Positions 1-64,000 of a stretch of DNA of 64,000 nt are shown here, piece after piece. Under the pieces are notes generated by a model, which saw only the letters and a list, made by a program, of their open reading frames with translations, was not told where the DNA came from and did no database searches. Origin of the DNA: Fomitopsis serialis (taxonomy: Eukaryota > Basidiomycota > Agaricomycetes > Polyporales > Fomitopsidaceae); contig NW_025954974.1 in assembly GCF_022376445.1 (NCBI RefSeq), positions 434,001 through 498,000 on the forward strand, written 5' to 3'. Both the position numbers and the translations under genes were made by a program. Every line of letters starts with the position of its first letter. Within the stretch, counting starts at the first letter, position 1.

Positions 1-3000
1 CTTCGAGGTACTGCCAGTGGACGCGACGTGCAGGTGGCATGTAGCGTCCCGACGGTCGCCATCCGTGCTCGGGTGCAGCCTGTCGTACATCTACCTTTGT
101 AGATGTTCCGGTCGACTGCTCGCGATCCACGGGATCTGGCCTGCCCGTTTCTTCGTCAATGCTCGTTTCAGTGTCGCCCAGTGGTGGCACTGTAACGGGA
201 GAAGGTGGGTGGGAGAGTACCTCACGGTACTCGCCCTGGTCAGTCAGACGATCGTGTCCGCCTGCAGCACCCTCTGCATCGAATGTAGTGCTTGATGGCG
301 GTGCCGCACCAGACGTGGAGAGGTGGGACGCGTCGGTAGGGCGTGTATGCACTTCGGACGCGCCGCCGTGCGAGGCCACAGATACGACTGCTATGTCGTT
401 CTGTGGTGTGAATGGACCACTGTCCCTTGCGGCGACCTTTGGGGTGGTCGCAATCGGCGCGGGCAGTGGTACAGGACCGGGTGACGGCGGTCGCGAGGCG
501 AGTACTGATGTGTACTCGCTCATCGGGTCACCGGCGAGCTCAGTAATGCTGGCGTCGAGTGTAATACTCGACGTCAGTGGTGGTGTCGGGATGGGACATG
601 GTGACGGCGAGGCGAGTACCGTGAGGTACTCGTTGTCGAGCTCACCGCCGAGCTCCTCTGCATATGCGTCGCCCATGAAGCCCGACGTCCACGTAGGAGT
701 TACCAGGACGTTGGGTGCGTCGAACGAGCTTGTGTGTTCGTCGATCATACCGCCGTGCCTGACCATGCCGGGTACGATCTGTAGGTCGTCCCCTAGGCCG
801 ATTGTACCACAGTCGTATGCGGTGACTGCCACGACAACCGCCTCGGTTGTTGTGTTCGTCACGGGTGGTGGTAGCGGTGTAGAAGATGGTGGTGGAGGCG
901 GGGGAGGTACGTCCGGTAGGGGCGTACCTTCGTCTTTCGAGCACTTATGCTCGGCTTCCTCGCCTACGCCGCACCCTTCCCCTTCTCCTCCTTCTGCCTG
1001 ACCCTCCTCAACTGCCCCTCCTGCCTCCGCACCCTCATCCCCGTCTACCTCGTGCCTGACCTGACCCTCTGTCCGTTCGGCGCTCGATCTTCGGGTCATG
1101 CGTGAGTTCTCCGACTCTCGGAGCCTGTCGTACTCGCCATGGGTGTCGGGGGCCGCGGAGAGGTTGGTGTGAAGCTGGTAGGGGGTCCCTAGGAGCGAGC
1201 CATCGGCGAGAACTATGAAGTTCTCGCCGGGTTGACGGATGGGAGTCCGTTCTGGTCGGTCAGGGTCCGTAGGCGCCGGTCGCTGCACTGTCGGTAGTGC
1301 AGCAGTCGGGTCGCGAGCTCGAGTTCGCGCGTTCCTCGGGAGTACGCGATCGTCGGGCTGCGCGCTCGTCGGGGCGCCGGGATCGCGGGGAGGATGGTGG
1401 TTGCAGGAAAGGTCGAGATCGAGGTCCGCCACTTCGTCGAGCCGGTCGAAATCGTATCGCGGGCTTCCTGGCTGAACCGCCAAAGGTTCAGCGGTCTTGA
1501 CGAGACCGAGGGCTTGCACTTCCTGTTGGAAGTGCACGTCTTCTTCAGGCGCTGCCGCGTACAATCGGTGGCTGCTGGAGAGATCGAGGCCGTCCGGATA
1601 GTCTGCCAGTTGAATCGCGGGCGGTTCGACTGCGCGGACGTGAGCTACTTGTGCTCGCGAAGGGGCAGTAGAGGCCTCTCGCAGAGAGGCCTTTCTTAGA
1701 GAGGCCTTACGCCTCGGTCGGCTTTCCAGAATCCTTGCGGAGTCGAGCGCGTCGCGGGAGCACTCGTCGGGGTCGTCCCGTGGCTTGGCCGACTGAACCA
1801 CAGAAGGTTCAGCTGCGTCGGAGCAGCCGGAGGCCTGCACTTCCTCGCGGAAGTGCCATCCATCTTGGGACGCCGATGTTAGCGCGATGCTACTGTCCGA
1901 CAAGGGGTCCGCTGCACTAGTGGCAGTCGAGGTGAGATGGGGCACGATGGTCATGCATCGCTGCAAGTCCATCGTGCCTCCTTGCGAATCGGAGAGTACG
2001 ACCGCGAGGTCGTCCTGCAGTGCATGCGTGCCGTTTTGCGGAGTGGAAGAGACGACCATTAGGTCGTCCCGCAGCGCAAACGTGACATTTTGATGGCCAG
2101 TGTTGCGCACGACGGATGCTACATTCGTCGTTCCGCTCGCGAGCGCGGGCGCGAGCACGGGCAATGATGGAGATGTCGAGGTAGGTACGTCCATCTGGGG
2201 CGTACCCGCTACTCGACACCCGGTCATGGAGAGGTGGGGCACGTCGGGCGTGCAGTACTGCGCGTCCGTCGTATTGCCTTGCAGAGTGAAAGGTCCGGGT
2301 ACGACCTCAGGGTCGTACCGCAGCTTTCGTGAGACATCCGGTACGACTTCGCAGTCGTACCTGGGGCGGAGGTGCCATAGTCGTGGCCAGTAGTGCGCAC
2401 GACGAGCCTTGAGTTCGTCGATACGCCTACTGGCGCGGTTACGGGGGGTATGGAGGGTACGACCTGCAGGTCGTCCCGCAGCACCTTGGGCGTGCTAACA
2501 CCCGGAACATCGGGTACGACTTCGCAGTCGTACCTGGGGCCGGACGTGCCATCTTCGTGGTCAATAGGACGCACGGCGAACCCCACGTTCGTCGTTACGC
2601 CTACTGACGCGGGCACAGGAAGCGGAGTCGGCGATGCGGGAACGTACGGTGAGTACGTACCTGTGGGCGTCGAGCCTTCGTGCTCGTGCTTCCTGCTCGC
2701 CCCGCACCCTTCCTCCCTCTGTCCCTTTGTTCCTTCCTTCTCCTCGCTATCGCTCCCCGTCTCCCTGTCCTCCTTCTGCTCTCCTCGCTCCGCGTCTTTC
2801 GTGGTCCGCTCGGTCCTGCTACTCGGCGCTGGACTTGAACGCGCGGTGTTCAAGTCCTGGGTCGCGCGGCTGGGTTGCGTGTCGCCAGAGCCGCGGTATT
2901 GGTTGCCAGAGTCAAGGCGCGAGTCGAGAGGGGTGAGGTGAGGAGCCGGGGAGGGAGGAATTGGCGATCTGGTACCGTGAGGTACCAGGTCGTCGGTCGC

Positions 3001-3400
3001 CACTGACTGGGCTGGCGGTAAGTCAGCCAGCCATTCGCGAACGCGAGTTCGCACTCGCGTTGGGGCCGCGCGCGCGTCTGGTTCGCCAGACGGGCGCTCG
3101 AGGTGGCTGCCCAGAGAGTGGGAGTGGTCGAGGACGTGGAGTCGGTGGTGGCGGTCGAGTGCAGTGCGGTGAGCGCTAGCACTCAGGGCGCTCGCCACGG
3201 ACCCGTGACGCTCGACGCCCGTAGAGTCGAGCGCGTCGCGCGTCGCGTCGAGCAAGTTGCTCGACATGGCGCGCACGTCATTCGACAACGAATATATATT
3301 TTTGTGTCGCGGCTCATCTCTGAACACGCGACGAGCGTATCTACACGCGTGGGCTCGTTCCCACTGCACACAGTACTACTGTAGTACTGTGTGCCTATGC
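1..3400. repeat. Hairpin-studded degenerate repeat region
   Basis: The stretch is full of short perfect inverted repeats with 1-12 nt loops. Examples checked base by base: 215-232, 498-519, 553-573, 613-632, 1204-1229 (10-bp stem), 1471-1492, 1515-1536, 1837-1856, 2340-2361, 2969-2988 and 3366-3394 (14-bp stem, 1-nt loop). Some recur as sets. The CTGAACC/GGTTCAG hairpin and the GCACTTCC/GGAAGTGC hairpin occur together near 1471/1516 and again about 321 bp later near 1793/1837. A GGTACGACT/AGTCGTACC hairpin at 2340 recurs near 2514. A degenerate unit starting with a CGACGAA-type motif appears near 2100, 2400 and 2560. Open frames exist on both strands, but none was recognised as a known protein. 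The region continues off the left edge. Confidence 0.7.
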
Positions 3401-3930
3401 CCTCCCGGGTGCTGATGCGAGTCAGCTCCTGGCGCTGCTCATTCAATCCAGGCACGAGCTCGACTACGGCTACGTTGTCGAGCTCGGCGCGCTCACCACT
3501 CCTCAGAGTGGTGCCGAGCTTCATCGGCTGGGTCGAAGCAGGTGGAGAGTCGGTCTCCGGGCGGTTTTGAGCGGGCTCGACATTGGGCTCGAGCTGCTCA
3601 GTGCGCGGTGCCTGTTCGACCTCACGGTCGGACGGCGCCTGCTCTGTGAGAGCTCCGGCTGAGTCCTCGCGGTGAGAGGACTCAGTCCGGGTGGTCTTCG
3701 TGCGAGAAGACCGACTGCGGCTGCTGGCCTCGGACAACGCGGCGTCGACCGTTGCCAGCAGGTCGGCCTCGAGTTGCTTGGATTCCTCGAGGGCTTTGTT
3801 GATCCGCTCTTGACTTGCGGCGAGCTTCGCTCGGACTTCCTCGCGCAACGCCTTCAGCTTGCTGCGGGTCCCACTGTGGGACCCGCGGCTGCTTCGCGAA
3901 GGTGCGGACAGGTTGGTGGTCGACTCGGAC
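3183..3930 (-). CDS. Coiled-coil ORF of unknown function, probably element-encoded
   Basis: A minus-strand frame starts at a plausible Met near 3930 (MSESTTNLSAPS) and runs through an Arg/Lys/Glu-rich heptad-like stretch (about residues 20-75, KLKALREEVRAKL). A Ser/Arg/Glu-rich segment with no cysteines follows. The frame can be opened further upstream to 4088, but that part looks non-coding. Near 3400 the sensible frame appears to pass into the minus frame that runs to 2224, with a 29-bp perfect palindrome at the junction. The true 3' end is therefore unknown and may lie left of the window. Composition recalls the first ORF (gag-like) of fungal retroelements, but no zinc knuckle, protease or reverse transcriptase was seen, so no function is assigned. 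The hairpins of the region continue inside this ORF (3455-3486, 3659-3685, 3693-3712, 3864-3886). Confidence 0.35.
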
Positions 3931-4967
3931 ATCTTGTTGAGTTGTTGAGTTGGCCAGAATATGATCAGAATAGCATAGACGTCGAGTAGATAGATGTAGA
4001 TGTCGAGTTTCGAGGTTTGTTGCCTAGAGTAGAGTCCCCAGAGTAATAGAATGAATCTGGAGCGCAAAAAAGTGTAATGTCGCCTCACTCGTCGTGCCCG
4101 GTATGCGCTGTACCCAGTCTCTATTCAAGGAGAACTGTCTACAATTGCATACATGGGCGGTGACGAGGTAAAAGGCTGAGGTCTCGTAGGTGCACAGGCG
4201 CGCCATACGAGCCCTCAGGCAAACAATGACAAACATACAAGACGAGACATACCGTAACGGGAATATCCGTTACATCAGCTCCCCGATAGTATCAAGGACT
4301 ACATCCGAAAATTACATGACGGCAAATCTGCAAAAGGCCCGCTCTTGACGCACTTACGCCGTGAGCTGTTTCACGCCACCTGGGCGATCCTTATACAGGA
4401 TCCCGAGTTCTTAAATGCGTACAAAACCGGGATTGTGGTTGATTGCACCGACGGTATCAAACGGCGTCTGTACCCACGTGTCTTCACATATTCAGCAGAT
4501 TACCCTGAGAAGTATGGTCCCATCTCGTCTGTGTACATGTTACTAACAACTATTCCATTTCAGGGTGCTGGTCGCGACGATTCGTGACAAGGGCTTATGC
4601 CCATGCCCCCGATGCCTTGTCAAGATGGACGAAATCCCGGAGCTAGGGACTCCTGCCGATCGTGTTCGCAGGGAGGAAACTGCACGCCGTGATGATGCTA
4701 CCCGACAAAGGAAGGTCGATGAGGCCATTTCTCTTATCTACGACAAGGGGTACGTCGTGAACAGCGACCGAGTGGAGAAGGAATTGAAGGGCGAGTCGCT
4801 TATACCAACACAGGTAAGTACACCAACAGCGAGATTCGTGTGGTACAGTTATTGACATGGCAGCGAAGAATGCATTCTCCGACATCGTGGAGAACTTCTT
4901 TGTCCTTCTAGTTGTCGATCTCCTGCATGAGTTCGAACTCGGCGTCTGGAAAGCAGTGTTCACGCAC

Positions 4968-7222
4968 ATCAGCAAAACAGCGACTTCGTCTGAAGTCGTC
5001 TGAAACGTCTGACATCAGTCGGATCAGACACCTCAGACAGATCATACCCCAGGTCAGAAAAGGGTAGATTCATTTCTGACTTCAGACGCAGTGTCTGATG
5101 TCAGCTCACCTTTCAGACACTTTCAGACGAGGTTCAGACCACCCGTCAGACTCGTCGGACCTCACAAACCCAATATATTTCTAGGTCACTACACGTACTC
5201 TTACATACATGTACATGCTGCATTTGCTCGCAGTCGGCGTGTGTCGTGTTTCCGTGCCCCAGCCATAGACTTGTCCCCGTTGACTCGCCCGCCGTCTTGC
5301 ACTTGTCTCACCCGTCCTATCCCCATGCATGCCGTCCGTTCATCCGTCGTGTTTGCGTGCTCGACATTTGCCCTGCACGCTCGCGGTCACTGTGCGTTGT
5401 CGCCCGCTTGTGTACCCGCCCGCCCGCCAGGCCGCTCAACCGCCGGTCTGGTAATCCGCTCGCCTGCCCACTGGCTCGCTCGGTTTGTCGTCAGTTCACC
5501 CTGCTTGGCGGTTCCTCACGCACTCACCCGCTCGCGCTTCCGCCCGCCCGTCTGTTCGTCCGCCCGCTCGCTCTCCCTCACGCCCGCCCACACCTCCTCC
5601 TCGTCCCTACGCCTGTCGCTCGCTCATCGGCCACGTCTGCGCGCAGGGCATTGGCCCTGCGCACTCGTGGACAACGTGCAGCAGACGAGCAACTTGCATG
5701 CTCGTGGCTGCCGTGCATGTTGTGCTGTACATCACCATTCCCTGTGTCACTCACAATCAGATCCTTCCTTCGCTTGATCGGCGGGAGACTCGTTCCTGCG
5801 TGCCCTGCGCCAATCAGTCACAGATGCGGCGGGAGCATCGTCGGGAGCGCGGGTGCGTCAGACAGCGGGTAGCTCCGCACCTCAGTCTGATGTGCCGCAG
5901 GCGAATGCGTCATAAATTGCTGGCGGAAGGGGATAAACGAGTCGTGAGGGCACTAGGGACGGACGTCTGCCAGAGCCGGACTGAGGAAAGACGCACCTGA
6001 TATTCCCATTCTCAAGCACGCTTTTAATGCTCTCGCACGGCTGCGCTTCATGTCGATGTTGCGATCGTCGCGTTCGGGGCTGAGCGGACGTTTCGTACCC
6101 GATATCGGAGGTGATGCGCGACACAGCATTGACGGCTGGCGATTGCGGTACGTTATCGTCGGCGAATGACCTGGCCCAGGACGTGAACCGCCTGGACCGA
6201 TCGGCCCACCAGGAAGAGGACCGAAGCTGCGCGGATCAGCTGGTCAGCGATACAGCGCGGTCGAACCCAACGGAAGACTCATGAGAGCCTCCGCGAAACC
6301 GTCGTCGTGGTCCTTGTCGAGGAGCCTTGTGGGCGGTGGCGGCGCGCTGCCCGTTGGCGATGGCGGCACCGAACGACTCGCGCTCCCCGAGCCTGTTGAG
6401 CTGGAGTACGGGTTGCCCTGCCTGTTGTAGTCAGCGCCGCCATGCCCCGATGTCTCCTACCTACTCGGTTCCTCCTTCACGCCCTTCGCAGGTGCGCGTC
6501 GCTTATGCTCTTTCTCTAGTGCCTCGTGTGCCGCGGTTCCCGTTCGAATTCTGAGAGTCTTTGTCCTTCGTGCTATTCCGGTGACAACGGTCCTTCGGCT
6601 TGGGCATCCTAGGCATCGACTGCTGCAGTATGCGCGGGCTCTCCGATGTACGTCTATAGCCACAGAGAGAATGGGTGGCTGCGCAGAGCGACGGGGTTGG
6701 CAGGAAAGGAGTCGCAACCGTTGACATGGACGAGTGGGCGACGTGGCACGCCTGTTTAGGGCAGGCGCCCGCGGTACTTCGTTCCTCACCGAGTCTTCCT
6801 GCTCCTCCTGTCTGAGCGCTCGCTCAACCCTACGCACAGTACTATCCCGAGTCGATACCACAGTGCTCGTGATATGTAGTATGAGTGTACCAAGAAATAA
6901 TGTAGACTACTTACTCGTAGTCAAAGTTTTGTTCAGTCTATTTCGTCAGAGCCTGTAACAGTAGTATACTTACAGTGATACTAGCTTCAAGTATGTAGTA
7001 GCTTCAAGTATGTAGTAGCTTCAAAACTATGGTCTGTCGCGACTGACACGACTGACACGACTGAGGAGCCTGAGACTGACGGGCTCTGGCGAGCCAAGAA
7101 CGACCCGAGGGCCGCACGGAGAATAAGCGCCCAGTCACGTCAGCCATGACAGCGATCTCAGACTCCGGATCAGGCCCTTCATTAGCCTCAGGCGCCGTCA
7201 GACAGTGCGCCGTTTTGCTGAT
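4968..7222. mobile_element. Non-autonomous TIR element nested in the Plavaka gene
   Basis: The Plavaka frame stops at VFTH (4966) and resumes exactly at HLIRIL (7224), which defines a 2255-bp insertion. The left end reads ATCAGCAAAACAGCG, and the right end, reverse complemented, reads ATCAGCAAAACGGCG, an imperfect terminal inverted repeat of about 15 bp. GCAC flanks both sides (4964-4967 and 7223-7226) as a probable target duplication; if the repeat is extended by one base the duplication shrinks to CA. The left 190 bp hold about 13 copies of TCTGA/TCAGA (4988-5155). The right 220 bp hold several TCAGA and GACTGA copies. Such sub-terminal repeats usually bind the transposase. No transposase was recognised inside, so it is probably mobilised in trans. 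Confidence 0.85.
5160..6985. other. Interior of the nested element, no gene recognised
   Basis: From about 5270 to 5640 the plus strand is a C-rich, low-complexity tract of CGCCCG/CGCTCG words. It opens several long Ser/Pro/Arg-rich frames on the plus strand that look like composition artefacts. From 5880 to 6860 short frames exist on both strands without any recognisable domain. A 17-bp direct repeat (AGCTTCAAGTATGTAGT type) occurs about 2.5 times at 6988-7025, just inside the right terminal region. Confidence 0.5.
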
Positions 7223-9122
7223 GCACCTCATCCGCATTCTGGAGTCTCAGCCTGGAAACCTGGTTGATAAGCTGGACGAGAAGTCGGTAAAGGATGATTG
7301 CCAGTGATTTGACACAGACTGATTTGCTGTCGTGCAGTTTCCGACGTGTCCCTGGGTTCGGTACCTTCACGATCCGAAAATTTGCGGCGAATGTGTCCGA
7401 GATGAAGAAGCTCGCCGCCCGTGACTTCGAAGACATCCTTCAGGTAAGTAACATTGATTTTGTTGTCTCGGACGACAAGTACTAACTGCGACTTAGTGCG
7501 CTATACCGTGTTTCGAAGGACTTCTGCCAGAGCCGCACGACAGCAATGTCCGCATATTGCTCTTCACACTCGCATACTGGCATGGTCTCGCAAAACTCCG
7601 CATGCACACTGACTCTTCGTTGGCTTTACTCGACACAGCTACGACTGCACTTGGTGAGGCTCTGCGACAATTCGAAGCGGTAACTTGCCCTGCCTTTACT
7701 ACCCAGGAGTCATCGGCTGAGTACAGCAAACGAATGCGCAATCATGCCCGGCTCGTAACCAGAGGTCTCGCCCCAGCCCAATCTGCTCCGTCTGGTCGGC
7801 GGCCGCGCACTTTCAATATGAAGACGCCGAAGACGCACTTCCTTGGCGATTATGTCGCAAACATCCGTGCAACCGGAACAACAGACTCTGGGTCAACACA
7901 GACGGTGCGTATGGACTGCAATCCTCATAAATTACTCATCATTGATTTGTTCTAGGGCGAGTTCAAGCACTGTGATATCAAGAGGCGCTATGCTCGTACC
8001 AACAAGAAGGATGCGGATGAACAGCTCGTAGCGCAGGACGTCATTACCTCCAAACTGAACCACATGGCTGATGAGCTCCACGACATCGGTGTCGATGTTC
8101 CGAGTACACGCTCAACAGTCCAGCTTATCGATGACGAGGCCACAGACCCGTCTGCTGTGCAAGAGCATCATCGTATTGCCGTCGAGCAACGTAACACAGT
8201 CTATCTTAGTCAACTCATCGCTGACCACCCCGACGACCCTGCTCTGCACTCGTTTGTGCATGACCTCAGGACGCATCTCCATTCTCGGCTTCTGGCAACA
8301 GATCCCTCGTGGCCTGCAGATGCTGCCCTAATCCTGGATCGTAACTGTCTCTTCGCCCATGCTACAGCACGTGTCAACTTCACTACCTACGACTTACGTC
8401 GAGCACAGGACATCATTCATGTCGGGACCGATAAGTGCTTTGTCATGGTGCACACACCTGGGAGCGCTGACGGCTCACTCTATCCGTGGACATATGCGCA
8501 GGTCCTTGGCATATACCATGCTAACGTCCTTCGCCCAGGCTCAACTAGCAAGCTGCGGATGGAGCTCCTCTGGGTCCGGTGGCTCGAACGCGACCAAACT
8601 TGGTCAAGCTCGGCAAACGACTTTAGGCTTCCCCGGGTCTCTTTCTTGCCGTCCACGTCCCCTGATGCATTTGGCTTCATAGATCCTGCTGATGTTCTTC
8701 GTGCGTCGCATCTGATTCCTGGTTTTCACTATGGCCGAACGTTCTCGCTGCTTGGCCCCTCTCTCGCTCGCAATGTGGCAGGAGACTGGCGTTATTATTA
8801 TGTCAACAGGTTTGTTGACCGAGACATAGTCATGCGCTATGTGGGCCTAGGAGTTGGCCACCTGACATGTCGTGCTCAAACGGTGGACAAGCTCGATGTC
8901 GAAATTGTGTTCTCTGCATGCACTGCCGACCCGGAACCGCCATCGTCTCCCCAAGTCGGCAGTGCCGAGTCCGAGTCAGCAACTGATAGCAGCATGGTTG
9001 CATGCCCTCTGGATGAAGAAGACGAAACGAGCCAAGACGAGTATAGCTCCGATGAAGATCGACTACTCGCCGACCTGCAAGGCGATGAATCGGATGCTAG
9101 CGCCTTCGAAGACGACCTCTAG

Positions 9123-9390
9123 CATCCACGAGGTATGAGTCAAATACTCATATCCACGATAGGACATTCACATTCCTGGAATAGACTACACCCGGGCCGT
9201 TCTACCGGTGAGCAGCGTCTTCGAGCTTAAAAGCTGTCGAGTCTCACATAGGCCCGGGTATCTTTCCCTCGCTCTCATCGTAGGCTAACATTCGGTGTTG
9301 TTGGACGCCAAACGGCCACTTTCTGTTCTGTTCAACTGACAGCAACCCATTCTTTGCATCACACCTTCATTTCTCTCCTCGTCGCCTGCG
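9123..9390. promoter_or_regulatory. Gap between the Plavaka gene and the DUF6698-like gene
   Basis: This gap of 268 bases holds the 3' flank of the transposase gene and the 5' flank of the next gene. The CCCGGGCC motif near 9190 and GGCCCGGGT near 9251 form an imperfect inverted pair about 60 bp apart. No TATA box or matching transposon terminus was identified with confidence. Confidence 0.3.
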
Positions 9391-10640
9391 ATGTCCTCTG
9401 AATCTGCCCCACCTACCAGTACTACTGCCATCATCCCTCAGGGTACCGAACCAGCTGTGCCCGCGCCCTCATCCCGGGAAGGAATCGTCAAAAAACTCGA
9501 GAAGAAGGGAGCTCGGTTTGGACTCGAGTACGACATGTTCCGATCTGTACAAGCGATCATTGATGCTGGCCGTGCTCGCGATCCCGAGGCTCCATCTAGC
9601 GTATACACATCTTGGTTTGTTCATACTGCCACTGCTCGCCTCTTACGACTGCTAACCAGAGTTATGCAAGGGAGCAGAAGCTTCACAAGCTCTATGACAG
9701 TCTGACTGCCATTGCCCCCGAACTGCGCGACGAGCTAACAATTCGTGGACCTACTGGTTCGCCAGAGGTCGCCGAGATGGTAATGTCAACATGCGAATTA
9801 TGGACGGCTACTTACCAATATCAAATGTTTGTTGTAGATCGAACGTGGGCGCACCCGCGATCGGAACAACATCGTCAACACCTGTAAGGGGGGTATACGC
9901 GATTGGATCACTTTCAATCCACCACTTCCCACAGAGAAGCAATTCCGTGGCTTCAGCTGCGAGTCCACAGGCCAGCTCCTCTGTCCTGTGATGTACGACT
10001 ACGGCGATGCACGGTGAGTATAATTGGCAGACACATTTCTCCGGTCCTTTCTGACATCCTTGCAGAGTTCGTGTGGCACTTCTCGAATATCATGCCGATT
10101 ATCCGCAAGGCGCAGACGACTACCCGGCTTTTCTGTGGCGTGACAACACTGCAGACAAGACGAATTTCTTCAGAGGCTTTTGCGAAGGGTTGCTGATTTG
10201 TAAGGTGTGTTCAAGGTATCAGTATCATGTCATTCTGCGAGAATCTGCTTCTGATCGGAGTCACTGGCATTACTTTGGCAGGGACTGCAACATATCCTTG
10301 TCGCCCCGTCTGTTGCTAAGTCGAACGACGGTGTCACATCGCGCTCGAACCGTAAGGGCCGCGCTCAGATCCATGGCATCCGCACTGTCACCCCTGCAAT
10401 GATTGCCTACATCGCGTGCATTGTAAGTCTCCCAGATTCATCTCGAAGCTACTGATCTTGGTTCACATCCATGGGCAGGTTCATTTCTCTCTTTCGTCAC
10501 AGGTCACATTCGGCGCCGGCTCCGAAGACGAACGAGGCAAGTTTTGGTACGAAGGATTCTATAATTCCCTTATACGAACTATCGAAGACGTCATGCCCGA
10601 GGAGCTCAGGACGGCACTTCTCTCATTCCATTCGATGTAA
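9391..10640 (+). CDS. DUF6698-like protein, six exons
   Basis: The gene starts at the Met at 9391 (MSSESAPPTST). Predicted introns are at 9601-9659, 9780-9836, about 10015-10065, 10204-10281 and 10422-10503; all have GT-AG borders and keep the frame. The exons give a short N-terminal helix-rich part (GIVKKLEKKGARFGLEYDMF), GIRDWITFNPP, then the block QLLCPVMYDYGDARVRVALL, DDYPAFLWRD and GFCEGLLICK. Next come a basic segment (SNRKGRAQIHGIRTVTP) and FWYEGFYNSLIRTIED at the C terminus. This order matches the DUF6698 family, which is expanded in agaricomycete genomes and has no known function. The stop is at 10640. An extra splice to 10692 would need a 25-nt intron and was not accepted. The position directly behind a transposase gene suggests, but does not prove, transposon cargo. 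Confidence 0.7.
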
Positions 10641-11695
10641 GCCCTGTTCTATTGACTGTAGGAAACTCCGAACTGACTTCTGGGTCAATTGAAGCCGGGT
10701 CTTGTCTGCAATCCAAGCAGATGCGGCTACTTCTGGTACACGTCGTATCAACAGTGTCGCGCACCACATGGCCCTTGCTCAAGCCTCGACATCGTCGGAT
10801 GTGCCTTCGGTCTGATGCTGTAATCCTCGGTCATTCTTATACCCCAAGCCTCTATCCCCTTCCCTTCCTTTGTGCTTCCCTGATGTCTCCGTGAACTCAT
10901 CCATTGGCAATAGTCGTGGATCGCGTGCATCGTGGACGAAGTGGTCTGCTTTCGAATATCTTACATTTTGTCTTACATCAGCCTGAAGTTCAATGTCAAT
11001 TTGATACACATGGTGACGAATACAGTGATGAGTCGGTGAATGCATCGATGTGAGGACGGACGCAAGTGAGCCATTAGCTTAGTGTCGTATGCAACATCAG
11101 TACGAGCTTGCATTCATTGCGAAGTGATAGTATCAAAGGAGTGGCTTGCAACGAAGTTACATCAATGTTATATTGATGTTCTATCGAGTTGATGTAAAAT
11201 TTCTAGCGCGATAGGACCTTGCACTGTATATAACGATTTCAGCCCTTGTCGTCGTATACAAGCATGTTGTAACTGCATGTATGATCAGCGCGGATTCCGT
11301 GATGCACGTGCCGAGGTCGAACCATCCTCGCGTGTAGGCTCGTTCCCAGCCGTTCTGGCGTAAGAAATTTTAAACTCAGTCGTGGCACTCCGTTAGAGGC
11401 CCCCACTCCCTTTCGCACTCCGATTCCTTTCCTGGCTTTGAAGTATTGTTTCCGGAAAAGGTGGTGGCGGAACTCAACGACTGGCTTGCGAGTCTAGTAC
11501 CTCGTGTGTACTGATACAGCGCTTACGCGATACCCGATTAGGAAGTGTCGCGCGTGCCACGTGCCTGCTACGCGCGCCCATGACTCCTGGCCTGCTCGCC
11601 TGCTCACTGGTGCTCAGCGACCTTGCCTTCGTCCTCCCATCTTCTCTCAATTTCCGGCCGGATATAGTTCGTCTCTCTGCTTTTCTTTTGCATGA
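10641..11695. other. Intergenic stretch before the BRCT gene
   Basis: No gene was recognised. The stretch contains AT-rich DNA with an inverted repeat near 11161-11180 (ACATCAATGTTATATTGATG) and TATATAA near 11229, then pyrimidine-rich DNA at 11640-11690 just before the BRCT gene start, as is common for fungal core promoters. Confidence 0.4.
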
Positions 11696-14600
11696 ATGGC
11701 AAAGGAAACTTTTCGTGACGTCCGATATTACATTTCCCTCACTCTGCGCGCCGAACAGCGCGAACAACTCGCCGATGTCCTCAACGCTGCAGGCGCGACT
11801 GCGGTGACAGCGGACGACCCCTCGCTCACCCATTTTGTTGCAAACTCGCTCCCGAACGATGACACCCTCGAATCCCTGCCAGAGGACACCACCGCTCGCC
11901 TCGTCACCCCGACGTGGGTCGAGCGTTCGCGCATCCTCGACGCGCCACAGTCTCCTGACTTCTACTCGCCAGATCCCGCGCAGATATTCTCCGGCGTCAC
12001 CGCTACAGCGACAGACCTCTCAGCGTCGGACGCGGAGCTCATGTGCGCGTCGATCACCGCGCTCGGCGGACAATGGCGGGGCGCGCTCACGCGCGACGTG
12101 ACCCATGTCTTCGCGCTCGCGCCAGGCAGCCAGAAGTACGAGACCGCGCTGCACTTCAAGGAGCAGACTGGGATGCTCGTTCTCGTTCCTCACTGGCACG
12201 ACGACTCCATACGGCTCGGCATCAGGGGGCTTCCGACCGCAGAGTACGAGTGGCCCGAGCCTGCCGTATTCAGGGGTGACTGGAGCACGAGCAAGGACGG
12301 TGCTGCGAGCGGGGAGGTGCCGCCACCGTACAGGATCTCAGGTGAGAAGAAGCCTTTCTTCGACACTGCACTCGCGGCAGGCAATGACTTGCCGCGCACA
12401 CGAGCTCCGGCGCACAATGTCTGGAATGGCCTTCGCATGCTTTTGGCCGTGTCTCTCGGACTTTCGGACAGCCAGCGCAGTGCGCATGAAGAAGACATAC
12501 GCAGGGAAGGGGGAGTCGTCGTCGAGCTGGACACGACGAAGAAAGGGCGGGAGCTGGTGGAGGACGAGGTCGCGAAAGTCGACGAGGCCGATGTGTTCGT
12601 GACTGCGTACCGATCCGGGCCAGCCTTCGTGAAGGTGAGCGTGTCGTACTTGTCGAGCTGCTCACAGACCAACGTCCTGGCAGGCATACAAGGAGAACAA
12701 GACTATCGGGACACTGCCATGGGTGTGGTACTGCCGCGCCACTGGATCCATCTCTCATCCGACAGACCAGCTCGTTCACTATCCGATACCAAGAAGACCA
12801 ATCGAAGGCTTCTCGAAACATGTATGTAGCCTGGTAGCCGTGCACGCTCTCACAGGCTTACCGCTAGGATCAGTTTATCACTATCACAAACTACACGGGC
12901 AAACATCGCGACTACCTGAAGAAACTGATACTCACTATGGGCGCGGAATTCACGCCGAGCATGTCGCCGAAGAACACGGTCGTTGTAGCAGCATAGTGCG
13001 TCCTTACGCCTCTGCTCAGGCCATTCCACTGATCCGTTCACAGTATGTCGGGCACGAAGGCCGAGAAGGCCGTCTCGTGGTCCATACCCGTCGTGAACCA
13101 CACCTGGCTCGAAGACTGCTTCGTGCAGTGGCGGAACCTCACGCCTGCGCTGGAGCGGTACATCAACTTCCCGCCGCGCACTGACTTCAGCAAGCTCATC
13201 ACGGAGCGGCCGATGGGCGGGAAGGTCATCCTCGAGCCCGCGGAGCTTGAGACGCTCGAGAAGGAGGGTCTCGATGGCGAAAGGGGTGATGGGAAGAAGC
13301 AGAAGGTCGCCGGGAAAGAGAACAAACCACCTTTGAGGACGGCTGCGAGCGCAAGAGAGATGAAGGAGGTCGAGGACGCCGTTGCAATGGCGGAGGATCC
13401 TGCGGAGGTGAGCATAGGCGAGTTCCTCGAGACGGACATCCGGATCGAGGAAAAAAATGCTCGGCGAACGCGGAAGGGCGCTGACGACGAGATGGACGCG
13501 GACGAAGGTGAAAGTGGGAAACCCAAGTCGAAGGGATCGTCGCCGCGGAAGTATCAGAGTATGGCGAAGGCGATGAGACGAAGAGGCGCTGCCCGCCCAG
13601 ACGAGGACGCGGAGGACGACGGTCCTCGTCCGTCCACCTCCGCCTCTCCTGACCAACGCAGAACCAGATCTGCACGGGCGGCGCTTGTGTCAGACCAGGA
13701 CTCTGATGTGGAGATGGTTGACCAGTCTCCTCTGGCGCGGAAGGCGCAGAAGTCGTCCTCTCGCCTGACAGCCAAGATTGCGGAGGTGTCGCCGACTCGG
13801 ACGAAACGAACGTCCGCGAAGAAGGCAGCCCCTCTGGTATCCTCTGAAGACGAGGCCGCCATGGAAGTTGACAGTCCCGTGGAGCCGACCTCCGCTCGTG
13901 CCACGAGGAGCAAGGACAAGGGGGTCGCGCAACCAGCAAAGATCGGTCCGCCAAAGGGCGGGCGTAAACGCACCAAGCCTGCGGACGACTCCGAGTCCGA
14001 GCCAGAGCCCCAGGGCGGGCCATCGTTCCGTGTACCCAAGTCCACCGCGCAGTCCTCACGATCCGCGGTGTCCGAGTCCATCGAGCCCGACTCGCCCAAG
14101 AAATCGACGCGATCGCCACGGAAGGAGGTCACCGTGGTCGTACCGACGGTCGTCGCTTTATACGGGACACGGTCCGAGGCGGGCCCATCGTCCTCGTCGA
14201 AGAGACCGCTCAGCAAGATGCAATCCGTGCGTGCTACGGCGACCGAGTCGCCTGCGTCCCCCGGCAAGCGAGGGAAACCCGCTCGGGAGAAGGCGAGGGA
14301 GGAGACTCCGGAATCATCCCCCAGCCCGCCGCCGATGCCCAAGTCGCGCCGGAAAGCGGCGGCAGCGACAGCGTCGACCACTCCGGAGACGGAGCCTGCC
14401 AAGATGGAGACACCGTCGACCCTGCAGCGTACGCCGTCGAGGCGGGCTGCGGCGAGCAAGGCGACGCAGAAGCTGAGGGACGAGATCATGCCTGACGTGG
14501 TGAACTTCCAAAAACAGCTGAAGAGCGGTGCAGTCAGAAACGCATGGGAAAGCGACGTGTCGTCTGCGAAGGCAAAGGAGAAGGAGAAGGAACGGGCGGC

Positions 14601-15718
14601 CGAGGAGGGCGGGGAGAAGAGCCGGGGCAAGAAGAGGGCGTCCATAGGAGATGCGGAGGCGGAGGCGGCTTCCGCTGAAGAGGACGAGAAGCCAGAGAAA
14701 AAGCGGCAGCGGACGAGCTTGACGAAGGAGGGGAAGGCTGCAGGGAAGACGAAGACCCAACGGCGACAGTCTGGGAAGAGTGCCCGTGAGGCAGAGGATG
14801 AAGACCAGGCGAGCGACGCTGAGCCTCGTGCTAAGCCTACGAGCAAGGGTAAGGATTCTAGCAATTCATCAAGGTAGCGTACAGTCGAGTCTTCGTGAAC
14901 AGGACACAGGCGCCTAACGTGCCCTATAGTCGTCTGCAGAGTATACGAATCATGACTACGCAGATCACTGTGTCCGATGAAGTCACGAAGGTGAGTATCG
15001 TCCTGGCAAGCTTGTGATCCTATCCTGACCTCGCCATGAGCAGTTCCTCAAGAAGCTGGGCGTGCAAATGACGACCAAGCCCTCAGAGTGTACGCACCTC
15101 GTCGCGCGCAACCTTGTGCGGACAGAGAAGTTCCTCTGCGCAATGGCACACGCGCCGCACATCCTCAACGAGAAATGGCTCCTCGCGTCCTACTCCGTCA
15201 AGGAGCTTCTCCGTAAGCCCCCCCTGCTCCTCGCCGATTCTGCTGAACTCACCGCCTGTGTTCTGCCGACAGCGGAGGACAAGTTCCTGTTGAAGGACCC
15301 CGCGAACGAGGACAAGTTCGGATTCAAGCTGACGGACGCGCTCGCGCGCGCGAAGGCGAACGGCGGCAAGCTCTTCAAGGGGCTCACGTTCTACGTCACC
15401 CCGCACGTCCCCGTCGACAGCAAGCTCCTCAAGAACGTCGTCACCGCGTGCGGCGGGCAGGTGCGTCCCCGTTCCCGCCCCTTTTCTTGATGTCTCACGC
15501 GCGTCTCTGGACAGCTGCTGACGCAAACGCCGACGGTGCGCATCCTGGCGGGGCACCCGGAGCGGCACGTCGTGTCGGCGCCGGGGGACCGCGCGATCTG
15601 GCGGCCGCTCGCGCAGGCGGGGCACCGGGTATGGAACCAGGAGCTGATCCTGACGTCCGCGCTGAAGCAGGAGATTGACTGGGAGAACGAGACGTACTTG
15701 ATTGCGACGGATGCATGA
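11696..15718 (+). CDS. rtt107: Multi-BRCT genome-maintenance protein, Rtt107/Brc1 type
   Basis: Eight exons are predicted: 11696-12634, 12684-12831, 12874-12995, 13044-14873, 14930-14990, 15044-15212, 15273-15460 and 15515-15718, giving about 1220 residues. The first ~490 residues carry an array of BRCT repeats with the usual Trp near the end of each (TPTWVERSRI, VPHWHDDSIRLG, VNHTWLEDCFVQW). A long, highly charged Ser/Lys/Glu linker (exon 4) has many SP/TP and SQ-like sites. A C-terminal BRCT pair follows (TKPSECTHLVARNLVRTEKF, LNEKWLLASYS, KLFKGLTFYVTPHVPVDSKL, VWNQELILTSAL). In yeasts this architecture belongs to Rtt107 and Brc1, scaffolds that bind phosphorylated H2A at stalled forks and recruit repair factors; the same nuclear role is inferred here. 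The frame is intact throughout. A PTIP-like name would be the main alternative. Confidence 0.85.
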
Positions 15719-16203
15719 TCAGCGGTGGGTGGTGGGTCGGCGGCATGTGGGTGAGATGTATTTCGTGGCTTGGTTATGTGCTCTGTGTTTGGCTGCTTTG
15801 CGAGGTGCTTTCGTCTCGAATATTGAATATGGATCAGTTTTGCTTCTGTGCTTCTGGATGCCTGTCTGCCTCAGGGGTCTGAGACTCGGGATCAGTGACC
15901 ACGGCCCCAAGACTCTTCGCCAGACTCTCAGGTCACCCAAGCACGAAGCACATCGAGGGGGACATGCACAAGAAGTGGGAATCGATTAGCAGTCCGTACG
16001 TCTTGGTTTCTCTATGTATCTCTATGGGTTGGGTATGTGGTGGGTTGTGCCTCGTGTACCTGAGCAAGACAGAAAGCATCTAGATGTCGATAGATCGTAC
16101 GCCGCCCTCAGCAAGCTCTCATTCTCTGCCCCGCGCTCGCGTTCTCCTCGGGGAAGCCAGACTTCTCTGTCCTTAACACAAGTCGTCGTCCTAACCACAC
16201 CCC
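15719..16203. other. Convergent 3' intergenic gap
   Basis: This gap of 485 bases lies between two convergent genes (the BRCT gene and the Mpv17-type gene), so it should hold both 3' ends. No ORF of note and no obvious repeat was seen. Confidence 0.5.
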
Positions 16204-17278
16204 TCACGCCTTCACCGCCAACGCACCATCCACGGGCACGCCCGCCTCGACCTTCTCCAGCACGGCGGCGTGGCTTGCGTCGTCTGACTGCGCGTTACGC
16301 GCGTTGACGGCGGAGAGGTAGGCGTTCCAGAAGAGGGCGACGGTGCCGATGGTGAAGAAGCGGTACTGGGGCGGGACGAGGGCGAAGTTGAAGATTTGGG
16401 TGGGGACGAAGACGCCCCAGTTGCGGATGAGCGTGGGGACGTATGCCTGTAGGATGGGTTAGCCAAATGGACAGATCGCGGGTTTGTGCGCGGGGATGCG
16501 CCGGTGGCGAGGGGATTTATGCGGTGGTCGTTCGGGAGGCGAGCATTGCTGGACGGTCGGATCATCTGGGGACGTGTCCCGTGCCGACAGGCGACGCGCC
16601 CGCGCCGGGGCCATCCCCGCGGAGAAACGAAGCACTGAAGATACGCACAGTGCTGAGACGATCTTGCGCATCCGAGAAGCTCTTGCCTTCGAGGAGGGTC
16701 ATGGAAGTGAAGAAGAAGCCGACCACAGCTGTGCAAAGGGCCCGGCGGGCTCCGCCGTCAGCGCGTACGGTGCCGCGCAGGGGACGCGGGGAACGCACCG
16801 GGAGTGAAGACGGTCTGATCGAGCCAGACCTTGTAGGCGACCTCCCTGACGCGGGACTGGACCTTGATGCGGTTGAGGACGTCGAGCCATTTTGTGAGGA
16901 GGGGCCCGAAGAGGGCGCCGCCGTAGAAGGCGGTGCGGGCAGTCCGGAGGAACTGGGAGGGAGAGGACGGGGCTCAGCATCGGGTCACGCGTCTGGCAGC
17001 CGACCCCACGTTAACGCTCGCGTACGCGCACGTACACGCGTCCGCCAGCGCAGAGGGGCGGGGGCGGGAGAGAGGGAGGGGGACGCACGTCGTGGTTGGT
17101 GCCCTTCTTCTCAAAGGCCTGCTGGGCGAGGACGTCGCCGATGCCGAACATGACGGCGGAGGACGCGCACTGGGTGAGCATGGGCCTCCGGACGAGGGAT
17201 GCGCTGCGTGGGCGATGAGAGCGTGCGGGGTGAGAGCGCGAGGCAGACTTACTTGAATGCCTTGAGGAAGGATGCCAT
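16204..17278 (-). CDS. sym1: Mpv17/PMP22-family inner-membrane protein (Sym1 type)
   Basis: Minus-strand gene. A short first exon (17253-17278, MASFLKAF) is followed by RRPMLTQCASSAVMFGIGDV and LAQQAFEKKGTNHD. Then come TARTAFYGGALFGPLLTKWL, FFFTSMTLLEGKSFSDAQD and the family hallmark WGVFVPTQIFNFALVPPQYR, then FWNAYLSAVNARNA. The stop codon is at 16204-16206. Mpv17/Sym1 proteins are small (about 200 residues) four-helix proteins of the mitochondrial inner membrane or peroxisome; yeast Sym1 is needed for ethanol metabolism under heat stress. At least four introns interrupt it. A diverged paralogue lies in mirror orientation at 22534-23558. Confidence 0.85.
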
Positions 17279-17860
17279 GGCTGGTCGCGGGCAGGCGGTG
17301 GGCGGGCGGCGAGGAGGCGGTCAGCGACGACGACGACGAGCGAGGGCGCGATGGGGGGATGGGGGGAGCTGGCGAGGGCGGGGCGACATTTTCGGGTAAA
17401 TGGCTGGCGACTAAATGGCGGGGCAGGCGAGCGCTTCCCCGCGGTGCGCGTCTTCCTGCGGTCCGTTCCCACCGACACACGTGACCGTACCTCCGCCTGC
17501 GCATCCATCGACGATCCCTTCTTCACTTCTCCCAACGCAGGGCGTCCACCTCGAGCGCAAGACAGTCATATTCCATGCTGCTTCATTGGAGGGGCCGCCG
17601 TCACTCCCATTTTTACGCCGAAAGCGACACGACTTCAATCTGAATCGCAAGGCTATGGAACAGGCCGCGGTGTGCGATAAGTACAGGATGGGGCAGACAC
17701 AACATGAAAGCTGATACAAAATGGCAACGTACATTACAGAAAACCAATAGCCACGACACGTCCATCTATGCGACAACATGGAACCACTGCGAGTCAATAC
17801 ATACCTCCATAGAACCACAACGCGGCCGGCCGGTTACGGTGTCTTCGCCTCTCAGAGACC
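17279..17860. other. Gap between Sym1-type gene and gene X1
   Basis: This gap of 582 bases lies upstream of the Mpv17-type gene (promoter side, GC-rich, with purine-rich runs on the plus strand at 17290-17390) and downstream of X1. No gene was recognised. Confidence 0.4.
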
Positions 17861-19273
17861 TCAATGTCTCATCTCCCGCCCACGCCTCAAATGCTCAATC
17901 GTCACTTCGACAGTCCCCGAATGCTCCTTCCAGCTCGCTCTGTCTCCATCCCCAAAAACCACGTTTGCATTCACAAGCGAACTCACCACCTCCCGTCCCT
18001 TGAACAACCACATCGGGACTGGCACCCAGAACCTCAGCGCCCACCCGCCGCCCAGCCCGGTCCCTCTGACGCCCGGCGCGAGGTACGTCCACGCAATATC
18101 GGTGTGGATCCCATTCGCGGGGTTCAGCGAGCCCAGGACGTGCGCGCGCTTGATGAGGGCGGCGCCCCCGCGGTAGGACGTCTCGTAGAGGTTGGGGTCC
18201 GCGATGCTGGGCGTACCGCGGCGGGAATCGACGGTGCGCCAGTTGATGGTGAGCGAATTGATGGGCTTCAGTGGGTACTGGCTCGAGTGCGGCTTGGCGT
18301 CCTTGACGTAGACGAGCCCTTCAAGGACGTAGGTGTGGCTGGTGAGTAGCCCAGGCGATCAGCATACCGTACGCGGACGCGTGAATACAGATAGACACTC
18401 ACTCCAGATCGACGTCCCACATGACAATATGCTTCGCCTTCACTTTGATCGACACGTCGAAACGATCGTGCGGCTGTAGATCGCCCATAAGCAGACCGGA
18501 GACCCTCGTCAAGAAGCCCGGGTCCGCCTCCTCCGCGTCGTCTGCAATGAGCGCCTTGATCTCCTCAAGGTCAGGATCGACCACGGGGGCCGCACAGCCG
18601 GGCTCTTCGCAGACCACACAGACGCGTCGCCGTCGCCCGCCGTTGGCGTCCTTGACACCACGCTCTTGCCTTCGACATCGGCAAAGCCGTCTTGAGAGTC
18701 CAAATTTCTGACAGCAGAGTTGTGGCCACCGAGGTCGGACTCGAGGTCCACTTCAAGTTTGATGTTCCGAGAAGAATGGCACCGCTTGAGGCCCTTCTTC
18801 TTAGCAGACACCGCGCGGGGCTTAATGGCCAGTCGCTTGCCTGGTTTGCTCCCCTTAATCGTGGCCACGGATGCCCCAGAGTTGCAGCGCGCTCGAGGGT
18901 GCCCGCCCTCGTCCCCATCCACGTTCATGTTCTCCTCGTCTTCCTCCGTCCACAACCCCAGATCTCCGTCTTTCTCTTCTTGCGGATCAGAGGTTGGTGG
19001 CAGCGGAAACGTCATTTTATCGAGGTCAGGTTCAGGTTCAGGTTCGGTGAGGGGTGGCGCGAGGTGCAGAGTGAGGTTCAATGAGTCCCGGAGCTTTTCT
19101 TTCATCGCGTGCGCCGACTTGAGGCGGCTCGTCGCGGATATTGGCGCGGAGTTCTTGGAGCGGGCATGCGTGGGCACTGGCATGGCTTTAATAGGAGAAG
19201 AGCGCTTTGGCGTCCCTGAGTCGTGTGCTGTCGTGTGCTTGCGCAGGAAGAGGAGGAGGCTGTACGCGAACAA
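17861..19273 (-). CDS. Uncharacterised protein X1, paralogue of 20224-21889
   Basis: The start is at 19273, or at the internal Met at 19183 (MPVPTHARSKN). The N-terminal half is disordered and charged, with an acidic stretch (EEDEENMNVDGDEG) and a basic Ser-rich one. The C-terminal ~170 residues form a conserved unit shared with X2: DRFDVSIKVKAKHIVMWDVD, then an intron (about 18342-18402), LKPINSLTINWRTVDSRRGT, WALRFWVPVPMWLFKGREV and VEVTIEHLRRGREM, stopping at 17861. The intron just after MWDVDL falls at the same codon phase as in X2. Near 18610-18660 the frame must shift; a 56-nt intron ending in GCGAAGAG would fix it, but a real frameshift is possible. No known domain was recognised, so no function is given. 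Confidence 0.7.
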
Positions 19274-20223
19274 TGCGTGTGGCGGAGCGACGTGACGCCT
19301 GTATCGTCGGGGTTCCAGTCGGACCAGTTAACTGTTCTGCAGGTGTCGACCTTGGGGTCGTTGTGAGGGAGTTATGAGAGCTCGTGTGAGTGTAAGTGAA
19401 GGTGGAAGTCCAGCACCGGCAGTGGCTCACGGGAGGGTGGCCACGGGCTCGGGCCCTGCCGTGCAGCCACAAAGAGCCACAGACGCGTCGCGCGACGCGC
19501 GACGCGCGACTTGAAGATGTCACGCGCAAGGGTCACGAGATGCGCGTTTGGTGGCGCTAAATCCTCGCTGCTAGCACTGCTGGCAGTCTCGACCTTCTCA
19601 GTATCTCCATTGCAATGCAACCTGAACGCATGTCAGACTCGGAGACCCTAGGGAAAGCCCAGTGGAGGGCAATGAGCTACGGTGTATAGTTTCCGCGCTG
19701 GGTGGGACATAAAGGTACGCCCTCAGGCCTCATCGACTCGTCGGACATGCCCCTGGGCCTGCTCGGAGAAGATGGAACGCTCGCGAGATCCATACGAGTC
19801 ATCCTGGCACGGTCTCGGCCAAAGACATCGTTGTCGAGAATCCCGAGCAGCGTCAAAACAACCTTAGACGGATCTGGATAGGCCACATGGCGGTACTAGA
19901 TCGCCTCGCTTCACGTCTTTTGTTCGACCCGTGTGCGTGCGACCGATCCGGGCTGCTTCCGGTGACGACTACTTATCGCAAGGCTATATAGCCTTCTCCC
20001 TCGCATCTGTTCCACCAGTTTCGAGCTTGACCAGTTGACCTGGTATCTGACTGACGATACTCGCCCTCGCCGGTGCGAGGTAAACGCGACACGACTTCCT
20101 GTAGCCCTATCCCGACCCCGAGACGCATAACACTCTCCTTAACTTCCTAAACTGCATCTTGCAACACGATATCGCATTCCAAGATACGTATACCAATACC
20201 CCTCAATACCCAACAAAGCTATC
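19274..20223. promoter_or_regulatory. Shared divergent promoter region of X1 and X2 (mirror axis)
   Basis: The 950 bp between the two divergently transcribed paralogues is the centre of the mirror-symmetric block. It contains short palindromic CGCG runs (GTCGCGCGACGCGCGACGCG near 19488-19508), a TATATA near 19985 on the X2 side and pyrimidine-rich DNA before the X2 ATG at 20224. No gene was recognised. Confidence 0.4.
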
Positions 20224-21889
20224 ATGGCCACTCTCGCCTCCAACCCGCCCTCGAACGCTCCCGTACGGTCCAAAGCTGCGACCGGGACGCCGCTCGGTGG
20301 GAAGCTGCGCACCATCCTCGCGCCCAAGCCGCGCCTCGTCCCCCCTCCACCAGCCCACGCAGCGTTCCCGACGCGCATCCCCATCCGCAAGAAGCGCGAG
20401 CACTGCGAGGTCGCGCTGGACGAGAACGAGACCGCCGGCGACACCCGTCTCGCACACATCCGGCAACGGTGCGATTCTGGCAGCTCGGTGAGGACGGTGG
20501 GTGCGCGCGCCGTCAGGGCGCGGACGGACAGCCAAGAGACTGTCCGGACGATCAGGCTCGACGAGGCTAAGCCTGTGCCAAAGGCCGGCTTAAGACCCGC
20601 TCCCGTTGCAAGTTCACTGGTCGAGTCTTTGAGCGACCCCGCCCACGCCACTCTGTCCCGACCTGACAGCATAGCCGCCATCGCGAATATAGCGAAGACT
20701 GCGAGCGCGCTGAGGCGCACCACTGATCATAACAAGACAGGCGACGTCAACGCCAACTCTTTACTCTTTCCGTCAAGCATCGCGCCGATCCCTGTGGCCC
20801 GGGCGCGTGCTGGATTGGATCTACAGGAGAAGACACACCTGTCTTCGAAGCCGAGGGGTGCCACTGAGCAGAAGCTTTTGAAGACGTTCACCGCTCCTGT
20901 TAAGCCACAGAAGACCCTGAAGCGCACGCACTCCCACCGGGACCTCCACGCCACCGAGGCTGAGAAAGACTATGATCGCCTCGATCGGTTCTGTGCGACG
21001 TCGGTCGAAGTATACGAGGCACAAGTTGACGAAGCGGTCGGCGAAATCCAGCGCGCGAAGGAGCTCCTGCATGACGAGGACGAAGACATCGTCCAGAAGG
21101 TCGTTAAGGATGTCGTCGAGGACCCGGCTATCGCTGCGGAATCTGAGGCGCTGAAGCGGCCCCCGAAAGGACGCATCGTCATGGACGATCTCGAAGAGAT
21201 ACCTGACATGTTATCGGACGAGGAGGACGCGCTGCCGAAGCGCGGTGAACAGGCCCCCTTCATCCCGCCTCCTGCGCGGTGGGGGACTCATGAGCGTTTC
21301 GACGTGATGGCCAAGCCTATGAACAGGCACACCACGATGTGGGATGTCGACTTTGAGTAAGTTAGCACCCTCTCACTACGCTCGTTTCATGCTAACCATT
21401 CATAGGGACACCTACGCCTGGCAAGGCCTTCTCTTCGTTGCAGATGCGAAACCTTACACCGGGATCCGACCACATATGCCTATCATCGACCTCGAGATCG
21501 AGTGGCGCACCATCGACGCCTGCTCCCGCACTCTTCGTAGCGACGCCGAACCGGAGTACGCTACGATCTACGAAGGCGCCGTGCTACCGGGCGCGCAAAT
21601 CCTCACGCAGATGGACCCCGCGCGGGGGATCTACACTCAACCGCTCTGGAGCTACCTCCCGCCGGACTACCCGGGAACGGGCGAGGGCGGCGCGTGGGCG
21701 CTGCGGTTCTGGGTGCCGGTACCGATGCGGTTGTTTAGGGGCCGCGACGTGCGCCGGTTCGTGCTCGATGCGCGCGTCGCGTTCGGCGCGTGGGACGTGA
21801 TGACGGGCGTGGGCCACTCCGAGAGAGTGGACGTCACGATTGAGCATCTCCGGCGCGAGCGGGACATGAAGATATCTGCGAAGGTGTGA
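20224..21889 (+). CDS. Uncharacterised protein X2, paralogue of X1
   Basis: Two exons: 20224-21358, then an intron of about 47 nt (GTAAGTTAG...CATAG), and a second exon to the stop at 21889. Residues 1-300 are disordered and Ser/Ala/Arg-rich, followed by an acidic helix (LEEIPDMLSDEEDALPKRGE). The conserved C-terminal unit is ERFDVMAKPMNRHTTMWDVD, LEIEWRTIDACSRTL, WALRFWVPVPMRLFRGRDV and VDVTIEHLRRERDMK. X1 has the same order of blocks and the same intron position, so the two come from a duplication. Conservation is limited to the C-terminal unit; the N-terminal half has diverged freely. Function is unknown. Confidence 0.8.
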
Positions 21890-22533
21890 GTCTGCTTGTT
21901 TGTTTTGTTTGTTTGCTTTCCATTGCTGGGCTTGAGGGTGTCAAGGTACTGTATCGTCGTTTGTAAATCCACTCATTGTAGCATAGATCTCGTCGCGTCG
22001 CTGTCTCATTCTGACATTGTCTGTTCTCACTGTTATCTTGTAGCTTTACTCTTACGTCAAGTGCAGCAGCAGTGCTGACTGCATCTACGTTATGTCATGA
22101 CTATAACATTTGGTGCTATCCTCATTTCCTTCCACGCACATGTCCTTGTCGCTCGTGGCTTCAGGCTACTAGTTGTACCATCCTCCCGTGTCATCGGCGA
22201 CTGGCTACAAGTGTGAAGTCACATGACAGACGCGTCTGGGGACGCGACGCGACATTGCCATATGGGGAGGAGCATCGAGCGAGAGACGCTCTTGCTCACA
22301 TCTCGCAAGACCATCATCCATTTGTGGGCCCAAACGCGCGATCACCGCCAAAACATGACTCGCACCGCCCTTCCGACCCTCCTTTCTACCTGTAACCATC
22401 TGTGTCGGCGGACATAGTATCCTACTCTTCCGCACTACTTATCCTCACTGGCTCTAGCCAAGACCCAACTTGAAGAGATCATACTAGGCTTCGCTGAGTC
22501 CGTATCCTAGAACTCTTCTTGAAGGAGATCAAC
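21890..22533. other. Gap between X2 and the second Mpv17-type gene
   Basis: This 644-bp stretch holds short GTTTGTTTT repeats at 21896-21915 just after X2, then ordinary sequence. No gene was recognised. Confidence 0.4.
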
Positions 22534-23558
22534 ATGGCATTCCTTCTTGCTGCATTCAAGTACGCTAGCTGATTGGGTCTGTGGATGTCTCGCCCGCTGA
22601 ACAGTAGATTGACAGCGAGGCATTGGTGACCAAGCCCTTGCTAACCCGGTCCGCGACATCAATGTCGATGTTCGCGCTAGGTGATATCATGGCGCAGCAG
22701 TTCGTCGAGGCCAAGGGGTTAAAGCACGACGTAAGCATTCGCCTCACCAGATATACCCTCTTCACTACACTGATTGCTCGTATATAGCCAATCCGGACGG
22801 GGCGTGCAGCGTTCTACGGCGGTACGTCTGGCAGCTTATCCTTAGCGAGAGGCGAGAAGCAGAGGGTCCAATGACGATGTCTTGTCTCAGCGACGGTTTT
22901 TGGCCCAACGTACACGACGTGGCTCAAGTGGTTGAATAGCTTGAAGTTCTCGTCGAGGCCCAAGGAGATCATATGCAAGGTCTTCCTTGACCAGTTCGTC
23001 TATGCACCGAGTATGCCGTCGCTTGTCACTTTTCTGAGTCCGCTAATCATCATTGCACGTGGTAGCCATCATTGCGACGTATTTCACGACGATGACGTTC
23101 ATGGAGGGAAAGACTGCGGCCGACGCGAAGGAACGGCTACGAACGGTGCGTTTCTAATCAAGCTAATTCCGGAATAGCTCTCTGACATAGCACTACACAG
23201 GCGTATCTACCTGCGGTGACACGGAGCTGGTGAGCGCGCACGTCTTGCTTCCCCTTGTTCGTGTTCTGTCCGGATGCTTACCAGGGACGGCACATTTATA
23301 GTTCAATATTTGTTCCCGCGCAAGCACTCAGCTTCTCCCTTGTCCCGGTGCAGTATCGTTTCTTCGTCGTCACAACAATCTCGCCGTTCTGGAGTAAGCA
23401 CTCCGTCCAATGCACAATTTTAGGTTCCGATTCTCATCTATCTTCGCACAGATACCTACCTCAGCGCGGTCAATGCGCGAAACGCGCGACTGCAGGAAGC
23501 GGAGCGGGCATCACGCTACGAAGGTCTTGCGGGTGCTTCTAAGCATGCGCCTGCGTAG
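22534..23558 (+). CDS. Second Mpv17/PMP22-family protein, mirror paralogue
   Basis: The ATG at 22534 opens a 26-nt first exon (MAFLLAAF) that is spliced in the same phase as in the 16.2-kb copy. Later exons give EALVTKPLLTRSATSMSMFA, LGDIMAQQFVEAKGLKHD, RTGRAAFYG, TVFGPTYTTWLKWLN, TTMTFMEGKTAADAKERLRT, IFVPAQALSFSLVPVQYRFF and NTYLSAVNARNARLQEAERA, stopping at 23558. At least seven short introns are needed. Near 23230-23300 the conserved NWG motif is replaced: the exon ends in a partial Trp codon and the acceptor is unclear, giving Ser-Cys rather than Trp-Gly in the best frame. The protein belongs to the same family as Sym1 but is clearly diverged, so a changed substrate or early decay are both possible. 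Confidence 0.75.
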
Positions 23559-24654
23559 TGGACGAGGTGGGTGCACATAACGGACCACACGTGCTGGGCG
23601 ATCGCGTAGATCGACTTCTAGACTGTACAGCTCATCAGTACGGTTCACTACAAGCAATGTTTGTAGTCTCTCAGACGCGAGAATCTCGACTTTTAACCAA
23701 CTTTTAACGGTACTATGTACTGTGCTGTATTCGCTCTGGAAGGCCGCTTCCAAGCCGCTCTGGCGAAAACCGCCCGCGTTGTCGCCGCTGTCATCAGGGC
23801 CAGCTTCAGGTGACGTAAATGCTGCTTTGGTCAAAAAGCAAATAAAATCAAGGTCTAGGCTAACGATTCACGGTGTGGTGTTCACCTGGGTTTGTGCCGT
23901 ACGACTGAGAACCAGAAACATGGAAACGGAGAACGTCCTGTGTTGTGGTGAATTCTCCAATATCTTCGTGTTCTGCTCTTCCAACGTCTCGTTATATAGA
24001 AGCTGGGTTAGGTCGAACGCTGCCAGAACTTGACAGCCCGGGCACCGATGGCTATCGTGGTAAGTATGTTATTCCGCTTTCCTTCCATGCGACGTACAGA
24101 TTGACATTGTGTTACGCAACGATAAGCGGTACATGCACAAGGTCTCGTAACTCGGCGCTATTTCCCAACATGGTGGTCTGTATTGCCTATGTTATTGGCG
24201 CCGATCAATATGAACATGCCAAGGGCCGACCCTGTCAGCGTGGATATGCGTTGGGATCACGCTCACTAGGGCTTGTACAACACTGGCTGAGACGATCCAA
24301 ACATGGGTCGTGGCTCAGTAGTTGAACGAGGATGGGAACGTCTCTCAATTCGCGCCAGTCTCCTGCTGCTGAGGACTCGTGCTCGTTGAGCCAGCGCGAT
24401 GCAAGACGCCTGAAGACGATTGCTCGGGTGCCCTTCAGATTCTGATGGTGAGATCTTGACATTGCAATCCAATTGTTCAACGTCAGGGATCTGAACGTTA
24501 ACCTTATGCATCGCACCATTTTTCTAGCAGCACCTCAGAGGCGAACACACCTACCCTACCTCGAAGCCAACTCCCTCACAGCCTGAGGTCGTGGAGTCAC
24601 TCTTCTGTGAGTATTTACTCAATCTTCTCCGAGCATCTGAACTGAGTTGATCGC
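23559..24654. other. Gene-poor stretch
   Basis: No recognisable gene was seen on either strand over about 1.1 kb. Short open frames lack domains. It separates the mirror block from the accessory gene cluster. Confidence 0.4.
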
Positions 24655-25560
24655 GTGCTAGGCGGCAAGAAGTGTTCGGAAGACAAACGTTCGAACTTAT
24701 CAAGGAATTCGTGGCTTGACTCCAACGTCGGGTTCAAGCAAGGACTTGCAGAGTACCGCCTGCCTCAAAATCCGAACGCAGCCATAATGGCCAACAGTCT
24801 GGCTGTCGATGCGTTCGTTGAGATATTTGATCTCGCTACCAGCACCAGGCCTACGTTGGATAGCCCACCGAGTCAAAGCCAGCGGATGATAAGTCTCACG
24901 GGCGTGTGTCGACATTGGAGAGACATCATCATGACCACGCCCTTCTTTTGGACTGACATCAACTTGTCGAGCGACACTCGTTTCGTAGAGCGCGCTCTGG
25001 AGATGCGAAGCTCCACCTCAATCTCGCGACAGTTTACTATCATCGTGGCAGGACGGCGAGACCAATCTCCTGGCGATCACCTCCCTACTGGAGCCACACC
25101 GTTCCCGGATCTCGCACTTTGGCATGCAGGATGTTCACTCACAGCCTATGGACGAGTCGGAGGGTCTTTCGCAACTAGCGAACGCCGATTACCCCATGTT
25201 GACTTCCATCTACGTGATTTCGCTCGCTGAAGGTAGCTGGTCTCCGCTGAGGCTAAAGCTGGACCATCTCCAGAACCTTCGACGCGTCGAGCTCTGTCGT
25301 GTCAAGCTGGACCATGCCATACTACCTCTGTCGAGATTGACAACCCTGTCGATCACCACAGTTCCCTCTTTCCAGGACCGCCCAGGAGCCCGCATGCGGT
25401 CGCTCCCGGATCTCCTGGATCTTCTGGATGCATGCACGTCTCTGCAGAACTTCACGTACCAGCATCTGGAGCTGAGCTCTCGCCCTGAACGGGCAGCTGA
25501 TGAGACCCGCGTCGTGCCGCTATCCCACTATACTACACAAAGTACCGCCGTGTTGCTGGC
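24655..25560 (+). pseudogene. F-box/LRR-type protein, frameshifted
   Basis: The likely start is the Met near 24787 (MANSLAVDAFVEIFDLATST). A typical agaricomycete F-box follows, with LTGVCRHWRDIIMTTPFFW and TDINLSSD at 24895-24970. F-box proteins link substrates to SCF ubiquitin ligases, with the downstream leucine-rich part choosing the substrate. The frame that holds the F-box becomes non-sensical after FTIIVAG (about 25050). A second frame takes over with LLAITSLLEPHRSRISHFG and leucine-rich repeats (LRLKLDHLQNLRRVELCRV, LPDLLDLLDACTSLQNFTY), which suggests a 1-nt indel near 25050-25060. The C terminus seems cut short at about 25550, where the next gene begins. Confidence 0.65.
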
Positions 25561-25617
25561 GTGCCAGCATCCTCTTGACCTATTTGAGTCGGTCTTTTCT
25601 GCCTGCAAACATCAACC

Positions 25618-27129
25618 ATGGCAACACAAACCCAACCGCTCAGGCCGGCCCCGGCCCCACTCCCCCTACGTCTGCGCTGGATCACCATCTACCATCCAGG
25701 CTACACACCCCCACGTATGCTCTTCCACTTCCCCACCTACGACTCCGCCCCCGCTCCTCACTTCTCAGGCTGCAGCCGCCGTCTCGTTCTCGACGCCTGT
25801 CGCATCATCGCAGGTAACCGCGACGGCGTGCTCTCCACAACCCCTGATCACCGTGGGCCCGGCGTCCCGGAGAGCGAGACCACGCTCACCGCTGACGCAT
25901 ACTACTACTTCCTCATCGACGACGACGACCCACAATATGCTGTTGTCTGCGAGTTTGTAGCCTGGCGCTTCCCCGACGTCGTCCCTGCGCATTGGCTTAC
26001 ATTGGCTCTCTGTCCGCCGCCGGAGCAGAACATAATAACACCCGGATTCAGATCCAGCGGCACGTCTATGTCCGCGGTGGTCAAACTCAGGGATGGAGAA
26101 TGCCTCCTCAGTGGTTATAAACAAGGTGAATACCGTCGTTTGTACGCGCATAGCGTCTATTGAGCTCCATCTCAGAGAGTTCGTGCGATAGTGCACGGCT
26201 GGTGCCGAAGGAACAAGCAGATTGGTACTACGACAACCGGATGCGGCAATATAATGCTGGACATGTCGAGACACCCGACGATGGTGCCAACGGTGTCTGC
26301 CTTCGCACGGACATCCATCGCTGCCTCGACCGCCAGGGCTTTGTCTTCTTCCCAGTCGGATCTCAGTTCGTGGCCTATTTCATCAAGCCTGAGCCAGACT
26401 ATGCGTCGCAGTACCATCGAGTCCCAGCGCGGATCCACGAAGATGTCTCCATCCAGTATCTTACGCCCGTTTCGCTTTCAACGTCATCTAGCTGTCGGGC
26501 CTTTCACGCTTCGCCAAGAAAAGTGTGATCGTGGTCCCTAGCGTCGACTTTCAAGTGTTGCCGGCGGCCTATCAGCCTAGCAAACCATCTGGAACTGGAA
26601 AAGCCAAGCGAGTGTCCGCGACTTCAAGCGAGCGGTCCACACCAGAGGAGCCAGCAGATGATCATCCAGGTGAGTGTCCGTCTACTTATCATAATCCGAC
26701 TGAGCCAGTGTGTTGACATGATACTAGTGGACCGCGAGGCGATCCCTGGCAGCCACCAATCCGAGACGTTTTTCACGAGGTTCCCACAGATCCGTACATA
26801 CTCTTGCTTGGCAGACAGGAGCTAGCTTGCTCATGGTAGTCCGCCGTCTAGGTCGGGAAGTCGAATACTCCGACGATCGCGACTACAATAATCTTGCTGG
26901 CATCCCGAGTCCGACAAAATGCAAGCACTGAAGAAGGCTTGGATTCTCAAGAATCCTCAAGTAAGGCAGACCTCCGACGGACACGAGGGGGATTCCGTGA
27001 GTGAGGAGGTATGTGCGGAGAGTGCGTAGTTTGACAAAACAAACTGAAGTCGTCCCCCAGGTCTCTGCTTGGGAAATCAATCTCGATCCCGAAGAGCAGC
27101 AGGTCGCGAACACTTCGGCGAACGACTGA
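25618..27129 (+). pseudogene. HNH_2-type nuclease-like gene, copy 1, broken C-terminal half
   Basis: The start is at 25618 (MATQTQPLRPAP). The N-terminal domain (FPTYDSAPAPHFSGCSRRLV, FVAWRFPDVVPAHWL) leads to the HNH_2 region: VKLRDGECLLSGYK, intron 26124-26175, SARLVPKEQADWYYDNRM, GVCLRTDIHRCLDRQGFVFF. In this family the first segment normally carries a catalytic His (aHIvP); here it is Arg (ARLVP), so nuclease activity is doubtful even before breakage. Near 26460 a base is missing compared with copy 2 (CAGTATCTTACG against CAGTTTCTCTACG), and a TAG stop follows in the restored frame. Weak homology to copy 2 goes on to 27129 (EYSDDRDYNN, DKMQALKKAWILKNPQVRQT, QQVANTSAND). Confidence 0.7.
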
Positions 27130-27630
27130 AGCAGGATGTAGGTTTGTGTACAACGGACAAAATATAGTCGTATACCGTAATAAACAGTAAATTGTAGCGT
27201 TAGTATAATCGCGACCGTAGCGTTTAGTAGATATCGCCATCGCATTACTCGTACTGTACCTGCGTGTCTATTATAATAATACTCGCTGGCTAATTTTACA
27301 TGATGATTTGCCAGGGAGTTGAACATCGCATAAGCGCCGGGGAGCATACTGACGTAAGCATCGCGGTCGTGGTTCGCTTCCGCTTTCGTTGTCCAGCATT
27401 CGCCGGTGCGCAACGATTCGAAGGTGAGTTCTACATCTGCTCCTTCGCCATCATATTGCGTCCACACAGCCTGTGCTATCGTGCAATGCAGACAACTTGC
27501 TCCCGTCCTGTCGCCGAGTATCAAGCTCCCGGCGTCGAGGACGCCGATCTGCGTTCAAATAACTAGACTACCGTGCGAGCTTCCTCATTGACATCGTGGA
27601 GGAGGCCCTCACCGCGTATGAACATTCACC
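27130..27630. other. Spacer between the two HNH copies
   Basis: This 500-bp stretch is AT-rich at 27125-27300. Its last 60 bp resemble the sequence just upstream of copy 1, so it may belong to the tandem repeat unit. No gene was recognised. Confidence 0.35.
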
Positions 27631-29169
27631 ATGGCGACAGCCATCCGACCACACAAGTCTTTCGCTGCTACACTCCCCGCCCGCCCGCGCTACATCACCA
27701 TCTACCACCCAGGCTGCAACCCCGAGCCGCACATTCTTTTCCGCTTCCCCACCTACGACCCCGCCCCCGCCCCTCACCTCTCGGGCTGCAGCCACCGCCT
27801 CGTCCTCGACGCCTGCCACATCATCTCGAACAACCACGACGGCTTCCTCTCCGCTACCCCGGACGGCTGCGCCCGTGTCTTGGAGAGCGAGCCGACGCTC
27901 ACCGCCGACGTCTAATACTACTTCCTCCTCGGCGACCACGACCCCGACTACGCCGTCGTCTCCGACTTCGCCACCTGGCGCTTCCCCGACGTGCTCCCCG
28001 CCCATTGGCTCTCTGTCCGCCCGCAGGGTCACACGATCCGCCATGGGCCCGCAGCCAGCGAAAGACTATGTCCGACCTGGTCAAAGGTAGGGATGGGGGC
28101 TGCGTCTTCAGTGGGTTCGAAGCAGGTGAATACTGTCGCTCGTATGTACATGGCAACTAATCAGCCTCCACCACAGGCAGCTCGTGCGATAATGCACGCC
28201 TGGTGCCGAGGGAGCATGCGTTCTGGTTTGCAGAGAACGAAATGAGGGCGTACAGTTTTGGGGGCACCGCGACACCGAACGACAGCGCAAATGGCGTCTG
28301 CCTCCGCGCGGATATCCGTCGCTGTCTCGACCGACAGGGCTTCGTGTTTTTCCCCGCCGGCTCCCAGTTTGTGGCCTATTTCATCAAGGGCGAGCCAGAC
28401 TATGCGGAGTGGTACCATCGGACCGCGGCCCGGATCCACGAGCGCGTCCCCGTCCAGTTTCTCTACGCGCGTTTCGCGTTCAACGTCATCCAGTCCGCGG
28501 ACATCTGGGTCGCCGTGAAGGTAGTGGTCCCGAGCGCCGAGTTCCGACTGCGGCAAGCGATGTTCCAGAGGAGAACACAAGCTGCGAACAGGCAAGCGTC
28601 TGCCACAGGCCCAAGCGAGCAGTCCGCATCCGACGGGGGCGTAGGCGATGCTGGTGAGTATTCACCTGCTCGTGCTAACTCGTTAGTAAACTAGCACCGT
28701 GACGATGCATAGTGCTCGCGGAACATGATGCGACCCGGATCCCGGGCAGCCACCGGTCCACCGAAGACGTCTTCTTCGAGAGGTTCCCACAACTACGTGC
28801 GTGTCTCGCTTCCCCGAACAGCGACCCATGGTGTCGTGTCGCTCATGCCAAGCTCCGCCAATCCAGGTCGCGAGGTCGAGTTTTCCGACGACCCCGACTT
28901 CAACACCCTCGCCTGGCATCCCGAGGTCGACAGGATGCAGGAGCTGAGAAGGGCGTGGCTTGCTCAGAATCCCCAGATCAGACAGACATCTGATGGGGAC
29001 GAAGGGAATTCCGTGGGTGAGCCGGTATGTATGCGCAAGGCGGAGAGTGTGGCGTACTAAATTTCAGAAGCTGACTGAGGTCGTCTCACAGGTCCCACCG
29101 CTGCAGGAACTTGAAAGCGATCCCGAGCCCGAAGCGCAGCCGGTTGCAAACACTTCGGCGAGTGGATGA
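27631..29169 (+). pseudogene. HNH_2-type nuclease-like gene, copy 2, premature stop
   Basis: This is a tandem paralogue of copy 1 with the same order of blocks: YITIYHPGCNPEPHILFRFP, HLSGCSHRLVLDACHIIS, then LTADV, an in-frame TAA at 27913, and YYFLLGDHDPDYAVVSDF in the same frame. Copy 1 reads DAYYYF where copy 2 reads DV-stop-YYF. The downstream part is intact: GRDGGCVFSGFEAGE, intron, ARLVPREHAFWFAENEMR, GVCLRADIRRCLDRQGFVFF, VVPSAEFRLRQAMF, later exons to QPVANTSASG and the stop at 29169. Both family His positions are Arg here (ARLVP, DIRR). The damage lies in the half that is whole in copy 1. It is unclear whether a shortened protein starting inside is made. Confidence 0.7.
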
Positions 29170-29624
29170 AGGTGATGTGGGCGCGTGCACAAATAATTAA
29201 TCAGCTGTATCATCATCATAATATTGTAGAGTCGATATGAACATAATAATCATTCGTAGTTGTGGCCTGAGTCGGCGCCTCACTCGGGGTGCAGGTCCGC
29301 AACCCTAATGGCACTTTATCCGCGATTGTTCCACCGTCCAATATCCAATGCAGGTACTCAACAAGCACCCGCACCACAGTGAGGATCTCAGTCAAGAAAC
29401 GAGTGCTCTTCCATTGGAGAGCCCTTGCGAAGGAGGTCCCGCCAGTCGAGCGGCTTTGGCACGCCCCGCTTCACCGCAGGCGCAGCGTCATATCTGTTGT
29501 GCATCTCGGAGGATGCGTGGTCAATACGCAGCGGAATAACGACCAAGGCAGGCTTACATGGTGCGCCTTCTTCCCTCAGGGCCCGGGAGACGGGATACAA
29601 CGGGGACTTGCCGTCGTTCGCCTA
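29170..29624. other. Unassigned stretch after HNH copy 2
   Basis: The first 90 bases are AT-rich 3' flank. The minus strand has a short open frame (29388-29600, ending PLDWRDLLRKGSPMEEHSF) that may be part of the remnant gene to its right. It was not recognised. Confidence 0.3.
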
Positions 29625-30330
29625 TCAGGTGTACACCTGGGCGCGGCCGAACGGCCGGTTCAGAGAAGCTAAACGCGAAGCGTGGACTCGGAGGACGAAT
29701 TTGAAGCACGAGTACGCACCACGACACGCTCTGACACGCTCCATCGCGAGCAGCACGTTGAGCATCCAGGAGTAGGCCGCGGCCTTAACCGTCTTGTATG
29801 CGCTTGAGCCGAACTTGACATACCACCCGCCCACGGCGAGCGTGCACTCAATTGCGAACGAGAGCAGGATGTCGAAGGGGATCATGTCGTGGGATCCAAT
29901 GCGTTTGGGGGCAAGCAGAGGACGAGCTAGCGGACGGCTCCCTGCTTTGTCGATTTGACCGAGGCGTCTTCTCTGGGCGAGGAACAAGGCGCCAGACCCT
30001 CAGCCGGAAGCCAGCACCGCACGCACTCACCACCGCTGAGACCCACATCAACATCATCAGCAAGACCATCCACGCCGCCATCTCCGCCGAGGTCCGCCGG
30101 ATCGTGTACCGGCAGCACGCCGTACCCATTGAGGACCCACACGAGGCCCGAGAGGTGTTGTGCGAGCCCGGCGAAGAGCACGACGGAGGGGAAAAAGAGC
30201 GTCGGGGAGGAGGGCTCTCCCTACCAGGCCGCGATGAAGGACGCGTGATCCATGTCGACCTGTCGTGCGCCGGGGGAGGCGGGAAGGAGTACTTGGGATG
30301 GGGCTGGAGTGAGAGGGAGAGGGTGTAGAG
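29625..30330 (-). pseudogene. Remnant of a multi-pass membrane protein gene
   Basis: Minus-strand frames give hydrophobic segments in a sensible order. VVLFAGLAQHLSGLVWVLNG and YGVLPVHDPAD (about 30190-30090) come first, then, in another frame, SAEMAAWMVLLMMLMWVSAV (about 30085-30025). After an intron come DMIPFDILLSFAIECTLAVG and GWYVKFGSSAYKTVKAAAYS (about 29890-29770). The frame change within a few codons of HDPAD points to an indel. The family was not recognised beyond being a membrane protein. A short copy of the ATCCACGCCGCCATCT stretch recurs at 33156-33180, so pieces of this gene are scattered nearby. Confidence 0.45.
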
Positions 30331-30694
30331 AAGGGCGGTGCGTATGCGAAGGAAGACCTGTACGCAATCGGTGGTACTGACCGCGTGGTGGTCGCCAGCT
30401 GGAGAGTTGCTAGATCTAGTGCAGAGGCTTGCGATGAAGAGGATGCGAGCACCCGCAGGGTACTGCATGACAAATCAATACACCATCAGTCATATTGGCT
30501 GCGGTGACCGGCTCCACGATCATGGACACACACTTGATCTGATTCGTCGATTGCCATCAGCACGCTGCAAGCACCGTAGTTTTGCCGTAGTTCGTCGACC
30601 TCCCGATACAAGCTCAGAGCACGTTCTTGAGATACGAGGTCCAAGTGCCAGTACTAGGCTGAGCGCCAGCGAGTGGTAGGATTGTGTAGTAGAT

Positions 30695-32805
30695 AGTCAG
30701 GGAGCGTGCGGTCGGCGGCGACGCATCGTATGCCGCAGTCTATAGCCAAAACACACTGGCGAGGCCCGGGCAAGATGGGCAAGACGACCAGGAGACCACT
30801 GATGCCGCCGTCAGAGTCAGACTCATACAACTCCGCGCGTATCGTCACGTGCCGTAGGCGATCGAGTGATCGAGTGGGTCCGAGTCGTCTCTCCGACCGA
30901 CTTCCCCCGTCTACTCGTGCATCCAGGCCTCTCGAAGGACACCAGCGCACAACTGTACAGCGACATCGCGACCATCCTCACTGCGGGTCAAGGTGAAAGT
31001 GCAAAGCGTGATGGGCGGGGTGCTGCAACGAGAGCCGTCTCCGTGACTGGAGCCACCTCGCAGACTCACGGAGCCGTAATTGCCGTAGCGTATGACTCCG
31101 AGGACAGGCCGTCTGTTGCGACGCATCCTCCTCCGCCTGGAGGCAATCGACTCTGCACCCGCGCAATCAGTCTTTCAGACTTGGACAGAGCAGCCAGCCA
31201 TATCCAGACACCGTGAGTGCACCTCACTACTGCACGGCAGCGGTCCATTTCATCCTTCTGCAGAGACGCTCCAGGCGACCTTCTCGACAACGTTCTTGCC
31301 GTCTCGCGCGCACTGTCGCTGCCGATCGCAGATTTCATCCGATTCATAGTGCACTGTTGTATCCCCAAGATCCTCCATCGCTACAACGTTGCAGAGAAGT
31401 TCTGGACCGCTCCGCTCTCGGCCATCCTTCAACTTGGCTGGGAACCCCAACCACAAGACGAACTTGGCGACGGCCGCTGGTTCCCCCTCGCTCCCCACTT
31501 GGCCGAGGAACTCAGCCTTATCGATCCATGCCCTGTCCGGATCAGGACGTCGAGAGACGGGCGGGGCGAAGAGGAGTGGTTCTGCGACGCGGCTGCGGCC
31601 GCGAGCTGGGTAGAGCTCATACGGAAGGTCCTCAACCGCACTCGCGAAGAACTCGAGGACGCACGGACGGCGGGCACGGGGGACCAGGTTACCGAGTGGG
31701 CGACGTCCCGGGCCGCCATTCTGCATGCTCTGCTTTCGAATACGGGCACCCGCTATCTCTCCACCGCGCCGTCCCTCTGAGAGATTCAGGCGTGCAGCGT
31801 ACCCGGGACTACTGTTCCCGTCATACCAAGATGGTGCGTCGTGTGCATCGCTCGGCTTGTACGCCCTCTTCGGTGTGATTGAGGTTTGTGGCAGCGGTTC
31901 TCCAGGCGGATCCCCAGAACTTCAAGGACGCCTCCACAATGGAGGAAACTCTAGAGGCTTTGGACGAAGTACCCACTGCCGATGCCTTCCCGGAGCCGAC
32001 CCGCGCCGCGAGCAGCGCAGGGCTCTTCGCGCTCCGCTATATGCTTGCTATCACGGCGTGGATCCCCGCTTCCGTGAACGTCCATCGGAGCCTCGCGAAG
32101 CTGACGCGGAGCAACACCCCAGCGACGATCTACGTCGTCGGTAGCCCCTCCCCGGACTCGCCGTCGGTGTCGACGCTGGACGTGCTCGCGGACCACCTCC
32201 CCTCGACGCTGGGACGCGAAGAAGACAGAGCGACGAGGGCGGATCAAATGCTGACGGCGCTCAAAATCCCAGGGAACGCTACTGGTACGGTACACTCGGA
32301 AGCAATCTTGATGGCCTTGACCTATCGTGCGCACACCCGGAATCACAGCGAGCCATCGCCCCTTCCAGATTCCAGTCCCGACGCCGGCGTCCGCGAGCTG
32401 GAGGACGCGCTGCAGGTAAGTCCTACGTGCGACCTGTCATACCCGTCTGGTCACGATCTGAGTTAGGGATCCACCGGGGTCATCGGGACCGCGAAGAAGT
32501 GCTGCTGGTGCTGCTCCTGGCTCGCGGAGCATCTCAGTCCCCATGTGGATCCGACGCTCCGGTTCTGTGTGCCTGCAGGTGTGTCCCATGGTACGATCTA
32601 CCCCTGGGCGCCACCGCCGGGTTTGCCGCCCGCGATCTTGGAGGACTTGAAGACGACGCTTGAGAAGGAGCTGAGATCCGCCCTTTCGACTCTCCGGCTC
32701 GAGGACGAGCGACTCGAGTCTGAGTCCAAGAGTCGGCAGCGCTCTCTCGAGTTGATGCTTTCGGGCACAGAAGTCCTGCAGACCAAACGCGGTGTGTTTC
32801 TGTGA
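30695..32805 (+). CDS. OTT_1508-like deaminase-fold protein, possibly disrupted
   Basis: The diagnostic part is at the 3' end. GTVHSEAILMAL (32288-32322) is followed, after an intron (about 32415-32466), by GVIGTAKKCCWCCSWLAEHL and GVSHGTIYPWAPP. The His-x-Glu followed by a Cys-x-x-Cys pair is the zinc site of the cytidine-deaminase fold, and the spacing and the GTIYPWAPP tail fit the fungal OTT_1508-like group, whose substrate is unknown. Upstream exons are less certain: VIEWVRVVSPTDFPRLLVHP (30860-30920) and the frame 31217-31780 (IADFIRFIVHCCIPKILHRY). Between 31780 and 31880 the frame changes and no good intron was found, so the gene may be broken there. A C-terminal coiled coil (LEKELRSALSTLRLEDERLE) ends at 32805. 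Confidence 0.65.
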
Positions 32806-34383
32806 GTAGCGTAGGTCGTAGTGCAGATTTGTATGTTTTGCCACAATTACAACACAGTGGATCTCGTCTCTGTGGCCCTGTATCCATTAGATCCGTGAGC
32901 GGAGTACTAGTAACCTGAGGGTACATCGGCAAGAAGGCCTTCGTCGCGCCTCGACTCCAGCTGGAAGCATCTCTCAGCAGTCACATCATGACAGCCGACG
33001 GCCTGCGCTCAGCCCGCCAGGCGTCTGCGCGACTCTGATATCGCCTTCCACGAAATGGGCGAGTCGCGCGTTCTGTGTCGAGCCTGAGGTGCTCGCCGTG
33101 TTGTGCTCGTGGCTCTGGTGGCACTTTTTCTGTGACTATCCCTCCGTCATCAGCACAGCCATCCACGCCGCCATCTTCGCCGAGTGATCAATAAGGTGGC
33201 AGGGGAACAAGGTGGACGTACAGTAGTTGGCACATTAATAGAGTCAGAGCATCTCCGGGTACGCATACTGCACGGAGGAGACTCCTATCCAGGGGACGAT
33301 GCCCACATTGTCGACAAGGCGTCAGGACTGGACGAACGGTCGGACTTGGAGCGAGGCAGGGCGCGGCGCGCGGAGCTGATTACATTGGCAATCTGCCGCC
33401 CTCAGGCCTCAGGCCTCAGGCCTCAGGTGCGGCGCTCTGCTGCGCGGCACCCTTCCCGGCTCTGGTGATCACTGTCGCAGGCATCGTCTGCTTTTTCTGG
33501 CGTGTCTCGGATAGATCTAGTCGATCGTACCGTAGGGGCTGGGGTTTACTGCCGCTGATGTGAAGTAATAGCATGCCGAACTCGATAGCGATTACCCGTT
33601 TCTCTAAGAGCGCGAAGGCGACGCAGTCTTGAGACCGCATAGGTGGACGCGCGAGCAATACTCCAATCGAGCGGGCGAGCGGACGTGCAGACGAGCGGGC
33701 GAGCGAGCGAAAGGAGTCGAGCGGGGGCGGACTTTGATAGGGAGACGGCCCGGGGCGACGCGGCCCAATATTACTAGATATTATTGTATGCGAGAGCAGC
33801 TGGAAGCGCGACTCAGCGCCGAGAGAGATAAATGAGTACATAGAAGGTCGAGAGAGACGTGGGAGATGCGGTTCGACAGAAGCGTGCACAAACGTGAAGA
33901 GCGATGACAGATCGGGAAGGCTTGATGTCGAAAAAGGAAAGTACCGTACAGCAAGCACATGAGCGCCTTTCTGGGCGACGGACCTCAGGCTCCCTTGAGT
34001 CCCCTTCCGGCTTCGAACGGTGGACCGTAGTCATGGCGCGAGGTTGGCAGCTCGAGAACGGTGCCATCTGCGAATGCGACCTGGACCCAGCAGGTGCGGC
34101 ACTCGGTTCTGTGCTCGTCTCGTCCTACAGTAGCTCCGTGTCTCCGCCTTCCGGTTCGTCGCGAGCGCGCCGGTAGAGTTGGTGGTACAGTATGGGGTCA
34201 GTTCTGTTGAGAGAGGTAAAGCAAGATAGCTGAGAGACAGAGGTGAGTGCAGGAAACGGGCACGAGAGACAGGTAACAAAGTGGCGGAAGCGCCGAGACG
34301 ACCGCCTGGTGCGTGGAGGGATGAGAGCGCGAAAGAGCGAAGAAAGAAAAGAAGAGATGCATGCATGAGGCGACGTGCCGGAA
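32806..34383. other. Degraded stretch with gene fragments
   Basis: No intact gene was seen. At 33150-33182 lies a fragment matching the membrane-protein remnant at 30060-30095. At 33402-33427 CTCAGGC is repeated in tandem (GGCCTCAGGCCTCAGG). At 33650-33720 there is a GAGCGGGCGAGCG-type purine-rich repeat. Open frames here look like composition effects. Confidence 0.4.
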
Positions 34384-35980
34384 TTATTTTGCGCAACGGA
34401 AGAGAGGTCGTACGGCCTGGGGGTGAAGGGCGTCGGGATCGACTCCGCTGGCGGGTCCGAGCCCGTCGAACGCACGAATCACCCCAACGACGGTCGCCGC
34501 CTGGAGCAAGGCTTTGAAATCAGACTCTCGACAGCATATCACAATCAAAGGTACGCACATGTGTGGCAACTTGGTAACGTCGGTGCAAAGTATGGCGTCT
34601 TTCCCATCCAGCGCTACACCAATCTCCGGTGGCACTGTGTCGTACGCGCCGCACTGAACGGTACAATGAACGTCGCCGACACTTTCCGCGGTGAGTACGA
34701 GATGCTTTAGATTGAGGCTACCCCGCATCTCCACCGGAACCTCCACGATGAACTGCATGCCCTTGATAATGTTGTTGCAGCAGCCTGCTCCGACGTAGAG
34801 GATCCCACGATCATATCTGATCGGGAAGGTGCTCGCAGCTTCCAGTTCCTCGTCCAGGCTGAACACCAGCCGGTGTTTGTTCTGCCCCAGGCACACGGGA
34901 GTCTGCAAGTGCCACACCATCACTGGGAGTGGTGCTCCGGGGCCCCAGAGCCCGAGATGGTCCTGTTTCCGCAGCGCGTTCATAAGACGCGCGTACGTGA
35001 GGTCAGGCTCTCCGAGCCTCATGCGCATGCGCTTGAGCAAGAGGTACGTGAACACCCCGCGCGGCTTGTCGAGAATGATATGTTCCTGCGCCGTCTGATC
35101 CGGCGCGCAGGCTGCGAGAAGGACATGTGAACGCGCCTCCAGGATCGAGAATCCGGTGTCGGGCTGCACGACAGGCACCATCGCTACACCACGACCTGCG
35201 TCCGGGTCCTGCCAGGCCCAGATCTCCTGATCGAGGTCTTCGGGGATAGGAAAGCGGGGTATCGAGCTTTCTGCAGACAAATATCGCGTCCTACCGGCAC
35301 TGGCAGGTCCACGATGCATGCCCCCGGAATGGCAGCAGTCGAAAACAGTCATCTAAAAAGTAAGGACCCTCCTGTCACTACGGGGTAGATCAAAGGACTA
35401 TTGAGTAGACGCACGATATTGTCGCCCTTCTCATGAGCCAACCGACGCATCAGCCCTCCAAATGTTCGGGACGGGATGCCAACAATGGGCCTGCCTGCCT
35501 GGTCTGGCATGCCTTCGTCGTGCGGACAGATCAGCTCAACCGTCGTGGGATATCCTGAGGCACGAAGGTTGAAGGAATTAGTCTACGTCTGCCCGGGGAG
35601 ACTACCATCGTGTCGAACTAACCTACAGCGTTCCAGCCCGCAGGCGCGATCCTGCGATCGCCATGGCCTGCATAATAGAATACGATCGTGTCGCCGCGCT
35701 CGATAGCCGAGTTATTGATGAGATGGCTGAACAATACATCAAGTATCCGGGTGCGTGTCGCCTCCTCGTTGCTGAGTCGAACAATGTGGCTGGAATGGAC
35801 CTTCAAGGTGATTGTGAGGAGATCGTAGAAATCGTCGCTGTCGTTGACAGCGCCGCGGAGAGGCTTGGCCTCTCTGTGGGCGTAAGTGTTCACAGCCACC
35901 AGTACGGCCCATATACGGTTGTGGCGGATCGGGTCATCGAGATCACGTGCAGTGCTCGGAAGAGTAGTACTGTCCGCCAT
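34384..35980 (-). CDS. Metacaspase-like caspase p20 protein A, catalytic residues intact
   Basis: The start is at 35980 (MADSTTLPSTARDL). Three exons are predicted, with introns at about 35559-35622 and 35353-35418. Exon 1 holds the N-terminal strand and helix of the p20 fold (RIWAVLVAVNTYAHREAKPL, LRGAVNDSDDFYDLL) and the His loop (DTIVFYYAGHGDRR). Exon 2 holds VELICPHDEGMPDQ and TFGGLMRRLAHEKGDNI. Exon 3 opens with the Cys loop MTVFDCCHSGG, then WAWQDPDAGRG, SHVLLAACAPDQTAQEH and GVFTYLLLKRMRM, with a C-terminal extension to 34384. The His-Cys dyad is complete, so this can be an active Arg/Lys-specific cysteine protease of the C14 clan. It is the best-preserved of four units in 13 kb. The exact C terminus is uncertain. 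Confidence 0.8.
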
Positions 35981-38371
35981 GGCGCAGAAAGTTCCGGAGA
36001 AGAGTGCGATGAGTCGCCCCTCCTCCAGATATCTATTTCATCTTATATCTGCGGAGGATTGCTCTTCTAGGTCCTGCTCAGTACTCACACTGCACAGGTC
36101 CCGTCCATGAACCTGGGGCCTATTGACTGGTACCATCGCGGAGTGACCGGCGGCGTGTAGCGCGACCCCCCTTAACCGCCCCCAGGCGCGGGCACAGCGC
36201 GCCCGGTAAGTACTTCAGAACCTTGCAAGCTTGTCCGACGCGCCCCCGCGCGTGCGAACATTCAAATAAATCAAGAAACCCACGAAAACGCGGGAAAGTC
36301 TAGGAATCGCGATACACTCACCGTAGCCACTATAGAACACCGTGTACACCCTGTTACAGGTTCGCGGCGTACGCGGCATGGCTATCGAAGCAATTCGAGG
36401 GCGATTTTACATACAGTGCCGGACACCCGAACAAAAAGTTTTGTATAAGTGCTCTCGATCGGAATAGGTTTCGGTCAAAGTGTAACTCTAGGAATGAACT
36501 CAGGGAGGCGATATATGTACTGTACGCGCAAAACTAAAGGTAAGTGCCCGGATAACTACGTGCAAAGATGGTCGTTTTGGGAAGACACATCATGATATTC
36601 CACTAAGTACTCGCTACATATTGGGGTAAATGGTGCTCCGGGCTCGAGTCTATGCATAAGTATGCTAGGCTATGGCTCTCTACGGCTACTCGCTCTTGAA
36701 CAGAAACAGATACTAAACCCGCTTGACTGAACATTGCTTCGCGACGTTCATATGTTTGATCGTGACTTACGTAGTTCATCTGAGGCAGCTGCGTGACCAT
36801 ACAGCATTGTCTCATTTACAGTGTCTTCTGCCACGGTGCGTCTTACTTGCTGTTGCCGTGACCCCCATGTTCAGACAGAACTTCCTGCGCCTCTGTGACG
36901 AGACTCAGGACAGCAATGGTCACTTGCCAGCACTGGGGACCGCTATGCGCCATTGAGGTATGCAGGAGAACGGCGCGACTCCATTGCTCAACGGCAGCGT
37001 AGCGGGCAAATTTACGGGAAGAGTCCTGACGTGGTATGCGAGCGCGGCGCCAGGGACAAACAGAACTTCTGCAGTGGCTCACCACTAAACTGGGACTCGA
37101 TTTGTACTGCGGCTCCTCGGGTGCATAGGTATCATGTGTACGCTGGCGAACAAAGTGATTCTGAGTGGAGAAGCCGATGGAATGCGGAGCTGCATGCACG
37201 TTAGGACGATGAAACATGTTTGTGGTCCCCTCGCTCACCTGTGATTTGCAGCTCGAGCCTGTCTGCCAGATGACGGCCATCTCTACATCGCCGTTCGGGG
37301 TGTACGTCAACTCGCTTGCTCAGGTCGCCGACGCGTGGAGCGAGGACGAACGCCGTCCGGCGATCCGTCCCGTCGAGGGGCTCTCACGCTGACAAGAGTG
37401 CGCGGTCAGTGCCAATGCAGCAGCAGTGACCGATCCATGCACGCACCATCGCACTTTGCATATTCGACTGGCTCTACGCGCTCAGCGTCGATCTCCGCAC
37501 GGGAAGGCCGGGATGAGGCGTGAACCGCGATCTGGTCTTCCAACAACAGCGTTGAAAAGGAGTCTCCTTCATGGTGAGCGCAACGCACTTCACCGATCCG
37601 CTCGCCTCGCATGCTTGGCACGTTCAGAACGGAAGATGCCTGTACGCCCACATTGCCGGGTACCTTGCCCTCTACAAGGGTACGTGCCTCAACAAGAAGA
37701 TACGCTCGAGGAGAGAGCAGCTTGCAGTGGGAGGGGCACGTGTGAAGTGCACCTGATACGAAATTGAGAGGCATGATGAGTCCGAGTCTGGTGAGAGAGA
37801 GTTGGGGGAAGAGTACAGGTCAACCCACCGCTACCATGATACGATGGAAATCATCCGCCAATGGTCCCGGTCAGCCACCGTGATGCTCAGGCTGTAAGGA
37901 GCGAGGGGGTTACATCAGCAGCTCGAGAGATTCCAGTAGCGAAGGAGCGCACGACGAAGCAAGGTCAGCTTATACATTTCCAGGTGGCAAAATCTTCGGG
38001 TCCCCATGCAATCCGGAGGGCTTGTCTGCAGAAGTGTCAGCTCGACGGCAAGCAATGCCGAGCTTCAAGTGGCAAAACGAAGTTGTGGCTGCTAGTTGGA
38101 ACATCGCCGTTGGACGCGACAGCCGAGTTCGCACTACGATCCGTTTCATACGCTTTCGGGCCCTCGTTCTACCTCTCCTCATCCTCACACCCAGCATACA
38201 GGATTGCGTATGATAGCAATGAGATTGCAGAACTTACATGCGTTAGACTAGGGTTACAGACGAGACGTGATGCGATGACGATAACTACAAATGATTACGA
38301 TCATACACCAGCGATACAAGTGAGGATTCCGAGTACATACATCTTCCGGTCAATACCACTTTCCACGCCCC
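35981..38371. other. 2.4-kb stretch without a recognised gene
   Basis: 35981-36200 is the promoter side of metacaspase A. At 36230-36500 the sequence is ordinary. Between 36950 and 37390 the plus strand shows short sensible frames (VLTWYASAAPGTNR; QMTAISTSPFGVYVNSLAQV followed by ADAWSEDERRPAIRPVEGLS) that suggest a decayed gene, but no family was recognised. 37400-38300 has nothing recognisable. Confidence 0.35.
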
Positions 38372-39006
38372 TCAGCCACTCGCCTCCGTCGCCGCACCGG
38401 CATCCTCCGCGTCCAAGGCCTGCTGCTCCTCCGGATCTAGCCAGCTCTCCTCGACAGTCGCACGCACACGTCGCACATACTCCTTCATGTTTTCGCGATA
38501 GAGCTGTGCGGCCTCGGCGTTCGCGGGGGAGTTGGGGTTGGGGTCGTGGAGGAGGCTCTGGATGGAGGTCAGGATGGCGGCGACGTCGTAGGTGGGCGAC
38601 CACCGATTCTGGAGGATGTCGAGGCAGAGCTCGCCGTTGGCGTAGACGTTGGGGTGGAACATGCGTGAGAGGAACTTGACGGTGGGTGGCTTGTTCGGGT
38701 AGGACTCGTCGAAGGTGAGGAGGAGCTTGAAGGTGCCGTCCTCGAACGGTGTGTCCGCTGTGTGGCACGCGAGGGTTCGGCGCCGGTGTGCGACCGGATG
38801 GGGGAGAAAGAAGACGCACCTGGGCCAAAGATGACCGCGTTCCAGAGCATAATGTTATCCGGACATGGGCTGCCTGAGATCCCGCCTGGCGGGTCGGTGG
38901 AGAGGCGCTTGAAGTCGCGGATGAGTCTGCGACGGCAATTGGTAGACTGTGGGTGAGGTATGAGAACTGACTGTCTCACGGACAAGTCTTGAGTGGTACG
39001 TACCAT
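38372..39006 (-). CDS. ubc2: Ubiquitin-conjugating enzyme E2, RAD6/UBC2 type
   Basis: Minus-strand gene with exons 39004-39006, 38820-38946 and 38372-38757, giving 171 residues. The first exon is only the ATG, followed directly by GTACGT. Exon 2 gives [20 protein letters not shown] and [20 protein letters not shown]. Exon 3 gives [40 protein letters not shown], the active-site Cys in [12 protein letters not shown], and [20 protein letters not shown], then an acidic-rich tail. In yeast Rad6 works with Bre1 on histone H2B and with Rad18 on PCNA, and with Ubr1 in N-end-rule degradation; the same nuclear and cytosolic roles are expected. The frame is intact. This is a conserved housekeeping gene within otherwise decaying accessory DNA. 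Confidence 0.92.
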
Positions 39007-40366
39007 GGCCGTATGTGTCGGAGGCGCGATGGGAGAGGAAGGAGAGAACGAGTGGCCCTCAGCCCGAGACGACCAAGTTAACCGCCACAGCTTAGTAAGC
39101 GATTCATGGCCACATCGCGATCGGGCCGACCCGCGATTGTGGCGACCCAGATCTTGTATCTCAGTAAGTACTTCACTGTCACTGAACTTCACTCCATAGC
39201 ATTAGGCAACCCGGCCGTACGTACCGGTGCTACGGGTACTGACAGTAAACCCTCATATTCTTTGACTCTTCCTTTTGGTCGCCCTGCGGAACGGCTAGTA
39301 ACTAGGCAGCCACCTGAGAGCCAATATTCGCCTCCCGAGTCCGCCAGGCTACCCATCTGCTCGGATATGTGCTGACAAGGTGCGCTATATGACTCGGGTA
39401 TCCTGTCAATGCTCTCGCTCACGATTAGGTGCACACTAGCTACCAGCGGCTGGTATGCCTCCGGTTCAACACGCGTCAGAGCTGCGATGCACGTCTTGAT
39501 TCACAACGCGCTGCTCCCGGTACGTGACAACCCATCGTCTTTCGCATCTCCCCACTATCAGCTGACCCCGCTTTCACGTGAACAGACACATTCCCGGTCT
39601 GAGAACTCCCCGATGTGTCCCGTCTTCCCGACTTCCTGACAGCGAGGGGGAGGCCGCACTGCTTCAGCGGAACTGACCGCTATCCTGTGCGGGTGCGAGG
39701 TAGAATACGGGACGTATGGGAGAGGTAGGAGCGAACGAAGTCGCCTGGCCGACGAAATTACATACGTCAGGTTCCTTATCGGTAGCGCGCTCACGGCTTG
39801 GACAGGCGCGGTGGCGGTGGCTCGTTGTACGCCCATGTCATTACGACTTCCTGTCATGGCCAACCCGCTCCCTAGTATCTGCGGAAGGAGCACTGTGCTC
39901 GGGCACCGTAATCTCGAGTTCGGGGGATTTGGACACTGCCTCCTGCACAGGTCAGTGCAGTTTCCGAGTATCATCGGCGCTTTCTGACGCAGGGGACTCA
40001 GGACCTATTGTATTATGCTCTTCCTCACACCCACATACCGTCGTTACGTCGCAGACTTGGCTTGCACGTCCGTTGCCGAACAACTTGCACTTTGTACGAA
40101 ATGACATCATGGACAACTCCCAGTGTTCGGCGGGGCCGGAAGGACCATAGGTGAGCTTCCATAGACTGTAGGCGGAGCGGACGCTGACCGCTGTGAAGGG
40201 TGAGAGAATGTTTGGAGCTTCGTCGACTCTTGGATGTCTATACCAAGCGGCGGTGAGTGTCATATCCTCCCTCCCTCGTCAAAGACACTGATCATGCTTC
40301 TTCCAGTCCAGTGAGAGTGTCGGGAGCCGCATCGGGGAATCAGACCCGGGCCAATGCAAAGCTCAG
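39007..40366. other. Gap with the duplicated 5' flank of the metacaspase genes
   Basis: 39007-39700 has no recognised gene; a short plus frame near 39410 (MLSLTIRCTLATSGWY) weakly resembles the membrane remnant at 29.8 kb. From about 39950 to 40310 the sequence resembles 44740-45080, upstream of the third caspase gene: shared words include ATCATCGGCGCTT, GACTCCCAGTG and TCGTCGACT-TTGGATG. The two caspase genes were thus duplicated with their 5' flanks. Confidence 0.5.
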
Positions 40367-41907
40367 GTGCAGTTCACGCAGTCTGGCCAACGCCCCAAAC
40401 TGACATTATACAGGGCGTGGGCTACAGTCTTCGAAGCACGCCGTAGGAATCAGGACCCGCATCAAGATGGCGATCGAACTCGCATCTGGGCTTTTGTCAT
40501 CGCTATCGACGTCTATCAGAATCCGCAGATCAAGAATCTCCATGGATGTGTGAACGATGGCGACGACGTGTATGACTACCTCACGAACACCCTGAGGATC
40601 CCTCGGAGCCAGATCTCCTTTTGAAGAATGAGAAAGCGACGCGTACAGGAATCATCGACACTTTCTTCTCGCGTCTCATCGACAACCCAGCCATCAAACT
40701 GGATGACACCGTTATCGTCTACTATGCAGGCCATGGCGATCGTAGGAGCGCGCCTGTTAGTTGGAGCGCCGCTGGTGCTCTCGGTATGGTCGAGTTGATC
40801 TGCCCGCACGACGAGGGAATGCCAGACGAGGGAGGGCGGCCCACGATTGGCATCCCGGACCGGACGTTCGGGGGCCTGATGCGCCGGCTGGCTCACGAGA
40901 AAGGAGACAACGTTGTACGTTCCCTCAGCACCGTCCTGCTTTGCGCAGTAGTGACGTGAATACTCATTGGCTTGTATCTACAGGTAGCCATCTTCGACTG
41001 CTGCCATTCAGGAGGGATGCATCGCAGCGGACCAGCGAGCGTGACGAGCGAGACGCGGCACCTCCCAACAGGAAGCCAGCTTCCCCGCCCTCCTATCCCC
41101 GAGACACTCGATCAATACATCTGGGCCTGGCAAGACCCGGACGCTGGCCGTGGCGCGGCAATGGTCCCTGTTGCGCAACCTGAGACCGGATTCTCAGATC
41201 CAGAGGCGCGCTCGCATGTCCTCCTCGCTGCCTGCCAGCCGCATCAGACGGCGCAGGAGCATACCATTGACGGGATGCCGCGCGGGGTGTTCACATTCCA
41301 CTTGCTCGCGTACATGCGGATGAAGCACGGGGAGGACCTCACGTACGCGCGTCTCGTAGACGCACTGCGGAAGCCCGACGGCGTCGATCTACGTTGCCCG
41401 GGGACGCTGCAGTGGATGGCGGGCCAAACTCCGCTGTGCATTGGGCGGAACAAGCACCGACTGCTATTCACGACGGACGAGGCGCGGGAGATTGCAAGCA
41501 CGTTCCCCATCCGATATGACAAGGGGTTGCTCTACGTCGGAGCAGGCTACCGCAACAAGGTCCTCAAGGGCACGCGGTTCGTCGTGGAGGTTCCGCCGGA
41601 GCTGCAGATTCGCCTCACAACACGACGCGTCGTACTTACGGCGGAAAGCGTCGGTGACGAGGAGTGCACGGTTGGGTATGGCACGTCCGGTGACAGAGTA
41701 GCGCGGGAGCTTGGCAGAGCGCTCGACGGGAAAGAGGCTGTGGTCTCCGCGTCCAACTTGTGGCTGTGGGCAGGCGTCAACGAACGCGTGCCTTTTTTTT
41801 TTAAGGCGAGGCGGAAGGGGTGCGGTTGCGGCGTTCAGTTGTTCGTTGCTCCCAGTGTTCGCCCTGGCGGCCCTCACCACGTGCCGGCCCAGACTTTCCA
41901 GAACTGA
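40367..41907 (+). pseudogene. Metacaspase-like p20 protein B, one frameshift
   Basis: The p20 core begins near 40480 (RIWAFVIAIDVYQNPQIKNL). At 40613-40625 the frame breaks: IPRSQISF-stop is followed in the next frame by LLKNEKATRTGIIDTFFSRL, where paralogues read straight through, so one base was gained or lost next to a TTTT run. The rest is well kept: DDTVIVYYAGHGDRR, VELICPHDEGMPDE, an intron at about 40916-40983, VAIFDCCHSGGMHRSGPAS, WAWQDPDAGRG and RVVLTAESVGDEECTV. Both catalytic residues are present. Near 41795 a run of nine T lies in frame close to the end, and the last residues do not match protein A, so the C terminus may also be altered. If the frameshift were a sequencing error the gene would be whole. 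Confidence 0.7.
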
Positions 41908-42423
41908 TATGTAAAAGGTATTTTTGCTTTCAGGCATGCATCCAGTGGATATTCGGCGAGCACCTTTCCTCTCACTTTCCTTCGTAAATACTGGTTATAT
42001 AATGGAGTTGCGCGAGCCTGTGATTGCATACATCGCTCCCTGTTGCGCCGCGCATACTGCTTATGGAAATATGTAAAGGGCCTTTCCGATGTGCAGGCTG
42101 CCCTGTGTATCCTCGAACCCGTATGCACATACTGACCACGCAACCCTCCACGGCATTGAGACTGGTAAGTTCCGGGATTCGGGCCGAGTAAGACAACGGC
42201 GATGCGGTGACGTGAAAGAAGACAGTCCAATTCGTCGAGCATGACTCTGGGCGCGCTTCCGCGTCCGCATGCCAAAGACGTCGAGTAACCTCCCTCTCTT
42301 GATCCTCTCCGGTCCCTCCCCCTCTACTACTCCCTCCTGCTCCGTCCTCCCCGTCGTCCTCACTACTCGCGCGTCCAACGACCGCCATTGTCTGCACGGA
42401 CACCATAAATAGCACCCCACACG
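41908..42423. other. Gap after metacaspase B
   Basis: This gap of about 500 bases has no recognised gene. Confidence 0.4.
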
Positions 42424-43602
42424 ATGCCCAACTCTAGCTTCGGCGCGGACGCCGACGTCTCCGTACGACGACCAGCAGGGGCGTCAAGTTTGCGCAGTAG
42501 GTCCACTCGCTCTTGACTTGGAGCGTGCTTGCCGACGCCCTGCCCTGATCGACCCCCACTGATCCCGATCGTCCGTACCCCGCAGCGTCTCCCGCAGCCA
42601 CATCCACACGACCCCGCCTCGTCAGGCTCCCGCCCTGCCGCCGACGCAACGCCGCCGCGCGCACGATGGAGGACGACGACTCCGGATGGGAGGCAGACTG
42701 GGCCGAGCGCGTCGTCCGTCGCTCCTATATTGCGCGTCGAAGCGACTGGCGACGGGCGCATGGTCCACTCCGTGGCCATGGCAGGAAGGAGGGGGCGCAG
42801 GACGTGAGCATGCCCATGATGGCTCATCCCCCAATGGTATACGCCCCTCCTGATCCGGCTATACACCCCCGTGCTCCCCGTGGACGTCGAGATGGAGGCT
42901 CGGAAGGAGGAGCGACGTGTTACAGCGCGTGTCGAAGGTGCGTCCCTATCAGTCTGTTCAAGACTCTCCATATGCTTTTGTCCGTACCGTACATCTGCGT
43001 TCGGTGCAGAGGAATGCATCGCGCAACGGCGGCGGCTCCTCGAACCCGGCCCGCGTGCGCGACCCCGCCTGCGCAGGTACATCCCCGACTACCTCCTCGC
43101 TGCGCGTCGATGACACACCCGAGACCGCCGTGGCTCGACGCGTCCGTGGGCCCTCTCTGGCGCGGCGACGGAGCTCGAAGCCGAGGGCGTACCCGTCTGC
43201 CAGTATTGCCTCCTCACAATCGACTCCCACCCTCCCCTCGCCCACGCTACACCTTTGCCCGAGCCCGAGTGCACCCCTTCCTTGCCCGCCGACTCGCTCC
43301 CTGCCCTCGCTGCCATTTCCCTCCTATCCCCGCTGCCCCCGACCCCCAACCCGGCCCCTGGGTCGTGCAGCCCCGCGGACTGGGAGACGGTCTATGCCCA
43401 CCTCGCGGAGCACCGTGCCACCCTCGCGCACCTCCAGCGCGCCATGCTCGGCGCGTGGGCCCTCGTGGAGGAGGTCGTCATGCCTGTCATGCGGCATCAG
43501 CACGCGGGCTTGCCGTTCGACCGACAGGACCTCATCAGTATCTTTTGCACGGAGGCGCGCTCGCTGCCCGGCAGGAGACCTTCAGAGTCGGTTATCTTGT
43601 AA
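42424..43602 (+). CDS. Hypothetical protein, exon structure unresolved
   Basis: Several plus-strand segments look coding although no single frame joins them. They are MPNSSFGADADVSVRRPAGA (42424), MEDDDSGWEADWAERVVRRS (42666), a helix-rich segment with a clean intron (VDVEMEARKEERRVTARVE, GTGCGT at 42941 to CAG near 43010, then EECIAQRRRLLEPG) and RRYIPDYLLAARR. Then comes VPVCQYCLLTIDSHPPLAHA (about 43180), a Pro-rich stretch and WETVYAHLAEHRATLAHLQR with LVEEVVMPVMRHQHAGLPFD, ending at 43602. The product would have a coiled coil and a Pro-rich linker. The family was not recognised. A minus-strand frame at 42363-43082 overlaps and is probably the shadow. Confidence 0.35.
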
Positions 43603-45170
43603 GTCTGCAGATGCTTCGCTGGCGACTGATCCGCGTACAGAGCTTGGGCGGGCCATACGTATCTATCGACCCATAAGTATACCCGTGTATGCTAGTCCTC
43701 AATCAATGTCAGGATTAACAACGTTTTCACGTTCCTCACACTGCGGCCCTGGATTACGGGCGCTCAAAGTGGGTGGTTGGCCTGTTCATGCGCCTGCATC
43801 AGAGGCGAGACGCGCACCAAGCTTGAAGCTTGAAGCTGAAGACCGCAAGGAGCTTCCAAAACTCGCTAATTCACAGAATGTATCCAGGCCGAGCTCTTCG
43901 GACTCGGAGTGTCGGAGGAAGCTTGGCGCAGGATAATATGACAGGTTCGACGTTGCAGCTCTGATGAATGGCGTGCACGCTGCTCATATCCACCCTGTTC
44001 TTGAAAGGATGTGTTAGAAGACGTCTGGGGGAGAGGCATCCCAACGAAAGCCTCTCCGAGTCCCCAGCCTTCTGCCGCCAAGTTGTGCCATGGCCGCCAG
44101 ATATCCGGGCGTGTATATCGGGCACGAGGTTGAAAGAGGTGGGACCAGGACCCATATGCCTTCGACCCTTCGCATTGTCGAACGCCCGTCTGCCTTCACT
44201 ATACAGTCCGCATCTTGCGTAGACCCAAACCGCTCGTCATCTGGGACGCGGCCAGAAGCTTCGGTATGTACAAGCCGCTGAAGGTACCCGCCGAGTCGCT
44301 GGGTGTCAAGAGCGAGACTCCGGATCCGCTGCGCCGTGCGCTCCTTCGCTACTAAAAACCTCGAGCTTCCGACGCAATCACCTCGCTCCTTACACCTGAG
44401 CGATCACAGTGGCTGACCGGGACCACTGGCGGATGATCACTGCCCTCGTAAGTCCTCGTCGGAGAGCACTCTGCTCTCACTAGACCCGGACACCATGTCT
44501 CTCAGATCTGTAAGCCGTTCTCCTTATCTATCCTGGTTTTGAAGAACATAGCCTTACGGAGCACAAGGTACCACAGAAGTTGTCAACATGGGCACACAGG
44601 ATCGGACATCTTCCGTTCCGAACTGATGATAGGCATGCGGACGGACTTCGCAGAAGCAGCGCCTGTGAAGCGCGACACGTTCTCACGTACGGTCCAGAAG
44701 CATTAATACACTGCCTCAGGCCTTATGCCCAGCTGAGCAAAGCTTCCAAATATCATCGGCGCTTCTTGATGGAGGATAAGGATGAGTGCTGGGACTCGCC
44801 CCACATACTGGTTACCCCAACCGCTACCAGACAACTTCAGCTCTGCGCGAAATGGAGTCTTCTTGGACGACTCCCAGTGCTCGAATCGGGTGGACCGACC
44901 ACAGGTGAGCGTTTATATACATAGGCTGTGAAGACGAACTGGACGACCTGACTGCTGGTAAGGGTGCAAGAATGCTCGAGGCGTCGTCGACTTTTGGATG
45001 CCAATGCTAACTGGAGGTGAGCCGCTCTTCTTCTCCGTTGTCTAATACACTGCCAATCACGCGCCATCCAGTACAGTGGAAGTGTCGACAGCCGCTTCGA
45101 GGACTTGGGCCCTCACGAACGAGATAACGAGGTGATCTCCACATAGTCACCTCGATGTCCTGATGTTGAC
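43603..45170. other. Gap with the second copy of the metacaspase 5' flank
   Basis: 43603-44560 has no recognised gene. 44740-45080 matches the flank at 39950-40310 (see that entry), which places the breakpoint of the segmental duplication somewhere between 43.7 and 44.7 kb. Confidence 0.5.
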
Positions 45171-45229
45171 GTTGTGCTAGGGCATATGACGTCGCACATG
45201 CACAAGTCGGACGTGCAGAACAGGAATCG

Positions 45230-47541
45230 CATGACGATCGAGCTCGCATTTGGGCCTACCTCGTCGCCGTCGACGTTGATCAGCATCCACAGATCAAAGG
45301 TCTCCATGATGGCTGTACGAACGACAGCGACAACCTGTACGACTTCTTGACGAATACCTTGGGGGTCCCCTGCAGCCAGATTGTTCAGCTCAAGGACGAG
45401 CGGGCGACGCGTACACAGATAATCGATACTTTCTTCTCACACCTCATCGACAATCGAGCCATCAGACCGGGCGATGCGATTGTATTCTACTACACCGGCC
45501 GTAGCAGTCGCAGGAACGTGCCTTCGAGCTGGAGTGATGATGGTCAGCCCGATACTGTCGAACTGTTCCATCCGCACGACGGCGGAAATCCAGACGAGGG
45601 GGTCAGCCAATCATCGGCATTCCAGACCGGACGTTTGGGGGGCGTTGGTTCACGAGAAAGGAGACAACATCGTACGTTCACTCGATACGGCTCTGATTTG
45701 CGTCATATATAGTGACTCGACCTTACTCTACAGGTGGCGGCCTTCGATTGCTGCGATTCTGGAGGCGTGCATAGTAACGGGCCTGCGAGTACTATGAGCA
45801 CGAGCCTTGGAACGCGGCCCCTCCCAGCAGTAAGCTGGGTGCCCGAGCCTCAAATCGCTATCCCCGAGACACTCGATCAACATCTCTGGGCTTGGCAAGA
45901 CCCGGACGCAGGCCGTGGTGCGCCGATGATTCCCATCGCACAGTTTGCGTTCTCAGATCCTGCGGCACACTCGCATGTCCTTCTGGCAGCCTGCCCACCG
46001 CAACAGACGGCGCAGGGGCATGACATTATCGACAACTCACGTGGGGCGTTTATAGACCTCTGGCTCATGCATATGCGTGAGAAGAAAAGGGAGAGTCTCA
46101 CCTACGAGCGTGTTGTGGACGCATTGCACAAGCCGGACGATATGGAGCTGCCAGTGTTCGATTCGGGTTCGTCCTTCGCGGCAGGGCAGAAGGCTGATGC
46201 CCGCGATGACAACCCGATCCGCCACAAGCATGTCTGGGCGATCGTTGTGGGCATCGACGACTACGCCCATCCAGAGGCTGTCACTCTCCGCGGCGCTGCC
46301 GACGATAGCGATAATTTTCACCAGTTCCTCACGAACACCTTGGATGTTCCCTCCGGCCACGTCGTCAGGCTAAATGACAAGGAGGCGACGCGCACCCGGA
46401 TCCTCGGTGAATTCTTCAGCCACCTCATTCACAATCCCGCCATCGAGCGCGGTGACATGATTGTGTTCTTCTACGCCGGCCACGGCGATTGCAAGAACGC
46501 GCCTGCCAGCTGGAACGCGGGAGGTCAGTTCAGCACCATGGCGGAGCTGATCTGTCCGCATGATCAGGGCATGCAAGACCAGGAAGGCAAGACCATTTTC
46601 GGCATACCGTCCAGGACGTTTGGAGCGCTGATGCGCCAGCTGGCTCATGTGAAAGGCGATAATATAGTGCGTCCGCTTGTTATGATTTTGGTCTTCCGTA
46701 ATGACGGGAAGGGTTCAACCTCACGTCGTAGCTGGCCGTCTTCGACTGTTACCATCCTGGAGGCATGCACGGTGGCACACCTGCCGATGCCATTAGGTTC
46801 TGCTCTGCAGTGCCCCACCTCTCGATTCCCGAGGACCTCGACCAGTACATCTTGGGGCAGGTCCCGATTGCAGGTCGGGCCGCAGCGATGGTCCCTGTTG
46901 TTCTCAATATCGATGACGATGACGGCAGTGCTGAAGCCGACGCCGGTTCCGATTCCGATTCCGAGTCCGAATACTTGGACACGCATGTCCTCATTGCGGC
47001 CTGCGGGAGGAATCAGACAGCGCATGAGTTTATCATCGACGGCGTGCCGCACGGATGGTTCACATACAACTTAGTCGAGTTCTTGCGCATGAACGAAGAA
47101 CGCCCTGACTTCACGTACGCCGATCTCGAGGAGGCGTTCCGAGGACCGAACCTACCGGTGATGCCCCAGCGGCCCGTGCACAGCCAGACTCCAGAGTGCT
47201 CGGGACCACTCAGATACCGACGGCTATGGAGCACCGTGACCGAGATGGACAAGGTGCCTAGGGTTGCAAGGACCTTCCCCATCAGGTATGACCCGGAGGG
47301 TGGGTTCCTCTTCATCAGAGCAAAGGACGGCGACAACATCGTCCAGGGCATTCACTTCACCGTGGAGATTCCGCCGGAGTTGCAGAGCCGCCCCGAACTC
47401 ATCGGGCTGGAACACCTCAAGCTCACCGCGGACACTTTCGGCGTCAAGGGGTGTGTCTTTCAGTGTGACACGTACGAGAGGGTGCCCCGTGATGTGGGTG
47501 AAGCTCTGATTGGGAAAGGCGCCACGGTCTGCACTGAGTAA
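45230..47541 (+). pseudogene. Fused double metacaspase-like gene C1-C2 with complementary active-site loss
   Basis: Two p20 units follow one another. C1 starts near 45235 (RARIWAYLVAVDVDQHPQIK); its His loop reads FYYTGRSSRR instead of FYYAGHGDRR, so the catalytic His is Arg. A base is missing in a G run near 45600; after an intron its Cys loop reads AAFDCCDSGG. C1 runs to about 46190 and passes in frame, without its usual C-terminal part, into C2 (DDNPIRHKHVWAIVVGIDDY). C2 keeps the His loop (VFFYAGHGDC), but after the intron ending at 46756 its Cys loop reads FDCYHPGG, with Tyr in place of the catalytic Cys. C2 continues to QGIHFTVEIPPELQSRPELI and the stop at 47541. If translated from the part after the frameshift, the 45734-47074 frame alone covers the C1-C2 joint. 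Confidence 0.75.
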
Positions 47542-48030
47542 GTGATATCGTCCGATTCGGGCCGCCTCGAATGTGCGCACCTTCACTTCCATGACGGATT
47601 GCGGCATGCTGTCAAGTCTAACCTTCGGATCTTCAGAGCCTGACTCCCGATGATGATCGTCGATTGGGCTGTTCGGACGTGTTGTTACCCTTATTTACGG
47701 GTTGTGTTCTGAATTTGCTATCTTCCTGTACTAAACCTCTCGTTTACAAGATGTCCTCACTGTTCGAAACTCGTCCGGCGTCCGACGCAGATTCGGCATT
47801 GAATGTGCGCGGACGCGTAGAGCCTGACAATGCCGTGCCAGGATGGCGTGGCGAGCTCGCGATCCCAGCCAAGACGACATGATGATTGCCTTGAAGGCAC
47901 ATATGTGGGCCGTCTGGGAGTATGCCCAAGTGTCCTTGTCAGGTTGAAGGCTCCCTTCGACTTGCATATGCTCAACTCGAGATAGCACAGGCAATAGTAT
48001 CAGTGAACCCTTCTAGAATTTTCCCACTAT
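47542..48030. other. Gap before the KDZ element
   Basis: No gene was recognised. This is probably the 3' flank of gene C and ordinary sequence up to the start of the AT-rich tandem repeats. Confidence 0.4.
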
Positions 48031-48054
48031 GCTGTACCCTTTAACTAGATACCT

Positions 48055-48425
48055 AGGTACTATTACTGTACTACACCAGTACCTGGCTACACTGCACTAT
48101 AGTACAACCTACTACATGTAGTGCTTCACACTCTACTACACCACTTTAATAGTACAAGTCAATATAGTGCTTCAATCTACCATACAACCACTTCTAGTAT
48201 ACATCACTGTAGTACATCCCATTGTAGTACATCCAAGTTTAGTACATCCAACTCTAGTACATCACCTCCAACTCTAGTACATCTGACTTTAGTATACCCA
48301 ACTCTAGTACATCTGACTTTAGTACATCCCATTGTAGTACATCCCATTGTAGTACATCCCATTGTAGTACATCCCATTGTAGTACATCCCATTGTAGTAC
48401 ATCCCATTGTAGTACATTACTACCT
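48055..48425. repeat. Minisatellite of TAGTAC units, sub-terminal to the KDZ element
   Basis: 48055-48205 has scattered TAGTAC/ACTAC words. From about 48209 to 48415 a 15-bp unit (AGTACATCCCATTGT and variants such as AGTACATCTGACTTT) repeats roughly 13 times, with the last six or so nearly identical. The array lies about 40 bp beyond the stop codon of the KDZ transposase gene. It looks like the sub-terminal repeat array of that transposon, though its outer end and terminal inverted repeat were not found. Confidence 0.75.
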
Positions 48426-48454
48426 AAGCGACAGTAGTGAGTCTGTACTACACC

Positions 48455-51400
48455 TCATGGCTCATCAGCTATGGCCTCCCCTATGTCGGCAGCATTGCCA
48501 ACTAAAGGTGCGATCACACTTCTCACATTGATCAATTCCGACTGTGGTATTCGTGTCCGTGCGTCGTCAAGCAAGCGAGAATACATTGCCGCTTGTCTAT
48601 TGGTGTTTGAGTAGAGATTCCAACGTACAACATGAATGATCACACTCACCTAGCTGCATACGCCTTCGCACCTCGTTCTTCTTCGCTATCATGGTTTCCC
48701 TGTGCACGTGTAGCCCATAGCTGCGTGAAATGGTCGAAAAAACGTTGAGTACGTCGCATCTCTTCCTTCACGATCTCGATCTCCTCCCTCCACCTCGTCG
48801 TGCGCGCACTCGCCCGAAACCACTCCACGCGCGCGGCTACACAGATTAGATCAGCCACGAGTCCTCTTGAGACGTCATCCTATACTCGCCTTCTAAAACC
48901 CATGTCTCCAGGCTCGAACCATGATAGGTCTCATCACGCCAAATCCACGACACAAACTCTCCTTTCCTCCCGGGTTTTTCGTCCCAAATGACAGGTGGTT
49001 GGCATTGTTCTTCGAGTAGAGGCTTGAGCGTAGAAGTGGTGTTGGGGCCGAGTAGTTTCAGAACCTTCAACCGGTTCAGCTCGTACTCTCTACGTAGTTC
49101 CTCGATCTTCGCTCGCTCAGTGGCTCGAAGTTTGGAATACCGGGTATGAGCCTGTTGACCAAAACTGCCCGCGTTCTGCTGCTTATAGAACGCTTCGAAG
49201 TGAAGCTTCTGTCGAATCTTCCTCAGCACGTCGTGCGCGTGTGCATCACGTAGCCGCCTCTCGGCAGAGACAAATCGGTCCACCTGTAAGTTTTGACGAA
49301 CGGCAGCGGGATACGCCGAAATAACAGGGATCGGCGTGTCTTCCGCGGCGGCGACGGTACTCGTGGGCCACTCGCTTGCATCGAACTGGCTCTCTAGATT
49401 TGCCAGAACGGGTCCCATGATGCGGGCGTGCCATATTAACCACGTCTTGAGTTCCCCATCCAACTTCGAACGGGCGTTCTCGATCTCGTTAAACAACTCC
49501 GAACCAGGATCACTATCGTAGGCTTTCACTTTCGTCTTCACTGCCCGTCTGCGTCAAGATGGTCAGACGATCAAAAAGTAAGATTCTTGTAGTACTCACT
49601 GTTGACGCTCCAAGTCCATCGCGGCTAAGAAGAAATCACCTAAATCACGCCGGGCGTCGTTGTCGTTGGGCATATCCTCCATAGCGCCCGCTTTGCGCTT
49701 CATCCCACGCCTCTGTGCGTCTGCTTCACGTTCGTCCGCTTGTTCTCTCTTCAGCGCGGCGAGAATGTCTTGTATTGTGGGTGCTACGAGCGATGAGCGC
49801 GAGTTGGAGCACTGTCCGCGTTCCACTCACCTTCGTCTGCAGCCGGTTGATATGGGTTCTTGAGGTCGCTACTACTCGAATCGAAATCCCGGTTCGTCTG
49901 CTGTGCGATGTACACGGCTTCCTCCTGCTTCCATTGATCTAGCGGCCGCTTGTTCAGCCGTAAGGTCGCTTCCAGCGTGTCGAGGTCTTCCTTATGCAGT
50001 GCATGGTATGATTCGGCTTCTTTCAGTTTCGATTCTAAATGTCGGCCTGCATGATGTCAGTGACGGCAGGTGACACACATTATTTAGTGTGTCTTACACG
50101 TTCCGAATGTTAAAACCGGAGTGAGATTTGCCCGTTTCGAACGTGGCGGCCGGCGCCGGCCGGAGGGGTCCGGGTCCACGTTGCAGACGTGGACGTTGCC
50201 AGTGATCCGGCCGGAGATCATGCCGGCCGGTTCAGCCTCGTCCCCAACGTTGCGGCCGGCCCTGCCCTCCTCAAATACCACCTCCAATGTTGCGGCCGGG
50301 CTGTTTTCACCAGACGTTGCAACACTCCGGCCGGAGCGCGTGCCAGCCCACCCCCCACTGCTCAACGCTCCGGCCGGAGTGCATGCCAGCCCCACCCCCC
50401 CTCCTCAATGTTGCGGCCGGCCTGTTTTCACCGGACGTTGCAACGCTCCGGCCGGACTACACCCCGGCCGCCCCCCCCACTTCTGAACGATCCGCCCGGC
50501 CTCTTTCACCCAACGTTGCAATGCTCCGGCCGGAGGGTATGCCGGCCGGTCATCCCTCGTTCCCAACGTTGCGGCCGGAGCAGGCAGAATTCAACATTCA
50601 AAGCGGCCAGGCAGTCCACACTGCAAACAGTCCGGCCGGTCAATAGATATAGCATTGCAAACGAGCCGGCCGGCCTCAGGCCCTACCACTACAAATGGTC
50701 CGGCCGGACTTTTTGCCGGCCGAAAACACAATGTCTCGGGCCGAGGGTATAGCCAAAACTCGGCCAAAGCAGCCAGACATTTTGCCGGCCGAGCTTTTGC
50801 TTCACCGACCAGGCAAGCATTGTCTCGGGCCAAAAAGTTGACCATTTTCTCGGGCCGAAGATTTGAGTACTGCCTCGGGCCGAAGAGTTGGGCATTTTCT
50901 CGGGCCGAAGATTTGGCCGAAGCTCGGTGAAAACAGCCGGGCTGTCAGATTGCCATATAAGGAAATTTGGTATTGACTGGTAGTACTTCATTGATAGACT
51001 ATAGTATCAATTCCCTAGTGACCAAAGATGTCTAGTTAGGCCAGGATGTGCAAAACAAGATTTACTCACAGGCTTCTTTGCACAACAAGTTAATCAATTT
51101 CTGAAGCCAGTTTTCTTTTCCCACACTGTTTGACTATCTAGGATGTGTTGTTTCAATGCGTAGAGTATATCCCCAACAGGAATAGTCTTATTCTTTGAAG
51201 CTGAATGCAGAACATGAGATAAGGGGCATACAGGTATGGTACCGTGCTGAACAATGTTGACTCCTGCAGACAATGTACATTCAAAACAATGTTTCACCAT
51301 CTAGAATAGTTCATTTCCTCACAAGGACTCAGTTCTCCAAAGGAATAGTCTTATTCACACAAGCTGAATGTGGTACAGAGTTAAGGGGATCATGCACTCC

Positions 51401-54400
51401 GGCCGGACCATCTCCTATGAGGATGAGGATTGGCCGGCCGGACTGTTACCAATGTAAATGTTTCTGTGGCAAGTGCAATGTGCATGCTGGTACAACATTT
51501 CAGTGTGACACCCAGACAGACAATAATCCAAAGTATGTCTCTCACAATATAATGCATATTCACCTTATCTTCATCCCCGAGTTCAGCTTCAAAGAATAAG
51601 ACTATTCCTTTGGGAGACTTGCTTGTTGCATTGAAATGTGCTACTCTAGATTGTGGAACATTGTGGGGAAAGCATATTGGCTTCAGGAAGTGAACACAGT
51701 ATGACATGTATACCCATACACCCTTGCCTTAACTCTGTACTACATTCAGCTTATGTGAATAAGACTATTCCTTTGGAGGATTCACTCCCTATGGGTAAAT
51801 GAACCATCAGAGATTGTGAAACAGTGTTTTGAATGTAGATTGTCTGCAGGAGTCAACATTGTTCAGCACGGTACCATACCTGTATGCCCCTTATCTCATG
51901 TTCTGCATTCAGCTTCAAAGAATAAGACTATTCCTGTTGGGGATATACTCTATGCATTGAAACAACACATCCTAGATAGTCAAACAGTGTGGGAAAAGAA
52001 AACTGGCTTCAGAAATTGATTAACTTGTTGTGCAAAGAAGCCTGTGAGTAAATCTTGTTTTGCACATCCTGGCCTAACTAGACATCTTTGGTCACTAGGG
52101 AATTGATACTATAGTCTATCAATGAAGTACTACCAGTCAATACCAAATTTCCTTATATGGCAATCTGACAGCCCGGCTGTTTTCACCGAGCTTCGGCCAA
52201 ATCTTCGGCCCGAGAAAATGCCCAACTCTTCGGCCCGAGGCAGTACTCAAATCTTCGGCCCGAGAAAATGGTCAACTTTTTGGCCCGAGACAATGCTTGC
52301 CTGGTCGGTGAAGCAAAAGCTCGGCCGGCAAAATGTCTGGCTGCTTTGGCCGAGTTTTGGCTATACCCTCGGCCCGAGACATTGTGTTTTCGGCCGGCAA
52401 AAAGTCCGGCCGGACCATTTGTAGTGGTAGGGCCTGAGGCCGGCCGGCTCGTTTGCAATGCTATATCTATTGACCGGCCGGACTGTTTGCAGTGTGGACT
52501 GCCTGGCCGCTTTGAATTTTGAATTCTGCCTGCTCCGGCCGCAACGTTGGGAACGAGGGATGACCGGCCGGCATACCCTCCGGCCGGAGCATTGCAACGT
52601 TGGGTGAAAGAGGCCGGGCGGATCGTTCAGAAGTGGGGGGGGCGGCCGGGGTGTAGTCCGGCCGGAGCGTTGCAACGTCCGGAGCGTTGCAACGTCCGGT
52701 GAAAACAGGCCGGCCGGAGCATTGAGGAGGGGGGGCGGGGCTGGCATGCACTCCGGCCGGAGCATTGCAACGTACTGTGAAAACAGGCCGGGTGGATCAT
52801 TGGGGACAGTATTCAGGGATGGTGAGGCCGGCCGCAACGTTGGAGACGAGGCAGAGCCGGCCGGCATGCACTCCGGCCGGATCGCTGGCAACGACAACGT
52901 CTGCAACGTGGACCCGGACCCCTCCGGCCGGCGCCGGCCGCAACGTTTGAGACGGGCGAATCTCACTCCGGTTTTAACGTTCGGAACGTTAAATCTTACT
53001 CAGTAGGCTCGGTGACACACACAAAGGACTGACCCATTTTGAACATCTTCTGTGCGTTGAAATCCGAGTTGTGCGCATCAATGACGTCTTGTCGATGGCC
53101 GGGGCCCATTTCCCGCACCGATCGCCCGATGGCATTCATAGCCGCCCAACGCCGCTCGACAGACTCTCCATCGGTATTGCCGACACCAGGTGTGTAGTAG
53201 AAAGAAAAGAAATAGCGACACAGTCCCGTGTGTGACGCGAGATGCCATTTTGGGACGCAGCGTCGAATAGCCGGCCACATCTCTTTGGCAAGTGTCACAC
53301 CAGGGACCGAGGGCATAACCGACGCGATATTCTTCAGCCGCTTCCACCAATGTATGCCATACTTGCAGTTGACGTCGTAAGAGCCAACTACGAGGCCAAG
53401 AGAGTGAAACCACCGTAGGCCAGACAGGGTCGCATAATCGACGTTCGCATACCGTTCGCCGACGTGTAAATCGACAGTACCACAAGGAAGAACGAAACCG
53501 TGTCGAGTACACGACAACCCAACCTGCCCTGTTTTGATCTTCCCCTTGTAACGGTCAGACAGGGCATTGAACTTGCTACAGGTGGTGGTCTCGTCTTGGG
53601 CGTCGTCATAAACCTTCATCTTGTCGAGATAATCGCGGTAGGCTTCACTGTCGACGTAGTACGCCGCTCCGTCCATGAGAGGTGGATCGGCGTGGTCCAT
53701 CTTCTTATCGTGTTGACTAAGACTAAAGTTACCGTCTTTCCCGTAGTGAAGGGCGTCTTTGTACTGCTCGCCCTCTGGGCGGTTCCGCCAATTCGGATCG
53801 ATATTGATGTCCGGATGTGGACACGCAGGGCAGCGCAGTGCGAGACAGCCCGGCGGAAGCTTCGTTTTGACGTCAACTGCGAAGCGTTTGAGGGTCTGCA
53901 GGTAGTGGAATTGCCGATGAGCCGTCATGAACTCCCGATAGCGATCCTGCCTTATATATCAGCGAATCATCCCGTGACTCCAGCAAGGCACCCACCTTCA
54001 CGTCTCCGAAGAATGCGTTAGATGTGAGCCTGCGCAAAGTCCCGTAGAAATCGTGGGCAGTGGTCTTCGCCTGAAACGTGAGGTGCGTGAAAAGTCGTAG
54101 GACGTGGAAGGTGAACACGGTTTGCGGGCGCAAGAACGACGCTGGCCACAAGCCTGCGTTGCACAACTGGACTGGTCGCTCCTCCACATGTTGAGCTCCG
54201 TGTCGACAGTCGCAGTATTCCACAGCGATTGTCTGCACGCCAGTCGTGTGCACGACAGTCAGCTTGGTCGGAGGATCGCCAAACGACGAGGGACAGGGTC
54301 GCCCATGGTGGCCGATGGAAAAGATGAAGCCGAGGTCACTCAGCTGTTTGCGCTCGAAAAAACGTCCGTTCCAACACTGTACACGGTGGAGAGGGTTCCA

Positions 54401-54973
54401 GGTGTGCGCGTCGATTAGGCAGTCGCGACAGAGCATAGGACCGTTGAAGCATTCGGTGCAACGAAACGGGGCGTCCGTGTTCTTGCACTTGTAGCATGGC
54501 TTCCCAATGTTTGAGTCAGCCTCGCGTCGCCTAAAAACGTTCAAGAGTTTCTGCGCCCACGTCTCCAGGAAAGCGAACGTAATGGAATGAGCGCTCTAGG
54601 AATTCAATCAACACCACATGCGACAGAGGGACAACGAACTGCAACTCACTTGGCCCTGAGGTTTCTTCTGAGGTTGCTCTGTACGATCTTCTTCAAGCGC
54701 TGAGGGTTCAAGAAACTCGTACACTGTTCGATCGGGGGTGGCGATGTTCGTGCCGCCGTTGGCCATTGTTTCGAGCAGGGATGGTAATGGTATGTCGTCC
54801 GCGTGGGTGGTGCAGCCGCCGCGCTTCTCAACCCGCATGCCTGGAGACAAGTATTCGATTGTCTCGTTACCATTGACGTCGACAGACAGTGTGGCCGGAC
54901 CATCGGGAATAAGCTCGCCGCCGTCGTCCACATAAACATAGTCTTGCGTCTTCTTGCGCTTGGCTCGCGGCAT
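48455..54973 (-). CDS. KDZ-superfamily transposase with CxC2 domain, open frame with a foldback element in an intron
   Basis: The start is at 54973 (MPRAKRKKTQDYVYVDDG). After an intron comes LLNVFRRREADSNIG and a CxC2-type cysteine cluster (CYKCKNTDAPFRCTECFNGP, LCRDCLIDAHTWNPLHRVQC) at about 54500-54380. The KDZ domain follows: YGKDGNFSLSQHDKKMDHAD, GSYDVNCKYGIHWWKRL, PKWHLASHTGLCRYFFSFYY and NTDGESVERRWAAMNAIGRS. The acidic residues expected in this RNase-H fold are present (DGNF, SYDVNC, DGESVE). Beyond VCVTEPTE the gene crosses an intron holding the 2.9-kb foldback element and goes on with SKLKEAESYHALHK, TIQDILAALKREQADE, the 48846-49541 exon and EIEIVKEEMRRTQRFFDHF, to the stop at 48455. 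With the element spliced out the frame is open, so the transposase may still be functional. KDZ transposases cut and paste large DNA elements. Confidence 0.85.
50098..52993. mobile_element. Foldback element FB1 inside an intron of the KDZ gene
   Basis: The element is almost entirely an inverted repeat: left arm 50098 to about 51303, right arm about 51808 to 52993, core about 0.5 kb. The arms are near identical; reading 50689-50991 on the minus strand and 52122-52424 on the plus strand gives the same 100 residues. The outer half of each arm has many CCGGCCGG palindromes, often inside CTCCGGCCGGAG next to CGTTGCAACG. The inner half has TCGGGCCGAAG repeats, then AT-rich DNA. The ends read ACGTTCCGAA (left) and, reverse complemented, TTTAACGTTCCGAA (right). 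TCTTAC flanks both sides (50092-50097, 52994-52999). On the gene strand this is GTAAGA, the 5' splice donor, so the insertion duplicated the donor. No protein-coding gene was recognised inside. Confidence 0.88.
51180..51933. repeat. Palindromic 14-mers in the FB1 core
   Basis: GAATAGTCTTATTC (5-bp stem, 4-nt loop) occurs at 51180-51193 and 51343-51356, and its reverse complement at 51594-51607, 51757-51770 and 51920-51933. Each copy has similar flanks (GCTGAATG-type sequence on one side). Spacing is close to 163 bp within each side, so the core is itself built of a tandem repeat that was then inverted. Confidence 0.8.
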
Positions 54974-56945
54974 GGAGGGTGTATGGAGCAGAATCGGAGC
55001 GAGGAGGGACGTTGAAAGAGTACGATACGTGCGTCACAACAATGGCGGGCCACAGAGCTGGGGGAATCAGAGCGGCAGGGTTGGACGAGTGGTTGCGCAG
55101 GGCCACTGGCGTCCCAGGGCGGACGTTGCGGGTGGCTAACAGTGCCGGTCAAAGCGAAGGGTCTGGTTGAAGTCCAACGTGGGGGGTGGCGATCGGCTGC
55201 GTTCACGTGTGAGTCGACATACGTTAACAGACACGGAGCACAATGTGATCATTTGAGCCGGGGCACAACTCTATTTGCAACACAAAACCGCGTCGAGGGA
55301 ACGCGTAGACAAGGCGAACCAGGCGACGAAAATACTTACATCTCACGTGCAGGACATCTCGTCTCGCACAACGGCACCTTCACCTCTCGCCCACTGTAGC
55401 CACCTGCATCAACGGCTTCAGGGGTGATGTTGAAGTAGGGATAGACAGCAGGATCAGTTTAGGTTAACATGACGAAGGCACCAGTGACCCACAGATGGCG
55501 AGAACAATCTCAGTTGTCGTGATCTTGCCTCCCGTCGAATCTTAGACCTTGCGGAGTACCCGTCGGCGAGCTCAGGATGGAGCATAGACGGCCTGCGGTC
55601 CCCAGCACGGGTAATCGGGATCCAGGGCGTGAGGATATGCTCCCCGATCTCGGTATACATTAGCCCCGTTCATGGTGATACAAAGATGGAGAGACTCACA
55701 TAGATCGAGACAGTCATACGCCCGTAGTTGGCGAGCTGGGGTATCAGAATCTGGGTCAACGAGAAATAACGTACCAGACAGGGGACAGACTCAGTCCTCT
55801 CATGGATGACCAAGACAATTCCTATGGTGGGCGTAGTTGCGAATCATTGCGCGTTTGGCACGGCTTGCGGACGATAGTTGGCGGCGAGCATCTCGAAGCT
55901 TGGCTGGGTTTACTCGACTGCTCGTCTGAGAGCAGGAGTTCGCCTGCCCGGACATCAACGCATGGTCGAAACCAAAGCGGACGTCCGAGTTGCCTCACAT
56001 GGGAAAGACGGAAGATGGGCGGGGGATGGCGCCCGACGGGCAGGCAGACGGCGCGACGAGAGTAGGACAGGAGGAGGATGAGGAGGCGGGCAGGCCAGGT
56101 GCGGGCGGTAAAGTGGTGAACGCGGTCGCCGGTCAAGCAGTGCGAGCGCTCGGGGTGAGCTCGGTGTGGTAGACGCTTGCCAGGCGCTCCGACAGCCACA
56201 GTCGCACTTAGACTTACATCTTCCGCTCGCGCTCGAAACGGCACTGCGTTCTCTCCCCCTGCTCGCTTCCGCTCTCGCTCCGAAACCCCTGAGGGATCGT
56301 TCTGCGGCCAGGCAAGATTTCGATCTTCCTGCGCGAACGTGGCTACGGCGCAGTAAATCTGCTGCCGGGCTCCTCGTTGGGCACGTCGACCTGAAACTGC
56401 AAGACGATTCCCTCGCATTAAGACGTGTCGTGTAACTTCAAGTGTCAAGGCATTGCCGGGTCAATACTGCGTGCGTTGATCTTGACCTGTGAAGGCAACG
56501 CGTGCCTGCACAGTCCGTTGTTTAGCAAACACGGCCCAGGGGTGTCATCCTCCCTTCCTCAAAGTACTGCCCCGCACCCACTCCGGACTTCTCGCCGGCG
56601 TGTCAGGTAGTACGCGTGAGCCTTCTTGATATTTCTCGCCACCGAAGGCTGCTGACGCGTGCACGACTGAGGTCAGCATTGCTAAGATTTGACAAACCCG
56701 AGAACGCGTGGGCTTTCTCTCAGACGACGCCTTAGAATTGATACAACGCGTCACAAAGGTGCGGAAGGGTCCTCAGATCTTGTCAATGATTCTGACATGC
56801 GATGTTGGTCCAGCCACACGGTCCACGGCGCTGCAACTACTCCGCCGGAGTTGCGTACATCGGACGCAGTATATTGGTATGCGGCCTATGCGCTTCCTTT
56901 AATTCGCGGAATCGACTAATGTGCCGCACCGTAGCTGGGTCCAAT
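54974..56945. promoter_or_regulatory. Divergent region between the KDZ gene and the plus-strand partner gene
   Basis: About 2 kb separates the two divergent genes. 54974-55200 is the KDZ promoter side. Several open frames between 55800 and 56450 lack recognisable domains. No terminal repeat or other mobile element was seen, which agrees with this being internal sequence of one large transposon. Confidence 0.4.
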
Positions 56946-59122
56946 ATGGCCGATGCTAATCTTCACCGACGCATCCAATTGTCCACCTTCGTGCTCAACC
57001 CCTCCCCCGAGTCAGGTATGACGTTCCGATGCGGCAGATTCTTCTCTGGCTAATGAACGCAGAGAGACGCTCTAGCTTGGGGCCCTTCGATGCACGCTGC
57101 GCTGCCGACGCAGAAGACCATTGCAATATCATTACGACACCGTGGATGGACTGGATCCCCGAGTTTCCACGCATTGCGGGCCGGGAGATCGTCACGTTCA
57201 GGGATGGTCTCTGGGGACCCCAGGAGTACACCCGCTGGCCGCAGATGTACAACGAAGGCTGCGTCCACCATGCCTGTATTCCGACCAGGCACTCGGATTA
57301 CGCACCCGGGAATCAAGTGTACGATGGACTCGGCTATGATCCCTGGGAGGAATCGCCGACTTGTGGTGTACTTGGATTTGGATACCTGAAGTCGGACGTG
57401 TTGCAGGAGCTGCATAAAATTGCGGCGCGCACCATCATGCAGTACGAGCAGGCCGATTCCTTCGTGCGGCAGCGCGAGGACATAGGATCCCATCAATCGT
57501 CTGTCGATCGACGCCTGGGCGGCATGCTGTGCCTTCTCTTGAGGAACGCCGTCGACCGACTTAGAGCACTGCCCAGCACTGAGCTGCACACGTTGGTGAC
57601 AGCGAGGATGGCTCACCGCCTGATCCTCGAACTTGCGGGTCTATCAGTGTATTACAGCATCGTCGTCCCCCGCGTCGCCCACGTGCACCCCCTTCCGCGC
57701 ACACCATTGAAGGTACTGGGTGCTTTTGTTCGCAATGACGCCGCCGCCCAGCTGCTCCATCGTGTCGGTGTGCCCTTCTGGTACATTCGGCCATGGTCGG
57801 CTGACATCTATATCCGCAAGGTTGTGAAGCCCTGTCATTGGCAGACCGAGCTCAGTGACGAACCTGCTTGGCCGCGAATCCCCAAGAGCTGGTACGACCC
57901 GGACGGCACCCATCAGGACCCCTCACGCTGGACGCACCCATCCGTCATCTTCGTGAGCAACCTTCTGTGCTCCTCGGCATTGCCTCGACTCCAGGTACTC
58001 GCGCGGCCTGACGGCGTGGAAAGCGACGCTAAGAGGCACAAGGGCGATGACGCCACCAAGCCAATTATGGCAGGTCCTCAGGTTCCACCGCAGACTCGCA
58101 ACTCGAAAAAGAGAGGCAAACGGGCGCGGGGGGGTCGAAGAGGGGCCAAGACACCAGACTCACATCCCGCCACAACGTTCGAGGCGCCTCCCTCGGATCT
58201 TGTCAGGCTCAGTCCTAACTGGACTGCTGCCCTGTCCGATCTGTCGCCACTCCCGTTCCCCCCTCCTGTCGCCCTCGAATACTTCTTTCCCCCTCCCTTT
58301 GTCGTGTACCATGCGGAGACTCAAAAAGCGCGGTACATCCACAACTTCACGCGGATTCGTGAGTATTGCAGGCACCGTCTCGTCGACGCCGCCATCAATG
58401 GGACACCCTTGCGTATCGCCGATTGGCGTCATGTGCTGCATGGCGATTATCGTCTCGACGATCACGACGAGAAGGACAAGACGGGACAAGAGGTTCAAGC
58501 ACCGGGTAATCCGCCGTCGTCGGATTCGCAGAAACGTAGCTATCTCTACGAGCGATCGCAGTGCGTGCGTCGGCTCTTCGCCAAAGGCGGCTCGCTGCTT
58601 TCCTACGACGAACGGAACGTGTCGTCGTATCGCGGGATGAAAGTCACTCTCGAGGCCGCCAAAACCAACCACATGTTGAAGACATTGGTGCTTTGGGAGC
58701 TCTACGAAACCAACTGGCGTTGTGAGTTGCGCGCCCTCGACAACCTCCTCGTCGACCATTCGGACGACGCCTTTCGCCAGTGGGAACGTGAGCAACGAGT
58801 TGCTGAAGTGTGGCGCTCCTCGCTTCATCAAACCGCGTTCTCGGTCGTCGATGTCTCCTCCCCCGCCTTCTGTTGGACACCTGCAGGCGAGGAAGGTTGG
58901 CAGGGTCGACGAAGGAACCTTCAGGCTCTCTTGCGGGTCATGAGTGCGTGGCCACAAGTGCCCGAGATGGTGCGAGCAAACGCCACCACCATAGGGGATT
59001 GCGACGATGCAGGGCACTTCGACGCAGTTGAGGCCACTGCACTCAAGTTCTATGTCAAAACCTTCGCGTCGAAGTTTGACCGTCTGCCATGTCCTCCCGT
59101 GCAACTCGTGTCTCCCCCGTAG
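56946..59122 (+). CDS. Large uncharacterised protein next to KDZ transposase, likely transposon cargo
   Basis: Two exons: 56946-57015 (MADANLHRRIQLSTFVLNPS), intron 57016-57062, then one long exon to 59122, about 710 residues. The N-terminal half includes NIITTPWMDWIPEFPRIAGR, WPQMYNEGCVHHACIPTRHS and VRQREDIGSHQSSVDRRLGG. A basic linker follows (RNSKKRGKRARGGRRGAKTP), possibly a nuclear localisation signal. The C-terminal half has YFFPPPFVVYHAETQKARYI, RIREYCRHRLVDAAINGTPL and an aromatic-rich region (MLKTLVLWELYETNWRCELR). I do not recognise a named domain. Its placement, divergent from a KDZ transposase with no other gene between, suggests a companion protein of the same element. The single long open exon shows it is not decayed. 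Confidence 0.65.
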
Positions 59123-59460
59123 TGTACCATTCGACACCGTCTCCCTTCCGTTCTCCAGTACAGTGTGTAATGCGACGACGTAATTAGCTACCCCGACTAC
59201 CATGTACATATATAGACAGACGTACTAAGCGAACTTATGGCTGATACGGGTGTGGTGGCCCCGACGACGCTTTGATCGCCCAAAGAGGATAAGTGGCTCA
59301 ACCCTGTTTGGTGGCGTTCCTGTTACCTCGATCGAATTCACCGCTGACATTGTGTTGCTTTGTTGCTTTGTTTAGTGGTGCACCTGGTGGCCCTCGGCGA
59401 GCACGCCAACGTATATAATGTGAGTGGCACGCCCGTCCCTCCCCTGGTCGCTCATCAATC
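59123..59460. promoter_or_regulatory. Short gap between the two plus-strand partner genes
   Basis: This gap of 338 bases includes a TATATAG at 59210-59216 and TATATAATG near 59411, the latter about 45 bp before the next ATG and a plausible TATA element. Confidence 0.4.
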
Positions 59461-60899
59461 ATGCCTCGCCGAACATCCGCTCCGAAGTGTTATACCTGCA
59501 TCGTCGAACCCAAGCGCGGCATAGACCAGCACTCATGGTTGGTGAAGACAGCTGTTGATGCCTGGAAGGCTGCCGGCCCGAATGGCAACTACAACCAGAC
59601 CGCGAGGACAGTCGCCGATCAGTTCGCCGCACAGTTCGACCCCAACATCTTGGCGACGGTCGAGGAGCCCAACAAGCCACCTCGCCTTGAGACGGAAGAA
59701 GAGTGCTTTGAGCGGTGCGGCGCGCGCAGGAGGGTGCGTTGGGTCTATCCTGGTCATTCACGTTCGTCCCTAACTGCTCACAGACGAAAATCGTCAAGTG
59801 GATGGAAAACCACCGCGCCTGGATTCAAGAGCAAGTATCTTCGACTCCGCGTCTCCTCGAGCTCCCTACTCCACCTACCCAGCAGTCCCAGAAGCGCCGC
59901 AAGCGAGCCAAGAGTGCGCGGGACCTCTTCAAACGCGCTCACCCTGAGGTAGCCAAGGCTGCCAGGGAGGCAGCTACGGCGAATGGGGTCACGGTGGGAG
60001 CGGAACTCTCCAGAGCAGCCGCGATCGCTGTATCGGAGGCCGCCAAGCGCATGCAGACTGAGGATCCGGAAGCGTGGGATGTATTCGAGCGTGCGTCTGC
60101 AGCGTCAAAGCGGGAAATGCGCGAGAAAAAAGGCGGAAAGGGCAAAGGTAAAGCCGGAGGTGAGGACAGCGAGAGCGACGGCGAGGAGAGAGACGACGAA
60201 GCCGGCGAGGACGACGAGGGAAAGGACGAGGACATCGCTGAGAGTAGCCCCAAGGTGGCACCGCTCGAGGAGTAAGTTATGTCCTTCATGATGCATGACG
60301 AACACGAGTTGACATCCCGCAAGGATGCAGAGCCGTATTAGATATACTGCGCATGCGTCCGTCGATGAATGGGCCAAAAACTCCGGCATGGACGTCTTCG
60401 TATACCTCGGGTGGGTCGATGCTGAGGGACGAGCAAGGAAATTCACGTAGGTGACTGGCTGATGATCAATCCTCCTTAGCTAACATCCTGCAGTGCTAGT
60501 GCCGGCAAGGGAGGACGTGACGACTTATCGACATACATTAAGAATGAGCGCATTGCGGACAGAATGGACGCATATATGCTCAAGACGCGTGATCTGGAGC
60601 TGCGACCGGTGAACACTCAGATGGTCGCTGGGCCTGCAGGATCATCCCGACCAGTCCCTGCGCCCGCGGGCCCATCGGAGCACACCGATCCAGTTCGCGA
60701 CCAAGTATCTCGAGGCACATCGGAGAGTTCAACGATCGTCGAGACTGTGGAGTCCGGCCACTCTGAACCCGCGGTCGACGACCAACACGCGCAAGAGCCA
60801 CAGCGTGTCGCGTCACCTCAAACCAACCCGGATGAACGGCTCGATAGTGGCGACGCTGCCATAGCACCGAGCCCATTCAGTGGAAAACCTCGCTGTTAA
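59461..60899 (+). pseudogene. Uncharacterised coiled-coil protein, 3' end cut by foldback element FB2
   Basis: Four exons: 59461-59733, 59784-60271, 60324-60446 and 60494-60899; all junctions are GT-AG and in frame. The product begins MPRRTSAPKCYTCIVEPKRG, has an Ala-rich helical region (RDLFKRAHPEVAKAAREAAT, AIAVSEAAKRMQTEDPEAWD), a charged KGGKGKGKAGGEDSESDGEE stretch and a small domain (DEWAKNSGMDVFVYLGWVDA). A Pro/Ser/Thr-rich tail ends PFSGKPRC. The stop codon TAA at 60897-60899 is the first three bases of the inverted repeat of FB2, so the original C terminus was lost or lies beyond 63965. It may be a second cargo gene of the KDZ element. Function is unknown. Confidence 0.6.
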
Positions 60900-61616
60900 C
60901 GGTACAGCCGGAGTGCATTTTGACCGTTGCAAACGGTAGAGCCGCCTCCGGCCGGAGTAGTCCGGGTCTACCGTTAGCAACAATGCACCGCTTGCAACAG
61001 GCCGGCCGGGCTTTTGGCCAGGGTAATGTACCTGTTGTAAACAGTCCGGCTGTATAGGCAACGGTCCGGCCGGACCCATACAACATCACTGCAAACAGGC
61101 CGGGTGGAGGGCAGGGTTAGCACATGCAACGGAGCGGCCGGCCGGTCCACGTTGCAAACAGAGCGGCCAGACTCAGGCCCCACCACTTCAAATGTTCCGG
61201 CCAGGATAAAATCCCTTCATTGCAAGCGGACCGGCCGGAGTGAAGTCTATCTGGTCCAGAATGGGTTGGCCAGCCTAAACAAACTGACTCCACGAACAGG
61301 CCGGCCGGGCAGGAGTTGTCCTGCTTCAAACGGTCCGGCCGGTCACAGCCCCCTGGGGGCTATTGAAATACTATATGTATTATGCACCTATGGGGTATAC
61401 CATCATTAGTAGATCACAGCATAATTTTCCCATGACTTAGGGATGCCTAGTGAAGCTGTAAAACACAAAACAGCCCCACTGGCTGGCCAAATTAACTGGC
61501 CAGAGATTTCACTCACCCAGGTTTTTGCTTTACTGGCCATCAAATTAGCCAGGTTGTCCCTACAGGGCCAAATCAATAGGCCGGACATTTCAAAACATTG
61601 GCCAGGCATTTTAGTT

Positions 61617-61760
61617 CATTGGCCGAAGCTTTGAATTCACTGGCCGAAGCTTTTACTTCATTGGCCGAAGCTTTTACTTCATTGGCCGAAGCTTTTCTTC
61701 ACCGGCCGAAGCTTTGGATTGACCGGCCAAAGCTTCTACTTCACCGGCCGGCGAAAACAG
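61617..61760. repeat. TTGGCCGAAGCTTT tandem repeats in FB2 left arm
   Basis: A unit of about 21 bp (TTCATTGGCCGAAGCTTTTAC and variants) is repeated about six times here, and its inverted counterpart (AAAGCTTCGGCCAATGAA) at about 62936-63090 in the right arm. FB1 has the related TCGGGCCGAAGATTT unit at 50820-50930 and, inverted, 52190-52290. The same architecture with diverged units marks the two elements as relatives. Confidence 0.8.
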
Positions 61761-62066
61761 CCGGTGCTCGGCAAAAAATGGCCGGCCAGTGCGCAAAAAT
61801 GGCCGGCCGGTGGGCAGAACCGGCCGGGCTGTTGAATTACTATATGTGGAAATGTGGTATTGTCTGGGAGCCCTTCATTCATAGAGTCTAGTATTGATTT
61901 CCTAGTGTTCAAAGGTACATAGTTAGGCCAGGATATGCGAGACAAGATTTACTCACAGGCTTCTTTGCAAAACATGTTATTCAACTGCTGAAGCCAATAT
62001 TCTTTGCCCACACTGTTTGACTATCTAGAATGTGTTATTTCAATGCATAGAGTAGATCCCCAAAAG

Positions 62067-62639
62067 GAATAGTCTTATTCTTCGAAGCTGAATGCAGAAC
62101 ATGAGATAAGGGGTAAGGTATAGTATACATGTCAAACAATGTTGACTTCCTGCAGCCAATCTACATTCCAAACACAGTTTCACAATCTAGAATGGTTCAT
62201 TACACACAAGGAGTGAGTCGTCCAAAGGAATAGTCTTATTCACATGAGCTGAATGTGGTACAGAGTTAAGGGGATCATGCACAGGCCGGACCATCTCCTA
62301 TGAGGATTGGCCGGCCGGACCATTACCAACAGTGGGTAGATGTTTCTGTGCCATTCTTGATTGCCAAACCTTGTGGGCAAAGCATATTGGCTTCAGGATG
62401 TGAACACAGTATAACATGTATACCCATATACCCACCCTCACCTTAACTCTGTGCTGCCTTCAGCTTGTGTGAATAAGACTATTCCTTTGGAGGACTGATT
62501 CCTTGTGGGTCAATGAACTATTCTAGATGGTAAAACACTGTTTGGAAAGAACATTAGCTGCAGGAAGTCAACATGTATACCATACCTGTATACCCCTTAT
62601 TTGTTGTCCTGCATTCAGCTTCATAGAATAAGACTATTC
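62067..62639. repeat. Palindromic 14-mers in the FB2 core
   Basis: GAATAGTCTTATTC lies at 62067-62080 and 62228-62241, and its reverse complement at 62471-62484 and 62626-62639. Spacing is 161 bp and 155 bp, close to that in FB1. The word is unchanged between the two elements although much of the surrounding sequence has drifted. Confidence 0.8.
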
Positions 62640-64000
62640 CTTTTGGGGATCTACTCTATGCATTGTGATAACACATTCTAGATTTTCAAACAGTGTGGGC
62701 AAAGAATATTGGCTTCAGGAATTGAATAACATGTTTTGCAAAGAAGCCTGTGAGTAGTAAATCTTGTCTTGCATATCCTGGCCTAACTATGTACCTTTGA
62801 ACACTAGGAAATCAATACTAGACTCTGCGAATGAAGGGCTCCCAGACAATACCACATTTCCACATATAGTAATTCAACAGCCTGGCCGGTTCTGCCCACC
62901 AGCCGGCCATTTTTGTTTTCGCCAGCCGGTGAAGTAGAAGCTTCGGCCGGTCAATCCAAAGCTTCGGCCAGTGAGAAAAAGCTTCGGCCAGTGAGAAAAA
63001 GCTTCGGCCAATGAAGGAAAAGCTTCGGTCAATGAATAAAAAGCTTCGGCCAATGAATTAAAAGCTTCGGCCAATGAACTAAAATGCCCGGCCGATGTTT
63101 TGAGATGTCCGGCCATTTAATTTGGCTGGTGGCAGCTTCACTAAGCCCCTTTAAAATGTGGGAACACTATGTTGGGCTCCATTAGTGATGGTCTTACATA
63201 TACAATCATTCAAATCACACTCTGTATCATAATACAATAGGCCGAAGGTTTTTGAATGCCCTCGGCCAGTGTTTGCATGGCTGGCCAGTGAGCTAACAGC
63301 TCAGGCAATGTGATAGGGCATGCACTGTGGACATATAATACATGCTACTAGTAGGCTGTTCTAAGGGAGTATGGTCTATTGTTGACTGGCCCAGCCAATA
63401 CTGGGTCACAATACTGTTGCCCGGCCGGACCGTTACCAATGGATGGTGCCACTGCCCGGCCGGACCGTTACCAGTGTGGAGTGCTAGATTATATGGCCTG
63501 GCTAGCCTGCTATCAATGTGGAAAAATGGTCCGGCCGCTCCGTTGCCAGCTAGAGATGATGCAACCCGGCCGGTCTGTTATCAGCCAGGGAGCATGTGCT
63601 CCGGCCGGCCCATTGCAACTGGTGAACTATGCACTCCGGCCGGCCCATTACAAATGAAGGATCCCATTTCCCGGCCGGTTCGTTACCATAGGAGAAAGAG
63701 TATCCCGGTTGATCTGTTACAATTAAAACCCCTTATTGCCCGGCCGGTCCGTTGCCAGCAAGACACTAAATGGCCCCCCTGTTCAGACAGAAAATAGGTG
63801 CCCTAGGGATACACCGGCCGGACTGTTTGAACTGGTTTGAGATACGCTCGGCCGGCTTGTTTGAAACCAGTCCGGCCGGCCTGTTTGCAACAAGGAAATC
63901 ACAGCTCCGGCCGGAGGCGGCTCTACCGTTTGCAATGGTCGAAATGCACTCCGGCTGTACCGTTAGTATCGAGTAGGTACCACTGAATAATGTGTAGCAC

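Follow-up and report, generated by a model that had tools for sequence, protein, structure and literature searches.

Two foldback families in Fomitopsis serialis are probably non-autonomous KDZ-superfamily transposons sharing their ends with TET-carrying elements

Introduction

TET+ Kyakuja DNA transposons of Agaricomycotina carry genes for a KDZ transposase and for a TET/JBP dioxygenase, which oxidizes methylation marks on DNA, and make 7-bp target site duplications (TSDs). In the available part of the account that describes them, Kyakuja is the only TET+ kind found in Polyporales, two Laccaria TET+ families have termini of the form 5'-CA..TG-3' without terminal inverted repeats (TIRs), and the function of TET/JBP in fungal transposons is stated as not experimentally validated (Kojima 2025, PMC12730594). 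KDZ DNA transposons have been shown to move in Cryptococcus; these elements, KDZ1–KDZ3, differ from the ones described here in their CxC1 domain, TIRs of 139–241 bp and a TSD of mostly 8 bp (4–8 bp for KDZ2 and KDZ3), and the available part of their description mentions no TET or foldback partner (PMC12810828). Galileo of Drosophila resembles the present elements in its long, internally repetitive inverted ends with several transposase sites in the arms, but, as far as the consulted portion of that source goes, its transposase belongs to the P superfamily and has a THAP domain (PMC3688188), whereas the partner transposase here is of the KDZ type. Galileo is the best model for how such elements might work, and the present evidence points to no relationship.

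Here we describe two elements, FB1 and FB2, in a 64-kb window (the whole stretch of DNA that was analysed) of the polypore Fomitopsis serialis, and their relatives across the assembly (66 Mb in 806 contigs). Drosophila FB elements are associated with a MULE-type transposase, and the partner of FB1 and FB2 appears to be KDZ instead. Maize En/Spm, whose subterminal repeats are bound by TnpA in a methylation-sensitive manner, offers a model of how a methylation gate could work, but it has a CACTA transposase, a 3-bp TSD and, to our knowledge, no TET enzyme. MITEs are short non-coding elements of under about 600 bp, a size that FB1 and FB2 exceed; the shortest derivative seen, in C265, is about 1.4 kb.

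Kyakuja and the elements described here have in common the 7-bp TSD, a 5'-CA start and, in the coding partners, KDZ and TET/JBP. The termini here are CA...TC (one end reads ...GGCTC), unlike the CA..TG of the Laccaria families. TET+ Kyakuja is reported to be without TIRs; here the outermost 22 bp or so are not inverted copies of each other, and the foldbacks have long subterminal inverted arms. Because TSD and gene content agree but the termini differ, we call these elements Kyakuja-like rather than Kyakuja. The available part of the Kyakuja account makes no mention of non-autonomous or foldback forms or of CCGGCCGG arrays (PMC12730594). The literature searched contained no account of non-autonomous or foldback fungal KDZ elements, nor did its accessible portions mention CCGGCCGG arrays. 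The initial annotation of this DNA knew of no fungal family with this layout. That holds for the foldback derivatives, which are apparently undescribed in the literature searched, and not for the superfamily, since KDZ elements with TET/JBP are already known.

Results

FB1 occupies window positions 50076–53010 (2,935 bp) and FB2 positions 60869–63994 (3,126 bp), lengths that do not bear out their first description as giant elements. Alignment of FB1 copies revealed that conserved sequence extends beyond the inverted repeat into two unlike tips, past which the flanks differ. These tips are CACATTATTTAGTGTGTC at the left end (50076–50097, + strand), outside the inverted repeat, and GAGCCTACTGAGTAAGATT, read inward, at the right end (52990–53010, − strand). 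Every copy having a left end carries this left tip, and the inverted alignment begins at position 23. The tips of FB2 match these in kind (CACATTATTCAGTGG at the left, GAGCCCATTCAGTGG at the right), and the two elements have in common an asymmetric pair in which one tip starts GAGCC and the other CACATTATT. The true ends of both elements thus lie 20–30 bp outside the inverted repeats, further out than the limits first given.

FB1 in the window is flanked by identical 7-bp TSDs, GGTGACA (50069–50075 and 53011–53017). The TSD of FB2, TAGCACC, is also exact (60862–60868 and 63995–64000), with the final base of the second copy, one base past the window, read in L065. Exact 7-bp TSDs were found in 11 of the 14 FB1-type copies having both ends; the other three were L010 (6/7), L011 (2/7) and L017 (2/7), the last being the same element as L014 in nearly the same flanks, a duplicated locus. 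Among 18 FB2-type pairs submitted to the TSD script, 17 were placed (16 foldbacks and the C139 element) and all 17 matched at 7/7 bp, as did the remaining pair, C683, when judged by eye. A TA target duplication, suggested by the inner repeat ends, was replaced by the 7-bp TSD after flank alignment. Genome-wide there are at least 17 near-complete matches to the FB1 core and at least 20 to the FB2 right arm, plus one split match; both counts are minimum values, and some of the matches may be allelic duplicates, given the flanks shared by L014 and L017. The prediction of multi-copy insertions with defined ends was therefore upheld by the aligned copies, tips and TSDs. None of six open reading frames (ORFs) tested inside FB1 and FB2 matched any Pfam family, and Rfam returned no match at the gathering threshold. 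On these scans we rejected recognizable protein content and known RNA families, in agreement with the initial annotation, which recognized no gene inside. The FB1 insertion adjoins a KDZ transposase gene of another element (53011–54595, − strand), with a KDZ-domain ORF at 52996–53958 and a CxC2 ORF at 53873–54595.

Both elements are built from outer arms, middle arrays and a palindromic core. The outer arms of FB1 (50098–50760, + strand, and 52400–52989, − strand) contain 11 copies of CCGGCCGG each, and those of FB2 contain 7 (60869–61360, + strand, starting in the right tip) and 10 (63421–63994, − strand, ending in the left tip), against 0.03–0.10 per arm expected from first-order Markov simulations. 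All but 2 of the 47 occurrences in the window fall within FB1 (24) or FB2 (21). The middle arrays, which contain GGCCGAAG, have units of 25 bp in FB1 (50816–50915, + strand; inverted copy 52197–52296, − strand) and 21 bp in FB2 (61596–61750, + strand; inverted copy 62930–63078, − strand), and GAATAGTCTTATTC or its complement occurs five times in FB1 and four times in FB2. The AT-rich core of FB1 (50937–52160) and the core of FB2 (61823–62886) are 75–85% alike, whereas the outer arms of the two elements can be aligned only near their ends. Within FB1, the inner arms match over 956 bp at 98% and an outer stretch over 280 bp at 85% (91% over 1306 bp with gaps allowed). Within FB2, the inner arms match over 735 bp at 83% and, separated from them by sequence that gives no long alignment, the terminal 69 bp match at 93%; outer arms match in part only, both in FB2 and in the FB1b subfamily. 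The arm alignments and motif counts confirm two inverted-repeat elements of shared layout with different unit sequences, nearly identical arms in FB1 and diverged arms in FB2. Two words proposed as common to both did not hold up as a shared hallmark: all four window sites of GTTGCAAC lie within FB1, and GTTACCA is scattered (one site in FB1, three in FB2, three elsewhere). A pattern search for GGCCGAAGGGCCGAAG gave no match. Pairs of CCGGCCGG spaced 8–30 bp apart number 755 genome-wide, compared with 50 for a backward control, and among the matches listed there are more inverted arrays, with other unit sequences, at C9 and C25, which indicates that CCGGCCGG marks more than FB1–FB3.

Several observations bear on the history of the families. 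FB2 in the window is 100% identical to the C93 copy, and the copies in C103 and C318 are likewise 100% identical; within each pair the TSDs are different. On this comparison of copies and flanks, FB1 and FB2 families have both moved recently. An empty counterpart of the FB1 site is present in a KDZ paralogue at C490, to which the joined FB1 flanks align unbroken (72%, query 24–240 of 240); six further matches cover the right side only. No empty site was found for FB2, whose joined flanks gave matches solely to their own two halves in the window. A foldback nested in C139 (C139:19238–22901, TSD AAGTGAG by eye) is flanked by stretches that stand 62 bp apart in C58 and are otherwise continuous there.

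The two FB1 subfamilies, a and b, have cores that are 98.6% alike and right arms that are 97.6% alike, but left arms that are only 75% alike with many gaps. In FB1a the left arm, from position 23 inward, repeats the right arm almost exactly in inverted orientation; in FB1b long arm matches start only further in (best three hits per copy), and most FB1b copies have no long matching outer arms. We infer from this alignment pattern that, in FB1a, an inverted copy of the right arm probably replaced the left arm, sparing only the outermost 22 bp of the latter. The identity of the FB1 arms would then reflect arm copying and not youth. The initial annotation had offered both explanations; homogenization agrees with the subfamily comparison, but a younger FB1 does not fit the similarity among copies, which is 97.0–100% for FB2 (n = 8) and 96.3–100% for FB1 copies of the same type. 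Identity groups suggest that the core occurs in both orientations in both FB1 subfamilies, a pattern that recombination between the inverted arms would produce.

By following right-end arms that lack the foldback core, we reached long coding elements. One, at C58:57040–76665 (19,626 bp), has FB1-type ends and an exact TSD, GGGCCCC; the other, at C139:5510–31138 (25,629 bp including the nested third foldback, which interrupts it), has FB2-type ends and an exact TSD, CCTCAAC. The C58 element contains KDZ (PF18758), CxC2 (PF18803) and, near its GAGCC end, Tet_JBP (PF12851) domains, and the stretch holding CxC2 aligns with C139 at 70%. In the whole-genome search, the C139 element gave a Tet_JBP match of 38.5 bits, above the cut-off, and a KDZ match of 158 bits that reads through two stops, a TAG and a TAA. 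The KDZ domain of C58 is split over two frames, and this split and the stops in C139 could be due to introns or decay. The TET domain of C139 matches CcTet of Coprinopsis cinerea, which has a solved structure (E 4e-13), and the 42 proteins listed as relatives of the C58 KDZ protein include those of other Agaricomycetes such as Taiwanofungus, Sparassis and Lactarius.

Across the genome we found 32 FB1-type right (GAGCC) ends. Thirteen have Tet_JBP 1.6–3.6 kb inside with the same orientation, and in 12 of the 13 KDZ lies 6–11 kb inside. Of the 19 remaining ends, 16 belong to FB1 copies and adjoin core matches; C64, C170 and C279 have no clean assignment, and the C279 end resembles an FB1 copy whose parts lie about 5 kb from each other. 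Over 105 bp, the ends of FB1 match those of C58 with identities of 0.90 (right) and 0.81 (left), and the ends of FB2 match those of C139 with 0.88 and 0.77, the FB2 left end being equally similar (0.77) to the C139 right end. Crosswise comparisons (FB1 with C139, FB2 with C58) gave 0.59–0.73, and the left and right ends within a coding element show a weak likeness (0.72 in C58, 0.71 in C139). The FB1 and FB2 matches listed for C58 all lie outside the core. Since the cores of FB1 and FB2 are alike and their outer arms are not, and since C58 has no listed core match, the core behaves like a payload, one that may be shared between the families.

CpG content differs between the parts of the foldbacks. 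The observed/expected ratio is 0.78–1.06 in the arms of FB1 and FB2, 0.85–0.92 in those of FB3 and 1.09 in the first 48 kb of the window; in three cores it is 0.17 (FB1), 0.20 and 0.27, with TG and CA at 1.36–1.42. Transitions private to one copy affected 59 of 303 arm CpG sites but 11 of 645 other C/G sites in FB1 (13 copies, L017 left out; p 6e-21), and 12 of 216 and 8 of 845, respectively, in FB2 (8 copies; p 1e-4). The FB1 load is uneven, with L007 alone accounting for 16 of 71 private CpG transitions when no coverage filter is applied. Private and fixed transitions between the FB1 subfamilies stand at 59:8 for CpG and 11:36 for other C/G, a comparison that depends on the left arm, where the alignment is poor. 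These patterns would most naturally be read as the result of methylation and subsequent deamination, new copies arising mainly from those whose CpGs are intact.

Further counts run against a simple account of these patterns. With one pairwise comparison per region, transitions at CpG versus other C/G sites were 2/231 versus 23/430 in the right array, 16/582 versus 29/1555 in the body, 7/211 versus 5/391 in the left array and 20/317 versus 16/767 in the left-side body. Pairwise counts for the foldback arms were 130/1892 versus 60/4262 in FB1 (six disjoint pairs) and 41/690 versus 49/2591 in FB2 (three pairs). The idea that TET-carrying copies are shielded from CpG decay in cis was dropped, as the counts are few and the matched pairwise contrast is modest. 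Between FB1 subfamilies, the non-CpG letters of CCGGCCGG are conserved, with 0 of 83 differing compared with 93 of 580 (5 of 80 and 90 of 593 in the reverse direction). The CpGs of the motif were no better kept in this comparison than other arm CpGs, with 4 of 83 differing versus 25 of 230 (p 0.12) and, in the reverse direction, 2 of 80 versus 11 of 209 (p 0.53).

Discussion

Shared tips, 7-bp TSDs in nearly all copies examined, identical copies in different places and a family-by-family match of their ends to coding elements lead us to read FB1 and FB2 as two families of non-autonomous KDZ-superfamily (Kyakuja-like) transposons that are moved in trans by TET-carrying KDZ elements, a reading to which we assign a probability of roughly 0.87. 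The KDZ transposase of those elements would bind the two tips and the subterminal CCGGCCGG arrays and move FB1 and FB2 by cut-and-paste with a 7-bp stagger. The sparing of the outermost 22 bp in FB1a suggests that two distinct tips may be needed for movement. The proposal that the arms could be protein-binding arrays remains reasonable, with the motifs as putative sites. The initial annotation considered that the elements might be the ends of a known coding transposon; their ends are indeed shared with KDZ–TET elements, but FB1 and FB2 are not mere fragments of them. Several observations count against our reading: the KDZ domain is split over two frames in C58 and contains stops in C139, which a foldback also interrupts; 3 of 14 FB1-type TSDs are inexact; no empty site was found for FB2; the C64, C170 and C279 right ends have no clean assignment; and the FB2 left end is ambiguous.

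A further idea, which we consider rather doubtful, is that the CCGGCCGG arrays act as a methylation switch. KDZ/CxC2 would bind only unmethylated or oxidized CpGs, TET/JBP would reset the arrays, and the foldbacks, amplified because they carry dense arrays, would use both proteins in trans; copies losing array CpGs by deamination would become immobile. If true, this would explain why CpG-rich arms surround a CpG-poor core.

The KDZ-derived foldbacks might now be moved by another KDZ transposase that lacks TET/JBP, or by nothing. The tips by themselves do not identify the enzyme, and the genome has 108 KDZ matches to 71 Tet_JBP matches, so that many KDZ loci are not beside TET. However, the ends of FB1 and of FB2 each match TET-carrying elements best, and identical copies at different sites indicate recent movement, which makes this alternative unlikely. 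It is very unlikely that the arms instead serve the host as a source of hairpin RNA that silences KDZ–TET elements, their CpG density being a by-product of GC-rich tandem duplication. The 1306-bp arm match of FB1 is long enough for a hairpin, and the motif CpGs are not preferentially conserved; however, long matches between the outer arms are absent from most FB1b copies, the FB1 subfamilies agree in the non-CpG letters of CCGGCCGG, with few exceptions, and the coding elements carry arrays too. Segmental or satellite palindromes spread by duplication without transposition would account for the tandem arrays, the foldback shape and the duplicated L014/L017 locus, but this is barely tenable and largely refuted by the exact 7-bp TSDs and sharp borders in unrelated flanks (searches with the 450-bp FB1 flanks against C58, C139, L061 and the window recovered only the window's own flanks), and the TSDs rule out single-copy segmental palindromes without insertion boundaries.

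Read as non-autonomous KDZ-superfamily transposons, FB1 and FB2 bear on the reason for the presence of TET/JBP genes in fungal transposons. A single genome contains both coding and non-coding members with common ends. The foldbacks are short, recently active and gene-free, and their CpG-palindrome arms offer a compact substrate for testing transposase binding, methylation and oxidation. They also suggest a route to the foldback form in the KDZ lineage, in which one arm is replaced by a copy of its partner and the two distinct tips persist.

A third foldback family and its insertion surroundings

The large coding element on contig C139, which has FB2-type ends and matches to KDZ transposase, hosts a nested copy of a third foldback family, FB3. 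This copy spans 3,664 bp (C139:19238-22901; loci L105-L107), lies between the KDZ and CxC2 stretches of its host and is bounded by the target site duplication (TSD) AAGTGAG. The FB3 core is about 78-82% alike to that of FB1, one of the two non-coding foldback elements of the window.

FB3 is sited in the KDZ region of the C139 element, and we observed FB1 in or beside the KDZ/CxC2 transposase gene of another element (window 53011-54595). On a possible preference for KDZ genes as targets, a blastn search with the FB1 flanks returned no hits. A similar repeated segment flanks the FB2 insertion on both sides (window 60721-60868 and locus L065); the segment seems to belong to an earlier repeat and to have no connection with the TSD.

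Further copies and related arrays

The FB2 derivative at C265:13706-15110 is about 1.4 kb long and has an exact TSD, CTCGCCT. Locus L056 (C308) carries an FB1-type L end with numerous CG to CA/TG changes and is apparently a decayed copy. Loci L014 and L017 share an identical element and nearly identical flanks (L013/L014/L017; C351, C355 and C288), and the assembly therefore contains duplicated or allelic contigs, which may inflate copy counts.

We also found inverted arrays of the CCGGCCGG palindrome, built from different unit sequences, at C9:75630-79103 and at C25:72173-72682 and 85313-86920. Among the matches listed for C25, none was to KDZ or TET. The C9 and C25 arrays perhaps represent a fourth foldback family and a longer partner.
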